DNA from: Opitutaceae bacterium TAV5
GTDB taxonomy: Bacteria; Verrucomicrobiota; Verrucomicrobiia; Opitutales; Opitutaceae
Length of the DNA stretch: 64,000 nt
Reading direction: 5' to 3'
Assembly: GCA_000242935.3 (NCBI GenBank)
Contig: CP007053.1
Location: forward strand, 1,488,001 to 1,552,000
A model generated the notes under the pieces. The model saw only the letters and a program-made list of their open reading frames with translations, made no database searches and was not told where the DNA came from. This document shows, in pieces, positions 1 through 64,000 of this stretch. How positions within the stretch are numbered: the stretch's first letter is position 1; each line of letters starts with the position of its first letter. A program made the position numbers and the translations under genes.

Positions 1-1
1 C

Positions 2-289
2 AAGACCACCATCGGCTTCCTCGGAGGCGCGGCCACCACCACCGCGCTCGGCGGCGTCCTCGGCCCCGTGCTCACTCCCATGAACTGGCAATGGTCGCTC
101 GCTTCCGGCCTGCTGATCGGCGTCACCGGTTTCGTCGGCGACGTGGTCGTCTCCGCCGTCAAACGCGACATCGGCGTCAAGGACAGCGGCGACCTCCTCC
201 CCGGCCACGGCGGCATTCTCGACCGGCTCGACTCGCTCACCTACACCGCGCCGCTCTTCTTTCATTTCCTGCGCTATCTGTATTACTGA
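2..289 (+). CDS. cdsA: Phosphatidate cytidylyltransferase, C-terminal part
   Basis: This enzyme makes CDP-diacylglycerol from phosphatidate and CTP in the cytoplasmic membrane, the branch point of phospholipid synthesis. The window edge cuts the gene, so only the last 95 residues are visible. They contain the family signature: S-A-V-K-R, then K-D-S-G-D, L-L-P-G-H-G-G and D-R-L-D, which holds the metal-binding acidic residues. Hydrophobic helices flank it. The acyltransferase gene that makes phosphatidate starts 36 bases downstream on the same strand, so the two are probably one operon. The family assignment is firm; the missing start cannot be judged. Confidence 0.93.
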   Translation, partial: KTTIGFLGGAATTTALGGVLGPVLTPMNWQWSLASGLLIGVTGFVGDVVVSAVKRDIGVKDSGDLLPGHGGILDRLDSLTYTAPLFFHFLRYLYY

Positions 290-325
290 TTTCGCTACAC
301 CTCCGCGTCCGTCGCCCCTCATCCG

Positions 326-982
326 ATGAACCGCCTCCTGCGCCTGCTCTTCATCCTCGGCGTCGCCTGGCCGGTGACGCTGGTCTGGCTCGGCCTCAAC
401 GTCCGCCATCGCCGCCGCCTGCCGCTGCGCGGACCCGCCATCGTCGTGGCCAACCACAACAGCCACCTCGACATCCTCGTCCTCTACACCCTGTTCCCGG
501 TCTCGCGCGTGCTGCGCGTGCGCCCTGCCGCCGCCGCCGACTATTTCCTGACGGGCAACCGCCTCCTCGCCTGGTTTTCCACGCGCCTCGTCGGCATCAT
601 TCCCGTGCCGCGCGGCGCCGCCTCGCGCCAGTTCGACCCGCTCGCCGGTTGCCACGAAGCGCTCCGGCGCGGCGACATCCTGATCATTTTTCCCGAAGGC
701 ACGCGCGGCGAACCCGAACAGCTCTCCGCCATCAAGTCCGGCGTCTGGCACCTGGGGCGCGAGCATCCCGGCGTGCCGATCATCCCGGTCTACATGCACG
801 GCCTCGGCCGTTCGATGGCCCGCGGCCAATGGATACCCGTCCCGTTTTTCGTGGATGTTTTTGTCGACACCCCGTTCCCCTGGCAGGAGAACCGCACCAC
901 GTTCAAGACCGACCTCCAGGCCCGTTTCGCCACCCTCCAGAGCCAGGCGACCCGTCACTCATTCGAGGCTCACAAGCCCTGA
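326..982 (+). CDS. plsC: 1-acyl-sn-glycerol-3-phosphate acyltransferase
   Basis: This membrane-associated enzyme transfers an acyl chain to lysophosphatidate to form phosphatidate, the substrate of the cdsA product just upstream. The 218-residue length fits the family. An N-terminal hydrophobic helix covers about residues 5-25. The catalytic H-x4-D motif is N-H-N-S-H-L-D near residues 43-49, and the phosphate-binding block F-P-E-G-T-R-G lies near residues 122-128. A further P-x-x-P-V-Y block follows near residue 150. The stop codon overlaps a possible CTG start of a small membrane ORF. A different acyl acceptor, such as an ornithine lipid, cannot be excluded from sequence alone. Confidence 0.9.
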   Translation: MNRLLRLLFILGVAWPVTLVWLGLNVRHRRRLPLRGPAIVVANHNSHLDILVLYTLFPVSRVLRVRPAAAADYFLTGNRLLAWFSTRLVGIIPVPRGAASRQFDPLAGCHEALRRGDILIIFPEGTRGEPEQLSAIKSGVWHLGREHPGVPIIPVYMHGLGRSMARGQWIPVPFFVDVFVDTPFPWQENRTTFKTDLQARFATLQSQATRHSFEAHKP

Positions 983-1173
983 ACTCCAAATTCGACGAAA
1001 GCATCGCCGCGCTGGGGCACCTCCTCGGTGCCAGGACCCGCCGCCCCGGACGCACCCTTGCCGACCGCTGGCGCGGCACCCGCCGCCTCGTCCGTGCCTT
1101 CCTCGCCAGCCTCGCCCTGCAAACCGTCCTCCTCCTCGTGGCGCTCGCCGCCTCCCTGTTTTTTGGCCGATAA
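979..1173 (+). CDS. Small putative membrane protein with non-ATG start
   Basis: I do not recognise a family. The frame is open for about 64 codons after plsC and shows the strong G/C third-position bias of the neighbouring real genes, which argues that it is translated. It has an Arg-rich middle (about residues 20-40) and one C-terminal hydrophobic helix of about 20 residues ending in F-F-G-R. No ATG, GTG or TTG is available, because the frame upstream lies inside plsC. The best candidate start is a CTG that overlaps the plsC stop as CTGA, which would couple its translation to plsC. It could also be a remnant of a longer plsC C-terminus. Confidence 0.4.
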   Translation: MNSKFDESIAALGHLLGARTRRPGRTLADRWRGTRRLVRAFLASLALQTVLLLVALAASLFFGR

Positions 1174-1348
1174 CCGCCGCCCCGGTTGAAGCGTTGCCAA
1201 AATCGCAAAGAACCTGTTTTTGTGCCCCTTTAATCTCCCGCCTCGCCGCGACCGCCTCGCGCCGCGGGCACCCGTTCCGGTTTCATTCCCGATCGTTTTT
1301 TTCTGCTCCCAGTCATTTTTCAGAAATTCCAATCCATTCCACTCCATC

Positions 1349-2710
1349 ATGTTCGAATCCCTGACCGACAAACTCTCCAACGCCCTTCGCCACCTCCGCG
1401 GTGTCGGCAAGCTCACCGACGAGAACATGGCCGAGGCCCTCAAGGAAGTCCGCACCGCGCTCCTCTCCGCCGACGTCCACTTCAAGGTCGTGCGCGAATT
1501 CGTCGAACGCGCGCAACAACAGGTCGTCGGCCAGGACGTCCTCAAGGGCGTCACGCCCGGCCAGCAGATCGTCAAGATCATCCACGATGAACTCGTCCGC
1601 CTCCTCGGCGAAGGCTCCACCGCGCTCTCCGCCGCCCGCCCGATAAAAATCCTCATGGTCGGCCTGCACGGCTCCGGCAAGACCACCTCCACCGCCAAGC
1701 TGGGGAAACTCCTCGCCAAACGCGGCTACGCCAGACCCTTCGTCGTCGGCTGCGACGTCTATCGTCCCGCCGCCATCGACCAGCTCGAGATCCTCGCAAG
1801 ACAGGAAGACCTCGGTTTTTACGCCGACCGCGTCTCGAAAGACGTCCCCGCCATCGGTGCCGCCGGTCTCGCCGCCGCCCGCGATGCCGGCGCCGACGCC
1901 ATCATTTTCGACACCGCCGGCCGCCTCCAGATCGACCACGACCTCATCGAGGAAGTCAAAAAACTCCGCGAACGCATCCGGCCCGACGAAGTCCTCCTCG
2001 TCGCCGACGGCGCCCTCGGCCAGGAAGCCGTCAACGTCGCCCGCACCTTCCACGAAGCCCTCCAGCTCACCGGCCTCATCCTCACCAAGCTCGACGGCGA
2101 CGCGCGCGGCGGCGCCGCCCTCTCGATCAAAAGCATCACCGGCGTCCCGATCAAGTTTGTGGGCACCGGCGAAAAGACCGCCGACTTCGACACCTTTTAT
2201 CCCGACCGGCTCGCCTCCCGCATCCTCGGCATGGGCGACGTCGTCTCGCTCGTCGAAAAGGCCCAGGAAGTCATCGACGAAAAGGAAGCCGAGCGCATGG
2301 CCGAGAAAATGCGCAAGGCCGACTTCAACCTCGAGGACTTCCTCGCGCAGATGCAGCAGATCAAGAAACTCGGCTCCATGCAGAATATCCTCGGCATGAT
2401 GCCCGGCCTCAACGGCATCAAGCTCGATGACCAGGCCGAAAAAGGCATGAAACGCACCGAGTCGATCATCCTTTCCATGACGCTCAAGGAGCGCCGCAAA
2501 CCCGAGATCCTCAACGGCAGCCGCCGCCTCCGCATCGCCAACGGCGCCGGCGTGAAAGTCGTCGAGGTCAACCAGCTCCTCAAGCAGTTCCAGCAGATGC
2601 AGAAAATGATGAAGATGATGAAAGGCGGCGGCGGCAAAAAGATGATGCGCCAGATGCAGGCCCTGCAAAAACAGGGCGGCCAGCCCGGCGGCGGCCGGCG
2701 CATGTTCTGA
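1349..2710 (+). CDS. ffh: Signal recognition particle protein Ffh
   Basis: Ffh binds 4.5S/SRP RNA and signal sequences of nascent membrane proteins and delivers ribosomes to FtsY. The 453-residue protein has an N-terminal four-helix bundle (about residues 1-90), then a GTPase domain. The P-loop G-L-H-G-S-G-K-T-T is near residues 105-113, followed by D-V-Y-R-P-A-A, D-T-A-G-R and T-K-L-D-G-D. The methionine-rich M domain follows, ending in repeated M-K-M-M and a Lys/Gly-rich tail. An ATG further upstream in the same frame would add 43 residues that do not belong to the family, so the ATG giving M-F-E-S-L-T-D-K is chosen. Confidence 0.96.
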
Positions 2711-2765
2711 CCGCAGGCCAGGCCGGCCCGCCCCCCCTTCCCTCTCCCTGTTCCTGTCCCTCACG

Positions 2766-3743
2766 GTGAAAACGTCTCCCTCCACTTTCGCCCCCGTGGC
2801 ATCGTCCGGCCCGTCTTCCTGCCTCCGCCGCTCCCTCGCCGTTGCGACCGGCGCCGGTGTGGCCCTGGTGTCCCTTCTCTCCGTTTCCGCGCGCGGCCTC
2901 GCCGGGTTGCCTCCCGCGCCTCCGCTTCGCAGTAGCGCCCCGGGGCCGGCAAGCGATCAGGAGCCGGCGAGCGGTCCGGCCTCGCCGCCCGCCATCCGGT
3001 TCCAGCCTCCGACCGTCATTCCCTTCTCCGCCCTGCCCTCGTCGCCGGCTCCGCTCGATCCTGCCAATATCCGGGAGCTCATCCGCCGCCACCTCCAGGC
3101 CATCGGCGGCCGGGAAGCCGTTTCCGCGCTCCGGGCCATCGCCGTCAAGGGCACCATCCGCTTCGACGGCCGCGCCCAGCACCTGCAATTCAACATGTGG
3201 TCGGCCCGTCCCAACCGCGTCCTCATCCAGACCGTGACCGCCGAACGCACCCTCACCGAAGGTTACGACGGTGCCAATCCGCCCTGGGTGCTCGACTCCC
3301 GCGAAGGCGCGCCTGTCGACATGAAGCCTGCCTCCGTGCGGGCCTTCATCGCCGACGCCGAGTTCGACGACATCCTCGTCGCCAGCCTCGATCGCAACGG
3401 CATCTCGATCGACTACGCCGGCGAAGCCAGGGTCAACGGCCGTCCCGCCGCCCGCTACCTCGTCACCCAGAATTTCACCGAAGTTTCCCATCTCTTCGTG
3501 GATCTCGAAACCCTGCACATCGTCCGCCGCGACGTCTCCTCGCGCACCAACGCCTTCCCGATCCCCGTCCAGAACTACTACTCCGATTACAAGCCCGTGA
3601 AGGGCGTCATGCTCCCCACCCGCATCACGCAAAAACAGAATGGCCGCATCGTCTACGTCGTGATCAACGAGCACATCGAGGCCAACCCGCCCGTCGACGC
3701 CGTTTTTTTCAGCCGGCCCGCCCCGCGCAACCCGCCGCAGTAA
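2766..3743 (+). CDS. Exported LolA-like hypothetical protein
   Basis: No precise family is certain. The GTG start gives 325 residues beginning with a basic stretch and a hydrophobic segment (about residues 20-45), consistent with a signal peptide, then a Pro/Ala/Ser-rich linker to about residue 95. The rest resembles outer-membrane lipoprotein-sorting or zinc-protease-associated beta-sandwich proteins: H-L-Q-A-I-G-G-R-E-A, then K-G-T-I-R-F-D-G, and later V-D-L-E-T-L-H-I-V-R-R and a G-V-M-L-P-T-R-I strand. Such proteins are periplasmic. It starts 55 bases after ffh and may share its transcript. Role unknown. Confidence 0.7.
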   Translation: MKTSPSTFAPVASSGPSSCLRRSLAVATGAGVALVSLLSVSARGLAGLPPAPPLRSSAPGPASDQEPASGPASPPAIRFQPPTVIPFSALPSSPAPLDPANIRELIRRHLQAIGGREAVSALRAIAVKGTIRFDGRAQHLQFNMWSARPNRVLIQTVTAERTLTEGYDGANPPWVLDSREGAPVDMKPASVRAFIADAEFDDILVASLDRNGISIDYAGEARVNGRPAARYLVTQNFTEVSHLFVDLETLHIVRRDVSSRTNAFPIPVQNYYSDYKPVKGVMLPTRITQKQNGRIVYVVINEHIEANPPVDAVFFSRPAPRNPPQ

Positions 3744-3922
3744 TCCATCCCTCGGGCATCTGCCGTATCCGTCTCTCCGCGGCAGCCGCCCGTCCTCCTT
3801 ACTTCCCTCCCCGAGATGTGCACTCCGGGGTGATGAACCTGAAAACCGCAGCCAGGGGAACCGCCAAAACACGCTGGAGTGGTTTCATTTGAGCTATAGC
3901 CATACGGAATCGTGGGAAATTG

Positions 3923-4021
3923 AACCACGGATTGCACAGATGAAGACGGATTGCGCGGGTAATCAAAAAGATGAGTTTTTGTTGATCGGTGCAGTCTCCG
4001 AAAAATCCGCAATCCGTCGTT
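3923..4021. repeat. Imperfect intergenic inverted repeat
   Basis: The 554-base gap after the LolA-like gene holds an imperfect inverted repeat. The outer arms read AACCACGGATTGC and GCAATCCGTCGTT, and the left arm is followed by a second copy of the ACGGATTG core. It lies downstream of a gene, like several other inverted repeats in this window, but its sequence is not shared with them. No coding frame with normal codon bias runs through it. Confidence 0.5.
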
Positions 4022-4023
4022 AA

Positions 4024-4182
4024 AAAGCGGCTACGGCTTTTTTTGAACTGCTCTATTACAAGAAATCGCTGGCCCGCGACCAGCCCATCCTTGTTCGGCA
4101 TCTGACCGAGAAGGCAGAATTTTTCCACGAACAACCGCCCGACACCATCACCCCCGCCCACTACGACGGCGCCAACTGGTGA
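4024..4182 (+). pseudogene. C-terminal gene remnant
   Basis: A short open frame of 52 codons with no start codon runs from a TAA to a TGA. It encodes F-F-E-L-L-Y-Y-K-K-S-L-A-R-D and ends in Y-D-G-A-N-W. The composition looks like real protein rather than a GC-driven shadow, yet nothing upstream in frame continues it. I read it as the leftover C-terminus of a gene whose front has been lost. I do not recognise the family. A possible terminator follows it. Confidence 0.35.
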
Positions 4183-4200
4183 AAACTTCGGGAATCCACT

Positions 4201-4230
4201 GCGAGCGGGCATGGCATGCTCGCGAATTTT
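4201..4230 (+). terminator. Weak terminator-like hairpin
   Basis: GCGAGC and GCTCGC form a six-base stem around an 11-base loop, followed by GAATTTT. It sits just after the gene remnant and before the convergent esterase gene. The stem is short and the T-run has only four bases, so this is tentative. Confidence 0.3.
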
Positions 4231-4297
4231 CTAAAAAACGTTCTCGGCGTCGGTCCGGATGGACGGCGAAGCCGTGGCGGTTCGTGCTGAAGGGGAT

Positions 4298-5665
4298 TTA
4301 CTGACGCTGACTGGCAAGCCAGAGACGGGCGGCTTTGAGCTGAACCTCGGTGGGCCTGTGCCCAGCTTCAAGAACGAGGCTCAGATCCTTGGGCGCGGAA
4401 ATGAGATTGTAGGCGGCGTAGATGGAGGTGGGCGGGCAGACCTCGTCATTGTACCCCCATGAATAATGGCCGGGAACGCGGATGCGCCGGGCAAAGTTGA
4501 CGGAGTCATAATATCCGGTGGTGGAGATTTTTCCCGGCGTGACGTTGGGATTGGACGCGCCGTCGGGGCGAGGGGCAAACATATGAGGCCAGCCGCCCGC
4601 GCGGCCATGGAGATAGCCGGTGACATCGCAATAAGCCGGATACCGGACGACGACGCTTTTGACCCGTGAATCGAGCGCAGTGGTGGCAAGGGCCAGAAAG
4701 CCGCCTTGGCTGCCTCCGATGACGGAAAGGTTGTTTCCGTCGTATTCGGGGCGGCTGGCAAGAAAATCGAGAGCGCGGATACAACCAAGGATCACACGGC
4801 GGTAATAGTGCTGAAGAGGGGAATCCAAACCTTGCAGATAATATTCCTTCAGCGGTCCTGTGTACTGTTTTTTATAATACGCATCGGGTTGGTTGACTGG
4901 AATGCCGTGGACTCCTATTTGCAGGGTGATGGCATCCGGTTCGCGTTCTCCATTACGGCGGCTGACTCCGGCGCCCGGGATGTAGAGCGCGCCAGGATAT
5001 CGGCCGGGTGCTTTGGGCACGGAAAGAACGCCATGGACGCGGGGGGAGGATTCAAGGGGATGGCTTTTGGCATCGAGATGCGGCACGGTGCGAAAACTGA
5101 CGTAATAGAGGTCAACGAAGGGGGAGGCCTTTCCGCCAAACGGGGTGATTTCCGGTTCGAGTGAAATCTCCCTGAGCTGGGCAAGACCGTGCCGCCAGAA
5201 CGCATCGAAATCGGGCGGCTCGGTCTGCGTGGGGCGTATTTTTTCCGGGGAGTAGGCGGCGGTGGACAGGCCGCGATGGTTTTGGCCCTTGTAAGCCAAG
5301 CTGACATTGCAGCGAAGGAACCCGGGCCGCTCCAGCGTGCCGGCATCGAGATTGAGGCGCCCTTGTTCGTCGAGGCGGGCGTTTTTCATGGTGACGGGCA
5401 TTTGTTCAGGGCCGATGCTGTAATGCAGGTCGGCGCCGGCGAGGGGCTTGCCATCCATGGTGGCGGTAACGACGAAGCGGGCAGGCTCCCCGCAGGTGTA
5501 GGTCCAGTCGGCGCGATCGGGGCGGATCTTGAGCTGCACGCCGGGGGCGTCGGTCGCGAAAAGGAGCGTTGAAAGAACGAGTGAAAGAATCGCTGGCGGA
5601 AAGACACGAAGGAGGCTGCGGCAGCGGACGCTCGTGGATCGGTTGCAAGGGGATGAGACGGACAT
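4298..5665 (-). CDS. Secreted acetylxylan-esterase-type (CE7-like) hydrolase
   Basis: This is probably an exported alpha/beta-hydrolase that removes acetyl groups from plant polysaccharide. The 455-residue protein starts with a basic stretch and a hydrophobic segment (about residues 18-38), a signal peptide. An N-terminal beta domain covers about residues 45-145. The hydrolase domain begins at P-D-F-D-A-F-W, a CE7 family hallmark. The nucleophile is Ser319 in G-G-S-Q-G-G, with Asp407 in W-G-Y-N-D-E-V-C-P-P-T-S and His436 in E-A-G-H completing the triad. It is the last gene of a minus-strand cassette with pseudopilins and a PEP-CTERM protein. Acetylated xylan or another ester substrate cannot be distinguished. 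Confidence 0.85.
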   Translation of the reverse strand: MSVSSPCNRSTSVRCRSLLRVFPPAILSLVLSTLLFATDAPGVQLKIRPDRADWTYTCGEPARFVVTATMDGKPLAGADLHYSIGPEQMPVTMKNARLDEQGRLNLDAGTLERPGFLRCNVSLAYKGQNHRGLSTAAYSPEKIRPTQTEPPDFDAFWRHGLAQLREISLEPEITPFGGKASPFVDLYYVSFRTVPHLDAKSHPLESSPRVHGVLSVPKAPGRYPGALYIPGAGVSRRNGEREPDAITLQIGVHGIPVNQPDAYYKKQYTGPLKEYYLQGLDSPLQHYYRRVILGCIRALDFLASRPEYDGNNLSVIGGSQGGFLALATTALDSRVKSVVVRYPAYCDVTGYLHGRAGGWPHMFAPRPDGASNPNVTPGKISTTGYYDSVNFARRIRVPGHYSWGYNDEVCPPTSIYAAYNLISAPKDLSLVLEAGHRPTEVQLKAARLWLASQRQ

Positions 5666-5693
5666 AGTCTGTTTTGTCAGGCTGGAGATCTGT

Positions 5694-6440
5694 TCAGTCG
5701 AAGAGGAAGTCTTCCAAGGTCAGTTTGGATTTGCGGACGAGGCTGACGTGGCCGTCCATCCAGAGAATATGGCACGAGGAGCCGCCGCCATGGACGTAAG
5801 GCATGCTGTCAAACACCTTGTCGGGCGTTATGTTCCAGGCGTAGTCGCTCCGGCCCACAATGTTGCCATTGGCGAACCACTCGCTCAGCAGCACGGTTTT
5901 TACGGGATTGGGGATAATGGGAAAATTGATACCCCTCTGGGGGTTGTCCAGATTTTCCATCAACTGATCATTCATTGAATAGCTCCGTGGCGCAATACCC
6001 GGCCCCGGGGATCTCTCGTCCGTATCCAGGGGACAATGCAAAACGGTCCCAGTCTCCGGGCTGAAGCCGATGGCTGTATCCCATGTTTTCCCGTCGGCGT
6101 CCCTGGCCCGGGGAAACAATTCCCGGTTTTCGGCATGATAGAGGAAGAATGCATTTCCGAGATCTTTCAGATTGGAGAGGCATCGGGCCTGATGGGCGCT
6201 TTTACGGGCGATTCCGACGACCGGGATCAAAATCGCGGAGAGGATGCCGATGATGGCGATGACGGCGAGCAGTTCGACGAGTGTGAAGCCCGCGCCGTGC
6301 TGCCCGCGTCCAGAGCGAGGATGGCCGCCATGGCGGGACGGTGCGTTTTTTGGGGGGAATGAAGACATGGGACGCCGGGGCGGCAGGACGAATTTCATCC
6401 GGGGAAGATGGTTCGAGAGGAGAGGAAACCCGGGCATCAT
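5694..6440 (-). CDS. Pseudopilin-like protein (prepilin N-terminal methylation motif)
   Basis: The protein carries the type IV pilin/pseudopilin N-terminus: G-F-T-L-V-E followed by a 20-residue hydrophobic helix, normally cut after Gly by prepilin peptidase and methylated. The rest is a globular domain of the type common in Planctomycetes-Verrucomicrobia-Lentisphaerae genomes, with W-M-D-G-H-V near the C-terminus. The first ATG overlaps the stop of the upstream pseudopilin gene as ATGA, which suggests coupling. It gives a 51-residue leader, so an internal ATG at position 6368 with a 27-residue leader is an alternative. Role in secretion or surface display is inferred. Confidence 0.85.
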   Translation of the reverse strand: MMPGFPLLSNHLPRMKFVLPPRRPMSSFPPKNAPSRHGGHPRSGRGQHGAGFTLVELLAVIAIIGILSAILIPVVGIARKSAHQARCLSNLKDLGNAFFLYHAENRELFPRARDADGKTWDTAIGFSPETGTVLHCPLDTDERSPGPGIAPRSYSMNDQLMENLDNPQRGINFPIIPNPVKTVLLSEWFANGNIVGRSDYAWNITPDKVFDSMPYVHGGGSSCHILWMDGHVSLVRKSKLTLEDFLFD

Positions 6441-7210
6441 TTGACGTCGAACGAATCATTCTGATGTCCTTTCCCATTCCAAGGCCATGCGTCGGGGTTG
6501 CAGACGTCGTGAGCGGCGACATGCCAGTCGGCGAAGAGGAAAATGGCCTTGCGCCCGAAGTTTGGCGAGGGGCCGGCATTGGTATAGGTGCCGCTGAAAC
6601 CGTATTCGTCATGAGCACGAGGCGAGGGACCGACATAGGACATCTGGATACCGCTTTTGTCGGGTTGCGAGGTGCCCAGGACCGGGAACCAGGAAGGAGC
6701 GGAAAGGTCGGCCACGCGCGCGGGAGTGTCGCGCATGGTACTCCCGTTAAAGGTACTGTTGAGCTTGACGTTGTATCCAAAAACGCCCCTTCCCGTTCCG
6801 ATGACGTCCTGCGGAGTCGTCGGGCAAAGAACCGCCGGGTGACCATAGATCGCGGCATCGTTCGGTTTGATGCCCGAGATCTCACCATACTGATCGTAGT
6901 TATGAGTAAATGAGCCGATGTAGGGAGCGATATAAACGACCCAGCGTTTCCCTGCCTGGTCTTTGGGGAAGGGAAGCTGGTCGCGGTGATCGCCAGAGTA
7001 AAGTTGAATGGCGGAGCCGAGTTCCCTTGCGCGGCTGATGCAGAGGGACTGCCGGGCGGTCTGGCGAACTTTCCCCACCGTGGGAATGAGGATGGCTGCA
7101 AGGATGCCGATGATGGCGATGACGGTGAGCAGTTCGATGAGGGTGAAGGCTGCAGCGGCGGGACATGCACGCCGGATTTGACAGTTGATGGGCAATGGGG
7201 ATGAGGTCAT
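6437..7210 (-). CDS. Pseudopilin-like protein
   Basis: This is a second pseudopilin directly upstream of the first, with a four-base overlap. The leader ends in A-A-A-F-T-L-I-E-L-L, so the residue before the cleavage site is Ala instead of the usual Gly. The hydrophobic helix continues T-V-I-A-I-I-G-I-L-A-A-I. The C-terminal domain contains L-F-A-D-W-H-V, matching the D-x-H-V element of its relatives. An upstream in-frame ATG would lengthen the leader by 19 residues and overlap the PEP-CTERM gene. The chosen ATG leaves one base between the genes, consistent with one operon. Confidence 0.85.
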   Translation of the reverse strand: MTSSPLPINCQIRRACPAAAAFTLIELLTVIAIIGILAAILIPTVGKVRQTARQSLCISRARELGSAIQLYSGDHRDQLPFPKDQAGKRWVVYIAPYIGSFTHNYDQYGEISGIKPNDAAIYGHPAVLCPTTPQDVIGTGRGVFGYNVKLNSTFNGSTMRDTPARVADLSAPSWFPVLGTSQPDKSGIQMSYVGPSPRAHDEYGFSGTYTNAGPSPNFGRKAIFLFADWHVAAHDVCNPDAWPWNGKGHQNDSFDVK

Positions 7211-7211
7211 G

Positions 7212-8108
7212 TTAGTTTCTGGAACTGAATGTCTTTTGGGAAAATTTTCCAACGATTGCCCCCGCAATGGCCAGCAGGCCGGCCAGCATCACACAGGTGG
7301 ATGGCTCGGGAATGCTGCTCAACCCATCAAGACGTATCTGTGCGATGGCCGAGGCGTCGAGCGCACCCGAAGCGCCTGACGTGGCACCGTATACACGGAT
7401 GCCATCAAGCCATCCGTCAAGGGCACGACCGTAGGCCGTGTTGGAGCCAAAGGTCAGCAAGGCGCCGGATCCGCCAAAATTAAGCGAGGTATTGGTGACA
7501 GTTGAACCCCCAAGCGAGACAAGGGGCGCGCTTGCGTCGGAAGTGCCAGTGTAAAAACGGACGGTTTTATCAGTGCCGTTAAAGGCAAAGGCGACGAATA
7601 CCCATTCCGCGCTGCTTTTCAAAATTTCATTTGCCTCGCTTGTTTTACCGAGTCCGTTCAACTGGCCGGCAGGAGTGAGCGAAAGGCTGCCCTGATCTCC
7701 ACCCCCTGGTGTGCCATTCAGATCGAAGATCCGGGCGGAATTACTCGCAGGCATGACAGAGTCAGCCTTGTACCACATGGTGACGGTAAAGGAAGTGAGA
7801 TTGCCAAGCCCGGTGGTGACCAAGACGCCGCCTCCCGTGTTGGCCGTCCCACTCCCGAAGGTGGAATCGGAGTTGTTGAAAGCGTAATCGCCGGATGTCC
7901 CGGATACGCCGGCGCCGGCTGCCTTGCCGGCGGCGGTACCTTTGAGTTCGCCATTGTTGGCGTGGCCGGAGACGTCGGGGACGGCATTGCCGTTGATGCT
8001 GTTGAAGTCGAAGTGAAGAAGCAGTTCGGCGGAGGCCGGGGTGGACGCGAAGGTCAGAAGGGAGGTCGCAATGAGGACGGGTATCAGTTTTGACGGTGCT
8101 TTTTTCAT
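7212..8108 (-). CDS. LamG-like PEP-CTERM sorted protein
   Basis: This 298-residue exported protein has a clean signal peptide (M-K-K-A-P-S-K followed by a hydrophobic stretch and A-S-A). A concanavalin-like LamG/laminin-G fold follows, with F-D-F-N-S-I-N-G, F-T-V-T-M-W-Y-K and W-V-F-V-A-F-A-F-N-G as typical strands. The C-terminus is I-P-E-P-S-T, a hydrophobic helix and a basic tail, the PEP-CTERM signal read by an exosortase for surface sorting. The LamG fold suggests carbohydrate binding. It lies between the BNR-type enzyme and the two pseudopilins on the same strand, so it is probably co-expressed with them. Confidence 0.88.
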   Translation of the reverse strand: MKKAPSKLIPVLIATSLLTFASTPASAELLLHFDFNSINGNAVPDVSGHANNGELKGTAAGKAAGAGVSGTSGDYAFNNSDSTFGSGTANTGGGVLVTTGLGNLTSFTVTMWYKADSVMPASNSARIFDLNGTPGGGDQGSLSLTPAGQLNGLGKTSEANEILKSSAEWVFVAFAFNGTDKTVRFYTGTSDASAPLVSLGGSTVTNTSLNFGGSGALLTFGSNTAYGRALDGWLDGIRVYGATSGASGALDASAIAQIRLDGLSSIPEPSTCVMLAGLLAIAGAIVGKFSQKTFSSRN

Positions 8109-8168
8109 GATATTTCAGGTTTTGGTGGTTTGGAGCAGAGAGATATACGAAGATTGGAAATCAGTGGG

Positions 8169-9560
8169 CTATGGAGAGCGGGGGAGGGTAAGCTCGACGA
8201 GTTCAATGGTGCTGGGGGATGGATGCTGACCGCGGCGTGGTTGGTCGCGGTTGGGAGGAAGCGTTTCCCAGCGGAGGATGTAACGTTTCCCGGATGGCGG
8301 TGTTCCCAGGTCTTCGCTCATCCTCCTTTGCATGCCTTCGTAGGGAGTGGTGATCGCGGAGAGTTCGTTCGGCAGTTGATTGCTGAGATGGTTGACCGAA
8401 ATCCGTTTTCCGAGGGAAAAGGAGTCAAGGTTGAGTCCCCAGATTGCGTTGCCGTATTTGACGTGGTTGGTGGCAACATAAAAACCGACTTTGGGATCGT
8501 ACCGGGGTTCGGAGTGGCGGACGTCGGTGGAGATACTGCCGCCTCCGCGTGGTTCCCAACGATACTCCCATTTGGTGAGCTGGGTGATGCGCCAGTTTCC
8601 GTTTTCCGAGCGGCCCAGGTAGAGCTGCGTGTTTCCGTTGGCATCGAATTTGTGCCAGATAACAAGCACGCGGTTTTCCTTGTCGAAGCCGACTTTTCCG
8701 GAGCCGTTGAGGATGCCGCCGTTAACGGGGACGGGATCGAGAGTGACGCCGGGCGTGGCGTGGCGGATGGGAAGCGTGATGGGCTGTCCGGCGTTGGTTT
8801 CCCAGCGCACGAGATCGGGAGATCGGGCGTATCCGAGGTCATGGTTGGTTTCGGCGTTTTTATTGTCGCGCCATACCCAGGTCATGTGCCACCAGCCGTC
8901 AGGTCCGAGTTCGGGGCCGAGCGGGTAAGCGTTCATGCGGCCCTGGCCGTCGAAAAGCGGGCGGTCGAGGAGGCGCGACCAGGACCGGGTGGCTTCATCG
9001 TAGACATTGTAGATCGTATCACCGCATCCGCTACGTCCGTCGCGGTAATTGAAGGTAAGGCGTCCTTCTGAGGTCGTTCTGAATTTTGGATACGTCATAA
9101 GCGTCTCGCGTTCTCCTTCGCCGACCATGCGTGGGATGCGGACGAGCGTGGAGATGTCGCCCGCACGCGTGGTTCTGAAGTAAACGAGAGGAGAAACATG
9201 CAGGTTGCCGACAACGTGCAGGTACCCGTAGCGATCCAGGGCAAGTGTGATGTTGTTGTGGGAATCCCAGCCCACGAGTGAATCCAGAGACTGGCGTTTC
9301 CATTCGCGAGAATCGAGCGTGCGCGAAGCCACGGTCATGATGCGCCGGGCGTCATAATAAGCGACATATTGGAGATTGCGGGCGGCATCGGTAAGGAGGG
9401 CGAATCCGACGGGATGGCCGGACCAGACTTTGTCGATGTCGATGCGATTGGTGATGCGAACGGCAGCTATCTGCGTGGCGTCAGATGACGCTAACATGGC
9501 AGCCGCCGGGCTCTGGACTCCGGTGGCCAAGGCCAAAAGAATGCCGGCGAACAAAGGCAT
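8169..9560 (-). CDS. Secreted BNR-repeat (BNR_4-like) protein, probable polysaccharide-active enzyme
   Basis: The chosen ATG gives a 463-residue protein starting with a signal peptide (L-F-A-G-I-L-L-A-L-A-T-G). Longer in-frame starts would add 80 residues of poor quality reaching towards the AraC gene. The mature part resembles BNR_4 beta-propeller proteins found with lyases and hydrolases: V-A-Y-Y-D-A-R-R, G-W-D-S-H-N-N-I-T-L-A-L-D, T-Y-P-K-F, N-Y-R-D-G-R-S-G and W-H-M-T-W-V-W-R-D. The HN/RDG blades are typical of proteins acting on uronate polysaccharides, but the substrate is not known. It is divergent from the AraC gene, its likely regulator. Confidence 0.78.
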   Translation of the reverse strand: MPLFAGILLALATGVQSPAAAMLASSDATQIAAVRITNRIDIDKVWSGHPVGFALLTDAARNLQYVAYYDARRIMTVASRTLDSREWKRQSLDSLVGWDSHNNITLALDRYGYLHVVGNLHVSPLVYFRTTRAGDISTLVRIPRMVGEGERETLMTYPKFRTTSEGRLTFNYRDGRSGCGDTIYNVYDEATRSWSRLLDRPLFDGQGRMNAYPLGPELGPDGWWHMTWVWRDNKNAETNHDLGYARSPDLVRWETNAGQPITLPIRHATPGVTLDPVPVNGGILNGSGKVGFDKENRVLVIWHKFDANGNTQLYLGRSENGNWRITQLTKWEYRWEPRGGGSISTDVRHSEPRYDPKVGFYVATNHVKYGNAIWGLNLDSFSLGKRISVNHLSNQLPNELSAITTPYEGMQRRMSEDLGTPPSGKRYILRWETLPPNRDQPRRGQHPSPSTIELVELTLPRSP

Positions 9561-9757
9561 CCGGAGGCTGATGCAGGAGTGGCGACGATGAAACGCTATG
9601 AGTGCAGTTGGAACGCGGGGGTGGGGACTAAAGACGGCGGGAGTCACGATGTCCACAACCAGCCTCGCTGTGTATCTTGACAAGCGAGAAGACGGCAAAA
9701 TGAATGGTTTTGTAAAACAGATGGTCGTTTTTGTGAATTTTAACGGTCTTTCAAAAT

Positions 9758-10657
9758 ATGATAAAGTTGGCTCATGTTGGTATCCGGAATTTCGGCACAA
9801 AGCCGGATCGTTTTGCCCGTCGTTTGAACTGGGAGTTTTATGCGTTGTTGGAGGGCAGGCTTTCGCTGGTGCTGGAGGATGAGTCCGTAAGACCGCAAAA
9901 ACGCCGGGTGGAAGGCGCCAATTTCTGGGTGTTTCCTCCGATGATGCGCTGGATATGGCAGGGGGAACCGGGTGAGTCGGTTGATCGTGTGGCGTTGCAG
10001 TTTACCGACGTGCCGCACTTGCTGGCGTTGCGGGTGCGAAGAGAGGGTTTTTTGGAGCGGCGACTGCTCCGGGAGGATTTGGAGCGAGTAAGGAAGTTGG
10101 GAGAGGAGTTGCTGCCGCTTTACCAGCGCCCCAATCAGTTTGCGTCGATCATCTCTGATCGGGCGATGCTGGATCTGTCGTTGATCGCCTTGAATGATGA
10201 AAAGCCGGTGGAGAGTTCATCGTGGTTTGCCGATCCGATATGGGATCGCTTCGAACATGCGGTGGCGTGGTTCAATCAGCACATGGCGGAGTGCCCGTCG
10301 GTTAATGACGTAGCAGCATATTTACACATCTCACCGACGCAGTTGCGGCGGGATTTTCGTGATGTGGCGGTGGCCCAGGGAAACGACCAGGGATCTCCAA
10401 ATCAGGTTTTCACGCATCTGCGTTTGGTCCGGGCGACGGAGATATTGGCGACAAGCACGTTGACACTCGACGAGGTGGCGGAGACATGCGGTTTCTCAAG
10501 CACTCCGGATTTTTGCCGGGTTTTCAAAAAACATCTTAATTGCACACCGCATACTTGGCGGCGGTTTCCGGCTATGCCGGAAATGTGCAGGCAAAAGCGT
10601 ATGCTGAGCGGTCGCGTACGACTCAAGCCGATCATGCGAATAGAGGAGCCTTCGTGA
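9758..10657 (+). CDS. AraC-family transcriptional regulator
   Basis: This 299-residue protein has an N-terminal cupin-like sensor domain (E-F-Y-A-L-L-E-G-R-L-S-L-V-L around residue 30) and a C-terminal double helix-turn-helix of about 100 residues. It contains V-A-A-Y-L-H-I-S-P-T-Q-L-R-R-D-F and the second helix pair V-A-E-T-C-G-F-S-S-T-P-D-F-C-R-V-F-K-K. It is transcribed away from the minus-strand carbohydrate cassette ending at the esterase gene. The 197-base intergenic region between this start and the BNR gene start should hold the operator. The first in-frame ATG after a stop was used. Confidence 0.9.
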   Translation: MIKLAHVGIRNFGTKPDRFARRLNWEFYALLEGRLSLVLEDESVRPQKRRVEGANFWVFPPMMRWIWQGEPGESVDRVALQFTDVPHLLALRVRREGFLERRLLREDLERVRKLGEELLPLYQRPNQFASIISDRAMLDLSLIALNDEKPVESSSWFADPIWDRFEHAVAWFNQHMAECPSVNDVAAYLHISPTQLRRDFRDVAVAQGNDQGSPNQVFTHLRLVRATEILATSTLTLDEVAETCGFSSTPDFCRVFKKHLNCTPHTWRRFPAMPEMCRQKRMLSGRVRLKPIMRIEEPS

Positions 10658-10767
10658 GTCATCAGCGGTGCAGTGATTGCTAAATTACCCAGGGCAAACG
10701 CATCTAGAGGGAACCCAAAGAAGGCAATCGAACGGTATCCGGGTTGGTAATCTGATGCCAAGCCGAT

Positions 10768-10978
10768 GGAGTCAGGTCTGAATGGCGCTTGATTAAGCCA
10801 TCTCCCCGTTGAAAATCAGTGACTTCCAAACACATGAAAAACGTGAAAACTATCCAGCCTTTTGAGAGAAAAAATTCCTCTGGAATCCGGGCCGATACTG
10901 GATCGCTTCATGCATTGGGAATTATCTATCAAAATGACGACCATCATCCTTATCTAAGCGCCATTCCAGGCTGACCCC
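10768..10978. mobile_element. MITE-like element with imperfect terminal inverted repeats
   Basis: A 211-base stretch inside the 434-base gap between two regulators is bounded by 30-base imperfect inverted repeats that match at 22 of 30 positions. Each arm contains the block GAATGGCGCTT and begins GGRGTCAG. The interior is AT-richer than its surroundings and has no coding frame. This is the architecture of a non-autonomous transposon remnant. I see no clear target-site duplication and no second copy in the window, so mobility is inferred from structure alone. The rest of the gap shows nothing recognisable. Confidence 0.5.
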
Positions 10979-11091
10979 TTCGGCCTGCCGCAGTAGTCCA
11001 CTCCCGAGGTTTCCCCCCTTCCGACAGGTCGCTCCCGCACTACGGAACCGCTTTTGGCTTTCAACAGTGTCAGCCTCACGACGATTTCACC

Positions 11092-11784
11092 ATGTCCCGC
11101 GCCTCACGTCTGCTTGAACTTCTGCAAGTCCTGCGTCGCCACCGTCAGCCGGTGAGTGGCGCCGCTCTCTCCGCCGAACTCGGCATCAGCCTGCGCACGC
11201 TCTACCGCGACATCGCCGCATTGCAGGCCCAGGGCGCGAACATCGAAGGCGAACGCGGCGTCGGCTACCAGCTTCGCCCCGGCTTCACCCTGCCGCCGCT
11301 CATGTTCTCCGGGGAGGAAATCGAAGCTCTCGTGCTCGGCTCGCGCTGGGTCGCCTCGCGCGGCGACGACAAGCTCGCCCGCGCCGCACGCGACGCCCTC
11401 GCCAAAATCCGCGCCATCCTCACCTCCTCCCTCTGTGACGAACTCGACGCCTCAACCCTGCTCATCGGACCGCTTCCCGGGCACGCCGCCACCGACGATG
11501 ACAACCACCTCGAACTGATCCGGCGCGCCATTCGCGCCGGGCGCAAACTCACCGTCACCTACCAGGATGGTAACGGGACGCCCAGCACACGCACCCTCTG
11601 GCCCTTTGCGCTCGGCTACTTCGAACACGTCCGCCTGCTCGTCGCCTGGTGCGAACTCCGGCAGGACTACCGCACGTTCCGCACCGATCGTATCCGACAT
11701 CTCGTGACGGAGACGAGCCCCGTCCCGCGAAAACGCATGGCCCTCCTCCGCGAATGGAAAACCCGCCAAGGCATCCACGACTGA
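11092..11784 (+). CDS. YafY-type HTH/WYL-domain transcriptional regulator
   Basis: This 230-residue protein begins with a DeoR-type winged helix (R-L-L-E-L-L-Q-V-L-R-R-H, then L-S-A-E-L-G-I-S-L-R-T-L-Y-R-D-I). The sequence G-Y-Q-L-R-P-G-F-T-L-P-P-L and the F-S-G-E-E-I-E-A-L segment are typical of the YafY group. A WYL-type ligand domain follows, with the R-T-L-W-P-F-A-L-G-Y-F block and R-T-F-R-T-D-R-I near the end. A VOC-family gene starts 63 bases downstream on the same strand, a common pairing for this group. The ligand is unknown. Confidence 0.88.
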   Translation: MSRASRLLELLQVLRRHRQPVSGAALSAELGISLRTLYRDIAALQAQGANIEGERGVGYQLRPGFTLPPLMFSGEEIEALVLGSRWVASRGDDKLARAARDALAKIRAILTSSLCDELDASTLLIGPLPGHAATDDDNHLELIRRAIRAGRKLTVTYQDGNGTPSTRTLWPFALGYFEHVRLLVAWCELRQDYRTFRTDRIRHLVTETSPVPRKRMALLREWKTRQGIHD

Positions 11785-11847
11785 TTTACGGCAGCCAGGC
11801 ACACAACTGACACAATCTGTCACTTATGCCTGTTATCCTGTCTGGCG

Positions 11848-12249
11848 ATGAATACTTCCACACTCGTCAGCAAACCCGACATGATCGTGCTCTACGTGGC
11901 CGACACCGCCGCCAGCACCGCCTTTTATTCGCGCCTCCTCGACCGTGCGCCCGCGCAGACCTGGCCCACCTTCGCCATCTTCCCCTTCGGCTCCGGCCTG
12001 ACCCTCGCGCTTAACCAACGCGACGACATCGAACCCAAAGCCACCGCCGCCCCCGGCGCCACAGAACTCGTTTTCTATGTTTCAGGAAAAGACGCCGTCC
12101 TGGCCATGCATGAGCATTGGCGAAACCTGGGGCTGACCATGCTGCAGACCCCGACAGACATCGGTTTTGGCGACACGTTCACCGCCGCCGACCCCGACGG
12201 ACACCGTCTCCGTGTCTGCGACGCCTCGGTCTGGACGCACCCTGCGTAA
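11848..12249 (+). CDS. VOC (glyoxalase/bleomycin-resistance fold) family protein
   Basis: This 133-residue protein has the paired beta-alpha-beta-beta-beta units of the vicinal-oxygen-chelate fold. The first module has V-L-Y-V-A-D-T-A-A-S-T-A-F-Y, and the second ends in D-P-D-G-H-R-L-R-V-C, the usual C-terminal signature. Members include antibiotic-binding proteins, isomerases and dioxygenases, and the sequence does not decide among them. It follows the WYL regulator and is followed by a terminator-like hairpin, so the two may form a small unit. Confidence 0.85.
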   Translation: MNTSTLVSKPDMIVLYVADTAASTAFYSRLLDRAPAQTWPTFAIFPFGSGLTLALNQRDDIEPKATAAPGATELVFYVSGKDAVLAMHEHWRNLGLTMLQTPTDIGFGDTFTAADPDGHRLRVCDASVWTHPA

Positions 12250-12270
12250 CGCCAGTTCATCCGGTCATCC

Positions 12271-12305
12271 AACGTGCGGCGGGTCAAAAGCCGGCCGCAC
12301 GTTTG
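12271..12305 (+). terminator. Probable rho-independent terminator
   Basis: AACGTGCGGC and GCCGCACGTT form a perfect 10-base stem starting 21 bases after the VOC gene stop. The T-run after the stem is short (GTTTG), so termination efficiency is uncertain. The remaining bases up to the carboxypeptidase gene show nothing else. Confidence 0.45.
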
Positions 12306-12522
12306 CCGTGCCTCCCCGGCGCTCTGGCCATCCTACTCCACCCTAACGACTTGTGCCGGCCGCTCCTCGCCTGCCTTGTCCGGAACCCGTTCGATGGCAG
12401 CCAACGAAACGGCGGCGGGGACGCCGTTGCTTCATCCTGACCTGATCGTTCACACGGGCCACCGCCTCATTGACCTGACACGCGCGGGTCTCTTCGCTTT
12501 CCGGTCATTTTCCTGCCACCCT

Positions 12523-13563
12523 ATGATCCGGTTCTTCCATCGCTCCTGTCGCTCCCTTTTTTCCGTCTCTGCCGTCGCGCTCGCCCTGTTCGCCACCCAT
12601 CCGCTCCCCACCCGGGCCGCCGCCGACATCCCGCACCGCGGCTACATCGTCACCGACGCCGCCACCGGCCGCGTCCTGCTGGAGGACAACGCCGACTCTC
12701 CCCACCCGCCCGCCAGCGTCACCAAACTCATGACGTTTCTCGGCGTCTTCGAAAAGATCGCCGCCGGCTCGCTCGCGCCCGACGCTCCGGTCGCCATCAG
12801 CCTCGAAGCCCAGCGCATGGGCGGCTCGCAGGTTTACCTCGAGGAGAAGGAGGTCTTCGCCGTGGACGACCTGCTCTACGCACTCATGGTCCAGTCGGCC
12901 AACGACGCCGCCGTCGCCCTCGCCGAAGCCGCCGCCGGATCGCGCGAGGCGTTTGTCGAACAGATGAACAGCCGCGCCCGCGCCCTCGGCATGGCCCATA
13001 CCACCTGGCGCACGCCCCACGGTCTGCCTCCCAATGCCCGGCTCGGCCAGGAACCCGATCTCTCCACGCCGCGCGACCTCGCCCTGCTCAGCCGCCATCT
13101 CCTGCTCCACACCGACATCCTCCGCTACACCTCGACCCGCACCCGCGATTTCCGTCCCGGCCCCAAGGTCCAGGCGATGAAAAACCACAACCACCTCCTC
13201 TGGTCGGTCAACGGCTGCGACGGACTCAAGACCGGCTACTACACGAAAGCCGGCTTCTCGCTGGCCGCCACCGTGCAACGCAACGGCAAACGCATCATCG
13301 TCGTCGTGCTCGGCGTCCCCGAACGCAAGCAACGCGACGCCCTCGTCGCCACGCTCGTCGAAAAAGGCTTCGCCGCGCTCCCGCCCGGCACACCCGATTT
13401 CAGGGCCGCGTACACGCCGCCCCTCCGCCCCGTAGGCCTCGTCCCCGCCGCCGGGCATGAGGGCAGCGCTCCGGGACAAAAGACTCCCGACACCGGCGGG
13501 CCGGGGCCGGAAGACAGTTCCGAAGAATCGGGCGGCCTCCCCGCCATCCGGTTCCCGCTCTGA
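12523..13563 (+). CDS. dacA: Serine-type D-alanyl-D-alanine carboxypeptidase
   Basis: This penicillin-binding protein (PBP5/6 class) trims the terminal D-Ala from peptidoglycan stem peptides in the periplasm. The 346-residue product has a signal peptide (about residues 1-33, ending before A-A-A-D-I-P). The three active-site motifs are Ser65-x-x-Lys68 in P-A-S-V-T-K, Ser125-x-Asn127 in Q-S-A-N-D, and Lys236-T-G in L-K-T-G-Y-Y. The C-terminal tail beyond about residue 290 is Pro/Gly/Ser-rich and lacks an obvious amphipathic membrane anchor. An upstream in-frame start would add 83 residues without signal-peptide character and was rejected. Confidence 0.93.
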   Translation: MIRFFHRSCRSLFSVSAVALALFATHPLPTRAAADIPHRGYIVTDAATGRVLLEDNADSPHPPASVTKLMTFLGVFEKIAAGSLAPDAPVAISLEAQRMGGSQVYLEEKEVFAVDDLLYALMVQSANDAAVALAEAAAGSREAFVEQMNSRARALGMAHTTWRTPHGLPPNARLGQEPDLSTPRDLALLSRHLLLHTDILRYTSTRTRDFRPGPKVQAMKNHNHLLWSVNGCDGLKTGYYTKAGFSLAATVQRNGKRIIVVVLGVPERKQRDALVATLVEKGFAALPPGTPDFRAAYTPPLRPVGLVPAAGHEGSAPGQKTPDTGGPGPEDSSEESGGLPAIRFPL

Positions 13564-13808
13564 ACCGGCCGAGGCCGCTCATTTTCGCCGATCAGGAAAG
13601 AGCCTCCGGGCAAATTCCGTGATTCGGATCCGGAGCAGGTGATACGACCGGAGGCGGAACCCGTGCCAACTCCCCACCCGACCGGCCCGGGGATGAAAAG
13701 GCCGGCCATGGGCGACAAGGGTGAGGAGTCTTGTATCAGCCTGACCGGCTGAGGCACGGGAAAGAGAAAGAGGCAGGAGGACGTTTCATCAGATAAGCCG
13801 GTCGATAC

Positions 13809-13830
13809 CATAGATTCTATAGAATCTATG
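13809..13830. promoter_or_regulatory. Perfect 22-base palindrome, probable operator
   Basis: The site reads CATAGATTCTA followed by its exact complement, with no spacer. It is strikingly AT-rich for this genome and lies 54 bases before the start of a small probable ribbon-helix-helix protein. That is the classic arrangement of an autoregulatory RHH operator. The rest of the 321-base gap after the carboxypeptidase gene shows nothing I can name. Confidence 0.6.
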
Positions 13831-13884
13831 TCAATCGCAGGTTTTGGGGAGCTTTGATCCTGAACGCCTGGTAGGCAGGGCATC

Positions 13885-14091
13885 GTGGGAAAAGCCAAGG
13901 ACTCGGAAACGCTCAGTGTGCATGCCAGCAAAAAACACGTGGAGACCATCGCCGCGCGAGCCGCGCCGCTTTCCCTGAGCAAGAGCAAGTATGCCGCTCT
14001 CATCATCGAGCAATGGGTCCAGGCAGGGTGCCCGCCAGTCAACGAACCGGATCGCCTGATGCAACTGGCGAAGAAATCCTCCGGACGCTGA
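13885..14091 (+). CDS. Small probable ribbon-helix-helix DNA-binding protein
   Basis: A GTG start gives 68 residues: E-T-L-S-V-H-A-S-K-K-H-V-E-T-I, which fits an RHH beta strand followed by helix A, then S-L-S-K-S-K-Y-A-A-L-I-I-E-Q-W-V, which fits helix B. No catalytic motif is seen. The perfect palindrome just upstream supports a DNA-binding role. No toxin gene follows, so it is not obviously an antitoxin. The RHH call rests on pattern alone, and a hypothetical protein of other function is possible. Confidence 0.5.
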   Translation: MGKAKDSETLSVHASKKHVETIAARAAPLSLSKSKYAALIIEQWVQAGCPPVNEPDRLMQLAKKSSGR

Positions 14092-14266
14092 AGCCGGCCG
14101 ACCCCCGTACCGGACAGGCGTTTTCGCCCGTATCGGAATCTGGACTATTTTGATCATCGCAGGCCGGCGCCTGCGCGCGGTTTGCGCGGCCGTTTCACGT
14201 GTTGCCAAAAATAATCCGGACAATTTTCCGCCAGCTTCCTCTCCGCATTTAGTCTCCGAATATTAA

Positions 14267-14299
14267 TTGTATAAGACATTATATGTAAATTTTATACAA
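14267..14299. promoter_or_regulatory. AT-rich inverted repeat upstream of the TRAP operon
   Basis: TTGTATAA and TTATACAA stand 17 bases apart in the otherwise featureless 536-base gap before the TRAP substrate-binding gene, about 330 bases upstream of its start. They sit in a short AT-rich island. The half-site spacing suits a dimeric regulator such as a GntR-type protein, but no regulator gene lies next to it, so the role is open. Confidence 0.35.
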
Positions 14300-14627
14300 A
14301 TCACGTCTCCGGTTTTTAGCGACCACATTCCCATCAATCACGGCGACAGGAATACCACCCCGAAAACCGGTCCGGGTGAACCTGTTCAGCACGATTAACC
14401 CGCTGCCTTCAAACCGGCTCACCGATCTTTTATAAGGTCGTTCAGATATTGTAATCCCGCTACCTGCCCGTCTGCGGGGCCGGTATTGGAGCGCGCGCTG
14501 GCATGAGGCGTGCTCCCGGCGGGGACGTGAGATTCGCAACTACCAGCGGAAGCGACCTGCTCGCGCCGGCGGCCTGTCTCACGCCTACAACCTGAACACA
14601 TCCAGCATCAGAAACACCGGAGATTAT

Positions 14628-15665
14628 ATGAACAAACGCGAATTCCTGAAGAAGGCGGGCATGGGGGTGGCTGTCGCAGCAGCGGCGCCCTACATTATGG
14701 GGGCGGCAAAAAAGACGATCAAATGGCGGCTGCAAACCTACGCCGGACCGGCCCTCGGCGAGCACGTCATCAAGCCTGCCATCGACGCCTTCAACAAGGC
14801 GGCCAACGGCGAGATGGTCATCGAACTTTATTACGCCGACCAGCTCGTGCCCACCGGCGAGCTTTTCCGGGCCGTGCAACGCGGCACCATCGACGCCGTG
14901 CAAAGCGACGACGACTCCATCGCCTCCCCCGCCGATGTATCCGTTTTCGGCGGCTACTTCCCGTTCGCGACCCGCTACAGCCTCGACGTCCCCACGCTCT
15001 TTTCCCAGTTCGGCCTGGACAAGATCTGGGAGGAATCCTACGCCGAGGTCAAAGGCGTGACGTGGTTGAGCGCCGGCGCCTGGGACCCCTGCCACTTCGC
15101 GACCAAACAACCGATCAACAGCCTCGCCGACCTCAAGGGCAAGAAGGTCTTCACCTTCCCCACCGCCGGCCGCTTCCTCTCGCGCTTCGGCGTAGTCCCG
15201 GTGACACTACCCTGGGAAGACATCGAGATGGCCCTCCGCACCGGCGAGCTCGACGGCGTCGCCTGGTCGGGCATCACCGAAGACTACACCGTCGGCTGGG
15301 CCGACGTCACCAGCTACTTCCTGACCAACAACATCTCCGGCGCGTGGATCGGCTCCTTCTTCGCCAACACCAAGGCGTGGGAAGCCGTGCCCGAACACCT
15401 CAAGACGCTCTTCAGGCTGTGCATGGACAGCTCGCACTACTACCGCCAGTACTGGTACTGGGGCGGCGAGGCCAAGCTGCGCACCCAGGGGACCAAGCTG
15501 AAACTCACCTCCATCCCCGACGCGGAGTGGAAAACGGTCGAGGACGAGGCGATCAAGTTCTGGGACGAAATCGCCAAGACCGGTCCGCGCGCCGCCAAGG
15601 TCGTGCAGATTTTCCGCGACTATAACGACATGATGCAAAAGGCCGGCCGACCCTACCGCTACTGA
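14628..15665 (+). CDS. dctP: TRAP transporter substrate-binding protein
   Basis: This 345-residue periplasmic solute receptor has a signal sequence with K-R-E-F-L-K-K-A-G, close to but not a true twin-arginine motif, followed by V-A-V-A-A-A-A-P. The fold features L-Y-Y-A-D-Q-L-V-P-T-G-E-L-F-R-A-V-Q-R-G-T (given in part), the L-A-D-L-K-G-K-K-V block and G-R-F-L-S-R-F-G, where the conserved TRAP arginine should bind a carboxylate. Genes for both permease subunits and for ethanolamine ammonia-lyase follow. A GGAG ribosome-binding site precedes the ATG. The ligand is not evident from sequence. Confidence 0.92.
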   Translation: MNKREFLKKAGMGVAVAAAAPYIMGAAKKTIKWRLQTYAGPALGEHVIKPAIDAFNKAANGEMVIELYYADQLVPTGELFRAVQRGTIDAVQSDDDSIASPADVSVFGGYFPFATRYSLDVPTLFSQFGLDKIWEESYAEVKGVTWLSAGAWDPCHFATKQPINSLADLKGKKVFTFPTAGRFLSRFGVVPVTLPWEDIEMALRTGELDGVAWSGITEDYTVGWADVTSYFLTNNISGAWIGSFFANTKAWEAVPEHLKTLFRLCMDSSHYYRQYWYWGGEAKLRTQGTKLKLTSIPDAEWKTVEDEAIKFWDEIAKTGPRAAKVVQIFRDYNDMMQKAGRPYRY

Positions 15666-15823
15666 GAAGGGCCAGACGCCCGTCCTGTTCGCGCCCGGGG
15701 GCCATCCCGCGCCGCCGGCACGCCGGGTTCCGCACATCATCCCGTCCCCGGTTCAGAGCCCCCGCTCCGGCGCCTCCCGCCGGTTCGCGGGGCGCTTCCG
15801 TCGCGGCAGAACCATACTGCACA

Positions 15824-16348
15824 ATGTCTTCCTTTTTCCTGTATTCGCTGAAAAAATACGTCCGGGCGGTCAACGCCGTCAACCGGGTCGTCGGGTACTT
15901 CGCCATGTACCTGCTCGTCTTCATGCTCGCGATCCTCACCTGGTCGGTGATCTCCAACGGCGTGCTCAATTCACCGGCTATCTGGGTGATGGAGATGGCC
16001 CAGTTTTCCATGGCCGCCTACTACCTGCTCGGAGCCGGATTCAGCATGCAACAGGGCGCCCATGTCCGCATGGATATCTTTTACGAACGCTGGAGCCCGC
16101 GCCGGCGAGCCGGCGTGGATTCGTTCACGATCCTGCTGGTCATCTTCTACCTGGTGGTCCTTGTCATGGGCGGCTACGAGAGCTCGTACTACGCGCTGGA
16201 ATACGGACAGCGGAATCACACCGTGTGGCGTCCCTACATGGCGCCGATCAAGATCATCATGACGCTCGGCATGCTGCTGATGCTGCTCCAGGCCGTCGCC
16301 GAGCTGATCAAGAACGTGGCCGCCGCCCTCGGAAAGGAGCTGTCATGA
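15824..16348 (+). CDS. dctQ: TRAP transporter small permease
   Basis: This 174-residue membrane protein has four hydrophobic helices (about residues 22-42, 55-73, 95-120, 135-160) and the family pattern Q-F-S-M-A-A-Y-Y-L-L-G-A-G near the second helix. It pairs with the large permease to form a sodium-driven importer for solutes captured by the periplasmic receptor. Its TGA stop overlaps the ATG of the large permease. A 158-base gap separates it from the receptor gene, and I see no terminator in it. Confidence 0.9.
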   Translation: MSSFFLYSLKKYVRAVNAVNRVVGYFAMYLLVFMLAILTWSVISNGVLNSPAIWVMEMAQFSMAAYYLLGAGFSMQQGAHVRMDIFYERWSPRRRAGVDSFTILLVIFYLVVLVMGGYESSYYALEYGQRNHTVWRPYMAPIKIIMTLGMLLMLLQAVAELIKNVAAALGKELS

Positions 16349-17667
16349 GCCACGAAATGATCATCCTGCTGATGTTCTCGTCGCTGATGCTGCTGATGGC
16401 GACCGGCCAGCGCGTTTTTGGCGTGATGGGTTTTGTCGGCGTGGCCTGCGCCATCTGGCTGTGGGGCCCGGGCGGCTCGGAACTGGGGTTCAGCGCGGCC
16501 ATCAAGCTCTTCAACTGGTACCCCATGCTGACGCTGCCGATGTTCATTTTCATGGGCTACATGCTCTCGGAATCCGGCATCGCCAACGACCTCTACCACA
16601 TGTTGCACGTCTGGATGGGTTCGCTGCGCGGCGGGCTGGCCATCGGCACGCTGCTGCTTATGGTCCTCATCTCCTGCATGAACGGCCTGAGCGTGGCGGG
16701 CATGGCGATCGGCTGCAGCGTGGCGCTGCCCGAGCTCATGAAGCGCCACTACGACAAACGCATGATCAGCGGCATCATCCAGGCAGGCAGCTCGCTCGGC
16801 ATCCTGACGCCGCCCAGCGTCGTGCTCGTGCTCTACGGCATGATCGCGCGGCAGCCGGTCGGCCAGCTCTGGCTCGCGGGCGTCGGCCCCGGCCTGCTGC
16901 TCGCCGCGCTGTTCCTGATCTACATCGCGGTCCGCTGCTGGCTGCAGCCCGAACTCGGCCCCGTCCTGCCTGCCGCGGAGCGCAATTTCTCGACCGCGGA
17001 AAAATTCCGCGTGCTGCGCGCCGGCGTGATTCCGCTGCTGCTCATGTTCCTCGTCATCGGTTCGTTTTTCCTCGGCTACACCAGCCTCGTGGAAAGTTCG
17101 GCCGTGGGCGCGCTGGCCGCCCTCCTGGTGGCGTTTTTCAAGGGACGCCTGCGCGGCAAGGTCCTGCACAACGCCCTGCTGCAAACGCTCAACGCCAGCG
17201 CCATGTTCATGTGGATCATGATGGCAGCCCTTGCCTTCGCCGCCGTCTTCGACGGACTCGGCGCGGTCAAGTCCATCGAAGGCATCTTTCTGGAACAATG
17301 GGGGCTTACGCCTTGGCAGGTGCTCATCCTCATGCAGGTGTCGTTTCTCATCCTCGGTATCTTCCTCGATGATACGGCGATGCTCGTCATCGTGGCGCCC
17401 CTGTACATCCCGCTGATCGCAAAACTCGGTTTCAGCCCGATCTGGTTCGGCGTCCTCTACACCATCACCTGCCAGATCGCCTACCTCACACCGCCCTTCG
17501 GCTACAACCTGTTCCTCATGCGGGCCATGTCGCCGCCGGAGATTACCATCCGCGATATCTACGCCTCGATCGTCCCGTTTGTCATTATCATGATCCTGTC
17601 CATGGTCCTCATCATGATCTTTCCGCAGATCGCCCTGTGGCTGCCTGCGCAGTTCAACGTGAAGTAA
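16345..17667 (+). CDS. dctM: TRAP transporter large permease
   Basis: This 440-residue protein has about 12 membrane helices with the DctM hallmarks P-M-F-I-F-M-G-Y-M-L, S-S-L-G-I-L-T-P-P-S and the C-terminal half repeat I-A-Y-L-T-P-P-F-G-Y-N-L. It conducts the solute-sodium symport. The chosen ATG overlaps the small permease stop and has an AGGAG ribosome-binding site six bases upstream; longer starts lie inside that gene. The ethanolamine ammonia-lyase large-subunit gene starts 69 bases downstream on the same strand without an evident terminator between. Confidence 0.94.
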   Translation: MSHEMIILLMFSSLMLLMATGQRVFGVMGFVGVACAIWLWGPGGSELGFSAAIKLFNWYPMLTLPMFIFMGYMLSESGIANDLYHMLHVWMGSLRGGLAIGTLLLMVLISCMNGLSVAGMAIGCSVALPELMKRHYDKRMISGIIQAGSSLGILTPPSVVLVLYGMIARQPVGQLWLAGVGPGLLLAALFLIYIAVRCWLQPELGPVLPAAERNFSTAEKFRVLRAGVIPLLLMFLVIGSFFLGYTSLVESSAVGALAALLVAFFKGRLRGKVLHNALLQTLNASAMFMWIMMAALAFAAVFDGLGAVKSIEGIFLEQWGLTPWQVLILMQVSFLILGIFLDDTAMLVIVAPLYIPLIAKLGFSPIWFGVLYTITCQIAYLTPPFGYNLFLMRAMSPPEITIRDIYASIVPFVIIMILSMVLIMIFPQIALWLPAQFNVK

Positions 17668-17736
17668 AACAACCCGAAAATCCTCGCGCGGCTGGCCCGA
17701 TTCCCGCTGCGAAAACGGCCCAACGCCTTTCCCGAC

Positions 17737-19137
17737 ATGAGCAGCCACCCGTCCCGATGGTCCCTGACCGCAGGCGGGAGCCGGTACCACTTCGGCTCCC
17801 TGCGCGAGCTCATGGCCAGGGCCACGCCGCACCGCTCCGGCGACGTCCTCGCCGGCGTCGCCGCCGCCAGCGCGGAGGAGCGCGCCGCCGCCCGGCAATG
17901 CCTCGCCGACGTGCCGCTCGCGCAGTTTCTCGAAGACCTGCTCATCCCGTACGAGGACGACGCCGTCACCCGGCTGATCATCGACACGCATGACCGCGCC
18001 GCCTTCGCGCCGGTCGCCGGCCTCACCGTCGGCCAGTTCCGCGACTGGCTGCTGCGGTACGAAACCGACCACACCGTCCTCACCGCGCTCGCCCCCGGCC
18101 TCACGCCCGAAATGGTCGCCGCCGTTTCCAAGCTGATGAGCAACCAGGACCTCATCCTCGTGGCGCAAAAATGCCGCGTCGTCACCGCCTTCCGCGACAC
18201 CATCGGCCTGCCCGGCCGCCTCTCCGTCCGCCTCCAGCCCAACCACCCGACCGACGACCCGCAGGGCATCGCCGCCTCCATCCTCGACGGCCTCCTCTAC
18301 GGCTGCGGCGACGCCGTCATCGGCATCAACCCCGCCACCGACAGCGTGCCCGCCATGGAAACCCTGCTGCACCTGATCGACGAACTTGTCCGGCGCTACG
18401 ATATTCCCACGCAATCCTGCGTGCTCGCCCACGTGACCACCGCGCTCGAAGTGATGCGGCGCGGCGCGCCCGTCGATCTCGTTTTCCAGTCCATCGCCGG
18501 CACCGAAGCCGCCAACCGCAGCTTCGGCGTCACGCTGCCGATCCTCGCCGAGGCCCGCGAGGCCGCGCTCTCGCTCCGGCGCGGCACCGTCGGCGACAAC
18601 GTCATGTACTTCGAGACCGGCCAAGGCTCCGCGCTCTCTGCCGACGCGCATCACGGGCTCGACCAGCAGACCTGCGAAGTCCGCGCCTACGCCGTCGCCC
18701 GCGCCTTCAGCCCGCTGCTCGTCAACACCGTCGTCGGCTTCATCGGCCCCGAATACCTCTACGACGGCAAACAGATCATCCGCGCCGGCCTCGAAGACCA
18801 TTGTTGCGGCAAACTCCTCGGCCTGCCGATGGGCTGCGACATCTGCTACACCAACCACGCCGAGGCCGACCAGGATGACATGGACAACCTCCTCACCCTC
18901 CTCGGCGTCGCCGGCTGCACCTACATCATGGGCATCCCCGGCGCCGACGACATCATGCTCGGCTACCAGTCCACCTCGTATCACGACAGCCACTACATCC
19001 GCCAGGCGCTCGGCCTCCGTCCCGCGCCGGAATTCGAGGCGTGGCTGGAAAACATGCGCATCGTCGCCGGCGGCCGCCGCCTCCTGCCCGTTGCGCCAAC
19101 CCACGCCCTGCTCGCCGATGCCCGCCTCGCCGGATAA
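17737..19137 (+). CDS. eutB: Ethanolamine ammonia-lyase large subunit
   Basis: EutB forms the adenosylcobalamin-dependent active site that splits ethanolamine into acetaldehyde and ammonia. The 466-residue length and motifs fit the family: K-L-M-S-N-Q-D-L, R-L-Q-P-N-H-P-T-D-D, I-G-I-N-P-A-T-D-S, F-Q-S-I-A-G-T-E, F-E-T-G-Q-G-S-A-L-S-A and D-I-C-Y-T-N-H-A-E-A-D-Q. It is followed directly by eutC and preceded by a TRAP transporter rather than the usual EutH-type importer. No shell proteins, acetaldehyde dehydrogenase or reactivase are present nearby, so processing of acetaldehyde must be encoded elsewhere. Confidence 0.96.
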   Translation: MSSHPSRWSLTAGGSRYHFGSLRELMARATPHRSGDVLAGVAAASAEERAAARQCLADVPLAQFLEDLLIPYEDDAVTRLIIDTHDRAAFAPVAGLTVGQFRDWLLRYETDHTVLTALAPGLTPEMVAAVSKLMSNQDLILVAQKCRVVTAFRDTIGLPGRLSVRLQPNHPTDDPQGIAASILDGLLYGCGDAVIGINPATDSVPAMETLLHLIDELVRRYDIPTQSCVLAHVTTALEVMRRGAPVDLVFQSIAGTEAANRSFGVTLPILAEAREAALSLRRGTVGDNVMYFETGQGSALSADAHHGLDQQTCEVRAYAVARAFSPLLVNTVVGFIGPEYLYDGKQIIRAGLEDHCCGKLLGLPMGCDICYTNHAEADQDDMDNLLTLLGVAGCTYIMGIPGADDIMLGYQSTSYHDSHYIRQALGLRPAPEFEAWLENMRIVAGGRRLLPVAPTHALLADARLAG

Positions 19138-19162
19138 CCCCCGGGTCGTTGTCACCACCGGA

Positions 19163-19963
19163 ATGCCTTCTCCGCCTGCCGCCGTCGACCCGGCCGCTGC
19201 CACCGGCGACGCCGCCAACCGTGATCCGTGGGTGACCCTGCAACGCTACACCGCCGCGCGCATCGCGCTCGGCCGTGCCGGCGGCAGCCTGCGCACCGCC
19301 TCGCTGCTCGATTTTCGCCTCGCCCACGCCCGTGCCCGCGATGCCGTCCACGCCCCGCTCGATCCCGACGGGCTCGCGCGACAATTCGCGCAAAACGGCC
19401 TCGCCACCGAACGGCTCGCCACCGCGGTCAGCGACAAGGCGACCTACCTCGTGCGCCCCGACCTCGGTCGCCGCCTCGATGACGCTTCGCGCGAACGCCT
19501 CCGCACGCTCGCCGCGCAATGGGGCCGGCGCGACCTCGCCATCATTGTCTCCGACGGACTGGCCGCGCAGGCCGCCGACCGCCACGCCGCCGAAACCGTC
19601 ACCCGCCTCGCCGGCCACCTCACTGCCGCCGGCTGGACGCTCTACCCGATCCTGCTCGTCCCCTTCGGCCGCGTGAAGTTGCAGGACGAAATCGGCGCCA
19701 TTCTCGGCGCGCGCCATGCGCTCATCCTCCTCGGCGAGCGCCCCGGCCTCGGTTCTCCCGACAGCCTCGGCGCCTATTTCACGCACCGGCCGCGCGCCGA
19801 GTGCACCGACGCCGACCGCAACTGCATTTCCAACATTCGCCCCGCCGGCCTCCCTCCGGCCGCCGCCGCGCGCAAGCTCGCCCACCTGCTGGCCGACTCT
19901 GCCCGCCTCGGCGTAAGCGGCGTCGCGCTCAAGGACACCACGCAGGACGGCCGGCTGGAGTAA
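19163..19963 (+). CDS. eutC: Ethanolamine ammonia-lyase small subunit
   Basis: EutC is the partner subunit that contributes to cobalamin binding. The 266-residue product has T-A-A-R-I-A-L-G-R-A-G near the start, D-F-R-L-A-H-A-R-A-R-D-A-V-H, and L-G-E-R-P-G-L-G-S-P-D-S-L-G-A-Y together with R-N-C-I-S-N-I-R, all family hallmarks. An alternative ATG at position 19118 would overlap the end of eutB by 20 bases and add 15 residues; neither start has a clear ribosome-binding site. The frame is intact. A multi-hairpin repeat follows. Confidence 0.93.
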   Translation: MPSPPAAVDPAAATGDAANRDPWVTLQRYTAARIALGRAGGSLRTASLLDFRLAHARARDAVHAPLDPDGLARQFAQNGLATERLATAVSDKATYLVRPDLGRRLDDASRERLRTLAAQWGRRDLAIIVSDGLAAQAADRHAAETVTRLAGHLTAAGWTLYPILLVPFGRVKLQDEIGAILGARHALILLGERPGLGSPDSLGAYFTHRPRAECTDADRNCISNIRPAGLPPAAAARKLAHLLADSARLGVSGVALKDTTQDGRLE

Positions 19964-19972
19964 AGCCCGGAC

Positions 19973-20123
19973 GTGGCATGGGCATCCTGCCCATGTGGCG
20001 CGGGCGTCCCGCCCGCCGACGGCGAAGCCGCCGGGATTGGCAGAAAAAGTGGCACGGGCTTCCAGCCCGTGAACGTTGCCTCTCCGTGTTTCGCACCGCC
20101 CACGGCCAGGATGGCCGTGCCAC
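19973..20123. repeat. Multi-hairpin (REP-like) intergenic repeat, copy 1
   Basis: This stretch after eutC is a chain of short palindromic modules: CATGGGCATCCTGCCCATG, GCGGGCGTCCCGCCCGC, GGCGAAGCC, CACGGGCTTCCAGCCCGTG and CACGGCCAGGATGGCCGTG. A second copy with the same module order lies after the LmbE gene at 57143-57307. The modules differ in their arms but preserve pairing. It fills most of the 301-base gap before pncB. It translates into a spurious peptide rich in A-R-A-T and G-H-P-A-R in one frame and is not coding. Confidence 0.85.
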
Positions 20124-20264
20124 ACGCACGCTGTCCCTGACCTCACTTTCCGGTGGCCTTGGTAGTAAGAATCCGAAAAATCCGGAGCTTCGGAATCCCC
20201 CCTCCCCCGTCTCCCGAAATGACTCTTGAGCAGTCCCCTCCCCTCGCGTTTTCTCAATACCGTC

Positions 20265-21767
20265 ATGCCTGCCACGAAGCGCTTGCCTTCCGCCCCGGTT
20301 CATCCCGGCCTCAGCCGTCATTCCCCGCTCATGACGGATCTCTACCAGCTCACGATGGCCTGCGGCTACTGGAAGACCGGCACGCATGTGAAGGAGGCCG
20401 CGTTTCATCTCACTTTCCGCAGGCCTCCGTTCCAGAGTGGCTACACGATCGCCGCCGGCCTCGGCGACGCCATCGCCTGGCTCCGCGACCTGCACTTCAC
20501 CGATGCCGACCTGGCGTACCTGCGCACCCTCGCCGGCCCTGACGACTCGCCCTTCTTCGAAGCCGGCTTTATCGACCACCTGCGCGAGTTCGCCTTCACC
20601 TGCGATGTCAATGCCGTCCCCGAAGGCACGGTCGTGTTTCCCCACGAGCCGCTCCTCCGCGTCACCGGTCCCATCCTCCAGGCGCAGCTCGTCGAGACGG
20701 CCCTCCTCAATTTCATCAACTTCCAGACGCTCATCGCCACCAAGGCCGCGCGCATCTGCGGCGCCGCGCAAGGCGAGCCTGTCCTCGAATTCGGCATGCG
20801 CCGCGCCCAGGGCATCGACGGCGCCCTCGCCGCCAGCCGCGCCGCGTATATCGGCGGTTGCGCCGCCACCTCCAACGTCCTTGCCGGACAACTCTTCGGC
20901 ATCCCCGTCCGCGGCACCCACGCACATAGCTGGGTAATGTCGTTCGACGACGAATCCGCCGCCTTCGAGGCATACGCCGGGGCCATGCCGCACAACTGTA
21001 TTTTTCTTGTCGATACCTACGACACGCTCGACGGCGTCCGCCGCGCCGTCGAGGCCGGCCGCCGGCTGCGCGAGCGCGGCCACCGGATGGCCGGCATCCG
21101 CCTCGATTCGGGCGACCTCGCGTGGCTCAGTATCGAGGCGAGAAAAATCCTCGACGAAGCCGGCTTCACCGACGCCGTCATCGTGGCCAGCAACGATCTC
21201 GACGAACACATCATCACCAGCCTCAAGCAGCAGGGCGCGAAGATCGGTTCGTGGGGTGTCGGCACCCGGCTGGTCACCGCGTACGACCAGCCTGCGCTCG
21301 GCGGCGTCTACAAACTCGGCGCCATCCGCGAGCCCGGCGGCGACTGGGAGTTCAAACTCAAGCTCTCGGAACAGGTCGCCAAGATCTCGAACCCCGGCAT
21401 CCTGCAAGTCCGCCGCCACACCCATGCCGGGGAATTTGTCGGCGACACGATCTACAACGAACAGGACCCGCCCCCCGCCGGAGCCGCCACCTTCATCATC
21501 GACCCGGCCGACCTGACCCGCCGCAAGGCCATTCCTGCTGACGCCACCGCCGAAGACCTCCTCGTCCCGATCTTCCGCGGCGGCCGCCTCGTCTATGATC
21601 CGCCCGCCCTCGAAACCATCCGGACGCACGCGCAGACCCAGCTCTCGCGCCTCTACCGCGGCACCCGCCGCCTGCTCAATCCGCACGAGTATCCGGTCGG
21701 CCTCGACCCGAAACTCCACGACCTGAAAACCCGCCTCATCCTGAAACAACGGGGAGCCGGCGGATAA
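20265..21767 (+). CDS. pncB: Nicotinate phosphoribosyltransferase
   Basis: PncB joins nicotinate to phosphoribosyl pyrophosphate in the Preiss-Handler NAD salvage route. The 500-residue protein opens with [11 protein letters not shown], a hallmark of the long NAPRTase class, and has [25 protein letters not shown] and N-D-L-D-E. The ATG chosen lies 13 codons into a longer frame that would need a TTG start. The nicotinamidase gene follows on the same strand, so the two act in sequence: PncA makes nicotinate and PncB uses it. Confidence 0.95.
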
Positions 21768-21792
21768 TACCAATCCCTCAAAATTTTCTGAT

Positions 21793-21859
21793 TTTTACAC
21801 AAAGACCCCAAAGAATTGTCTGTTAACTCCTTCGCGCCCTTCGCGATCTTTGTGTAAAA
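21793..21859. repeat. Inverted repeat between pncB and pncA
   Basis: TTTTACACAAAGA is repeated exactly in inverse orientation 41 bases later. The spacer includes a short inner repeat of CTTCGCG. The element is AT-rich and lies just after the pncB stop. It has no T-run placed for a simple terminator, although an RNA hairpin is likely to form. Confidence 0.6.
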
Positions 21860-21928
21860 TCCGGAACATCCAGAGAACCGGTACAACCTGTACCCCGCCC
21901 CAAGCCCAACCAGCGAGCACAGCCCGAC

Positions 21929-22558
21929 ATGAACGCCCTCCTCCTCAGCGACATCCAGAACGACTTTCTCCCCGGCGGCGCGCTTGCCGTGCCGCAAGGC
22001 GATGCGATCCTCCCGGTCGTCAACCGCCTCCTGCAAAGTCCCGAATCCCGCAAAACCTTCCCGCTCGTCATCGCCACGCAGGACTGGCATCCGGCCAACC
22101 ACGGCAGCTTCGCCGCGCAGCACCCCGGTCATGCTCCGGGAGATACGATCCAGCTCGCCGGCCTCCCGCAAATCCTCTGGCCCGTCCACTGCGTGCAGCA
22201 CACGCCCGGCGCCGCCTTCGCTCCCGCGCTCGACACCACCCGCATCGCGCGCGTGTTCACCAAAGGCGCCGATCCGCAGATCGACAGCTACAGCGGCTTT
22301 TTCGACAACGGCCGCCGCCACGCCACCGGCCTCGGCGACTGGCTCCGCGAACAGGGCGTGACCGACGTCTGCCTTGCCGGACTCACCACCGATTACTGCG
22401 TGAAGTTCACCGCCCTCGATGCCGTCTCGCTCGGTTTTCGCACCCACGTCATCGCCGACGCCTGTCGCGGCGTGAACCTCCATCCCGACGACACCGCCCG
22501 CGCCCTCGCCGACCTCCGCGCAGCGGGCGTCCGCGTGATCGACAGTAACGGCCTGTGA
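21929..22558 (+). CDS. pncA: Nicotinamidase
   Basis: PncA deamidates nicotinamide to nicotinate for the upstream pncB product. The 209-residue isochorismatase-fold protein shows the catalytic triad Asp8 (L-S-D-I-Q-N-D-F), Lys112 (V-F-T-K-G) and Cys157 (T-D-Y-C-V-K). Metal ligands are Asp52 and His54 in Q-D-W-H, and His87 in W-P-V-H-C-V-Q. All match nicotinamidases rather than ureido-hydrolase relatives. It ends 44 bases before the convergent glycoside hydrolase gene. Confidence 0.95.
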   Translation: MNALLLSDIQNDFLPGGALAVPQGDAILPVVNRLLQSPESRKTFPLVIATQDWHPANHGSFAAQHPGHAPGDTIQLAGLPQILWPVHCVQHTPGAAFAPALDTTRIARVFTKGADPQIDSYSGFFDNGRRHATGLGDWLREQGVTDVCLAGLTTDYCVKFTALDAVSLGFRTHVIADACRGVNLHPDDTARALADLRAAGVRVIDSNGL

Positions 22559-22602
22559 GGTGTCAGCCGTCTCCACAACCGCGGGTACGGCGACCGGTCC
22601 CG

Positions 22603-24129
22603 CTAAATCCTTTCGTCCCGGCCTTGCGGTACGACGATGGTGACGCTTTGCGGCGGAAAACTCATCGGGAATCCCTCATCCAGCGAGGACTCGAGTGTGG
22701 TGGACGGACGAGGAAATCCGTCCGCATCCGCGCTGGCTGCGTTCCTGGACCAGGAATAAACGTCACTTTTCTGTACGTGCCCGCCAGGAACGCGCACCCG
22801 AATGCGCGAGTGACTTGTGCCGGTGTTGACAATCAGAAACGCCCACTCACGCCCGGCGCCGGCCTGTTTCGCGTCGCCGGTGCGCACCGGCAGTTTTGCC
22901 GCCAGTATCCTCATGTTGGAATAGACGGGAGGCGGATAGACTTTGGAAAACTCGCTGCCCGGAGGGAATGATCGCGACAACAGGGACCAGGTGTAGAACC
23001 AGGGACGCAGTTGCATGCCGTCCTTCTTCGACGTCCACATCCCCCAGTTGAAACCGTAGTGGGAATTGTCATCCAGCATCCAGGCAAGCACCCCCCAGCT
23101 GCCTGCCTCGATTGCCTGGATCGCATACTCGGCCATGTAGATACCGTAGGCCCACGGGTCTTCGCGATTCCAGGCGTTATTATCGGCGCCGGTTTTGGTT
23201 TCCCTTGTCGGCCCCCATTTCCAGATGCCCGCCTCGCCGATGATGAGCGGCTTGGTCTTGTCGGGATCCCCCTCGCGGACCTGACGCCAGGCTTCCGAAT
23301 ACAGGTCTTTCAAGCCGCCCCGACGCATGTCTTCGAGAACGATGTAGGTATGAAACTGATACGCACCAACCGAAGCCGCCCGCTTCTGCAACGGCGCGAG
23401 CCAGGATTTCCGGTCAAACATGGCCAGCGCAAGACTCGCACTGTCGGGCCCGACCAGGCGCACTTTGTCAGCAAGATCGCGCCGCCGGAATTCGGCTGCG
23501 ATGCCGTCGATTCCCTGCAGCCAGAGATCCTGCTTTTGGGCATAGGAGGAACTGGGTTCGTTCACATAACCGAAATACCTGATACAGGAATACCCTTTCG
23601 TTTTCACGAGATACTCCATGTAGCTGCCGATGATTTCGACATGTTTCGGGTCGCCGATGTCGCTGACCTCCGGCGTGCGCATCCAGCGCGTATTGTATCC
23701 CCACTCGGTGAGGATGACGGAGATGCCGAGTTTCTGGCAGACGTCGAGCTGTCGCAAGACCATCCGCATCTGCGGACTGTCCCAGTCATAGCGGCCATTC
23801 CCCTGATAACACCAACCGGAAACCATCATCATGCGGACGATCGGCGTGCGCATCCATCCGAGACGCTTTTCAATCAGATCGAAATCGGCATCGGTGATGC
23901 CGTTCCTGATGTAGGCGGTGGAGTCCCACTGGGCCCCGAAGCCGATAAACGGTCCATCCAGCGGATTGATCCCGGTCGTCTCGGCGACCACGAGCCGTTC
24001 CTGCCTGGCGTCAGGCGAAGGCTTGTCCTGGGCAACCAACGGCCGGGATGAAAATGCGGCAAACGGCAAACAGGCCACAAGAATGGCAAAGACAGGGACA
24101 CGGATGCCTGACGATTCGGAGCAAGTCAT
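22603..24129 (-). CDS. Secreted clan GH-A-type glycoside hydrolase
   Basis: This 508-residue protein has an N-terminal signal peptide (about residues 10-34) and a TIM-barrel core. The general acid is probably Glu191 in Y-V-N-E-P, and the nucleophile Glu299 in I-I-G-E-A-G, at the ends of strands 4 and 7 as in clan GH-A. F-G-A-Q-W-D near the start of the mature part resembles GH30/GH5-like enzymes. Substrate is unknown. It is the distal gene of a minus-strand cassette. The 77-base leader before its ATG contains a run of twelve C and a CT dinucleotide repeat on the coding strand. Confidence 0.75.
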   Translation of the reverse strand: MTCSESSGIRVPVFAILVACLPFAAFSSRPLVAQDKPSPDARQERLVVAETTGINPLDGPFIGFGAQWDSTAYIRNGITDADFDLIEKRLGWMRTPIVRMMMVSGWCYQGNGRYDWDSPQMRMVLRQLDVCQKLGISVILTEWGYNTRWMRTPEVSDIGDPKHVEIIGSYMEYLVKTKGYSCIRYFGYVNEPSSSYAQKQDLWLQGIDGIAAEFRRRDLADKVRLVGPDSASLALAMFDRKSWLAPLQKRAASVGAYQFHTYIVLEDMRRGGLKDLYSEAWRQVREGDPDKTKPLIIGEAGIWKWGPTRETKTGADNNAWNREDPWAYGIYMAEYAIQAIEAGSWGVLAWMLDDNSHYGFNWGMWTSKKDGMQLRPWFYTWSLLSRSFPPGSEFSKVYPPPVYSNMRILAAKLPVRTGDAKQAGAGREWAFLIVNTGTSHSRIRVRVPGGHVQKSDVYSWSRNAASADADGFPRPSTTLESSLDEGFPMSFPPQSVTIVVPQGRDERI

Positions 24130-24181
24130 TGTTCAGTTTGTAATTATTTTCGGATACAATCACACCGGTTGTGCGATCTGC

Positions 24182-24202
24182 GGGGGGGGGGGGAGAGAGA
24201 GA
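24182..24202. repeat. Homopolymer G12 tract with adjoining GA repeat
   Basis: Twelve consecutive G bases are followed by five GA units. On the minus strand this reads as a CT repeat and a C12 run beginning 64 bases and ending 53 bases before the start codon of the GH-A hydrolase. Such tracts change length by replication slippage. It lies just after the stop codon of the upstream pseudopilin gene and is not coding. Confidence 0.85.
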
Positions 24203-24206
24203 TGTG

Positions 24207-24917
24207 CTACTTGTTGAGCAACAGTTGCTCCCTCTCCTGGATAAAGACATCCAGCGGGAGCATGCGGGTGTGACCATCGGCAAAGACGACGAGAACGGAG
24301 TCTCCGCCTCTCGCCTGGGGAGCGGCCTTGGTGCGGGTGGGATCGTTCACAAAATATTCCGCCTCCACGTAGTAGCTGGGCAGCGCCTCGCCGTTGGAGC
24401 CGAGCGTATCGGTGCGGGCGGTCATCACCATGGCCGTCCGGGACGGATTGACGAGTGACGAGTAGGGACGCCGGACTTTTTTGTCAAAAATCACCGTGCT
24501 TCCTCCGTAATCGCCCAGCGGCTGATGGTTCGGATTCTCGATCAACGTATCCATCAACATGGGACTCTGGAGGATCAATCCGTTGCCGGGCCTGGTCCAG
24601 CCGCCCCGGACCGGCGTCTCGTAGGGCTGGATACCCTCTGTCGTCCAGAAAGGATCTTTCCACCCCCCTTCGGTCGTATCTGCCAGCAGGGGGAAGACCT
24701 GTTTGTTGTCGGCGAGATACAGGTGCAGCGTCTGGCCGATCATTCGCAGGCGGTTGAGCGACTGGGTGCGTTTGGCGAGCTGGCGGGTTTTGCCAACGGT
24801 CGGAATGATGATCGCCGCCAGGATGCCGATGATGGCAATAACGGTCAGCAGTTCGATCAATGTGAAGCCGGGAGAGGCGGCCGGTGTTTTTTTCCGGGAG
24901 GTATTTGCAGGTAACAT
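24207..24917 (-). CDS. Pseudopilin-like protein
   Basis: The 236-residue product has an 18-residue leader ending in Gly and then F-T-L-I-E-L-L-T-V-I-A-I-I-G, the prepilin peptidase site and helix. The C-terminal region contains V-F-A-D-G-H-T, the D-G-H element shared with the other pseudopilins here. It lies between a PEP-CTERM gene upstream and a secreted glycoside hydrolase downstream, all on the minus strand, the same order of functions as in the first cassette. Confidence 0.88.
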   Translation of the reverse strand: MLPANTSRKKTPAASPGFTLIELLTVIAIIGILAAIIIPTVGKTRQLAKRTQSLNRLRMIGQTLHLYLADNKQVFPLLADTTEGGWKDPFWTTEGIQPYETPVRGGWTRPGNGLILQSPMLMDTLIENPNHQPLGDYGGSTVIFDKKVRRPYSSLVNPSRTAMVMTARTDTLGSNGEALPSYYVEAEYFVNDPTRTKAAPQARGGDSVLVVFADGHTRMLPLDVFIQEREQLLLNK

Positions 24918-24941
24918 GATGACGGTCGGGTTGTGATACGG

Positions 24942-25763
24942 TTATTGTTGGCGACGACCCCGCCAGACCAGAGTCGCGACAAAGGCGGCGGCAAGGATCA
25001 CGGCAGCGGCGGTCGCGGGTTCGGGGATCGGTGTGGTCAGGACAACATTGTCCAGAGCAAAGCCGGAACCGCCCGAGGCGAAGCGGATCGTCCCGAGCCC
25101 TGCGCCGGTAGTCGCGTGCCGGAAAGTCCCGGTGTTGATGGTAGAGAGCGTGGCGCCCACGATCCCGTAGCTGATGGAATAAGTGTCTTTCTTGCTATCA
25201 TAGGTAATGGAAAACTGATACTCGGTTTTCCCGGTGAAGGTGTTACCGGCCGGGTCATAAGTGGAGCCGGTAAAATTGGGCACGCCGGCCGACACCCACA
25301 AGGAAGCATTGTCCTTGTCGTAAATCTGGAACTCGGATCCGTTGGCCGCATTGCGGGTATCGAACCGGAGGTTGATCCAGGCGTTATTGTTGCTGCCGGT
25401 GTCATCTCCGGCTTCGAAAAGATAGATGACGAAAGGTTGAATGCGTTCGGTGGTGGTCGCGGTGCCCGTATTGAGGGTGAACTGGAAACTCAACGTCCAG
25501 TCCTCCGGACGGCTGGCGACACTTTGTTCGGCGCGGCGTCCATCGGAAAGCAGCAAAGAGGCAGACGAACCGTCGAGACCGGGTGCCTTGCGCTGCGCGC
25601 CGTTGCCGGCAAGTGTCCAGCCTTCGGGAGCGAAGGAGCCCGTCCAGGATCCCTCAAAGGTGCCATTGGCAAGAAGATTTTGCGATTGGGCTGCCTTGAT
25701 TGGCAGCACAAGGAGAGCGGTGACAGGCAGCAGCAACGCGATGATTTTCGAGGCGATTTTCAT
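24942..25763 (-). CDS. PEP-CTERM sorted protein
   Basis: The chosen ATG gives 273 residues with a signal peptide (M-K-I-A-S-K-I-I-A-L-L-L, cut near A-A-Q-S). A beta-rich domain with N-L-L-A-N-G-T-F-E-G-S-W suggests a carbohydrate-binding or galactose-binding-like fold. The C-terminus is I-P-E-P-A-T, a hydrophobic helix and R-G-R-R-Q-Q, the exosortase sorting signal. The upstream extension of the frame by 89 residues runs into the oxidoreductase gene and has shadow-type composition, so it was dropped. Confidence 0.88.
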   Translation of the reverse strand: MKIASKIIALLLPVTALLVLPIKAAQSQNLLANGTFEGSWTGSFAPEGWTLAGNGAQRKAPGLDGSSASLLLSDGRRAEQSVASRPEDWTLSFQFTLNTGTATTTERIQPFVIYLFEAGDDTGSNNNAWINLRFDTRNAANGSEFQIYDKDNASLWVSAGVPNFTGSTYDPAGNTFTGKTEYQFSITYDSKKDTYSISYGIVGATLSTINTGTFRHATTGAGLGTIRFASGGSGFALDNVVLTTPIPEPATAAAVILAAAFVATLVWRGRRQQ

Positions 25764-25774
25764 GATTGGGTATG

Positions 25775-27178
25775 TCAGTTTGGATTGTGTTGGAGGAGAG
25801 AGGCGGGAATGCGCGTGCCGGAAGAGGTAACACGCGGCGGCACAGGATCCGGCGGATGCCGGTCGCGGATTTCGGCGAGGCGGGTGAGGAGGCGGGGGAT
25901 ATCGATGTCCGCCGGATCGGTGTTTTCCCGGCAGGACAGGGCCGCGGCCAGACCGGCGGCTTCGCCTGTCGCCACGGCGTCGCCCGTCACCCGGTAACTG
26001 GCATGGGCAACGTGGTCGCCGGAGATGCAACGGCCGGCGAGGAGCAGGTTGGCGTGTCCGGCCGCCAGCAGGCTGCGATACGGAATGTCGTAGGGTTTTG
26101 TCGGTTCGTGAAAGAGACCGGCGCCGTCGCCCGGATCGGGATGATGGATGTCGGCGACAAAGCGCACCTGGCAGATGCCGTCAGGGAAGCGGCGTCCGGC
26201 GGCGAGGTCGGCGGCGCTGAGCGTGTAGCGGCCACGGATGCGACGCGCCTCACGGATGCCGACAAAGGGACCGGTGTCGATCAGGTAGGCATCACGCCAG
26301 TCGGGACCGCCGTGTGCCTGAAGGACGGAGACGAGTTCACGGATTTCCTTGCGCCCCTGAAATTCGGCCCGGGTGAGGTTGCGGGCGTCGATGCCGCTGC
26401 CGTAGAGATGCGTGGCCATGAGCATGAACACGCCGGGTTGCCCGGGTTGGGGGAAGAGCGTGATGCGTTCATAGCTGGGCCGGAATCCGGCGCGCAAGGC
26501 GAGGGTACGGAGAGGCTCGATGTGGACGGGGCCGCCGCGGTAGCCGCCAACACGTCCATAGAGCGTCATGGGCTGCACCTTGCCGTCGCCGGGACGCCCC
26601 ATATCGAACGGGCAACCGGCGAGCGCGGCGACGTCGCCATCTCCCGTAGTGTCGATAACGATACGAGCCCTGACGAACTCGCGGCCGGATTTGCTCTCGG
26701 TAAAAACGCCGGTGATGCGCGAATCGCCACCCGACAGGGAACCGGGCGAGGCATCATCGCTGTCACCATGGGCAACCGCCACGACGTGGGTGTAAAGCTG
26801 TACGTCGATGTGTTCCTCGGCGACGATTTCGTCGAGAAGCCCCTTCATGGCCTCAAGCCCGTAGATCGGCCATTCGGGCCATTCGCTTTTGTGGAAAGTG
26901 ACGCCGCCACGCGCATGGAGACGCCGGCGGAGCTCGGCGTTGAAACCGGCTTTTTTTTCGGTGTCGATGAGAATGGCGAGCGCGCCGGCAGTCCACACGC
27001 CGCCAAGAAAGGGATGGCGCTCGACGATGAGAACACGCGCGCCTTCCCGTGCCGCGGTCACGGCGGCGGCGATGCCGGCGGGACCACCGCCACACACCAG
27101 CACGTCGGTTTCCCGTGCCACGGGAATGCGGCGTGCGGCTTCGAGAATGTTCTCCCGGTTTTCATTTTTCATGACCAT
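25775..27178 (-). CDS. FAD-dependent oxidoreductase (FAD_oxidored type)
   Basis: This 467-residue protein has the dinucleotide-binding motif G-G-G-P-A-G near residues 30-35 after D-V-L-V-C. Further motifs are [21 protein letters not shown] and, near the C-terminus, [15 protein letters not shown]. This family is often found in polysaccharide loci of Planctomycetes and Verrucomicrobia, but its reaction is not established. It lacks an export signal. Its stop lies 11 bases before the PEP-CTERM gene start on the same strand. An ATG six bases further in is an equal start candidate. Confidence 0.85.
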
Positions 27179-27372
27179 ATGCGTGGGCGAAAGGGGCGGC
27201 GTGGATGAAGGGCTGTGACCCGTGTCGGCGGGCTTGCATCCTGACACGCTCCGCCTTCGCCAGCGTAGTCAAAGAATGAAACATTCCTTGCACCAGGGTA
27301 ACATTTCGTCGGGCCTCCGGATGTCGCTACGCGATCCTGGCCAGCCCTCCGGCACGCGCCGGATCATCCGGT

Positions 27373-28254
27373 TTAGCGGGTACGGGTTGCCTGGCCTGTC
27401 ATCCGGTCCTTGCTGGGGGCTCGCCCGAAAGCTCTCTGGTAACAGCGGCTGAAATAACCGAGGTTGGCGAAACCGGATGCCGCCGCGATGTCCGTAACAT
27501 TCAGGTCGGAGGAACCGCGGAGCAATTTTCGCGCCCGGGCGAGGCGTTGCTGAAGCACAAATTCGTGAAACGGTTTATGGGAAAACTGCCGGAAAAGGCG
27601 GGAAACGTGGTTGGGATGCAGGCGGAGAAACCGGGCCACATCCTTGCGCCCGACCGGCTCGCTCAGGTGGTCTTGCAGGAACTGGCATGCGGCCTGCCAG
27701 GTGAAAAACGCCTTGCCGCGTTTTTCCGGATCATCGTCGTCGGCCAGCAATTCGAGACTGCGCGCGAGCAAGGCGCCGAACAGGTCGTGCAGATAAGGAT
27801 CGGCCGGAGTGCGTCCGGGACAGTTGCCGATCAGCGCGCACAGACTCCGGCCGTCGGCGTCGAGCCGGGAGGGAGCGTGAAGGGCGACGAGAAACGCATG
27901 CCCGAGTTGCGCCGTTTCCGCCGGGTGTTTCCGTGCGACAAGAAACCGGGTGAGGTGCGCATGAAACACCACGCCCAGCGCCATGTAGTCGGATTCAGGC
28001 AACGGATCCATCATGCACCCGGGGCTGGCAAAAATGGCGTCGCCGCGTGACAGCGCCACCTCGTGGACCGCGCCGCCACGTGCGATGCGATAGCGGGCCG
28101 CGCCGCGGAGACAGATGCTGAAGCGGGGGCATTCCACATGCGTCAGGCAACCGTGCCAAGGTTCGGCGGCGACATGGATATCTCCGTCCGGAAAGCGTTT
28201 CCGGACGGTTTCCATGAGCCGTACGAAACACTGTTCTTCACGGTCTTTTCTCAT
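27373..28254 (-). CDS. AraC-family transcriptional regulator
   Basis: This 293-residue protein has an N-terminal cupin sensor domain (E-C-P-R-F-S-I-C-L-R-G-A, then G-D-A-I-F-A-S-P-G) and the C-terminal AraC double helix-turn-helix: G-R-K-D-V-A-R-F-L-R-L-H-P-N-H-V-S-R-L-F and I-A-A-S-G-F-A-N-L-G-Y-F-S-R-C-Y. It is upstream of, and on the same strand as, the FAD oxidoreductase, PEP-CTERM, pseudopilin and hydrolase genes, which it probably controls. The 194-base gap between it and the oxidoreductase gene is the likely site of action. Confidence 0.9.
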   Translation of the reverse strand: MRKDREEQCFVRLMETVRKRFPDGDIHVAAEPWHGCLTHVECPRFSICLRGAARYRIARGGAVHEVALSRGDAIFASPGCMMDPLPESDYMALGVVFHAHLTRFLVARKHPAETAQLGHAFLVALHAPSRLDADGRSLCALIGNCPGRTPADPYLHDLFGALLARSLELLADDDDPEKRGKAFFTWQAACQFLQDHLSEPVGRKDVARFLRLHPNHVSRLFRQFSHKPFHEFVLQQRLARARKLLRGSSDLNVTDIAAASGFANLGYFSRCYQRAFGRAPSKDRMTGQATRTR

Positions 28255-28429
28255 CTTGAAGCGGGAATTTCAGGGAAACGGAAAGGCGACGGACAACCGG
28301 CACCGGGAGGCGAATTGGCGGGACCCTGTTTGCTCCTTCCTTTCATCCTTTGGCAAGTCTATCAGTGGCCCGCGCGCCATCCGGACCCGGCGCCCGAATA
28401 CTCCCGCCCGCTTTTTGCAGAAATCGGCG

Positions 28430-28458
28430 TTGACAAGGGAGCGGCGATTTTGAGTGAT
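28430..28458 (+). promoter_or_regulatory. Probable tRNA operon promoter
   Basis: A perfect TTGACA lies 41 bases before the first tRNA base pair, with an AGTGAT hexamer 17 bases after it. The minus-10 match is weak. Position upstream of three closely spaced tRNA genes is the main support. The rest of the gap from the AraC start shows nothing else. Confidence 0.45.
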
Positions 28459-28476
28459 TCGCCCTTCATTTCTTTT

Positions 28477-28551
<75 letters not shown>

Positions 28552-28633
28552 TTTTCCGCCCCGGGTTTTCCAGCCTGGTTTTCTGTTTCTGTTCTTTCTC
28601 TCGTCTTTCGTGATGTGCCGGAATCCTTTTCCT

Positions 28634-28708
28634 GCCGGCGTAGCTCAACGGTAGAGCACCTGTTTTGTAAACAGGCGGTTGCGGGTTCGAATCCCATCGC
28701 CGGCTCCA
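28634..28708 (+). tRNA. tRNA-Thr (anticodon TGT)
   Basis: Acceptor stem GCCGGCG pairs with CGCCGGC. The anticodon arm CCTGT-TTTGTAA-ACAGG gives anticodon TGT, the T-loop is TTCGAAT, and CCA is encoded. It lies 82 bases after tRNA-Lys. Confidence 0.96.
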
Positions 28709-28763
28709 TTTTCATCCCGGCCCCGCCCGGGCCGAGGCGCTCACCTCACGTTCTTTTTCGCAC

Positions 28764-28837
28764 TGCCCGATGGTGTAATGGTAGCACAGCAGATTCTGAC
28801 TCTGCTTGTTAAGGTTCGAGTCCTTATCGGGCAGCCA
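28764..28837 (+). tRNA. tRNA-Gln (anticodon CTG)
   Basis: Acceptor stem TGCCCGA pairs with TCGGGCA, including the U1-A72 pair typical of tRNA-Gln. The anticodon arm GCAGA-TTCTGAC-TCTGC gives CTG, the T-loop is TTCGAGT, and CCA is encoded. A strong terminator follows directly. Confidence 0.96.
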
Positions 28838-28845
28838 TTATTCAC

Positions 28846-28887
28846 AAGGCCCCTCGTGACAACCGGTTGCGAGGGGCCTTTTGTTTT
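28846..28887 (+). terminator. Rho-independent terminator of the tRNA cluster
   Basis: AAGGCCCCTCG and CGAGGGGCCTT form an 11-base perfect stem, followed by TTGTTTT. It starts eight bases after the CCA of tRNA-Gln, so the three tRNAs are probably one transcript ending here. Confidence 0.9.
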
Positions 28888-28977
28888 CCCGGCCCATTGC
28901 CCCCGCCGCGCCTCCGCCATCGACACCGCCGCCTTCCCCTGCCCTCCTCTTCCTTTTCCACTTCTGCATCTTCCCAC

Positions 28978-30771
28978 ATGAAACGCTGGTCGCAATTCTT
29001 CATCCCGACACTCAAGGAAAGTCCTTCCGACGCCGAAATCGCCTCGCACAAGCTCCTCGTCCGCGCCGGCCTCGTGCGCAAGCTCGGCGGCGGCCTGTAC
29101 ACGTTCATGCCGCTCGGCCTGCGCGCCCTGCACAAAATCTCGCAAATCTGCCGTGAGGAAATCGACGCCGCCGGCGGCATCGAGCTCTGGATGCCCCACG
29201 TCCACCCTGCCGAACTCTGGGAACAGGGCCCCCGCTGGGCCGCCGCCCGTGAAATCATGTTTCGCGCCGACAGCGCCGGCGACGGCAAACGCGCGCCACG
29301 CGATCCCGAATTTGTCCTCGGCCCCACTCACGAGGAGATCATCACCCCGCTCGTGAAGAGCGAGATCACCAGCTACCGCGACCTGCCGAAAAATTTTTAC
29401 CAGATCGCCACCAAATTCCGTAACGAGATCCGCCCCCGCTACGGGCTCATGCGCGCCCGCGAGTTTGTCATGATGGACGCCTACTCGTTCGACGCCGACG
29501 ACGAGGGTTCGGTGAAAAACTACTTCCTCATGAAGGAAGCCTACGAAAAATTCTTCGCCCGCCTCGGCGTCCAGGCCATCGCCGTCGAGGCCGACACCGG
29601 CGTCATGGGCGGCAGCTACTCGCACGAATTCATGGTCCCCGCCGAAGTGGGCGACGACGACGTCATCTACAGCGACGCCGGCTACGCCGCCAATCGCGAG
29701 AAGGCCACCAGCGCGCTCGTCCCCGCCGACCTCGCCGACGCCGCGCCCGAGGCGCCCGCTCCCGTCGAGTTCGCCACACCGGGCGTCGCCACCATCGCCC
29801 ACCTCGAGGCCGCGCCGTACTCCGTGCCCGCCGACAGGCAGTTCAAGACCCTCGTTTTCATCGGCACCGTCGCCAACCCCGACGGCACCACCACCGACAA
29901 GCCGTTCATCGTCATCCTGCGCGGCTGCGACGATCTCGAGGAAGCCAAGCTCGGCGCCCTCGGTTTCCAGCGCACCCGCCCCGCCGTCGCCGAGGAGATC
30001 GAGCCCGTGCTCGGCGCGAAGCCCGGCAGCCTCGGCGCCGTCAAGGGCACGATCCGGAATCCCGCCGCGCTCGCCGGCATTTTTGCCGACCACGCCATCC
30101 GCCTCACCGGCAACGGCGCCACCGGCGCCAACAAGGACGGCTTCCACCTCCGCCACGTCAACGTGGCGCGCGATCTCGCCATCACGAAATTCGGCGACTT
30201 CCGCACCGTACGCCCCGGCGAGCCCTGCCCGAAATCCGGACAACCCTTAAAAATCCGCCGCGGCATCGAGGTCGGCCACATCTTCAAGCTCGGCACCAAA
30301 TATTCGGAAAAATTCAACGCCCTCTACACCGACGACCGGAAGCAGCAGCACCCGATGGTCATGGGTTGCTACGGCATCGGCATCAGCCGCACGCTCCAGG
30401 CCATCATCGAGCAGAGCCACGATGCCGACGGCATCGTCTGGCCCTGGGCCTGCGCGCCCTTCCAGGTGCTCGTCACCGTGCTCGATCCGCAGGACGCCGC
30501 CGTTTCGGAACTCGCCACCCGGCTCGCCGCCGCCGCCGAAAGCGCCGGAGCCGACGTGCTGCTTGACGACCGCACCGAAAGACCAGGGGTAAAATTCAAG
30601 GACGCCGACTTGATCGGAATCCCGTTGCGCGTAACCGTTGGAGGCAAAGGCATCAAGGACGGCATCATCGAACTCAAGTGGCGCACGAAAAAAGAAGTTT
30701 CCAGGATTCCGGTCGCCGAAGCGGAGGCGCGCCTCGCAGAGGCCGTCCGGCAGGCGGCGGCAACACCGTAA
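28978..30771 (+). CDS. proS: Prolyl-tRNA synthetase
   Basis: ProS charges tRNA-Pro in the cytoplasm. The 597-residue protein shows class II motifs: motif 1 around R-A-L-H-K-I-S-Q-I, G-P-T-H-E-E in motif 2 context with F-R-N-E-I-R-P-R-Y-G-L-M-R-A-R-E-F, and motif 3 M-G-C-Y-G-I-G-I-S-R. An insertion domain (about residues 225-390) between motifs 2 and 3 marks the bacterial editing form. The anticodon-binding domain is C-terminal. The start giving M-K-R-W-S-Q-F-F is family-like; an in-frame TTG 37 codons upstream overlaps the tRNA terminator and is rejected. Confidence 0.96.
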   Translation: MKRWSQFFIPTLKESPSDAEIASHKLLVRAGLVRKLGGGLYTFMPLGLRALHKISQICREEIDAAGGIELWMPHVHPAELWEQGPRWAAAREIMFRADSAGDGKRAPRDPEFVLGPTHEEIITPLVKSEITSYRDLPKNFYQIATKFRNEIRPRYGLMRAREFVMMDAYSFDADDEGSVKNYFLMKEAYEKFFARLGVQAIAVEADTGVMGGSYSHEFMVPAEVGDDDVIYSDAGYAANREKATSALVPADLADAAPEAPAPVEFATPGVATIAHLEAAPYSVPADRQFKTLVFIGTVANPDGTTTDKPFIVILRGCDDLEEAKLGALGFQRTRPAVAEEIEPVLGAKPGSLGAVKGTIRNPAALAGIFADHAIRLTGNGATGANKDGFHLRHVNVARDLAITKFGDFRTVRPGEPCPKSGQPLKIRRGIEVGHIFKLGTKYSEKFNALYTDDRKQQHPMVMGCYGIGISRTLQAIIEQSHDADGIVWPWACAPFQVLVTVLDPQDAAVSELATRLAAAAESAGADVLLDDRTERPGVKFKDADLIGIPLRVTVGGKGIKDGIIELKWRTKKEVSRIPVAEAEARLAEAVRQAAATP

Positions 30772-30776
30772 CCGGC

Positions 30777-31106
30777 ATGGCGGACGACACCCAGCATCCG
30801 TTCCATTCATCTCCCCCGCAGGAATCTCCGGGGCCGGAGACCCAGGTCCATCTCACACCCGACGGACACTGGCGCGTCGTGGTCATCAACGATCCCGTCA
30901 ACCTCATGTCCTACCTCGTGCTCGTGCTCCGCAAGGTGCTCGGCATCGACGAGGACACCGCCCGCAAGTACATGATGGCCGTCCACGAGGACGGTCGCGC
31001 CGCCGTGTGGAGCGGGCTGCGCGAGAAGGCCGAGCACTACGCCTTCTCGCTCCAGCAGTGGCACCTCAACGCCATCATCGAACCCGACGACACGTCCGCG
31101 CCGTAA
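30777..31106 (+). CDS. clpS: ATP-dependent Clp protease adaptor ClpS
   Basis: ClpS hands N-degron substrates to the ClpAP/ClpCP unfoldase. The 109-residue protein has a disordered N-terminus and the core V-V-V-I-N-D-P-V-N-L-M-S-Y-L, followed by R-K-Y-M-M-A-V-H-E-D-G-R and R-E-K-A-E-H-Y-A-F-S-L. The N-D and V-H elements of the substrate pocket are present. The D-P-V-N-L-M-S-Y form resembles the actinobacterial subgroup. It starts five bases after proS and is followed four bases later by a DUF2017-like gene, so the three are probably one operon. Confidence 0.93.
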   Translation: MADDTQHPFHSSPPQESPGPETQVHLTPDGHWRVVVINDPVNLMSYLVLVLRKVLGIDEDTARKYMMAVHEDGRAAVWSGLREKAEHYAFSLQQWHLNAIIEPDDTSAP

Positions 31107-31110
31107 CGCC

Positions 31111-31578
31111 ATGAAACGCATCGAGGTCAAACTCAGCCTGCCCGTGGTCGCGCCGCTGCTCGACGTGATCAAGGCCGCGTCCGACACGCTGCAGAACGAG
31201 CTCGCCTCCGGCCTCACCCTGACGGATGTGGACCCGCTTTTTCGCGACGACTGGCGCGAGGAGCTGCAGGCCGCGCAAAACGAGGAACTGCGCACGCTCC
31301 TGTCGCTGTTCGACAGCGAGTTTTTCACGAATGGCGTCGTCGCCTTTGACAGCGACAATGCCGAAATCATCTCGAAAGCCTGCTCGGCGGTGCGGCTCCG
31401 CCTCCGCGAGAAATTCCTCAAAAGCCTGGCCGACGACGATCTCGAAGGCGGCGGTGTCGATCCCGAGACGCTGGACGAACCCACGCGCAAGGCGTTCATG
31501 TGTTACCTGTTCCTCGCCACCGTGCAGGAGCTGATCATCCAGCACCTCGACGGCGCGATTCTCGGGACGGACGCATGA
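31111..31578 (+). CDS. DUF2017-like protein next to clpS
   Basis: This 155-residue, mainly helical and acidic cytoplasmic protein has no export signal. The placement directly after clpS, and the pattern L-R-T-L-L-S-L-F-D-S-E with a C-terminal Y-L-F-L-A-T-V-Q-E segment, resemble DUF2017 proteins that accompany clpS in Actinobacteria. The function of that family is not known; a role in Clp-dependent proteolysis is inferred from context. Only four bases separate it from clpS. Confidence 0.6.
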   Translation: MKRIEVKLSLPVVAPLLDVIKAASDTLQNELASGLTLTDVDPLFRDDWREELQAAQNEELRTLLSLFDSEFFTNGVVAFDSDNAEIISKACSAVRLRLREKFLKSLADDDLEGGGVDPETLDEPTRKAFMCYLFLATVQELIIQHLDGAILGTDA

Positions 31579-31592
31579 GAAGCGTTGACCAC

Positions 31593-31705
31593 GGAGCGGC
31601 GGCATTCCTGCCGCTGCGACGACGCTCCGCGTCGCAAAAATCCCCCCTGTCATGCAGCGGCAGGTATCGAGGCCCAAGGCCGGCAACCCGCCATGCCGCC
31701 GCTCC
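31593..31705. repeat. Long hairpin repeat family B, copy 1
   Basis: The element starts GGAGCGGCGGCATTCCTGCC and ends with GCCATGCCGCCGCTCC; inner CGACGACGC and GCGTCG blocks pair too. A second copy with better preserved arms lies at 45980-46107. It fills the gap between the DUF2017-like gene and a small membrane protein gene. Confidence 0.75.
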
Positions 31706-31721
31706 TTATACCGGTTAATCC

Positions 31722-32264
31722 ATGTCCGGCGCCCTTGATCCTCCTCCCCCCGCCCGCATCCCCTGCGCCCACTGCGGCTTGCCGGTGCGCGTGCGCCGCC
31801 CCGAGCCTGGCCGCCGTTATTACTGCTGCACCGGCTGCTCCTTCCTCGGCAACCTCCCGGCCGGCGCGACCGCCGGCCAGTTTCCCGTCACCCGGGATCT
31901 CCTCGTTCTCCTCGCCACCGGATTTGTTTTTTTCAACCAGCTCCTCTGCGCGCTGTTCGCTTTTCTCGTGCGCGACGACGGCCGCGCCGCCCTCGCCGAC
32001 CGGCTCCAGCTCGTCTCGCTCGGGCTGGGCGTGGCCGTGGCGCTCGTCCTGCTCGTCTCGCAATGGCGATCGGGCGCGCGCGGCTGGCGCGACCTCCTCG
32101 TTTTCCTCGCGACCGGCGCGCTCCTCGGCTCAGCCGTCGCCCTGCGGATGACGTTCCCCGGAGTCGTTGCCACAACGCTGCTTGTGATCTGGAGCACCCG
32201 CGGCTTCCTGCGAGGCGCGCTGCGAAAAAAACCTTCGGTCACAAAATCGCCGGAAGGCGGTTGA
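31722..32264 (+). CDS. Membrane protein with Cys-rich metal-binding head
   Basis: The 180-residue product begins with a Cys cluster, C15-x2-C18 and C35-C36-x2-C39 (C-A-H-C-G-L-P, then Y-Y-C-C-T-G-C). This is the pattern of the N-terminal metal-binding domain of CcoI/FixI-type P-type ATPases. Three or four hydrophobic helices follow (about residues 55-80, 95-112, 122-138 and 142-158), and no ATPase domain is present. It could be a stand-alone metal-handling membrane protein for cytochrome oxidase assembly, but no oxidase gene is nearby. The assignment is by motif only. Confidence 0.6.
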   Translation: MSGALDPPPPARIPCAHCGLPVRVRRPEPGRRYYCCTGCSFLGNLPAGATAGQFPVTRDLLVLLATGFVFFNQLLCALFAFLVRDDGRAALADRLQLVSLGLGVAVALVLLVSQWRSGARGWRDLLVFLATGALLGSAVALRMTFPGVVATTLLVIWSTRGFLRGALRKKPSVTKSPEGG

Positions 32265-32552
32265 CGCCCCCGCCGGCAGGCCTACCGTCCCTCCCGACAC
32301 CCTGCAGTGTACGAGGTGCTTTCATTTAACAGCTCTTTGCCTTTGAAACAATTCGGGAGCCGCAAACGACGGCGGGATGCCAGGCCGTAAACCGGAAGGC
32401 AAAAAACCGTCTGGTGGCGCCCACCTTTCTACAAAAAGGTCACGAGCCTTTGAGCGCACGGCACAGGCGGGGTGTCATTCTTTTTTCAGGACAGCGACTC
32501 ACGACCGACCGACCGAACCAACTGCCCCGCCGCCCGCCGGCGGGTTGCGACC

Positions 32553-32900
32553 ATGCCCGTCTACGTTTACCAGATCCTCCACATCCTTTCGCTGCTCGTG
32601 CTGACGGGCGGCGCTTTTTACGCCTTCGCCGGCGCGCCCGAAACGCGCAAGAAGGTGATGATGATCACCGGCATTGCCTCGATTCTGATGCTGGTGAGCG
32701 GTTTCGGCCTGCTCTCGAAGCTGCACAACAACGCCTTCGCCCCCTGGGTGATCGTCAAGATCGTGTGCTGGCTCGGCATCAGCGCGCTGGCCGGCATCGG
32801 CTACCGCAAACGCGACAAGGCGCCGCTCTTCATGGGCATCATCCTCGCCCTCGCCGCCGTCGCGCTCTGGTCGGTTTACGTGTTCCGGCTGCGCGGGTGA
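32553..32900 (+). CDS. Small four-helix integral membrane protein
   Basis: This 115-residue protein consists of four hydrophobic segments (about residues 3-25, 37-55, 65-82, 90-112) with short loops, including K-L-H-N-N and Y-R-K-R-D-K. It resembles SirB-like or CopD-like small membrane proteins, without a clear functional motif. The 288-base gap before it holds no recognisable signal. It ends eight bases before the convergent SGNH hydrolase gene. Confidence 0.7.
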   Translation: MPVYVYQILHILSLLVLTGGAFYAFAGAPETRKKVMMITGIASILMLVSGFGLLSKLHNNAFAPWVIVKIVCWLGISALAGIGYRKRDKAPLFMGIILALAAVALWSVYVFRLRG

Positions 32901-32908
32901 AACCGGTC

Positions 32909-34201
32909 TTACTCCGCCAGCCCGGCAGCCAGCGCCCGGCTGATCGCCTCGTAGCCCCGCGGGTCGAGGTGCGCATCGGTGGCACGGCCCTTGTCGTAGT
33001 ATTTCTGTGACACCATTTCGGCATAAGGGACGAGTTGCGAGAGATCGACGAGCGAGGCGTCGGGAAGCCTTGCGGCAAAGGCGCGGGCGGCTTCGCGGTA
33101 GGACGCGAGCTTGGCGTCCTCCGGATCGCCCAGCGTGTGGCTCACCATGAAAGCGAAATGCAGTGAACCCGCGCCGCCGCCGTTGCGAGTCCAGATGGTG
33201 TCGAGCTCGGTCAGGAGGGCCTGCAGGTTGTCCGCATAACCCTCGGGCGTGGATGATCTGGCCGGCGCGGGACCGAGGCTCGGAGCCTGCGAATTGCGGT
33301 CGTTGAGGCCGGAGGAAATCATGACGATGCCTTTCGCGCGGGAGGCATCGGGCGCGTCGGAAGAAGGCTGGAGACGGAGGATTCCGGCAAAAAACTCGGC
33401 CGCCCGCGCAGGCTTCATCGCACGCAGGCGGGTCACCATGTCGCGCAGGGACTTTCCGCCGGCGGCGTAAAGCGTGTAGTAGGCGATGCCGTTTTTCCGG
33501 CCGGTATTCTCGACGTGGGCAATCGAGACGAGGAAAGGGCCGTTGACCGGTTTCCTCATCGGCACCGGCATGAATTGCAACGGCCAGGCGCGCGCGGCAT
33601 CGGCCGGAAGATCGAGCGTGTAGTGGGCGATCCCGTACTCGCCGGTCACCGGATTGACGGGCGACGGCGCGGCGGCGAGCACGGTCCACGGCTTTTCGTC
33701 GCGCCGGACGACCGGGCTGAAACCGGCGTCGGTGGCGCCGCCCGCTTCGGGAAACGTTCCGTAGTTGAGATGATAGCGGAGAGCCCCGGAAACGCCGACC
33801 GGATGATTGGCCGGAACGGTGAGCAGGCCCGGTTTCCAGGAGAGTTGTTCAGCGGAGCCGGGCGCAACGTACCAGTAGCTGAATGCGCGGTCGGCGAGCC
33901 CGGCGGGAGCAACGGACGGCGGCGGAGCGTCCTTGTCCTGCCACTGGCGATAGAGGAGGAAATCGGTGCCGTAGCAGCCGAAGGTGTCCCCGAGCGCGCG
34001 GGCCATGTGGCGTGACCAGCCGTGGCCGCCAAAACGCTGGTTGGAATCACCGAGGGCGATGACGGCAACGCGCTCCGTCTTCGCCGCAGCAAAGGCGGCT
34101 TTCAGCTTCGGGTCGATGGTGACGCCATCGGCGGCGGAGACTGTAACCGTGAAGGCGCTACAGGCGATTGTGAGGAACGGGAGGAGGGCGGATGGTTTCA
34201 T
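32909..34201 (-). CDS. Secreted SGNH/GDSL-type hydrolase
   Basis: This 430-residue exported protein has a signal peptide (residues 1-23, ending A-D-G). The SGNH blocks are visible: block I A-L-G-D-S-N with nucleophile Ser53, block III S-S-G-L-N-D, and block V D-A-H-L-D near the C-terminus with the catalytic Asp/His pair. A long insertion lies between blocks I and III. Such enzymes deacylate carbohydrates. It is the most distal gene of the third cassette, 116 bases from the large GH2-like gene on the same strand. Confidence 0.8.
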   Translation of the reverse strand: MKPSALLPFLTIACSAFTVTVSAADGVTIDPKLKAAFAAAKTERVAVIALGDSNQRFGGHGWSRHMARALGDTFGCYGTDFLLYRQWQDKDAPPPSVAPAGLADRAFSYWYVAPGSAEQLSWKPGLLTVPANHPVGVSGALRYHLNYGTFPEAGGATDAGFSPVVRRDEKPWTVLAAAPSPVNPVTGEYGIAHYTLDLPADAARAWPLQFMPVPMRKPVNGPFLVSIAHVENTGRKNGIAYYTLYAAGGKSLRDMVTRLRAMKPARAAEFFAGILRLQPSSDAPDASRAKGIVMISSGLNDRNSQAPSLGPAPARSSTPEGYADNLQALLTELDTIWTRNGGGAGSLHFAFMVSHTLGDPEDAKLASYREAARAFAARLPDASLVDLSQLVPYAEMVSQKYYDKGRATDAHLDPRGYEAISRALAAGLAE

Positions 34202-34317
34202 GATGGGAATGAGACGGACGGTTTTCCGGCGAGGTGCGGGGATCCTCGCCCGCTTTCGTTATTCGCACCCTTTTCCCGGAGCGGGCGGGACCGCCCGCGC
34301 CACGGTTTGCCAACGGG

Positions 34318-37300
34318 TCACCACGGGTTGAAACGATACGGGTCGTCAACCGGATCGAGCGGGCGGACGTAGAAGGTGTCGGTCGTCACGTCGAGTTGCG
34401 GCTCGGCGAGCAGGTCGGCGGGGACGGGCTTGTCGGGGGCATTGCGGGGCTTGCTGATGGCCGCGGCGAAATCGAGATCGCCGGGATCGCTTACCATGCA
34501 GAAAAACCCGAAGCCGCCGCTCCCGGAGGCCACTTTCGCCTCGAGGAGATTCCAGCCCGCTTTCAGCGGCGCGGTGAACCGGAACTCGCCGGCAAAGGGT
34601 GAACGCGCGGGGCGCGGCTCCCGGCTGTGATCGAGACGGATTTTCCCGTTTACGCGGAATTGCATCCAGTAGTCGGCCCCCACCGCAAAGACAGCCTCGC
34701 GATCGCGGCTGCTGTAAACATAGCTGCGGGCGTAACCGATCTTGCCGAGTTCGGCGGGCGTCACCCATTCGAGGTAAACGCGGCCGCTGCTCGCCCGGGG
34801 ACCATACGTGCGCCACTTGGCGGTGCCGAGGTCGAGACCAGGCATGTTGATCTCGCCCTCGCCGATCTCGACGTTGGCGGTGAGGCTGACATCGCCGGCG
34901 TCCTTTTCGGTGGCGGGGGGAGATTCGATCGGAAGGCGGCGGGCGAGCGCGGGGAAGGCGCCGTCACGCGTGGCGGGATCGACCCTCGCGGCGTCGTTCC
35001 AGAGACGCCAGTAGGGGATGTTGACCAGCGGAGCCGTCTTGCGGGTATCGAAGAGGCGGGCGGCGATGGCGTCGCCGGTGCGGGCGCCGAGATTGGTGAG
35101 AAGCTGGCGGTAGAGCCTGGCGGTGTTCCAGTACGGTTTTTCGAGGTTCTTGTCGTTGCTGTCGAGTGGCCGCCAGTCGAGCTGGCAGTAGATCTCGCGC
35201 CCGGCGACACCGGCGGCGGATACAGGGGCAGGCAGTTCCAGGAGGAGACCTTCGAGGGCGAGCGTCGCATTGGCCGGAAGACCGGTCGCCGTAAAACGAT
35301 CCTGCTGGAGGAAGGTGCGCCAGCGGGTGAGTTGAGGGCCGATACCGCGGAGGAGCGGAACGGTGGCCGAGGGTTCGGGCGTGACGCGGGCGCGGCGGAC
35401 AGGGTCGGTCACGAGCGGCAGCGCCGGCGTGGCGGCGGCGGCAAGGGCGTCGGGTTTTTGGGACAGGACAAGAAACGTGCCGCCCCGGGCCGCAAAGGCT
35501 CGCGCCGTTTTCAGTGTCGCGGCGAAGTTCTCCGGTGTGGTCACGGTGGTCGCATCGGGTCCGATCACCAGGATGTCGGTGGCCGGTTCGAGCGTCGGGA
35601 TCGCGGTCACGCCGGAAAGGCGCGCCGCCTCGAAGCCGAGGGAGAAAATCCAGTCCCATCCGTCATCGCCGCCCAGGTAACGGACTCGCCGGCTCTGGGC
35701 CTCCGCCCAGGGAGTGTCGAGGGCCCGGACGATGTTTTGTGCGATGCGGGCGGCGGCAGGTTCTCCGCCGGGCCGGTTGACGAGATCGAGCTGCGAAAAG
35801 AGAATGCCGCCCTTGCCGTGGCGCCATTCGAGAAGCGGACTCCAGGCGAGGTCGAACTCGGCGTCGATCACGGGTGTGAACGCGCCGCGGTGCGGCGTTT
35901 CGATGACGACGGAGGCGACGGCGCCCTGGTTGCCCCAGTGCGGTGGACGGGCCAGCGGCCAGGGTTTCATGCCCTGGCGGGTCTTCGGCAACAGGTCGGG
36001 TTCGCCGCGCCAGTTGGCGAGATCGGAGGCGGCGAGCCCTTCCAGCGCCGGGTGCTCCGCGATACGGGGAAAGGCATGACGCGTCACGATATCCTGAATA
36101 CGAAGGCCCATGGACTCGATCCCCTCGGGCTTCTGTTCGAGGAAAAGCACGCGCAGGCCGCGCGCGATGTGATCGGCGGTGACGGGGAAGGAACCGTCCC
36201 GCGTATGCGCGAGGGCTTCACGGCCGATAACGAGGACATCGGGACGAATGCGGTCGAGATCGGCTCCGGTGGCGACCGGCGTGGCGTTGATGCCGGGGCC
36301 GTTTTTCAGCCAGGCGGCGGTGGGAGCGCCGGGCGCGGGATCGTAAACGGCCCAGCGGGAGCGGAGAGGCGCGACGGCGTTTTCGGCGCGAGGCCAGAAA
36401 GTGAGGGCGAGGGTATCGGTGATTTCTTTCGGCCCGCGTCCCGGGACGGACGGTTTCACCGTGAGCGCGAGCGTGGCATCGGTGCGGGCGGCGACGCCGG
36501 GGGCGACAAATTCGAGCGGATGCTTGAGGATCTGGCCGGGAGCGAGCGTCAGGGTTTCCCGGCCGGTGGCCACGGGCGCCGCCTGACCGTCAACGGTCAG
36601 GGTCCAGGTGGCATCGAGGGTTTGCGGGGAGCCGCCGTCCCAGACGGCGACGATGGTTTTCCGGAACGTCTCGCCGGCGGTGAAGGCATGGTCCCTGGCC
36701 GTGAAGCGTTCGGGCGGGCCGCCGAGGTAAACGAGGAGCGGCTGCATCGTTTCCCGGGAGGCATGGTAGATGGCGTTGGCCCACGGAGGGGCGGCATCGA
36801 GCGTGGCGCGCGCTTCGCTTTCGGTCAGCTCGGTGTAGAAAAAATCGTTGCCCTTGAGCTTTCCGTCGGCATCGAGGCGGGCGGGAGGGACACCGTAGCC
36901 GATGCCGAAATTCCACGGTTTCCAGCCGCCGGCCACTCCCCAGGCACGCCAGGCGCGGTTGGTCTCGCGGGTGAAGAGGGTCTCCCATTCGTCATGCAGG
37001 GTCATGGCGCCGAGCGGCACCAGATCGGCGGAACGCAGATGTTTGCGGTCTGCCTGACGGATGGAGGCGACGAGGTCGACGTAGTCGTCGGTCTCCGCCG
37101 CGTACGCACGGTCGCCGAAATAGACGGCGTGCCATTCCGTGAACTGGGGGATGCGGTGCCACTTGTAGAAGTTGTGCACCCAGGGCGTGCCGTGCTCGAT
37201 GGCCCCCCAGGGACGGGCGTCAGGACGGACAGCCCAGTGCGAGGGAAACTCGATACGCTCCTGCAGCGGCATGAAGTTCAGGTACTGGTTGGGATAATCG

Positions 37301-38889
37301 ATCTCGCCGGCGGCGCCGCAGTGGTGGGTGACGATGCGGGTGGGGTCCACGGCCCTGATGGTGTTGTCGGTCGTCGCATACCAGGGGGCGATGCGGTCCT
37401 CCTCCGCAGGTAATGCTCCGATACGCTCGGGATTTTCGCGGGTGCTGCTGCCGACATTCATGGAGGGAAACCACATGAGGATGGAGGGGTGGTTGCGGAT
37501 GTGGGCGAACCAGAGGCGGCATTCACGCTCGTAGGCACGGATGCCTTCCTCCTTGCTCATGGCGGTGCGCACCAGGCTGACATTGGGCGCGGGCATGAGC
37601 ATGGCGAGACCGCGCCGGTCGGCCTGCTCGATCACGTCGGGGCGGATGGCGCGCATGCCGGGATTGTCGGAATCGGGGACGATGAGCGAACGGCGGCCCT
37701 TGTCCACAAACCACGAGGACGAATTCGGGTGCCACTGGAAGGCGTTGAAACCGACGCCCTCCCAGAAAAGGATCGACGGGTATTGCGGAAAAATGACCGG
37801 AGCCATGCGGAGATGGACGGCGTGGCCGTTGAGCATGATCTCGCGTCCCTCCACCCACACTTCGCGGAAACCGAAGGAAACGGGAGCGGCCTCGTGGACG
37901 GGACGGCCGGCGGAATCGAGGAGAGTGACGCGAAGCACGTAAAGATACCCGTCGCCGAGTTCCCAGAGGCGGGGAGCGGGCCAGGGGAGGCTGACGGTGG
38001 TCGGGGCAGGACCGGACAGGGGGCGGACGACCGGAGGCGGAAGCGGGCCGGAGCGGGCGCCCTCGCCCGCGGGATCGAGAATCTCCACGCGAACGCGGGA
38101 TGCCTCCGCGGCCGGCGAAGGGAGGAGTGCCTCGACGTCGACGTGAAGCGTCTTTTCGCGGACGGAGGGCCGGGCGAATACGCCGGTGATCTCGCCGGCA
38201 AGCGGCCGCAACTCGAACCTCACCAGGCCGGAGAGGCCGGCGGGGAGGTCGCGGCGGACGGCGTCGATGCCGCCCTTGTTGCTGCGTCCGGCATTGTTGA
38301 GAGCCTGCGCGCGGAGCGGGTCCTGCTCCATGGTTTTGGGAACATCGCGCCACCAGCGGGTGATCCGGACGCGAAGCGTGGATTCGGCGCCGGGACGGAG
38401 GCGGCCGGTGACATCCACGCGAGCCTCGGGACCTTCGAGGAAGACAGGTTCGCCGCCATCGATCCACAGCAGGCCGTCGCACTCGAGCTGGTCGAAGGCG
38501 AGCCAGATGCGTTGTCCGGCCCAGTCGGCAGGAACGGAAACGGTGCGTTCGAACCAGCCGTTGTCATGGGCCTTCCAGTCCTTCGGTTTCTTTGCCCAGT
38601 CGGCGAGAGGAGGCTGGCCGGCCGCAGGTTTGACGAGACGCGAGGCACCGCTGGTCCACAGGAAGGGCACGCGAACGATTTCCCAGGCGTCGGGACGCGG
38701 AGCGGTGACGGTGGTTTCGCCGCCAGGCTGGAAGAGCCATTGACCGATGCGCAGATCGTCGCCCGCATCGGCGGCGGCCGGAGTCCATGCGGGCAGCGAA
38801 CGGGCCGCGAATGCGGCGGGAACGAGGAGGGATGTCACCCAGAGAGCGACAGCAACGAAAACGAGGGAGAGGCGGGGAGCGTGGCGCAT
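34318..38889 (-). CDS. Very large secreted GH2-like protein
   Basis: The chosen ATG gives 1523 residues with a signal peptide (L-V-F-V-A-V-A-L-W-V, cut near A-F-A). An N-terminal GH2 jelly-roll domain (W-E-I-V-R-V-P-F-L-W, I-W-L-A-F-D-Q-L-E-C-D-G) and an immunoglobulin-like domain precede a TIM barrel (about residues 370-680). The usual acid/base Asn-Glu is replaced by Asn478-Val479 in W-F-P-S-M-N-V, while Glu565 in G-A-I-E-H-G fits the nucleophile. A beta-rich half with a PA14-like C-terminal part (about residues 1370-1480) follows. It may be an atypical hydrolase or a non-catalytic binding protein. Confidence 0.8.
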   Translation of the reverse strand: MRHAPRLSLVFVAVALWVTSLLVPAAFAARSLPAWTPAAADAGDDLRIGQWLFQPGGETTVTAPRPDAWEIVRVPFLWTSGASRLVKPAAGQPPLADWAKKPKDWKAHDNGWFERTVSVPADWAGQRIWLAFDQLECDGLLWIDGGEPVFLEGPEARVDVTGRLRPGAESTLRVRITRWWRDVPKTMEQDPLRAQALNNAGRSNKGGIDAVRRDLPAGLSGLVRFELRPLAGEITGVFARPSVREKTLHVDVEALLPSPAAEASRVRVEILDPAGEGARSGPLPPPVVRPLSGPAPTTVSLPWPAPRLWELGDGYLYVLRVTLLDSAGRPVHEAAPVSFGFREVWVEGREIMLNGHAVHLRMAPVIFPQYPSILFWEGVGFNAFQWHPNSSSWFVDKGRRSLIVPDSDNPGMRAIRPDVIEQADRRGLAMLMPAPNVSLVRTAMSKEEGIRAYERECRLWFAHIRNHPSILMWFPSMNVGSSTRENPERIGALPAEEDRIAPWYATTDNTIRAVDPTRIVTHHCGAAGEIDYPNQYLNFMPLQERIEFPSHWAVRPDARPWGAIEHGTPWVHNFYKWHRIPQFTEWHAVYFGDRAYAAETDDYVDLVASIRQADRKHLRSADLVPLGAMTLHDEWETLFTRETNRAWRAWGVAGGWKPWNFGIGYGVPPARLDADGKLKGNDFFYTELTESEARATLDAAPPWANAIYHASRETMQPLLVYLGGPPERFTARDHAFTAGETFRKTIVAVWDGGSPQTLDATWTLTVDGQAAPVATGRETLTLAPGQILKHPLEFVAPGVAARTDATLALTVKPSVPGRGPKEITDTLALTFWPRAENAVAPLRSRWAVYDPAPGAPTAAWLKNGPGINATPVATGADLDRIRPDVLVIGREALAHTRDGSFPVTADHIARGLRVLFLEQKPEGIESMGLRIQDIVTRHAFPRIAEHPALEGLAASDLANWRGEPDLLPKTRQGMKPWPLARPPHWGNQGAVASVVIETPHRGAFTPVIDAEFDLAWSPLLEWRHGKGGILFSQLDLVNRPGGEPAAARIAQNIVRALDTPWAEAQSRRVRYLGGDDGWDWIFSLGFEAARLSGVTAIPTLEPATDILVIGPDATTVTTPENFAATLKTARAFAARGGTFLVLSQKPDALAAAATPALPLVTDPVRRARVTPEPSATVPLLRGIGPQLTRWRTFLQQDRFTATGLPANATLALEGLLLELPAPVSAAGVAGREIYCQLDWRPLDSNDKNLEKPYWNTARLYRQLLTNLGARTGDAIAARLFDTRKTAPLVNIPYWRLWNDAARVDPATRDGAFPALARRLPIESPPATEKDAGDVSLTANVEIGEGEINMPGLDLGTAKWRTYGPRASSGRVYLEWVTPAELGKIGYARSYVYSSRDREAVFAVGADYWMQFRVNGKIRLDHSREPRPARSPFAGEFRFTAPLKAGWNLLEAKVASGSGGFGFFCMVSDPGDLDFAAAISKPRNAPDKPVPADLLAEPQLDVTTDTFYVRPLDPVDDPYRFNPW

Positions 38890-39041
38890 GGAACAAAAAT
38901 TCGAGGAGAAAGTGGCTGTTATGAGAATGTAAATACGGGAAAAAATGCGGACAAGGCACCCCGGATGCCCCGGCGGTGGCAGCGCGTTCAACCCGGCCAC
39001 CGGGTCGGGGCGAGGCGCCACCGGACCGGGTGCCTCCGGAG

Positions 39042-39776
39042 TCACCACCAGCGCCAGGGGTTGCCGTTGGCCGGAGTGATGTCGTCGCGCAGTTCCTCGC
39101 GGGTCAGCGCCTTCACGTGGCCGTCGCAGAAACCCATGAGGGCCTTGTTGCCGTTTTCGCGACGGAACGCGCCGAATTCGGTGTTGGTGGGAAGAAGCGG
39201 GGCTTCACCCTTGTTGTGGGCATAATCGGAACCGGATTTTTTGAGCGTGCTGATCCGGTCCACGTTGGATTCCTCGCATTCGCCAAGCAGGATGTAGCGT
39301 GAGGGAACCGGAATGACGCTTGGGCGGAAATTGGCCGAGTTCGAATAAAAGCTGCGATTGATCGATGGCGCGTTTACATGGCGGCCCTGTTCCTTCCACG
39401 GTCTGCTATCGGGAACATTAAAAATGGTGCGCGGATCCCCGCGATGCCGATAACGGTCATCATTCTTGGTTCCGATTTTGTAAGCGACATACGGCGCGAT
39501 ATGATTTTGCCATGAGCCCGGTTCGTAAGTGGGCGATTCGCTATCGCCATTATGCACAGGCGGGAATCGATCCCTGTTTTCCACCGCATAGGCATGGTGG
39601 GCGAGGACGAGTTGCCGGATGTTGCTCGTCGCCCGGGCGGTCATGGCATTTTTGCGGACGCGGCCCGCCACCGGTATGATGATCGCCGCGAGGATGCCGA
39701 TGATCGTGATGACGGTGAGCAGTTCGATGAGCGTGAAACCATGACGGTGTCTGGTTTTCGGGGATATTGTTTTCAT
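39042..39776 (-). CDS. Pseudopilin-like protein
   Basis: The chosen ATG (M-K-T-I-S-P-K-T-R-H-R-H) gives a 13-residue leader ending in Gly before F-T-L-I-E-L-L-T-V-I-T-I-I-G, the prepilin-peptidase site and helix. The 244-residue protein has F-C-D-G-H-V-K-A-L near its end. A much longer upstream frame crosses the LacI intergenic region and was rejected. It is the first gene of the third cassette on this strand and lies divergent to the LacI regulator. Confidence 0.88.
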   Translation of the reverse strand: MKTISPKTRHRHGFTLIELLTVITIIGILAAIIIPVAGRVRKNAMTARATSNIRQLVLAHHAYAVENRDRFPPVHNGDSESPTYEPGSWQNHIAPYVAYKIGTKNDDRYRHRGDPRTIFNVPDSRPWKEQGRHVNAPSINRSFYSNSANFRPSVIPVPSRYILLGECEESNVDRISTLKKSGSDYAHNKGEAPLLPTNTEFGAFRRENGNKALMGFCDGHVKALTREELRDDITPANGNPWRWW

Positions 39777-39905
39777 CAGTGATCGGAAGGCAGGGAAGTT
39801 TTCAGGGATAATCCGGAAGCGGGGCCCCGCCGGCCGGAAAAGGCAGGAGAGGCGGTCAATGGAGAAGAGGGGAGCAGCCTCCCGAACGATGACAACAACG
39901 GCGAT

Positions 39906-39921
39906 ACTTATTGCGATAAGT
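39906..39921. promoter_or_regulatory. Probable LacI-family operator, site 1
   Basis: ACTTATTGCGATAAGT is a near-perfect palindrome with six-base arms. The same site, differing by one base, lies at 43218-43233. It is placed between the divergent pseudopilin and LacI genes and abuts a TTGACT promoter element of the LacI gene. Confidence 0.7.
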
Positions 39922-39949
39922 TGACTCGGCGTTGCCGGTGCCCCGATAT
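39921..39949 (+). promoter_or_regulatory. Probable promoter of the LacI gene
   Basis: TTGACT and CGATAT stand 17 bases apart, and the first hexamer shares its first base with the operator. Transcription would begin within a few bases of the ATG, so the mRNA may be leaderless. The minus-10 match is weak. Confidence 0.4.
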
Positions 39950-39957
39950 CACGTGCC

Positions 39958-40995
39958 ATGCCCAACCAACGTGACATTGCCGAGGCCGCCGGCGTGACCC
40001 AGGCCGCCGTCTCGATGGCCCTGCGCGGCGACCCGTCCATCCCGGAATGCACGCGGCAGCGCATCCGGGAAATCGCGGAAAAACTCGGCTACCGCCCCAA
40101 TGCCTACGTTTCCACCCTGATGGCGCATATCCGCTCGGGCCGTCCGCCGCGCGACAAGGGCTGCATCGCCGTCATCGTTGACGGGCTCTCGGAGAAAGAC
40201 TGGCTGCGCGGCGAGACTCCGCGGCTCCAGTACCGGGGTATCGCGCAACGCGCCCTGGCCCTGGGTTTCCACACCGAGTGTTTTTACCTCGGCGACACGG
40301 ACCCGACCATGAGCAAGATCAACCGCATCCTCCAGGCACGCGGCATCAACGGCGTGATCCTCGCCGCGCCCCGCAAGCTGGCGCGGACCCGCATCGACAT
40401 GGACTGGTCACGCTACGCCGTCGCCACTATCGCCTACTCGTGGACGCCGCCTCTCGTGGACCGTGTGGCCAGCCATCACCGGCACTCGGTGGACGTGGCG
40501 TTTGGCCAGCTGGCAAAGCGCGGCTATCAACGCATCGGCATGTGCCTGCCGCCCGACGCGGTCGAAGGCGTCGATTCCAACTGGCTCGCCGGCTGGTACA
40601 TCGCCCGGCATCGCATGCGCCCGTCACGCCGCATCCCGCTTTTTGCCGGCAGGCCCGACATCACACCCTTCACCCGCTTCCGGGCCTGGTTCCAGAAGTG
40701 GAAACCCGACGCCCTCCTCTGCATCATGGGACATGAAACCGAATGGCTCGACCAGCTCGGCCTGTCTGCCCCGCGCGATATCGGGCTGGTCTGTATCAAC
40801 CGCCCGCTGGGATCGCATTTTTCCGGCCTCGAGGAGCGCCACGAAACCATCGGCGCCGCCACACTCGATCTCGTCGCGGCCCGTATCCGGAATAACGAGT
40901 ACGGGCTTCCCGAAGAGCCCAAGCTCATCCTCATCGACGGACGCTGGCATGACGGGGAAACGCTGCGACCTGCGCCGGCAGGCGAAGTTTTGTAG
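39958..40995 (+). CDS. LacI-family transcriptional regulator
   Basis: This 345-residue protein has a LacI helix-turn-helix at its very start (R-D-I-A-E-A-A-G-V-T-Q-A-A-V-S-M-A-L, residues 5-22, then I-A-E-K-L-G-Y-R-P-N-A-Y). A periplasmic-binding-protein-like sensor domain follows (G-V-I-L-A-A-P, R-I-G-M-C-L-P-P, G-L-V-C-I-N-R-P-L). The hinge lacks the usual A-x-x-L form and reads Y-V-S-T-L-M-A-H-I-R. It probably binds the two ACTTAT-N4-ATAAGT sites here and so controls itself and the flanking carbohydrate cassette. The ligand, presumably a sugar, is unknown. Confidence 0.92.
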   Translation: MPNQRDIAEAAGVTQAAVSMALRGDPSIPECTRQRIREIAEKLGYRPNAYVSTLMAHIRSGRPPRDKGCIAVIVDGLSEKDWLRGETPRLQYRGIAQRALALGFHTECFYLGDTDPTMSKINRILQARGINGVILAAPRKLARTRIDMDWSRYAVATIAYSWTPPLVDRVASHHRHSVDVAFGQLAKRGYQRIGMCLPPDAVEGVDSNWLAGWYIARHRMRPSRRIPLFAGRPDITPFTRFRAWFQKWKPDALLCIMGHETEWLDQLGLSAPRDIGLVCINRPLGSHFSGLEERHETIGAATLDLVAARIRNNEYGLPEEPKLILIDGRWHDGETLRPAPAGEVL

Positions 40996-41074
40996 GGCCG
41001 TCGCTTGTCGAAGGCCACGAATACAGCCGGATGCTTCGTCCTGCCGACGCGGCACGCCGACAAGCGGCGGCCCT
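40994..41074. repeat. Inverted repeat between convergent genes
   Basis: AGGGCCGTCGCTTGTCG and CGACAAGCGGCGGCCCT pair at 16 of 17 positions with a 47-base spacer. The left arm overlaps the stop codon of the LacI gene, and the right arm ends 27 bases before the stop of the convergent PEP-CTERM gene. It could act as a two-way terminator although it has no T-run. Confidence 0.6.
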
Positions 41075-41101
41075 CTGCATTTTCTCCGGCCTCCGGTCCG
41101 G

Positions 41102-43171
41102 TTACCTGATTCTGCGGCGGACAATCACCGCCGCCGCCACGGCCAGGGCACCGGCGGCCAGAGCCGCCGTCGCGGGTTCGGGGATCGCCGAGATCCCGGT
41201 CACCGTCAGCACCAGATCGCGACCGTTCACGCCGCCGGTGTAGCTGGCCACCCATGTCACCCAGGTGTCTCCCAAGGTCGAGATGATGGTCTCGCCCTCG
41301 GCCAGATTGCTGAATGTTCCGCCGATGGCGCTGTCACCCGTATTGCTCAGGACGGTGAACGTATCGTTGAGGGAAAGGCCGCCGGCGTCGCCGGTAACAT
41401 TGAAGTTGAAATACACGCCGCTTCCGATGGTGACGCCGTGGGCCGTTACCGCCTCCGCGGCCGCACCTGCTGAAGTGTCCAGCGTGAAGGACAGTTCGGC
41501 GTCAGATCTGAACTCGAGCCCGCCTGTCGTGGAGAAGCCGCCAAACCCGCCGCCGACGGCGAGGATCGCATCGCGGGAACCGCTCCCGTTGCCGATCGCC
41601 ACCTCGCCCGTCGTGCTGCCCGCTCCGCCGAAGATGCCCGCGTTGACGGTGACGGCGCTGGTCAGCGAACCGTCCACGACAAAGGTGCCCGCGTTCACCG
41701 TGGTGGCGCCGGTGTAGGTGTTGGTTCCGGTCAGGATCCACTTGCCCGAGCCTGTCTTGGTGAGGGAGGTCGTGCGGGCGCTGTTGGCCTCGACGGCCGG
41801 CGCATAATCTCCGATGGTGACGGCCAGCGTGTTGTCATCCGTGTTGGTGCCACCCAGCGTGAGGCCGCGACCATAGGAGGTGCTCGATCCGAGGCCGATG
41901 TCGCCGGTGTTGGTGAACCGGAGTGCTCCGGTGCCGGAGGATTCGATCCGGGCATTGCGTTGCACGATGAAGAGGCGGTCGGTGCTGTCTCCCCCGCCGA
42001 TGTAGCGCAACGTCGTCGTACGATCTCCCCAGGTGCCCCACACCAGGTTGGACGCGTCGCCGGAAGACGCGCCGATGGAGCTGGCCTCGCCGCCATTCGC
42101 CAGTTTGACGACCTCCAGCACGCCGCCGCCCGTCAAACTGGTGCGTCCGGTATAGGTATTGGCCACGTTGGACAGGACAACCGTGCCGCTGTTGCCGGCA
42201 GGGTTGATCTCCAGTCGCATGGCGCCGCCTTCGTCATTGGTGATCGCCCCCGAGATTTCCAGAACGACATCCGAGGCACTGGTCTGCGCAGGGCCGGCTC
42301 TCAGGTTGAGGATATTGGCGTAGGTGCCCCCGGCGATTTCCGACGTGTATGTGAGTCGGCCCGCCGTCCCTGCGTGATTGATGGAGACCGGTCCCTGACC
42401 GCCGTTGACGACGACGCGCCGGTCGGTGGTCTGGTCGGTGTTTCCGATGTAGTTCAGCTGACCGTTCCGGGCCAGGGTGATCGTGCCGTTCTCGACCGTC
42501 GTGGCGGATCCCAGCGCGGAAGGGCCCTCGCCCACGTTTTTGATGGAGGTGAAATTCAACTGGCCCCCGAGCGACAGCGGTGCAGTGAAGGTATTGTTGT
42601 CGTTGGTCAGCGTCGTCGTGAAGTTGGCGTTGTTGGCAAACTGGAGACGTCCGTTGCCCGAGGCCGTGCCGGTGACCAGCGCGTCGATGATCAGGGTGCC
42701 GATCGTCCCCGAGGAGGGACCGCGCTGGATGGTCCGTGTGGTTGTGATCTCCCCGAAATCGAGCGTGATTCCGCTGCCGATGGTCACGGACCCCGCGCCG
42801 GTGGCACCCGGCATGACAATATTCCCGCTCAGGGAAATCACCCGGTTGCTGCCCGTGATCACCAGATCGAGACCCGGACCGGTCCAGCCGAAGTTCAGGT
42901 TCGTCCATGAAACGTCGTCCGACAAGGTGAGCTCCGACGACTCCGTATTGCCGGTAAAGTTACCGTCGATCGTGTCGCCGGTCCAGTTGCTCGCGTCGTT
43001 CAGATCCGTGCCCGTGCCACCCGCGCCCGCTCCCGTCCATTGCGCCTGCAAGATACAGGGCAGTAACAGTACTCCTGATACGATTGTCCTCCACCGCAGG
43101 CGGAGCAGATTCAGTGACGGACGGACACCACCGGAAAATCCGGTCTCGATTTCGGGATAGAGGGTCTTCAT
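41102..43171 (-). CDS. Autotransporter-repeat PEP-CTERM surface protein
   Basis: This 689-residue exported protein has a signal segment at about residues 28-43 (T-I-V-S-G-V-L-L-L-P), then a long Gly/Thr/Asn-rich beta-helix with autotransporter-associated strand repeats such as T-Y-T-G-A-T-T-V-N-A-G-T and G-S-G-K-W-I-L-T-G-T-N-T-Y-T-G. The C-terminus is I-P-E-P-A-T, a hydrophobic helix and V-R-R-R-I-R, an exosortase sorting signal. There is no outer-membrane beta-barrel. An operator identical but for one base to that of the LacI gene lies 47 bases before its start. Confidence 0.9.
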   Translation of the reverse strand: MKTLYPEIETGFSGGVRPSLNLLRLRWRTIVSGVLLLPCILQAQWTGAGAGGTGTDLNDASNWTGDTIDGNFTGNTESSELTLSDDVSWTNLNFGWTGPGLDLVITGSNRVISLSGNIVMPGATGAGSVTIGSGITLDFGEITTTRTIQRGPSSGTIGTLIIDALVTGTASGNGRLQFANNANFTTTLTNDNNTFTAPLSLGGQLNFTSIKNVGEGPSALGSATTVENGTITLARNGQLNYIGNTDQTTDRRVVVNGGQGPVSINHAGTAGRLTYTSEIAGGTYANILNLRAGPAQTSASDVVLEISGAITNDEGGAMRLEINPAGNSGTVVLSNVANTYTGRTSLTGGGVLEVVKLANGGEASSIGASSGDASNLVWGTWGDRTTTLRYIGGGDSTDRLFIVQRNARIESSGTGALRFTNTGDIGLGSSTSYGRGLTLGGTNTDDNTLAVTIGDYAPAVEANSARTTSLTKTGSGKWILTGTNTYTGATTVNAGTFVVDGSLTSAVTVNAGIFGGAGSTTGEVAIGNGSGSRDAILAVGGGFGGFSTTGGLEFRSDAELSFTLDTSAGAAAEAVTAHGVTIGSGVYFNFNVTGDAGGLSLNDTFTVLSNTGDSAIGGTFSNLAEGETIISTLGDTWVTWVASYTGGVNGRDLVLTVTGISAIPEPATAALAAGALAVAAAVIVRRRIR

Positions 43172-43217
43172 GTCTTACCTGTCTGAAATCTCTCCCCGGA
43201 CGGTCAATCGGGGCATC

Positions 43218-43233
43218 ACTTATAGCGATAAGT
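43218..43233. promoter_or_regulatory. Probable LacI-family operator, site 2
   Basis: ACTTATAGCGATAAGT differs by one base from the site in front of the LacI gene. On the minus strand it contains TATAAG, which could be the minus-10 element of the PEP-CTERM gene, so binding would block transcription. Confidence 0.7.
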
Positions 43234-43267
43234 CCGCTATCCGCATTTTCCCGGCAGCGGTCGCCGC

Positions 43268-44068
43268 TCACAGTTGCCGTCCGATCTCCGCCGCCGCGTC
43301 GCGGCAACATCCGACCAGTCGCGCCCGCGTGCGGGCGGAGGCATCCGTTTCCACGTATCCGCCCACCGCCGCAGCCAGATGGCCGTCGGGCGAGAAAACC
43401 GGCACGGCCACCCGGAACCACTTCCCGTCGGGAAACTCCGGCGACGCGTATCCGCGGCGACATACATCCGCCAGAAAACCGTCCAGCCGCGCCCGGTCTC
43501 CCCAGAGCTGCCGACCCTCCGGCCCGAACGGATGATGGCGGAAAAAATCGTCGCGCTCATCCGGCCCGGCATACGCCAGAAACAGCAACGGACTCGCCTT
43601 GCCGTACGGGTGATGCAGGCGCGTCCGCCGGACGATTGCCGTGCCCGGCCGCGCCGATGTCACCCGCACCCGTTCGCAACTTTCGTGCCCGATCCGCTCC
43701 ACCAGCCCCAGGTTGCACGACGGCAGCCTTGCCTGCCACCTCACCAGCACGCGGCTCGCCACCGCGATCAGATGCCGGCCGTCGTCGAGCCGCTTCAGTT
43801 CTCCCACCGCCGCCCCGATCCGGAAACGCAACGCCAGCGACGATGCCGGCGCCGGCTCCCGATCCGCCATGGACGCCGACGCGACCGCCGTCATGCGCTC
43901 CAGCATCTGCATGCCCTCCAGCGTCCGGGCCAGCCGCCAGGCCGTGCCGGCCTTGAGACCCGTCGCGGCGGCGATCTGCGCGACCGTGCGCCCCTCTTCC
44001 GAGCCGGCCACGGCGAAGAGGATGCGCACGGCGCGTTCGATGGACTGGATGGGAGCGTTTCGCGGCAT
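43268..44068 (-). CDS. IclR-family transcriptional regulator
   Basis: This 266-residue protein has an N-terminal winged helix (I-Q-S-I-E-R-A-V-R-I-L-F-A-V-A, then T-V-A-Q-I-A-A-A-T-G-L-K-A-G-T-A-W-R-L) and an effector domain. The effector domain ends with F-R-V-A-V-P-V-F-S-P-D-G-H-L-A-A-A-V-G-G, matching the IclR C-terminal signature. The chosen ATG (M-P-R-N-A-P-I-Q) is 109 bases from the divergent GH113-like gene, its likely target. A 69-residue longer frame enters that gene and was rejected. Confidence 0.87.
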   Translation of the reverse strand: MPRNAPIQSIERAVRILFAVAGSEEGRTVAQIAAATGLKAGTAWRLARTLEGMQMLERMTAVASASMADREPAPASSLALRFRIGAAVGELKRLDDGRHLIAVASRVLVRWQARLPSCNLGLVERIGHESCERVRVTSARPGTAIVRRTRLHHPYGKASPLLFLAYAGPDERDDFFRHHPFGPEGRQLWGDRARLDGFLADVCRRGYASPEFPDGKWFRVAVPVFSPDGHLAAAVGGYVETDASARTRARLVGCCRDAAAEIGRQL

Positions 44069-44177
44069 GGACCTTCGATCAATGCTCGAAGCGATCTTCC
44101 GTTCAAGCCTCGCGCGTCTTGCGCAGACGGGGCGCCCGAAGTCCGATCTTTCCGTCAGCGCCGTCCCGCTCCCTTCC

Positions 44178-45275
44178 ATGAAAACCGCCACCATCGCCCG
44201 CCCGGGCCTTCCCCCGACCGCACCCGCCCGCGACGCCCGCCGCCTCGGCGTGTCGTTCGGGTTCAACGCCCCCAATGGCTACTTCTCGTCCGATGCCGCC
44301 CGCGCCGAGGTTGACCGCATGACGGCGCTCGGCGTGCGCTGGTGCGTGCTCATCCCCACGGTGTTCCAGGACACCGCAAGCAGCGAGGTTCAGTATCGGC
44401 ATTTTACCTACACTCCCGACGACGCCGAGGTGCGGCGCATGATCGACCTCCTCCACTCGCGCGGCATCCGCGTCCACCTGCGCCCCATGCTCGAAACGCT
44501 CGACGGCCACGGCCGCAACCAGGTGTGGTTCCCGGCCGACCGCGAACGCATCCCGGGGCGCGTCTCGCGCCACCGCGCCGCGTGGTTCGATGGCCTCGTC
44601 GCCCGCACGCTCCACTACGCGCGCATCGCGCAGGAGTGCGGTTGCGAGTGGTACGGCCTCGACAGCGAACTCGACCGCATGGTGGACGAAAACGACCACT
44701 GGAAGCGCGTTATCGCCGCCACCCGCAGCGTGTACGACGGTCCGGTCGATTCCTGCCACACGCCGCAGGTGGATGTACTGGCCGAGCTGCGACGCCGGTC
44801 CGATCACTGGTTTTACGAGCTCGACGGCCTGAGCGTGAGTTTTTACCGCCCGGCGGCGGACCGGCCCGGAGCGACCGTGGACGAGATGGCCGGCAAACTC
44901 TCGGCATGGATCCCGTACTACCGCGATATCGCCACTCTCTTTGGCGGCGGCAACGGTGCCGCCACGGGCCGGCCCGCCAAGCCGTTCTGGTTCGGCGAGA
45001 CCGGCTGCACCTCCTCGACCGGCGGGGCGATCTCCCCGAGCGGCTGGCGGGGCGACGGACGTTATGCGCCGGAGGAGCAGGCCCATTTTCTGGAGGCCGT
45101 CTGCCGCGTGTTTTCCCCGGAGCCGTGGTGGCGCGGGTTTTACTGGTGGAAATGGGAGGAGCAATCCGACCGCGCGCAATTCCGCGACGATCCCGCCGGT
45201 GACAAGGGATTTGTCCTGCACGGCAAACCCGCCGCCGGACGCTTCCGCGCGTGGTCCGAAAAGCTGTGCGAGTGA
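44178..45275 (+). CDS. GH113-like glycoside hydrolase, cytoplasmic
   Basis: This 365-residue protein lacks a signal peptide. It looks like a TIM barrel of the GH113 beta-mannanase type: L-G-V-S-F-G-F-N-A-P-N-G, R-M-T-A-L-G-V-R-W, V-H-L-R-P-M-L-E-T, G-L-D-S-E-L-D-R-M with a possible acid/base Glu, P-F-W-F-G-E-T-G with the probable nucleophile, and G-F-Y-W-W-K-W near the C-terminus. The assignment rests on motif order and should be tested by profile search. It is divergent from the IclR gene. Being cytoplasmic, it would act on imported oligosaccharides. Confidence 0.65.
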   Translation: MKTATIARPGLPPTAPARDARRLGVSFGFNAPNGYFSSDAARAEVDRMTALGVRWCVLIPTVFQDTASSEVQYRHFTYTPDDAEVRRMIDLLHSRGIRVHLRPMLETLDGHGRNQVWFPADRERIPGRVSRHRAAWFDGLVARTLHYARIAQECGCEWYGLDSELDRMVDENDHWKRVIAATRSVYDGPVDSCHTPQVDVLAELRRRSDHWFYELDGLSVSFYRPAADRPGATVDEMAGKLSAWIPYYRDIATLFGGGNGAATGRPAKPFWFGETGCTSSTGGAISPSGWRGDGRYAPEEQAHFLEAVCRVFSPEPWWRGFYWWKWEEQSDRAQFRDDPAGDKGFVLHGKPAAGRFRAWSEKLCE

Positions 45276-45394
45276 CCGGCGTCATGCAGGCGGCGGCAAA
45301 GGTGGCGCGGGATTCCGTGTCTGCGGAAAGCGCCGCTGTGCGCTCTCCGCCCCTGCCCTTGACGCTGCCGGCAAACCGGGCAAGGTGTCTTGCC

Positions 45395-45949
45395 ATGCCG
45401 TTGGTCACCCACCGCCCGTTTACCGTTCACGATTACCGGGAACTCCCGGAGAGCGGGCCGCGTTACCAGCTCGTCGAAGGAGATTTGCACATGGCGCCCG
45501 CCCCCAACCGCTTCCACCAGACCTGTGCCGGGAAAATCTACTCGGCTCTGGATAACTGGCTCGATGCCCATCCCGTGGGCAAGGCCTACATCGCTCCTTT
45601 CGATGTTTATCTGACCGATCTCAACGTCTACCAGCCCGACGTGTGCTATTTTTCGAGCGAACGCTACGCCTACCTCACCCGCGAGGGGGCCAAGGGCGCG
45701 CCGGAACTGGCCGTCGAGGTGCTTTCTCCCTCGAGCGCGCATCTCGACCTCGGCCTGAAAAAGGAAATCTATGCCCGCACCGGCGTGCTCGAATACTGGA
45801 TCGTCGATCCCGACACCCGGCTCGTGAAAGTTTATCATCTCCCGGAAAACTCGCAGACACCGGCCTTCACGCTCGACAAGACCGGCACCCTCACCACGCG
45901 CCTGCTCCCCGGTTTCAGTCTGCCGCTGACGCGGGTATTTGTCGAATAA
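45395..45949 (+). CDS. Uma2-family (DUF820) endonuclease-like protein
   Basis: This 184-residue protein begins with [14 protein letters not shown] and has the PD-(D/E)xK-type core: [28 protein letters not shown] and E-Y-W-I-V-D-P. These proteins are abundant in cyanobacteria and Planctomycetes-like genomes, and their role is unclear. A longer frame starting upstream would add 48 residues of doubtful sequence. A hairpin repeat follows it. Confidence 0.9.
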
Positions 45950-45979
45950 CCGGCAAGCCGCAGCCGCAGCGTCCGTGTC

Positions 45980-46107
45980 GGAGCGGTGGCATTCCTGCCG
46001 CTGCAGACGACGCGAAGCCGTCGCCCGGTTTGGAAAATCCGCAGCGCATACGGGCAAAGGGCGAGGCGTGTTGCGCCTCGTCGCAGCGGCAGGAATGCCG
46101 CCGCTCC
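45980..46107. repeat. Long hairpin repeat family B, copy 2
   Basis: Arms of 25 bases, starting GGAGCGGTGGCATTCCTG and ending with the reverse complement with one mismatch, enclose a spacer that itself contains CGCAGCG-type and GAGGCG-type short repeats. Copy 1 at 31593-31705 shares the arms. Both copies sit directly after a short gene and before the next gene on the plus strand. Confidence 0.8.
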
Positions 46108-46184
46108 CCCCCCAATGCCTTTCGCATTGCGCGCCCGCCCTGCGCCCGCGAGCGTTTCCGCTTCCAGACAACGCACCACCAGAC

Positions 46185-47645
46185 ATGGCAACACACATGG
46201 CGAAAAACATGGCGAAAAAAAATCCGGCCGGAAAAACGGCCAAAACCTCAGCCAAATCCCAGGCCACCTGGGGCGGACGCTTCTCGTCCGGCCCCGCCGA
46301 GCTGATGCTCCGTTTCAGCGAATCGGTTTCCTTCGACCACCGCCTCGCCCCCTTTGACATCGCCGGCAGCAAGGCCCACTCCGCCATGCTCGCCCACGTC
46401 GGCCTGATCACGGCCAGGGAACGCGACGCCATCCACGCCGGCCTCGACGCCGTCCTCCACGAAATCCAGGCCGGCAAGTTCGCCTGGAACACGCAGCTCG
46501 AGGACGTGCACATGAACATCGAGCAGGCCCTCACCGCCCGCGTGCCCGCCGCCGCCAAACTCCACACCGCCCGCAGCCGCAACGACCAGGTGGCCACCGA
46601 CATGCGCCTCTGGTTCAAATATTCCTGCGCCGCCCTCGGCGAAAGGATCGTCCAGGCCCAGCGCGCCCTCCTCTCCCTCGCCCGTCGCGACGGCGACGTG
46701 CTCATCCCCGGCTACACCCACCTCCAGCGCGCCCAGCCCGTCGCCCTCGCCCATCACCTCTTCGCCTGGATGGAAATGCTCCAGCGCGACCGCGAACGCT
46801 TCGCCGTCGTCGCCGACCACGCCAACTGGTCTCCCCTCGGCTCCGGCGCCATCGCCGGCACCACCCTGCCCATCGACCGCGAATACACCGCGCAAAAGCT
46901 CGGCTTCGTCGACGCCAAAGGCCGCCCGCGCGTCACGCAAAACTCCATGGACACCGTCGCCGACCGCGACCTCTTCATCGAGTATGCCACCGCCTGCGCC
47001 CTCTTCGGCGTCCATTGCTCGCGCATCGCCGAGGACCTCATTCTCTGGGCCAGCGCCGAGTTCCGTTTCGCCGACCTGCCCGACGCCTTTTGTACCGGTT
47101 CCTCGCTCATGCCGCAGAAAAAAAACCCCGATTCCTGCGAACTCCTCCGCGGCAAGTCCGCCCGCCTCCAGGGCAACCTCCACACCCTCCTCACCCTCGC
47201 GAAGGGCCTCCCGCTCACCTACAACCGCGACCTCCAGGAAGACAAGCCGCCCGTCTTCGACAGCCACGACCAGACCGCCCTCTGCGCCGACGTTCTCGCC
47301 GGCACCCTCGCCGGCACGCGCATCAACCGTGACGCCTGCGCCGCCGCCGTCGCCGATCCCGCGCTCCTCGCCACCGACCTCGCCGACTACCTCGTCGACC
47401 GCGGCGTCCCCTTCCGCGAAGCCCACCACGCCGTCGGCGCCGTCGTCAAACTCGCCGAGAAACTGAAACTCCCGCTCAACGAGCTCCCCACGGCCGAAGT
47501 GAAAAAACTCCATCCCGGCTACGGCGACGACTGGGCCACGGTTTTCGATCTCGAACGCGCCATGAACAAACGCCGCGGCACCGGCATGCCCGGCCCCGCG
47601 CAGATCAAGAAACAACTCGCCCGCTGGAATAAAACCCTCGCCTGA
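46185..47645 (+). CDS. argH: Argininosuccinate lyase
   Basis: ArgH cleaves argininosuccinate to arginine and fumarate, the last step of arginine synthesis. The 486-residue protein has an N-terminal Lys/Ala-rich extension, then [34 protein letters not shown] and the fumarase/lyase signature [12 protein letters not shown] with the catalytic Ser. Three ATGs lie close together; the first after the upstream repeat is used, and the two Met codons 4 and 8 residues in are alternatives. No other arginine gene is near. Confidence 0.95.
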
Positions 47646-47690
47646 AAAACCATCACGGAAACCTTGAGCGGGCCGAGTTAAAACCGAAAG

Positions 47691-47791
47691 AAGTGAACCA
47701 CAGAGACACCGAGACACAGAGAATCGGACCACAGAGAAAAAACATAACTCTCTGTGTGCCCTCTGTGTCTCGGTGTCTCTGTGGTTCACTT
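47691..47791. repeat. Perfect 31-base inverted repeat after argH
   Basis: The 31-base arms are exact reverse complements (the left begins AAGTGAACCACAGAGACACC), and the 39-base spacer holds a further inverted pair around CACAGAGA. The whole is AT-richer than the genes around it. It starts 45 bases after argH and ends 83 bases before mutL. Confidence 0.9.
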
Positions 47792-47874
47792 TCCGGGAAA
47801 CATTTTCGCCCGCACAGGCGCGCCGGTATCGGTCCGTCCTCTGCTACCCCCGTTTCCGTGTTTCCGTGATTAAT

Positions 47875-49725
47875 ATGAAACCCGTCCGCCGGCTCCCCGA
47901 CCGCGTCGCCAACCAGATCGCCGCCGGCGAGGTGATCGAACGCCCCGCCGCCGTCGTCAAGGAGCTCGTCGAAAACGCCCTCGACGCCGGCGCCACCCGC
48001 GTCGAGGTGGAGTTTGCCCACGGCGGCCGCGCCCTCATGCGCATCGAGGACAACGGCCACGGCATGACGCGCGACGACGCCCTCCTCTCCATCGAACGCC
48101 ACGCCACCAGCAAGATCTCCGCCGCCGACGACCTCAACCGCCTCGGCTCCTTCGGTTTTCGCGGCGAGGCGCTCCCCTCCATCGCCAGCGTATCCCGCTT
48201 CACATTACAGACGCGCCCCGCCGCCAGCGACGCCGGCACGGAGATCCTCGTCAACGGCGGCCGCCTCGTCCACGTCCGCGAATGCGGACGCGCCACCGGC
48301 ACGCGCATCGAGGTCGCCCAGCTCTTCAACTCCGTCCCCGCCCGCCGCAAGTTCCTCAAGACCGACGCCACCGAATCCGCGCACATCATCGCCTGCGTGC
48401 GCCTCTACGCCCTGGCCTTCCCCTCGGTCTCGTTCACCCTGATCGAAAACGGCCGCGTCATCTTCCGCTCGCCCGAGTGCCCCGATCTCCGCGACCGCGT
48501 CGCCGAGATTTTCGGCAACCAGCTCGCCGAGACGCTCATTCCCGTCAATCTCCACCAGGACGGCATGGAGCTGCGCGGCCTCATCGCCCGTCCCGGCGGC
48601 GCCGGCCGCGCCACGCGCCACGAGATGATCACCTTCGTCAACCAGCGTCCCGTCGACAACCGCACGCTCGCCTACGCGCTGATCGAGAGCTACCACGACT
48701 CGCTCCCGAAAGGCCGCTATCCGGCGGCGTTTCTCTTCCTCGACATCGACCCCGCGCTCGTGGACGTCAACGTCCACCCGGCCAAACGCGAGGTGCGTTT
48801 CCGCAGCGAACCGCAGGTGCGCGGTTTCGTCATCCGCGGCATCCTGCAAACCCTCCGTGAACTCTCCACGCCGCCCGCCCCGCCGCCCCTATCTCCCCTG
48901 TCTCCCACACCTCCCCTTTCTCCCCTCTCACCGCCCCTCCCGCAACTCCGCACCGCTGCCACGCCGGCGGCAGTCTCCGGGCATGGGAGCTATGGGACAG
49001 AGGAGACACCGGGGACACATGCTCCGGCTGCCGCTGCCCGGATGCCTTCTCTTCCGCGGCCGGCAGACTCGCCTACGCCCACACCGCCGCCACTCTCCGG
49101 CTCCGGACCGCTCCCCCCCTCCCCCCCTCCCCGGTTGCCGACACCGGCGGCCACGGCCTGGCGCTACATCGGGCTGGCTCACGGCACCTATGCGCTCTTC
49201 GAAACCGCCGCCGGCCTCGTCCTCCTCGATCGCCGCGCCGCGCAGGAACGCATCCTTTTCGAGCGGATCGAAAAACAGTTTGCCGACCACACCGTGGCCA
49301 CGCAGCGCCTGCTCCTTCCCATCCCGCTCGAACTCGATCCCGTCGCCAGCGCGCTCCTCACCGACCGTCTGAAATTCCTCGCCGGACACGGCTTCGAGGT
49401 CGCCGAATTCGGCCGCAATTTTTTCCGCATCGAGGGCATTCCCGACTGGATGGACCCCGCCGCCGCGTCGCCCTTCCTGCGCGACCTGCTCGGCGCCCTG
49501 CGCGACGGACAACTCCCCGAGCGCGACCTCGCCGCCGCCCGCCAATTTCTCACCCGCCTCTCCGCCGCCCGCGCCGTGCGCCTCGCCGAGACCCCCTCTG
49601 CTGCCGAGATGCAGACGCTCGTCGCGCAACTCTTCGCCTGCGCGGCCCCGCACACCAGCCCCGCCGGCCGCCCCACCCACGTCGAGCTCACGCACGGCGA
49701 ACTCAACCGCCGCTTCCAGCGGTAA
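47875..49725 (+). CDS. mutL: DNA mismatch repair protein MutL
   Basis: MutL couples MutS mismatch recognition to strand incision. The 616-residue protein has the GHKL ATPase motifs near the N-terminus: V-V-K-E-L-V-E-N-A-L-D-A-G-A-T, R-I-E-D-N-G-H-G-M and S-F-G-F-R-G-E-A-L. The linker (about residues 335-430) is Pro/Ser-rich, encoded by pyrimidine tracts. The C-terminal dimerisation domain has L-D-R-R-A-A-Q-E-R-I, but I do not see the D-Q-H-A-x2-E-R endonuclease motif in full form, as R-R-A-A-Q-E-R replaces it. The 3' end overlaps the convergent DUF4034-like gene by 23 bases. Confidence 0.95.
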   Translation: MKPVRRLPDRVANQIAAGEVIERPAAVVKELVENALDAGATRVEVEFAHGGRALMRIEDNGHGMTRDDALLSIERHATSKISAADDLNRLGSFGFRGEALPSIASVSRFTLQTRPAASDAGTEILVNGGRLVHVRECGRATGTRIEVAQLFNSVPARRKFLKTDATESAHIIACVRLYALAFPSVSFTLIENGRVIFRSPECPDLRDRVAEIFGNQLAETLIPVNLHQDGMELRGLIARPGGAGRATRHEMITFVNQRPVDNRTLAYALIESYHDSLPKGRYPAAFLFLDIDPALVDVNVHPAKREVRFRSEPQVRGFVIRGILQTLRELSTPPAPPPLSPLSPTPPLSPLSPPLPQLRTAATPAAVSGHGSYGTEETPGTHAPAAAARMPSLPRPADSPTPTPPPLSGSGPLPPSPPPRLPTPAATAWRYIGLAHGTYALFETAAGLVLLDRRAAQERILFERIEKQFADHTVATQRLLLPIPLELDPVASALLTDRLKFLAGHGFEVAEFGRNFFRIEGIPDWMDPAAASPFLRDLLGALRDGQLPERDLAAARQFLTRLSAARAVRLAETPSAAEMQTLVAQLFACAAPHTSPAGRPTHVELTHGELNRRFQR

Positions 49726-51403
49726 CGGCCTTCGCGTTCGGCCCGGCCTCCACTGCCGCCTCCGATAACAAGGGCGACGATCCCGGCGGATGCAGCACCA
49801 GCGCGCGCAACCGCCCCGCTTCCTCCAGATAACCTCCTTCACGCCGCAACGCCGCATCGAGCAGCGCCGTCGCCGCCGCCGGCTCGCCGATCTCGTACAA
49901 GCGCAGGGCACACGCCGTCGCTCCCTGCGAAGCATACTGGTCGCTTTTCCAGTCAAAATCACCCGGCTTCACGTCCGCCGCCGACCGTTTTCCCGAAAGC
50001 ACCTCCTGCGCGACCCGGTAGGCCTTGCGGTTCGTTTTCAGCGCAACGATCGCTTCGCGCGCCTGGCCGGCCGCAGCCGCATCGCCTTCGAGCAAGGCGG
50101 CCTCGTAGAGCGTGATCTTCCCGATCAGATTGTGAGGCCGGCTGCGATCGAACTTCATCGCGAGCGCGCGGGCTCGAGGGAAATCCCGCAACGCGATGCT
50201 CACGCGGCATTGCTCGGCCACCTCGTCCATCGACCGGATCGAATCCACCGGCGCCGCCATATCCCGCGCGCCCGCGCTCCCCGCGTACTCGCGCGCCAGA
50301 CCGTGGCTCAGGTAAAACAGCGTCAGCCAGCGATTCGACGCCCGGTCCCGTGCCAGCTCCGCGTACCGCTTCTCCGCCTCGTCCAGGCGTCCCTGTTGTT
50401 CGATGATTTCAATGGAAACGAATTCCTGCCGCAGACCCGACTTTTCCAGCCAGACCCCGTAATTTTCCCGGCCATTCCAGTTGCCGAAACTGGCCATCGG
50501 GCCGATTTCGCCGAGAAGTTGCCGGGCCCGTTTCCAGTCGCCCGTCAGGCCGGCCGCGTAACAGAAACGCGACTGGATCGGGAATCGTTTGGCCGCCGGG
50601 GTTTTTTCCAGCCACGCCTCATAACCGCACACCATGCGGGCGTAGTCCGGCCGGTGCAGGGAGACAAACTTGTCCTCTTCACAATACGCCGCCCAACCGA
50701 GCAATTGCGCATAAAGAATGTCGCCATCGGCGCCGCCAAGTTTGTCCGCCGCTTCGGCGGCATAACGCGCGAGATCGCCCGGCTCGCCAAACCAGCGGGG
50801 CAAAAGGTAATTGCCGACAAGGCTGTAAGCCGGACCAAACCCCGGCTCGATCCCCGTCATCCTGTCCGCGAGCCACCGCACCTCCTCCAGATACTTCCCT
50901 TCCGGCGCCTTGATATAAGCCTCCAGGTAGATTCCGTAGAGCGCCGTTCTTGCCGCTTCCGGCGCCGCCGCCAGCAATTCCAGCGCCCTGTCCCTGCGTT
51001 CCGCAAAGAGTTTCCAGCCTTCCTCCGACACGGTGCTGCTGTACCCTTGCCCGCGCGCCTTCCAGGCATGCTCCTGATAAAACGCCACCTGCGCCAGCCG
51101 GGCAGGCACCGATTCGGGACGCGCCTCCACCCACCTTTCCAGCGCCTCCCTCCGCTTCTGCCACTCGGCTTCGCTCTTCGTTTCGCTCGGGAAAAATCCC
51201 TTGAAATAATCGGTCAGCTCCGGACGGGAATCGGTGATCGCAAACGGGCCGGCGGCGACCTTCGCATAAAGCGCGTCGAGTTCGTCATACCTTGCATCCG
51301 CCAGAAGCTGGCCCGCCTGCCGGCTGGCGGATTGCGCGGAAACCACCGCGGTCAAACATGCCAACAGGAGGGAAAAGACCATGCCAAGGTAGCAGTAACG
51401 CAT
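49703..51403 (-). CDS. Exported DUF4034-like helical-repeat protein
   Basis: This 566-residue protein has a signal peptide (M-V-F-S-L-L-L-A-C-L-T-A-V-V-S-A). Helical, TPR-like segments follow: E-L-D-A-L-Y-A-K-V-A, W-V-E-A-R-P-E-S-V-P-A-R-L-A, A-W-K-A-R-G-Q-G-Y-S-S-T-V. That pattern resembles DUF4034 proteins of unknown function. The longer frame upstream adds 14 residues. It is convergent with mutL, overlapping its last codons, and its start is 83 bases from the end of the same-strand AraC gene. Confidence 0.7.
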   Translation of the reverse strand: MRYCYLGMVFSLLLACLTAVVSAQSASRQAGQLLADARYDELDALYAKVAAGPFAITDSRPELTDYFKGFFPSETKSEAEWQKRREALERWVEARPESVPARLAQVAFYQEHAWKARGQGYSSTVSEEGWKLFAERRDRALELLAAAPEAARTALYGIYLEAYIKAPEGKYLEEVRWLADRMTGIEPGFGPAYSLVGNYLLPRWFGEPGDLARYAAEAADKLGGADGDILYAQLLGWAAYCEEDKFVSLHRPDYARMVCGYEAWLEKTPAAKRFPIQSRFCYAAGLTGDWKRARQLLGEIGPMASFGNWNGRENYGVWLEKSGLRQEFVSIEIIEQQGRLDEAEKRYAELARDRASNRWLTLFYLSHGLAREYAGSAGARDMAAPVDSIRSMDEVAEQCRVSIALRDFPRARALAMKFDRSRPHNLIGKITLYEAALLEGDAAAAGQAREAIVALKTNRKAYRVAQEVLSGKRSAADVKPGDFDWKSDQYASQGATACALRLYEIGEPAAATALLDAALRREGGYLEEAGRLRALVLHPPGSSPLLSEAAVEAGPNAKAVTAGSGG

Positions 51404-51485
51404 GGCACTACAGGATCGCATCTTTCCCGTCTCCGGCAAGGGCAAACCCTTCTCCGGAACTCCCTCGTCACCATGCTCTCCCCGC

Positions 51486-52406
51486 TCACGCGCGTCCCAC
51501 CACCTGCTTGCGGTATCCGCGCGGCGGCAGGCCGGTGGCCTGGCGGAAACTCCGGCTGAAGGCGTAGATCGTCTCGAACCCGCACTCCCGCGCCACCGAC
51601 GACACGCTGGCTCCCGGTTCGCGCAGCAACGCCATCGCCCGCGCCATCCGCCGCTCCCGCAAATACCGGCCCAGGCTCAGCGACGTCTCCTCGCGAAACA
51701 CCCGCCGCAGGTGGCTTTCGGAAAACCCGAGCTCCGTCGCCAGCGCCTTCACGCTGTGCATCCGCCCCGGCGCCGCCGCCAGCCGGGCGTTCACGCGGTT
51801 GAGCGTGGACGACGCCATCGCCCGCGCCGCCGCACCCGCCCCGGCCCCTGCCCGCGCCGCCATTCCCGACGCCGCCCCGGTCCCGCCCAGCAGGCACAGC
51901 AGCAACGCCAGCTCCCCGCCCGCCTTCCGCGCCGCACCCGCATCGCTCCGCGCCTCCGGCCATGCCGCCAGCAACCGCTCCACGCATCCCCACCCCTCCT
52001 CCGGCACCGTCCGCCATTCGTCGCGCCACGCCGCCAGCCATGCCGGCGGGGCCAGCTCGAACGTCACGAACACCCAGCACACGCGGTCCGCCGCCACATC
52101 GCGGTAGTGGTGAAACTGATGCGGATGCACCAGCAGCGCCTCGCCCGGCCTCCCCGGCAGGAGCGACTGGTCCACGCACGCCGTCGCCTCCGTCCGCAGG
52201 TTGAGGATCAGCACGTGACGGTGGTGGTGATGCTGCCGCCGTGTCGTCGAACCATGGAAAAGCTGCCGCCGCCGCGTGCGTGCGAAGACGACAAGGTTGT
52301 CCGGCTGCGGCAGTTCGCGCACCGCCGCCCCCGCGTAATAATCCCGCGGCAACGGCAACGCGGCGGCGCGCCCGGCAAGTTTTTTCAGGACAGGGGAGAC
52401 CGGCAT
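51486..52406 (-). CDS. AraC-family transcriptional regulator
   Basis: This 306-residue protein has an N-terminal cupin sensor (H-H-H-H-R-H-V-L-I-L-N-L, H-P-H-Q-F-H-H-Y-R-D) and an AraC DNA-binding domain. The latter has V-K-A-L-A-T-E-L-G-F-S-E-S-H-L-R-R-V-F and V-A-R-E-C-G-F-E-T-I-Y-A-F-S-R-S-F-R-Q. It is divergent from the NagB-LmbE gene, its probable target; 81 bases lie between the two starts. The middle region (about residues 175-195) is Ala/Gly-rich low complexity. Confidence 0.92.
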   Translation of the reverse strand: MPVSPVLKKLAGRAAALPLPRDYYAGAAVRELPQPDNLVVFARTRRRQLFHGSTTRRQHHHHRHVLILNLRTEATACVDQSLLPGRPGEALLVHPHQFHHYRDVAADRVCWVFVTFELAPPAWLAAWRDEWRTVPEEGWGCVERLLAAWPEARSDAGAARKAGGELALLLCLLGGTGAASGMAARAGAGAGAAARAMASSTLNRVNARLAAAPGRMHSVKALATELGFSESHLRRVFREETSLSLGRYLRERRMARAMALLREPGASVSSVARECGFETIYAFSRSFRQATGLPPRGYRKQVVGRA

Positions 52407-52487
52407 GACATTCCTGTGATCGTTTTTGGCAAATTTATCATCGTTTCGGCCATTTCAGGCAATAACCGATTGCGCTACACTGTCGCC

Positions 52488-54467
52488 ATGATCGTCAACC
52501 ATCTGCTGACACCGTCCCGATTCGAGCGCGCCCCGGTAGCGGTCTTCGCCAGCAGCCTCGACGCCTCGCGCGCCGTGGCCGCGGAGGTGGCCGCGCTCAT
52601 CCGCGCCCGGCAGAAGGAAGGCCGGAAAGCCGTGCTCGGCCTGGCCACCGGCTCCTCGCCGATCAGCTTTTACGCCGAACTCGTCCGCCTCCACCGCGAG
52701 GAAGGCCTGGGCTTCGAAAACGTCATCTCCTTCAACCTCGACGAATACCTCGGCCTGCCCCCCGACCATCCGCAGAGCTACCGGCATTTCATGCAGTCGC
52801 ACCTGTTCGACCACGTGAACATCGCCCCGGAAAACACCCACGTGCCCGACGGCATGGCCCCGCGCTCCGAAACCGACGCCCGCTGTCGCGCCTGGGAGGA
52901 CGCCATCCGCGCCGCCGGCGGCATCGATTTCCAGATTCTCGGCATCGGCCGCACCGGCCACATCGGTTTCAACGAACCCGGCAGCCACCGCGGCTCCCGC
53001 ACCCGGCTGGTCACCCTCGACCCCGTCACCCGCCGCGACGCCGCCGGCGACTTCGGCGGCGAGGAACACACCCCGCGCTACGCCGTCAGCATGGGCGTGC
53101 GCACCATCCTCGAAGCCCGCCGCATCGTCCTCATGGCCTGGGGCCAGCACAAGGCCGGCATCGTCCGCGAGGCCGTCGAGGGCGAGGTCACCATGCAGGT
53201 CACCGCCTCCTTCCTCCAGGAGCACGACAACGCCCTCTTCGTCCTCGACGAGGCCGCCGCCGGCGCCCTCACCCGCAACCGCACGCCCTGGCTCGCCGGC
53301 CCGCTCGAGGACCAGGGCCTGGCGTGGGACGACCGCATGACGCGCCGCGCCCTCCTCTGGCTCGCCCGCACCCGCGGCAAGGCCATCCTCAAGCTCACCG
53401 ACGACGATTACAACGAGACCGGCCTCCAGGACCTCCTGCAAAAACACGGCTCCGCCTACGAGGCCAACCTCGTCGGCTTTTACCAGATGCAGGACACCAT
53501 CACCGGCTGGCCCGGCGGACGCGACCCCGCCCGCGCCCGCCGCGGCAACGCCCCCGTGCGCCCGCTCCGCGCCTCCTCCGCCGGCGTATTCCCCAAGCGG
53601 ATACTCGTCCTCTCGCCCCATCCCGACGACGACGTCATCTCCATGGGCGGCACCCTCTGCCGCCTCGTCGAGCACGGCCACGAGGTCCATGTCGGCTACC
53701 TCGTCTCCGGCTCCACCTCCGTCTCCGACGAAACCCTCTGGCGTTTCCTCCTCTTCACCCGCGACTCCGGCCTGCTCGCCGGCGACGGTTCCGCCGCCGG
53801 CCAGGCGCAGGCCCTCATCGCCGAATTCGAGAAAAACGGCGCCCTCACGCCCTCGCCCGAAGTCGCCCGCCGGAAAGCGCTCGTGCGCCGCAACGAGACC
53901 CGGGCCGCCGCCCGCGTCTGCGGCCTGCCCGAGGAGCGCCAGCACTTCCTCAACCTGCCGTTCTACGAAAACACCGCCGTCCGCCGCCGCACGCTCGCCC
54001 ACGAGGACATCGAGGGCGTCCGCCGGCTCCTCGCCGACGTGAAGCCGCACCTGATCTTCGCCGCCGGCGATCTCGACGACCCGCACGGCACGCATCGGCT
54101 CTGCCTGCGCGCCCTCCGCGACGCCCTCGCCACCAGCGCCGGCACCGGCGAGCCCTGGGTGGGCGGGACCGAACTCTGGCTCTACCGCGGCGCCTGGACC
54201 GACTGGGAACTCGACGAGATCGACATGGCCGTGCCGCTCAGCCCGAGCGAGGTCCTTCGCCGCCGCGCCGCGATTTTCCGCCACGAAACGCAAAAGGACC
54301 AGGCGCTCTTCCTCGGCAACGACCGCCGCGAATTCTGGCAACGCACCGAGGACCGCAGCCGCGCCCTCGCCGTCGCCTACAACCAGATCGGCCTCGCCGA
54401 ATACGAAGCCATCGAAGCCTTCAAACGCTATTCCCCCGCCGACCTCATCGGCCTCGCCGGACTGTAA
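52488..54467 (+). CDS. nagB: Glucosamine-6-phosphate deaminase fused to LmbE-type deacetylase domain
   Basis: The 659-residue product has an N-terminal NagB domain (about residues 1-270; G-L-A-T-G-S-S-P, F-N-L-D-E-Y-L-G-L, G-I-G-R-T-G-H-I-G-F-N-E) and a C-terminal PIG-L/LmbE domain (about residues 360-640) with S-P-H-P-D-D-D-V and later H-G-T-H. NagB converts glucosamine 6-phosphate to fructose 6-phosphate and ammonia; LmbE proteins remove acetyl groups from N-acetyl amino sugars. The fusion may join deacetylation and deamination, as in Bacteroides homologues. The ATG chosen gives the family start M-I-V-N-H-L-L. Confidence 0.93.
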   Translation: MIVNHLLTPSRFERAPVAVFASSLDASRAVAAEVAALIRARQKEGRKAVLGLATGSSPISFYAELVRLHREEGLGFENVISFNLDEYLGLPPDHPQSYRHFMQSHLFDHVNIAPENTHVPDGMAPRSETDARCRAWEDAIRAAGGIDFQILGIGRTGHIGFNEPGSHRGSRTRLVTLDPVTRRDAAGDFGGEEHTPRYAVSMGVRTILEARRIVLMAWGQHKAGIVREAVEGEVTMQVTASFLQEHDNALFVLDEAAAGALTRNRTPWLAGPLEDQGLAWDDRMTRRALLWLARTRGKAILKLTDDDYNETGLQDLLQKHGSAYEANLVGFYQMQDTITGWPGGRDPARARRGNAPVRPLRASSAGVFPKRILVLSPHPDDDVISMGGTLCRLVEHGHEVHVGYLVSGSTSVSDETLWRFLLFTRDSGLLAGDGSAAGQAQALIAEFEKNGALTPSPEVARRKALVRRNETRAAARVCGLPEERQHFLNLPFYENTAVRRRTLAHEDIEGVRRLLADVKPHLIFAAGDLDDPHGTHRLCLRALRDALATSAGTGEPWVGGTELWLYRGAWTDWELDEIDMAVPLSPSEVLRRRAAIFRHETQKDQALFLGNDRREFWQRTEDRSRALAVAYNQIGLAEYEAIEAFKRYSPADLIGLAGL

Positions 54468-54480
54468 GCCAAACCGTTTA

Positions 54481-54620
54481 GAACAGAAGATAACGAAGAT
54501 ATTCCGGTTCCAGTAACCCGTCCTGTATCCGGAACCTTTTTTCCAAAACAGAAAATGTCTCTTTCGCCCAATCCCCCGCCGGCTTCCCGCGAATCTTCGT
54601 TCCCTTCGTTATCTTCTGTT
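54481..54620. repeat. Inverted repeat between nagB and the ROK-like gene
   Basis: GAACAGAAGATAACGAAG and its exact reverse complement stand at the two ends, 104 bases apart. The spacer holds short GGTTCC and GGAACC blocks that also pair. The element is AT-rich and begins 13 bases after the nagB stop. Confidence 0.75.
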
Positions 54621-54710
54621 CAATTTTTCATTCCCTTTATCACAAGCTGATTCCCGAGATCCACCGGCCCGCCGGGTCATCGGGCTTCTGTTCAAAAAGA
54701 CTTCTGTCGC

Positions 54711-56141
54711 ATGCCAGCCACGCTTCCCGTCTCCATCCCGCCCGAACTCCGTCCTCCGCTCGATCCCGGGTTCGTGCCCGCCGTTCTCTGGAACCGCGCC
54801 TACCGCGCCCTCGTCGCCACCGACCCCGGCGCGCGGCCGGTCACGCTCGCGCTCGTCCGCGCCGACGGCAGCGCCTCGCTCCACCGCGACCGCCTCCTTC
54901 GCGCCACGCATCCGGCCGCGGAGCTCACCCTCCGCTACGTCGAGCGCCTCCTCAAATTCCTCCTCTGGCAACGCGGCGGCTGCCGCATCCTCATCCACGG
55001 CGCCGGTGACATCGCCGCCGCGCTCGCCCGCATCTACGCCCCCGGCGGCGCCCGCGCCTTCGACCACACCATGATGGGCGAAAAAATCTACGGACAACCT
55101 TTCCGCGTCGAGGCCGTCGCCGACGAGAGTGACCTCCCCTCCGACGCCACCGCCTCGCTTCCCGTCGGCCGCAATCTCGACGGCTGCCGCATCGGCTTCG
55201 ATCTCGGCGGCAGCGACCGCAAGGCCGCCGCGCTCGTCGACGGCAAGGTTGTCTTCTCCGAAGAGATTCCCTGGGACCCGTACTTCCAGAAAGACCCCGC
55301 TTATCACATCGAGGGCGTCCATGACTCGCTCGCCCGCGCCGCCGCGCATCTCCCCCGCGTGGATGCCATCGGGGGAAGCGCGGCCGGCGTCTACGTGAAC
55401 AACGAGGTGCGCGTCGCCTCGCTCTTCCGCGGCGTGCCGGCCGATGCGTTCGAAAAACACATCCGCCGCATGTTCTTCACGCTTCAGGAACGCTGGGGCG
55501 GCGTCCCCTTCGAGGTCGTCAACGACGGCGAAGTCACCGCGCTGGCCGGCTCCCTCTCGATGAACGACAACGCCGTGCTCGGCATCTCCCTGGGCACCAG
55601 CATGGCTGCCGGCTACGTGACACCCGCCGGCAACATCACGCCCTGGCTCAACGAACTCGCCTTCGCCCCCGTCGATTACCGCGACGACGCTCCCCGCGAC
55701 GAATGGTCGGGCGACGCCGGCTGCGGCGTGCAGTATTTTTCCCAGCAGGGCATCAACCGCCTCGCCCTCCTCGCCGGTTTCGACTTTGCCGAAACCCTCC
55801 CCCTCCCCGAACGCCTCGTCGAGGTGCAGCGCGCCCTCGCCGCCGGCGACGCCCGCGCCCGCGCCGTGTTCGAAACCGTCGGCACCTGCTTCGGGTATTC
55901 GATCGCTCACTACGCGGAATTTTACGACTTGCGCAATCTCCTCATCCTCGGCCGTGTGACCTCCGGGGAAGGCGGCGAAATCATCATCGACCGCGCGATC
56001 AAAACCCTCCGTGCCGGGTTCCCCGACCTCGCCGAAAAAATCCGCCTCCGCACGCCCGACGAAAAGGACAAGCGCCACGGCCAGGCCATCGCCGCCGCCA
56101 GCCTGCCGGCGCTGCGCGCCGGAGTAGTTGGCAGTTTGTGA
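54711..56141 (+). CDS. ROK-like (actin-fold) sugar kinase or regulator
   Basis: This 476-residue protein has an actin-like ATPase core: I-G-F-D-L-G-G-S-D-R-K in the phosphate-1 position near residue 163, V-N-D-G-E-V-T-A-L near residue 270 and L-G-I-S-L-G-T-S. An unusual N-terminal portion (about residues 1-155) lacks a helix-turn-helix. The Cys-rich zinc motif of true ROK kinases is not evident. It sits between NagB-LmbE and LmbE genes, so amino-sugar phosphorylation is a sensible guess. A role as a ROK-type regulator without DNA-binding domain is possible too. Confidence 0.75.
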   Translation: MPATLPVSIPPELRPPLDPGFVPAVLWNRAYRALVATDPGARPVTLALVRADGSASLHRDRLLRATHPAAELTLRYVERLLKFLLWQRGGCRILIHGAGDIAAALARIYAPGGARAFDHTMMGEKIYGQPFRVEAVADESDLPSDATASLPVGRNLDGCRIGFDLGGSDRKAAALVDGKVVFSEEIPWDPYFQKDPAYHIEGVHDSLARAAAHLPRVDAIGGSAAGVYVNNEVRVASLFRGVPADAFEKHIRRMFFTLQERWGGVPFEVVNDGEVTALAGSLSMNDNAVLGISLGTSMAAGYVTPAGNITPWLNELAFAPVDYRDDAPRDEWSGDAGCGVQYFSQQGINRLALLAGFDFAETLPLPERLVEVQRALAAGDARARAVFETVGTCFGYSIAHYAEFYDLRNLLILGRVTSGEGGEIIIDRAIKTLRAGFPDLAEKIRLRTPDEKDKRHGQAIAAASLPALRAGVVGSL

Positions 56142-56263
56142 TTGGAAGTTGGTCGCAAGCGTCATCCCGATCTCCTTCCGTGCTCCGGCATCCGCTGCCC
56201 ACTACAAATTTCAAACTGCAACTCCCAACTTCCAACTCCCAACTTCAAAATCCCAACTTCCCT

Positions 56264-57133
56264 ATGAAATTCTCCCGTACCGACGCCGACATCTTCGTCC
56301 CCGAATCCGCCGCGGCCAACGCCGCGCCGCTCACGCCCGAGGCCGCGCTGGCCCGCACCACCCACCTTTGCGTGGCCGCGCACCAGGACGACATCGAGAT
56401 CATGGCCTGGCATGGCATCGCCGAATGCTTCGGCCGCTCCGACCGCTGGTTCAGCGGCGTGGTCGTCACCAACGGCGCCGGCAGTCCGCGCTCGGGCCTC
56501 TACGGCCAGTACGACGACACCGCCATGCAGGCGATCCGCCGCCAGGAGCAGCGCAAGGCCGCCTACGTCGGCGACTACAGCATCCAGTTGCAACTCGCCC
56601 ATCCCAGCTCGGCCGTGAAGGACAAAACCAACGCCGACGTCCAGGCCGACCTCGCCACCCTCTTCGAAACCGCCGACGCGGAGGTCGTCTACCTGCACCA
56701 GCCCGCCGACAAGCACGACACGCATATCGGCGTCCTCGCGCACGCGCTGCGTGCCCTGCGCGCGCTTCCCGCGGACAAACGCCCGCAGCGCGTCCTCGGC
56801 TGCGAAGTGTGGCGCGACCTCGACTGGATGCTCGACACCGACAAGCAGGTGCTCGACGCCGGCCGGTATCCCAACGTCGCCGCCGCCGCCGTCGGCGTGT
56901 TCGATTCGCAGATTTCCGGCGGCAAGCGCTACGACCTCGCCACGGCCGGCCGCCGGCTGGCGCACGCCACCTACCACACCTCGCACGCCACCGACGCCTT
57001 CCAGGGCATCAACTGGGCGATGGACCTCACCCCGCTCGTCGCCGACCCGTCGCTCGATATCGCCGCGTACACGCAGGCGTACATCGACCGCTTCGCCGCC
57101 GACGTCCGCGACCGCCTGGCCAGGTTTGCGTGA
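56264..57133 (+). CDS. PIG-L/LmbE-family deacetylase
   Basis: This 289-residue protein has the zinc motif V-A-A-H-Q-D-D-I-E-I-M near residue 40, and Y-L-H-Q-P-A-D-K-H-D-T-H near residue 150 with further metal ligands. Such enzymes remove N-acetyl groups from sugars. It has no export signal. The 122-base gap upstream contains AACTTCCAACT-type repeats that partly pair with the end of the preceding ROK-like gene. A multi-hairpin repeat follows its stop. Confidence 0.9.
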   Translation: MKFSRTDADIFVPESAAANAAPLTPEAALARTTHLCVAAHQDDIEIMAWHGIAECFGRSDRWFSGVVVTNGAGSPRSGLYGQYDDTAMQAIRRQEQRKAAYVGDYSIQLQLAHPSSAVKDKTNADVQADLATLFETADAEVVYLHQPADKHDTHIGVLAHALRALRALPADKRPQRVLGCEVWRDLDWMLDTDKQVLDAGRYPNVAAAAVGVFDSQISGGKRYDLATAGRRLAHATYHTSHATDAFQGINWAMDLTPLVADPSLDIAAYTQAYIDRFAADVRDRLARFA

Positions 57134-57142
57134 TCGCCCGGC

Positions 57143-57307
57143 GTGGCATGGGCATCCTGCCCGTGTGGCGCGGGCGTCTCGCCCGCCGACGGCGAAGCCG
57201 CCGGATCGACGTGGCACGGGCTTCCAGCCCGTGAGCGTTGCCTCTCCGCAGCAGTCGGGCGGGGAGCAGCGCCACGCGCCGTCCACGGGCAAGGATGCCC
57301 GTGCCAC
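57143..57307. repeat. Multi-hairpin (REP-like) intergenic repeat, copy 2
   Basis: It has the same module order as the copy at 19973-20123: a GGGCATCC module, GCGGGCGTCTCGCCCGC, a GGCGAAGCC module, GGCACGGGCTTCCAGCCCGTG-type module (arms CACGGGC and GCCCGTG) and a closing CACGGGC-AAGGAT-GCCCGTG module. The spacer before the last module differs from copy 1. It occupies the gap between the LmbE gene and the TVP38-like gene. Confidence 0.85.
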
Positions 57308-57363
57308 TTGCACCCCCGCCCTTGACGTCGCCACCGCCGCCCGGACACCCTCGGCAGCGTCGC

Positions 57364-58137
57364 ATGACTCACGCTGTCTTCACCCGCCGCAAACGGCTTT
57401 TTGCCATCGTCCTCGCCCTCCTTTCCGTTGTCGGGCTCGGCGCGGCTGCGGTCGCCTGGCGGCTGTGGGGGCCGGAGATCGCGGGGCTGTTTCACGAAAG
57501 CGTGGCCTGGGTACGCTCGCTCGGAGCGTTTCCCTACTTCACCGCGATGGCTATCCTGCCCGCCCTGGGCATGCCGATCAGCATTTTCAATCTCTCGGCC
57601 GGCCCGCTGTTCGGTCCCGTCATCGGACTGCCCCGGGTGCTCGTCTTCGCAGCGACAAGTCTCGGGATCAACGTCGCGCTCGGTTATGTCGTGGCGCGCT
57701 GGCTGCTCCGCCCGTGGGCGATCCGGCTCTGCACCTGGCTCGGCTACCACCTTCCCGAAGTGCGCGGCGAAGGCAGCACCAGCCTGATCATGCTCGTCCG
57801 GTTTACCCCCGGTCCGCCCTACGCGCTCCAGAGCCTCCTGCTCGGCGTGGCCGCCGTGCCGTTCTGGCCCTACTTCTTCATCTCCTGGGTGGCGACCTGC
57901 TCGTTTGCGTTTGCCCTCATCATCTTTGGCGACGCCCTCGTCAAGGGACGCGGCGGCATGGCGCTGTTCGGCATCAGCCTGCTCGTGGCGCTCACCGTCG
58001 GCATCCGTATCCTCCGCAAACAGATCAGCGCCCGCCGCCTCAAACGCGAACACGGCGCGGCCGGCGCAACGGCGGCCACATCCGGCACCGCCGCCGCCGT
58101 CATCACCGGCAACGACACGCCACCCCCGACGCCATGA
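57364..58137 (+). CDS. TVP38/TMEM64-family (VTT domain) membrane protein
   Basis: This 257-residue membrane protein has about six hydrophobic segments. The VTT-domain pattern includes F-N-L-S-A-G-P-L-F-G-P-V-I-G near residue 76, R-F-T-P-G-P-P-Y-A-L-Q near residue 147 and F-I-S-W-V-A-T-C near the third conserved helix. The family includes DedA-like lipid scramblase relatives, so a role in lipid transport is known for eukaryotic members only. The TGA stop overlaps the ATG of xseA, which points to translational coupling. Confidence 0.88.
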   Translation: MTHAVFTRRKRLFAIVLALLSVVGLGAAAVAWRLWGPEIAGLFHESVAWVRSLGAFPYFTAMAILPALGMPISIFNLSAGPLFGPVIGLPRVLVFAATSLGINVALGYVVARWLLRPWAIRLCTWLGYHLPEVRGEGSTSLIMLVRFTPGPPYALQSLLLGVAAVPFWPYFFISWVATCSFAFALIIFGDALVKGRGGMALFGISLLVALTVGIRILRKQISARRLKREHGAAGATAATSGTAAAVITGNDTPPPTP

Positions 58138-59462
58138 ATCCGTTCCGTCCCGCCAACCCGTCAGGCACACCCGCCGCCGGCGGCCTCTTCGACGACGCCG
58201 CCGAGGGCAACGCCCGCGCCGAAAGCGTCACCGAATTCACCCGCCGCGTGAAGGCCCTCCTCGAATCGCAGCTGCGCGCCGGCTGGGTTCGCGGCGAAGT
58301 ATCCAATCTCCGGTTACAATCCAGCGGACACGCCTACTTCTCGCTCAAGGACGCGGGCGCGCAGCTTTCCGCCGTGATGTTTCGCGGCGACGCCGCCCGG
58401 CAATCCGTCAGGCTGCGCGACGGCATGCAGGTCGTCGTTTTCGGGCAGGTCAGCGTTTACGAGGCGCGCGGCCAGTACCAGCTCATCGTGCGGCTCGTGG
58501 TCGAGGACGGCGTCGGGAAACTCCAGCGCGAGTTCGAGGCGCTGAAACGCAAGCTCGCCGACGAGGGCCTCTTTAATACCGACCGCAAACGGCCCGTGCC
58601 GGCGCTGCCGCGGACGGTCGGCTTCATCACCTCGCCGACCGGCGCGGCGGTGCAGGATTTTTGCCGCATCCTCACGCGCCGCGGCTGGCGCGGGCGCGTG
58701 GTCGTGCTGCCCGCGCGCGTGCAGGGCGAGGGCGCGGCGGCGGACATGATCGCGATGCTCGACGAGGCCGCGCGCCTCGGGATATTCGACCTGCTCGTGA
58801 TCGGCCGCGGCGGCGGCAGCATCGAGGACCTGTGGGCGTTCAACGAGGAACCGCTCGTGCGCGCCGTGGCCGCCTGCCCGGTGCCGGTCATTTCGGCGGT
58901 GGGGCACGAGATCGATTTCACGCTGTGCGACTTCGCCGCCGACGTGCGCGCCGAGACGCCGAGCGGCGCGGCTGAACTGATTTCGAGCGGTTTCGTGAAA
59001 GCGCTGGAGCGCTGCGAACGCCTCGCCGAAGACCTGCACCACCACATCGACACCGCCATCGAGGACGCCACGCGGCTGCTCGATCACGCACGCACGCGCC
59101 TGCGGCTGCTCGCGCCGTCGGCGCAGGTGGAGCGCGGTTTCCTGCGCATCGACGATCTTTCCAACCGCCTCCAGGCTGCGCTGGCCGACGCCGTGCGCGG
59201 ACACCGCCAGCGTTTTACGGAGGTGCAGGCGGCGTTGCGCGAACGTTCGCCGGAGCGACGCGTGGAGATCGAGTCGCACCGGTTGCTCGGCCTCTGGAAG
59301 CGGTTGCAGGCGGCCAGCCCCGATTCGGTGCTCAACCGCGGCTTCGTGATCCTGAGCGACGAAACCACCGGCCAGCCCGTGCAACGCCGCGCCCAGCTAA
59401 AACCCGAAGGCTGCGTGCGCGCCCGCTTCGCCGACGGCGAAGCCCGGCTTTCGGTGGAATGA
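58134..59462 (+). CDS. xseA: Exodeoxyribonuclease VII large subunit
   Basis: XseA is the catalytic large subunit of exonuclease VII, which degrades single-stranded DNA. The 442-residue protein has the OB-fold N-terminus (V-R-G-E-V-S-N-L, G-H-A-Y-F-S-L-K-D), then the core R-T-V-G-F-I-T-S-P-T-G-A-A-V, I-G-R-G-G-G-S-I-E-D-L-W-A-F-N-E and A-V-G-H-E-I-D-F-T-L-C-D-F-A, and a coiled-coil C-terminus. The start overlaps the preceding gene by four bases. No xseB is visible after it. A terminator of the convergent redoxin gene follows. Confidence 0.95.
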   Translation: MNPFRPANPSGTPAAGGLFDDAAEGNARAESVTEFTRRVKALLESQLRAGWVRGEVSNLRLQSSGHAYFSLKDAGAQLSAVMFRGDAARQSVRLRDGMQVVVFGQVSVYEARGQYQLIVRLVVEDGVGKLQREFEALKRKLADEGLFNTDRKRPVPALPRTVGFITSPTGAAVQDFCRILTRRGWRGRVVVLPARVQGEGAAADMIAMLDEAARLGIFDLLVIGRGGGSIEDLWAFNEEPLVRAVAACPVPVISAVGHEIDFTLCDFAADVRAETPSGAAELISSGFVKALERCERLAEDLHHHIDTAIEDATRLLDHARTRLRLLAPSAQVERGFLRIDDLSNRLQAALADAVRGHRQRFTEVQAALRERSPERRVEIESHRLLGLWKRLQAASPDSVLNRGFVILSDETTGQPVQRRAQLKPEGCVRARFADGEARLSVE

Positions 59463-59467
59463 CGACA

Positions 59468-59499
59468 CAAAAAAAGCGCGAACCTCGCGGGCTCGCGCT
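59468..59499 (-). terminator. Rho-independent terminator of the redoxin gene
   Basis: On the minus strand, AGCGCGA and TCGCGCT pair around an 11-base loop and are followed by a run of seven T. It lies 18 bases beyond the redoxin stop. The same hairpin may also stop xseA transcription, but it has no T-run on that side. Confidence 0.8.
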
Positions 59500-59517
59500 C
59501 TCGTAAACAAACCGGTT

Positions 59518-60135
59518 TCAGTACTTCACCGAGCAGCCGTACGGCGCGGTGTTGTTCCGGGCGGGAGCTTCGCCGTTCTTCACGGCGGCAAGCGCCTCGA
59601 CGACGTAGGCCTCGGCCTTGGTGATGTCGCCCGGGTTGGCCGAACGGATGCTGTCGATGCCACCCTGGTACACGAGCACGCCTTCGGAATTGATCACGTA
59701 GATGTGCGGAGTGGTCTTGGCGTCGTAGAGCCGGCCGACCTTGCCTTCCGTGTCGCGCAGGTAGGCGGCGGGAGCGGCGCCGGTTTTGGAGGACCACGCC
59801 TCGACCTGGGCCTTGTCGTAGTCACCCTGCTTGCCGGGAGCAGCCGAGTTGATCGAGAGCCAGACGATGCCGTCGGCGCTGGCGGTTTTCTGGAGGCCGG
59901 GAATGTTGCCACTCTTTTCGTAGTGCTTCACGACGAAGGGGCATTCCGGATTCACCCATTCGAGGACGACGGTCTTGCCCTTCAGGTCGGCGAGTGACCA
60001 GTCCTTGCCGTTGATGTCGGTCAGGGTGAAGTCGGGAGCAGGTTGTCCGGACTCGACAGCGGCGAACGTCACGGAACCGAAAACAAGCGCGGCAAGGGCC
60101 GCGCCGGAGCGGAGGAGTTTGGAGAGGTGTTTCAT
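59518..60135 (-). CDS. Exported redoxin (thioredoxin/peroxiredoxin-like)
   Basis: This 205-residue protein has a signal peptide (A-L-A-A-L-V-F-G-S-V-T-F-A-A) and a thioredoxin fold of the redoxin type: P-A-P-D-F-T-L-T-D-I, L-K-G-K-T-V-V-L-E-W and N-P-E-C-P-F-V with a single cysteine, Cys65, at the peroxidatic position. T-P-H-I-Y-V-I-N provides the cis-Pro. A second cysteine occurs only at the very C-terminus (Y-G-C-S-V). It probably acts in the periplasm on peroxides or disulfides, but the partner is unknown. Confidence 0.88.
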   Translation of the reverse strand: MKHLSKLLRSGAALAALVFGSVTFAAVESGQPAPDFTLTDINGKDWSLADLKGKTVVLEWVNPECPFVVKHYEKSGNIPGLQKTASADGIVWLSINSAAPGKQGDYDKAQVEAWSSKTGAAPAAYLRDTEGKVGRLYDAKTTPHIYVINSEGVLVYQGGIDSIRSANPGDITKAEAYVVEALAAVKNGEAPARNNTAPYGCSVKY

Positions 60136-60257
60136 AGTGGTGAACGAATAAGGGGGCGAAGATAATCGTTCCGGCTCCCGGCGCCAGTCGTCCGGGCAGT
60201 TTTCCGGACAGTCCAGGCTCGTGCCCGGACCGCATACCCGCTTTGTTCCTCCCCATC

Positions 60258-60350
60258 ATGCTCATGCGACTCACTACCCGCGAACGCCACGCCTTGCTGG
60301 TCATCGCCGCGCTGGTTGTCCTCGGCACCGTCGGCTGCCTTATTTTCTGA
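60258..60350 (+). CDS. Tiny putative membrane peptide
   Basis: A 30-codon frame encodes L-T-T-R-E-R-H-A-L-L-V-I-A-A-L followed by a hydrophobic stretch to the end. It resembles the N-terminal membrane segment of ComEA-type proteins, but no DNA-binding domain follows. It ends 14 bases before the M32 carboxypeptidase start. It could be a truncated gene or a leader peptide; support is weak. Confidence 0.3.
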   Translation: MLMRLTTRERHALLVIAALVVLGTVGCLIF

Positions 60351-60364
60351 TTCTTCAAATTCAC

Positions 60365-61903
60365 GTGAACACCACCGCCCACCCGGCTCCTGCCACCTCT
60401 CCTTCCGCCCTCCACGACGCGCTTCTCGCCAGACTGCGCCGCGTCCACCTCCTCGGCACCGTCTCCGGCCTCCTCGGCTGGGACGAGCAGGTCAACCTCC
60501 CGGCCGACAGCGCCGACCAGCGCGGCGACCAGATGGCCCTCCTCGCCGAGCTCCAGCACGCCGCCGCCACCGATCCCGAAACCGGCCGCCTGCTCGACGC
60601 CCTCGAACGCCAGACCGATGCCCTCGACGCCGACCAGCGCGTGAACGTCCGCGAGGCCCGTCGCGATTACGACCGCGCCGCCCGCCTCCCCGCCGACCTC
60701 GTCGCCGAAAAGGCCCGCCTCACCAGCGCCGCCTACCACGCCTGGGCCGGCGCGCGGGAAGACAACAACTTCCCCGCCTTCGCCCCGTTTCTCGAAAAAC
60801 ACCTCGACCTCGCCCGCCGCGAGGCCGACGTCCTCGGCTTCGGCCAGAAACCCTACGACTACGCCATCGACAAGCACGATCCCGGCATGACGTGCGAACT
60901 CACCGCCGCCCTCTTCGCCGACCTGAAAACCGGCCTCGTCCCTCTCGTGCAGCGGCTCGACGCCTCGCCCGCCGCCCGCGCTGCCGCCGGCATCGAGGCG
61001 CGCCTCACCGGCTTCGACACCGCCGCGCAGCAAACCTTCCTGACCGAAGTCACCACCGCCATCGGCTTCAACTACCGGCGCGGCCGCATCGACGTGTCGC
61101 TGCATCCTTTCTGCGAAGGCGCCGGCGCGGACATCCGCATGACCACCCGTTTCCACGAGGACAAGCCGCTCGACGCCCTGTTTTCCGCGATCCACGAGAC
61201 CGGCCACGGGCTCTACGAGCAGGGCCTGCCGCTCCCGCTACAAGGCACCCCGCTCGGCCAGGCCGCCGGCATGGCCGTCCATGAATCGCAAAGCCGCCTG
61301 TGGGAAAACCAGGTCGCGCGCAGCCGCGCCTTCTGGCGTCACTTCGAGCCGGGCTACCGCGAGCACTTCCCCCGACAGCTCGCCAGCGTTTCCCCGGAAG
61401 ACCTCTACCGCGCCATCAATTCCGTAGCGCCCACGCTGATACGCGTCGAGTCCGACGAGGTTCACTACAACCTCCACATCCTGCTCCGCTTCGAGCTGGA
61501 GCGCCGCCTTTTCTCGCAAAAACTCGCCGTCCGCGACCTGCCCGAAGCCTGGCGCGCCTTGGCGAAAGAACTCCTCGGCCTCACGCCGGAGACGGATCGC
61601 GAAGGCGTGCTGCAGGACATCCACTGGAGCGGCGGCGCGTTCGGGTATTTTCCCAGCTACTGCCTCGGCAACATGATCGCCGCCCAGCTCTGGGCCACCG
61701 TGCGGGCGGCGCTGCCCGGTCTCGAGGACGACTTTACCCGCGGCGATTTCAGCCGCCTGCTCGGCTGGCTGCGGGAAAATATCCATGCCCACGGCCGCCG
61801 TTTCACCGCGCCCGAACTCGTCCGCCACGTCACCGGCACGGACCTCTCGCCCGCGCCGCTGCTCGCGTATCTGGAAGAGCGTTACGGCAGTCTGTATCTA
61901 TAA
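60365..61903 (+). CDS. M32-family metallocarboxypeptidase
   Basis: This Taq-type carboxypeptidase removes C-terminal residues from peptides in the cytoplasm. The GTG start gives 512 residues. The zinc motif is His277-E-T-G-H281 in A-I-H-E-T-G-H-G-L-Y-E-Q-G, with H-E-S-Q-S-R-L-W-E-N following. D-P-R-type signatures of the family (I-R-M-T-T-R-F and V-E-S-D-E-V-H-Y-N-L-H-I) are present. Longer starts would add 48 residues of non-family sequence. It overlaps nothing and is followed by a 268-base gap. Confidence 0.93.
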   Translation: MNTTAHPAPATSPSALHDALLARLRRVHLLGTVSGLLGWDEQVNLPADSADQRGDQMALLAELQHAAATDPETGRLLDALERQTDALDADQRVNVREARRDYDRAARLPADLVAEKARLTSAAYHAWAGAREDNNFPAFAPFLEKHLDLARREADVLGFGQKPYDYAIDKHDPGMTCELTAALFADLKTGLVPLVQRLDASPAARAAAGIEARLTGFDTAAQQTFLTEVTTAIGFNYRRGRIDVSLHPFCEGAGADIRMTTRFHEDKPLDALFSAIHETGHGLYEQGLPLPLQGTPLGQAAGMAVHESQSRLWENQVARSRAFWRHFEPGYREHFPRQLASVSPEDLYRAINSVAPTLIRVESDEVHYNLHILLRFELERRLFSQKLAVRDLPEAWRALAKELLGLTPETDREGVLQDIHWSGGAFGYFPSYCLGNMIAAQLWATVRAALPGLEDDFTRGDFSRLLGWLRENIHAHGRRFTAPELVRHVTGTDLSPAPLLAYLEERYGSLYL

Positions 61904-62044
61904 CCGGACAAAATGCTTAACCGCTAAAGGACGCTGAAGGACGCTAAAACCGGATCGGGAACGGATAGCTTCATCTCCGTGCGGAGTAGTTACAAAAACC
62001 CGCACTTCCCGTTCCTTGCGGTCCGGGTAACGTGCCTGGCGTCA

Positions 62045-62057
62045 TGCTACGTTAGCA
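62045..62057. promoter_or_regulatory. Possible operator upstream of glycoside hydrolase
   Basis: TGCTACGTTAGCA is a 13-base palindrome-like site with TGCTA and TAGCA arms, resembling sites bound by LacI/GalR-type proteins. It lies 115 bases before the final glycoside hydrolase gene. No regulator gene is adjacent in the window. The same gap also holds a direct repeat of AAGGACGCT near 61928-61945. Confidence 0.35.
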
Positions 62058-62171
62058 CGACACACGGCTGGCCGGGAGACCGACGGCATCCGAATATCCC
62101 GCAATGCATTTCCCCGACCGCCTTTGCCCGTCCGGTTTCCCTTTGGCCCAAACCACGCGGACTGAAAAACG

Positions 62172-64000
62172 ATGAAACCTGTAAAAACCATCCTGCCTGG
62201 CCTGTTTTTTTTCTGCGTCGGCCCTCTCTCCGGTTTCTGCGCGGGTATCCAGTCCCCGGCCGAATTCCACCAGGATTTCCCGGCGTCCAGTGCCGCCGAC
62301 GGAAACATCGACACCTGGGCCCGCCCTCGCACATCGGGCCGCACCCCGGCAGACGATCCCCGGGTGGACTACGTGCTGACCTTCGACCAGCCGACGACCA
62401 TCAACCGCATCCGTTTTTTTCAACATCCCCATGCCTTTGCAACCGCCTACCGGATTGTCGGAAGAACCCGTGCCGACTCCGCCGTCTTCGACCGCGTACT
62501 GGTGACGGTGGACGATCCGCGCACTCCCGCCGGCGAGTGGGTCGAGCACCGGGTGCCGGACACCGGGCTGGTCGCGCTGAAACTGGAAACGGAAGCCGGG
62601 TTTGCCGAACGTGACATCCCTTACCCCGCCATCGCCGAATTCCAGGCAGACCGGATCGACCCCGAAAACGTCAAAGACGCAGAACCCGCCCTGTCCGCCT
62701 CCGTAGCGCTGGACGAGGTGCTGGCAATCAACGGCGTATCCCGCATCCATGACACGATGTTTTCCGTGTGCAACATCACCGGAGGAAAGGAGTTCGTCAG
62801 AAAATACATCGAGCCGCTCAACCTCGGCGTGATTCCGGTATGGACAGAGGATTTCATGAGCACCCTGCCGGTTCCCGAGGACCCCCTGGCTCCGGGAAAA
62901 TTCGACCGCCAGTTTTTCGAAAGTGAAGCCTTCGGACGCGCCTTCGCCGGAAAACGCTCCGGACTGGACTCGGTGGGCGAAGCCGGTGCGTTCGCCAACA
63001 TGTCTCTGGTCAAGGCGCCGGCCTGGATGAGACGAAACGACTTCAGGAGTACCGGCACCGGGCGCTTCAAAACCGAGACCCGGTTTTTTCCGCCCATGGA
63101 TCCGGCGGAATGGGGCGAACTCGCCGGACACACGCTCAAGGCCATCAACGACCACACCGGCGGCCTCGTCAAATGGGCCTACATCTGGAACGAGCCCAAC
63201 GCCGAACGTTACCTCCCGGTGCCGTGGCGCGAAAAATCCCGGACCTATATGGAGCTTTTCAAGGCCGCCGTGCCGCCGATCAAGCGGCTCAACCCCGGCA
63301 TCAAGGTGGGTGGTCCCGTGATCACCGGCGGCGGCGTACTGGGCTGGTCGCGCGGCGAGAAAGGCGACGAGGCCAGCTTCTGGGATAGCTGGAGCAAGCG
63401 GTTCATCGACGAATGCGGGGCTCTCGCCGATCATTTCGACGCGCACTACTACGGCGTCGATCCGGATTGCCTGAAAGCAGAGGCCAACCTGCTGGCCAAC
63501 TACGCGCACAACACCCTGGGACGCCCCTTTCCCATCGCCGGCAGCGAGAGCAACGTCATCCTTCGGGTCGCGAAGCAGGTGGACCCGGTTGCGGGCCGCT
63601 GGCGGTATGTAACCGTCAACTACGCCGACATGCTGCTCAGCGCCCTCGACCTGCCCGACCGGATCGAGTCGCTCTCGTATTTCTACATCACAGACTGGAA
63701 AGGATTTTTCGGCCTCTTCACCGACGGCGACCTGGAGCCCAATCCCGTTTACCGGTTCTATTACCTGCTCCGTCATCTCCGTGGCGAAAGGCTGCCGGGT
63801 GAAAGCGGAAGCGACCGGGTTAACCTGGTGGCGGCCCGCAACGGCGGCCGGTTCAACATCGTGATGCAAAACAAGCGGGGCTCCCGGCAAACCGTGAACC
63901 TCACGCTCGCCGGTCTCCCTGTCTCAAACCACAACGGAACCGTGGACCTGGAGCGCCTCGAATACGATCCGGCGACGCGAATGGTCGCCCTGACCGGCAC
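62172..64000 (+). CDS. Secreted glycoside hydrolase, N-terminal part
   Basis: The frame is open from the ATG to the window end, giving 609 complete codons of a longer protein. It has a signal peptide (I-L-P-G-L-F-F-F-C-V-G, cut near F-C-A-G), an N-terminal discoidin-like beta domain (about residues 30-165; Y-V-L-T-F-D-Q-P-T-T-I-N-R-I) and a TIM barrel. Probable catalytic residues are Glu341 in W-N-E-P-N and Glu459 in G-S-E-S-N. W-N-E-P-N and H-F-D-A-H-Y-Y recall GH39 or GH30-type families, but the substrate is unknown. Confidence 0.8.
   Translation, partial: MKPVKTILPGLFFFCVGPLSGFCAGIQSPAEFHQDFPASSAADGNIDTWARPRTSGRTPADDPRVDYVLTFDQPTTINRIRFFQHPHAFATAYRIVGRTRADSAVFDRVLVTVDDPRTPAGEWVEHRVPDTGLVALKLETEAGFAERDIPYPAIAEFQADRIDPENVKDAEPALSASVALDEVLAINGVSRIHDTMFSVCNITGGKEFVRKYIEPLNLGVIPVWTEDFMSTLPVPEDPLAPGKFDRQFFESEAFGRAFAGKRSGLDSVGEAGAFANMSLVKAPAWMRRNDFRSTGTGRFKTETRFFPPMDPAEWGELAGHTLKAINDHTGGLVKWAYIWNEPNAERYLPVPWREKSRTYMELFKAAVPPIKRLNPGIKVGGPVITGGGVLGWSRGEKGDEASFWDSWSKRFIDECGALADHFDAHYYGVDPDCLKAEANLLANYAHNTLGRPFPIAGSESNVILRVAKQVDPVAGRWRYVTVNYADMLLSALDLPDRIESLSYFYITDWKGFFGLFTDGDLEPNPVYRFYYLLRHLRGERLPGESGSDRVNLVAARNGGRFNIVMQNKRGSRQTVNLTLAGLPVSNHNGTVDLERLEYDPATRMVALTG

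Follow-up and report, generated by a model that had tools for sequence, protein, structure and literature searches.

A putative LacI-family regulon of pseudopilin and PEP-CTERM genes in Opitutaceae bacterium TAV5, with operators placed 10 bp upstream of -35-like elements

In the termite-gut inhabitant Opitutaceae bacterium TAV5, a LacI-family regulator gene (39958–40995, forward strand, 345 aa), a divergent pseudopilin gene (39042–39776, reverse strand, 244 aa) and a PEP-CTERM gene (41102–43171, reverse strand, 689 aa) appear to form one putative regulon that is held together by a private operator, as judged from the sequence of the 64,000-nt stretch analysed here (hereafter the window). The two operator sites are real and specific. 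Such a compact regulon had been proposed in an earlier note, and the proposal is supported here except for the description of the regulator as a sugar-type repressor, which is unsupported as stated and appears doubtful: on the strand of the target gene, each site is followed at a fixed distance of 10 bp by a -35-like TTG, and activation of the targets is favoured. The explanation that we consider reasonably probable as a whole is that a dimer of the regulator binds both 16-mers, activates the pseudopilin and PEP-CTERM genes and limits its own synthesis.

The operators are ACTTATTGCGATAAGT at 39906–39921 and ACTTATAGCGATAAGT at 43218–43233, which differ at one base, as the earlier note had it. 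On the reverse strand, operator 1 reads ACTTATCG-CA-ATAAGT towards the pilin gene and operator 2 reads ACTTATCG-CT-ATAAGT towards the PEP-CTERM gene. They had been described as near-perfect palindromes, which holds for the outer six pairs, all of them perfect, but not for the centre, which is imperfect with a CG one base off the dyad. Operator 1 is indeed located between the divergent pseudopilin and LacI genes and within the LacI promoter region, 36 bases from the LacI ATG, while the distance from operator 2 to the annotated PEP-CTERM ATG is 46 bases rather than the 47 given previously. Within the window, the two operators are the only matches to ACTTAT-N4-ATAAGT with up to two mismatches in the 12 fixed positions, and the only places matched by ACTTATNGCGATAAGT with up to three mismatches (four matches, both strands counted); two of 100 shuffled windows reached two matches to the former pattern and none of 100 reached four matches to the latter. 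The genome-wide search suggested earlier finds exact ACTTAT-N4-ATAAGT at three places in the 7.42-Mb genome, not the many random copies that would have spoken against the motif, compared to about 0.03 expected from base composition and none for the reversed-pattern control. With two mismatches allowed, there are 34 places versus 61 for the reversed control, so that near-exact copies alone are informative, and the fuller signature ACTTATCGNNATAAGT-N10-TTG occurs without mismatches exactly twice in the genome, at the two operators. The third exact copy of the shorter pattern (C1:3831991) has a PEP-CTERM gene on one side and, on the other, a 978-aa gene with no Pfam match at E 0.001; its centre is not CG, it has CTG instead of TTG, and without these two features it is not accepted as a sure member of the regulon. 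This third copy and the shuffled windows that also yield two matches might suggest a chance pair of palindromes unrelated to the regulator; such a coincidence is highly improbable and is rejected on the genome-wide rarity of the sites and the replication of the architecture in other cassettes, and the location of the sites before both genes and the agreement between recognition helix and half-site argue against it as well.

The regulator contains a LacI-type helix-turn-helix domain (PF00356, 44.7 bits, cut-off 27) and a periplasmic-binding-protein-like effector domain that is narrowly over the cut-off (PF13377, 27.8 bits versus 26.5). A PDB profile search gives no match at E 1e-10 and 46 matches at 0.01, which do not indicate a ligand. 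Its recognition helix is VTQAAVSMAL, and helices of the form VTQA[A/T]VSMA[L/F] go together with CTTAT half-sites at three loci: the present one, TAV5 C1:1110148 and L224 of Spartobacteria LR76. The C1:1110148 protein, 33% identical to the regulator, is a distant paralogue that shares its recognition helix and half-site, but there the CG is central in the operator and the hinge has a Met. Among 38 regulators with a readable helix, the operator arms of pairs below 40% identity are closer when at least two of three contact residues are common (5.18 versus 7.40 mismatches of 12), an agreement matched in none of 1000 permutations. This is similar to the recognition code of Camas et al. 2010 (PMC2978694), in which helix residues and half-site bases co-vary.

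The hinge of the regulator departs from the usual LacI/GalR pattern. Profile positions 6–54 align with lac repressor residues 8–56 (1efa), and we take the lac repressor hinge letters to be Ala at 53 and Leu at 56. The Leu is retained as Leu54 and does not vary among the 12 aligned relatives, whereas residue 51, where the family usually has the hinge Ala, a usual and not strictly defining trait, is Val in the regulator, and the position is Val in 11 and Ile in one of the 12 relatives. In the account of PMC2978694, the hinge Leu wedges the operator centre and the conserved hinge Ala and Leu are tied to a central CG; in contrast, most hinges of the TAV5 LacI survey have Val or Leu at the Ala position (73 of the 89 that are readable, the pattern being unreadable in 43 of 132 proteins). 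According to Ravcheev et al. 2014 (PMC4052901), the CG is central in the even motifs of 1173 of 1251 regulators and is thus usual rather than strictly defining, while in the present sites it stands one base off the dyad in a constant direction. Val hinges accompany 12 NNCG centres and no CG at the dyad, and Ala hinges one and three, respectively (Fisher 0.007), a link between hinge Val and off-dyad centre that is suggestive only.

The off-dyad CG makes the sites of this class polar, as it is found on the side of the target gene. Exactly 10 bp past operator 1 begins TTGTCA (39890–39895, reverse strand), a -35-like hexamer in the putative pilin promoter; its counterpart in the putative PEP-CTERM promoter, TTGACC (43202–43207, reverse strand), begins exactly 10 bp past operator 2. 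On the target strand, TTG at +10 is present at 15 of 21 off-dyad LacI-proximal sites in TAV5 (mean of other offsets 0.28), the TTG having been first noticed on a chosen set of sites; in named relatives it stands 10 bp away at 10 of 11 sites, among them 8 of the 8 sites new to the analysis, although two pairs of these eight share an operator and differ little in spacer. Of six further off-dyad sites, located away from any LacI start, five have TTG and one has TCG. A scan for off-dyad perfect-arm palindromes wherever they lie relative to LacI gives 55, of which 14 have TTG at 10, compared to a mean of 0.67 and a maximum of 4 at other offsets. Many cassettes are paralogous, and this, together with the choice of the initial sites, lends some credit to the idea that the TTG is an extended part of the operator or reflects common descent of cassettes copied with their intergenic DNA; it is nevertheless improbable, as the arms diverge freely while the spacing and the TTG are kept, separate PEP-CTERM promoters of a single cassette have the TTG as well, a -10-like signal follows at sigma-70 spacing, and TTG peaks at this offset among the 55 palindromes. 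The constant 10-bp spacing and the -10-like signal lead us to infer that the TTG is a -35 element, which would place the operator dyad near -53.5.

The -10 signal itself is weak and lies 17–18 bp past the TTG. NANNNT, scored by its A and T, is most frequent at offsets 23 and 24 from the TTG (13 and 8 of 59; about 2 at a typical offset), an enrichment at sigma-70 spacing that is post hoc over 52 offsets, while the best match to TATAAT across 27 promoters is not above shuffles (3.15 versus 2.92), and no clear -10 is found in the pilin and PEP-CTERM promoters of the locus. The -10 boxes in the upstream regions of 11 tRNA genes are mostly poor too, and a weak -10 alone is therefore no argument for activator dependence. 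An ATG stands 36 bases after the TTG in 4 of 39 cases (mean 0.58 per offset; post hoc). The annotated PEP-CTERM ATG coincides with the predicted transcription start, which implies that the mRNA is leaderless or that the start codon or the promoter has been misjudged.

In the favoured mechanism, the LacI-family protein would bind both 16-mers as a dimer, each site being part of a composite promoter on the target strand that consists, in order, of private palindromic arms, the CG one base off the dyad, 10 bp, the TTG as -35 and the weak -10. The spacer corresponds to approximately one helical turn, and the protein bound near -53.5 would most likely contact RNA polymerase, so that the pseudopilin and PEP-CTERM genes are switched on together. 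The regulator probably curbs its own synthesis, since operator 1 also lies within the LacI promoter region. Repression from upstream occurs in the LacI family, GalR being one such protein. A classical sugar-released repressor of the LacI, pilin and PEP-CTERM genes, with the fixed upstream site serving to hinder RNA polymerase or some unseen activator, would be in keeping with that precedent and with upstream repression of the lev operon by CcpA (PMC3463425), with the position of operator 1, with the sugar genes controlled by most characterised LacI-family proteins, and with the survey of PMC4052901, in which 90% of the regulons studied are local and autoregulation is recorded for 72% of those examined. 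A steric block, however, would work without a constant 10-bp distance to a TTG and without a constant polarity towards the target, and yet the off-dyad sites of TAV5 and of the named relatives show both, which makes the repressor rather unlikely. Activation likewise has a precedent: CcpA activates ackA, pta and ilvB in Bacillus from upstream of -35 in a helix-face-dependent manner (PMC3463425). The TAV5 sites would similarly be bound by a LacI-family dimer and, if the TTG is the -35, lie upstream of it on a fixed helix face, as judged from the constant spacing, and the dyad near -53.5 resembles CcpA-activated promoters. Unlike CcpA, a global regulator acting with a partner protein, the TAV5 regulators are each paired with operator arms of their own and with local targets.

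Support for the regulon link comes from further cassettes of the genome whose operators differ but whose arrangement is comparable, with a site upstream of LacI and a second one ahead of a PEP-CTERM gene. LacI genes number at least 150 in TAV5, compared to an average of 32 per genome in the largest group of PMC4052901, and the LacI survey covers 132 of the 152 known genes, to which 100 further candidates may be added. A perfect-arm palindrome is found near 17 of the 132, with 4.3 expected from shuffles, and most surveyed genes are without such a site; a second arm-matched palindrome within the 20-kb locus accompanies 8 of the 132, versus 2.45 by swapping, and in five of these eight, the studied one included, the palindrome is 46–196 bp before a PEP-CTERM gene. 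Three of the eight (the studied locus, L149 and L151) have the full element, with TTG at 10, at the second site. L053, which has the largest set with four sites, lacks a CG centre and has TGG or TCG at +10, and elsewhere the second sites have TGG (partner of L079), TTG at +3 (L159) or none (L180). Among the 13 members of the regulator's subfamily, nine with LacI-proximal sites picked by eye and four without a site and scanned by consensus only, a second copy of the member's own LacI-proximal site (up to three mismatches) is seen at the studied locus alone, and a second operator in every subfamily cassette was thus not found. In G001 C99 and TAV5 3102 a site stands before a target operon, away from LacI, and in G046 1246 just downstream of its own LacI gene, before the next gene. 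The gene labels in the paired-site, hinge, palindrome and -10 surveys derive from our own caller and patterns, which missed the pilin of the locus and undercount pilins.

The putative targets appear to be surface proteins and enzymes. The pseudopilin has an N-methylation motif (PF07963, 33.6 bits, cut-off 21.2) and a DUF1559 domain (PF07596, 23.9 bits, cut-off 23.3). The PEP-CTERM protein has autotransporter-type beta-strand repeats and ends in IPEP...RRRIR; its PF07589 match is under the 20.7-bit cut-off for the whole protein (18.3 bits) and over it in a six-frame search (22.9 bits), and the genome contains four exosortase (PF09721) matches above cut-off. Downstream of the pilin gene, a GH2-like enzyme (34318–38889, reverse strand, 1523 aa) and an SGNH/GDSL-like esterase (32909–34201, reverse strand, 430 aa; a Pfam match under the curated cut-off and no NCBIfam match) are possible members of the pilin transcript and would perhaps be switched on with it. 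A window scan reveals no extra operator copy before either gene. A terminator scan that starts at 38800, beyond the SGNH gap, predicts no terminator in the interval from the pilin to the GH2 gene, but by eye a short inverted repeat is seen there near 38940 with six T 9 bases further. The outcome would be a co-expressed set to meet, hold and cut one glycan, the effector presumably being a glycan.

Bacteroidetes polysaccharide utilisation loci are many local, separately regulated glycan cassettes of surface proteins and enzymes. Unlike there, in TAV5 it is pseudopilins and PEP-CTERM proteins that recur beside the regulators. In the alginate clusters of Verruconatronum alginivorum, a pseudopilin goes up together with genes for polysaccharide degradation, and this verrucomicrobial genome has 67 homologues of a single pseudopilin (PMC13274419; the words LacI and PEP-CTERM are absent from its main text). 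The local LacI sugar regulons of Ravcheev et al. 2014 (PMC4052901), where the main text lacks the word stem 'verrucomicrobi', are alike in their even palindrome near the regulator, few adjacent targets and carbohydrate enzymes. Tentatively, and with a chance that we put at slightly under even, the regulators may represent a Verrucomicrobiota class of LacI-family activators with an Ala-less hinge and an off-dyad CG aimed at the target, the composite element serving as a socket common to many paralogues, each with its own cassette. If so, the recognition helix and [palindrome]-N10-TTG would predict the glycan co-response of surface proteins and enzymes for each cassette in a poorly studied phylum, and would place two groups of proteins with little-understood roles, pseudopilins and PEP-CTERM proteins, in glycan regulons. 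The sites would also provide a large natural set to test the reading of an asymmetric centre by a LacI dimer, and whether such a dimer activates, and the composite element would be one of the main principles by which glycans are sensed in TAV5.

Both 16-mers described in the earlier note were found where it had placed them, at 39906-39921 between the divergent pseudopilin and LacI genes and at 43218-43233 before the PEP-CTERM gene, and their motif proved to be rare. In the TAV5 genome (a chromosome of 7,317,842 and a plasmid of 99,831 bases, the isolate coming from a termite hindgut; PMC4358385), ACTTAT-N4-ATAAGT occurs exactly at three places only, against 0.03 expected from base composition over 7,417,673 bases and none for the reversed control. 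With two mismatches tolerated, 34 places were found in the genome versus 61 for the reversed control, and meaning is therefore limited to near-exact copies. The third exact copy, at genome position C1:3831991 (position 9992 of LacI-gene locus L085), has a PEP-CTERM gene on one side and a 978-aa gene on the other, and it has neither a CG centre nor a TTG.

The regulator gene (39958..40995, plus strand) has a LacI HTH match and a weak effector-domain match, while the divergent pseudopilin (39042..39776, minus) carries an N-methylation motif and DUF1559. Downstream of the pilin on the same strand lie a GH2-like enzyme (34318..38889) and an SGNH-like gene (32909..34201) with a weak SGNH match. Behind the second operator, the PEP-CTERM protein (41102..43171, minus) combines beta-strand repeats with a PEP-CTERM tail; one GH113 and one IclR gene are also close to this operator, both outside the promoter pair. 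By eye, the gap between the pilin and GH2-like genes holds a short inverted repeat on the minus strand at about 38925-38965 (9 bases on six T), which a terminator scan of the gap did not call. Exosortase has four matches in the genome.

The recognition helices were compared with the operator arms wherever the site of a regulator carried the mark (TTG, in one case TCG), the helix being readable in 38 of 41. Among pairs less than 40% identical, the arms differed at 5.18 of 12 positions when at least 2 of 3 contact residues were shared and at 7.40 otherwise (96 and 537 pairs), a likeness reached in none of 1000 permutations. The window regulator, with helix VTQAAVSMAL and half-sites ACTTAT/ATAAGT, is only 33% identical to the regulator at C1:1110148, which has helix VTQAAVSMAF, half-sites GCTTAT/ATAAGC and centre GCGT; the LacI locus L224 has VTQATVSMAL, GCTTAT/ATAAAC and centre TGAT. 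Both centres are unlike that of the window locus, and the helix thus predicts the arms, not the centre. At the level of sequence, this agreement links operator to regulator by more than adjacency.

The arrangement recurs in a genome rich in its components. With 150 candidates scored per search, TAV5 has at least 150 LacI HTH matches above the family cut-off (250 candidates), to which a protein search added two, at least 150 pseudopilin matches (297 candidates) and at least 148 PEP-CTERM matches (314 candidates). Across 57 genomes, LacI HTH matches number at least 100 each in TAV5 and a genus mate, for both of which 100 candidates were scored, and 0-54 in the others. Divergent LacI/pilin pairs numbered 16 among the matches listed versus 0.8 (maximum 4) under circular shifts. 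The operator survey took in 132 of the 152 LacI genes: a 16-mer with six perfect outer pairs lay within 120 bp upstream of 17 (4.3 in shuffles, 4 inside genes), and a second arm-matched palindrome was present within the 20-kb locus of eight, where swapping gave 2.45 on average (at most 5 in 20 swaps). The partner has exact arms at the window locus, L053 (ACGTTA-N4-TAACGT, four copies), L149 (TTTTAA-N4-TTAAAA) and L151 (TTTGAA-N4-TTCAAA), and in five of the eight paired loci (these four and L079) it lies 46-196 bp before a PEP-CTERM gene. Among the targets or neighbours in other cassettes are a rhamnosidase, heparinase II/III-like proteins, an acetylesterase and a rhamnogalacturonase-like protein; a Pfam scan of 10 proteins gave a match at E 0.001 for 7, with two of the matches falling short of the family cut-off. 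The L053 copies (C1:404837-424836; positions 5012, 9103, 10199 and 15848) lie before LacI with the gene divergent from it, before a PEP-CTERM gene and before two large genes, and each is followed by an A-rich stretch and then TGG or TCG at +10.

The operators are also polar. Read in the LacI direction, perfect-arm sites have the centre NNCG in 10 cases versus none reversed (shuffles 0.4-0.5 each way), and sites with five of six pairs in 26 versus 9 (about 7.5 each way). Seen from the target gene the centre is CGNN, one base off the dyad, as it also is in six same-class sites away from LacI starts, before PEP-CTERM or other genes; exceptions are the partner sites of L053, L079, L159 and L180. 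At the hinge-alanine position, 12 aligned subfamily proteins have valine (11) or isoleucine (1), and the hinge leucine is kept in all 12. L159, whose LacI has the usual alanine, carries the canonical CG-at-dyad set TGATATCGGTATCA at 4390, 9040 and 10261, before LacI, a pilin and a third gene; here the TTG lies at +3 of the 16-mer, not +10.

A TTG exactly 10 bp downstream of the operator was noticed by inspection in an alignment of 33 target-strand sites, and tests were therefore required. In TAV5 it follows 15 of 21 off-dyad sites (other offsets: mean 0.28, maximum 2) and 12 of 70 palindromes outside this class (mean 0.94, maximum 4), versus 1 and 0, respectively, on the LacI strand. With LacI position ignored, in a site set partly overlapping the former, it follows 14 of 55 perfect-arm CGNN palindromes in the stretches scanned (mean 0.67, maximum 4) and 41 of 962 with five of six pairs, against 10.6 (sd 3.4, maximum 19). 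A first set of relatives had it in three of six sites, one of the three (L087, genome G001) already in the discovery set. A second set of relatives (80 loci) had it in 10 of 11 off-dyad sites, the remaining one being TCG, and in 8 of 8 without three TAV2 discovery-set loci; these are fewer than eight independent cases, since the two members of L212/L214, and likewise those of L255/L256, have identical operators and almost identical spacers. In that second set it was found in 0 of 8 CG-at-dyad and 0 of 5 reversed palindromes, and in 3 of 49 whose centres were of other kinds (mean 0.86). Among the 41 sites with five of six pairs that have the TTG, 27 lie within 300 bp before a gene start (10 PEP-CTERM, 3 pilin), compared with 105 of 915 sites without TTG (7 and 7); Fisher's test gives 0.0002 whether PEP-CTERM genes are counted alone or together with pilin genes. 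A further regulon is possible at C1:3493985, 3498267 and 3504093, where variants of GGTTTACGCGTAAACC that have TTG at +10 lie ahead of several genes, one of them for a PEP-CTERM protein. ACTTTCCACGTAAAGT with TTG at +10 is common to two genera, upstream of LacI at L107 (genome G059) and at TAV5 C1:2207311, and the two regulators have similar recognition helices (SHTTVSL).

The hexamers at the locus are TTGTCA at the pilin and TTGACC at the PEP-CTERM gene. In 59 promoters aligned on TTG or TCG, the two key -10 bases (pattern NANNNT) are commonest at offsets 23 and 24 (13 and 8 promoters; about 2 at a typical offset), corresponding to spacers of 17 and 18 bp; full TANNNT was not enriched at these offsets, and TATAAT similarity in 27 promoters was not above shuffles. 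In eleven tRNA upstream regions the best-scoring hexamer had TTGAC in two, both with an imperfect -10. Taking the TTG as -35 to -33 places the operator dyad at about -53.5. The start of transcription predicted for the PEP-CTERM gene falls on its annotated ATG (43171), which would mean a leaderless mRNA or a different start codon.

Local LacI regulons are already well known. Our searches of open-access papers gave no account of LacI operators from Verrucomicrobiota, no element that sets a LacI operator and a -35 in a fixed arrangement, and no PEP-CTERM genes under LacI control; the nearest report is of a Verruconatronum pseudopilin over-expressed together with alginate genes (PMC13274419). PMC3463425 describes CcpA sites upstream of the -35 that activate ackA, pta and ilvB depending on the helix face, with exceptions such as lev. 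The main rival explanation is a repressor working from the upstream position, in keeping with the sugar-type repressor of the earlier note; however, an unvarying spacing of one turn together with an unvarying polarity is more readily explained by contact with RNA polymerase than by steric blocking, and activation of the targets with autorepression of LacI is therefore favoured over that label. A regulator dimer at about -53.5 would touch RNA polymerase, raising transcription of the pilin and PEP-CTERM genes, and the same protein would lower that of its own gene. On balance, we consider it somewhat probable that the regulator activates the pilin and PEP-CTERM promoters and represses the LacI gene.
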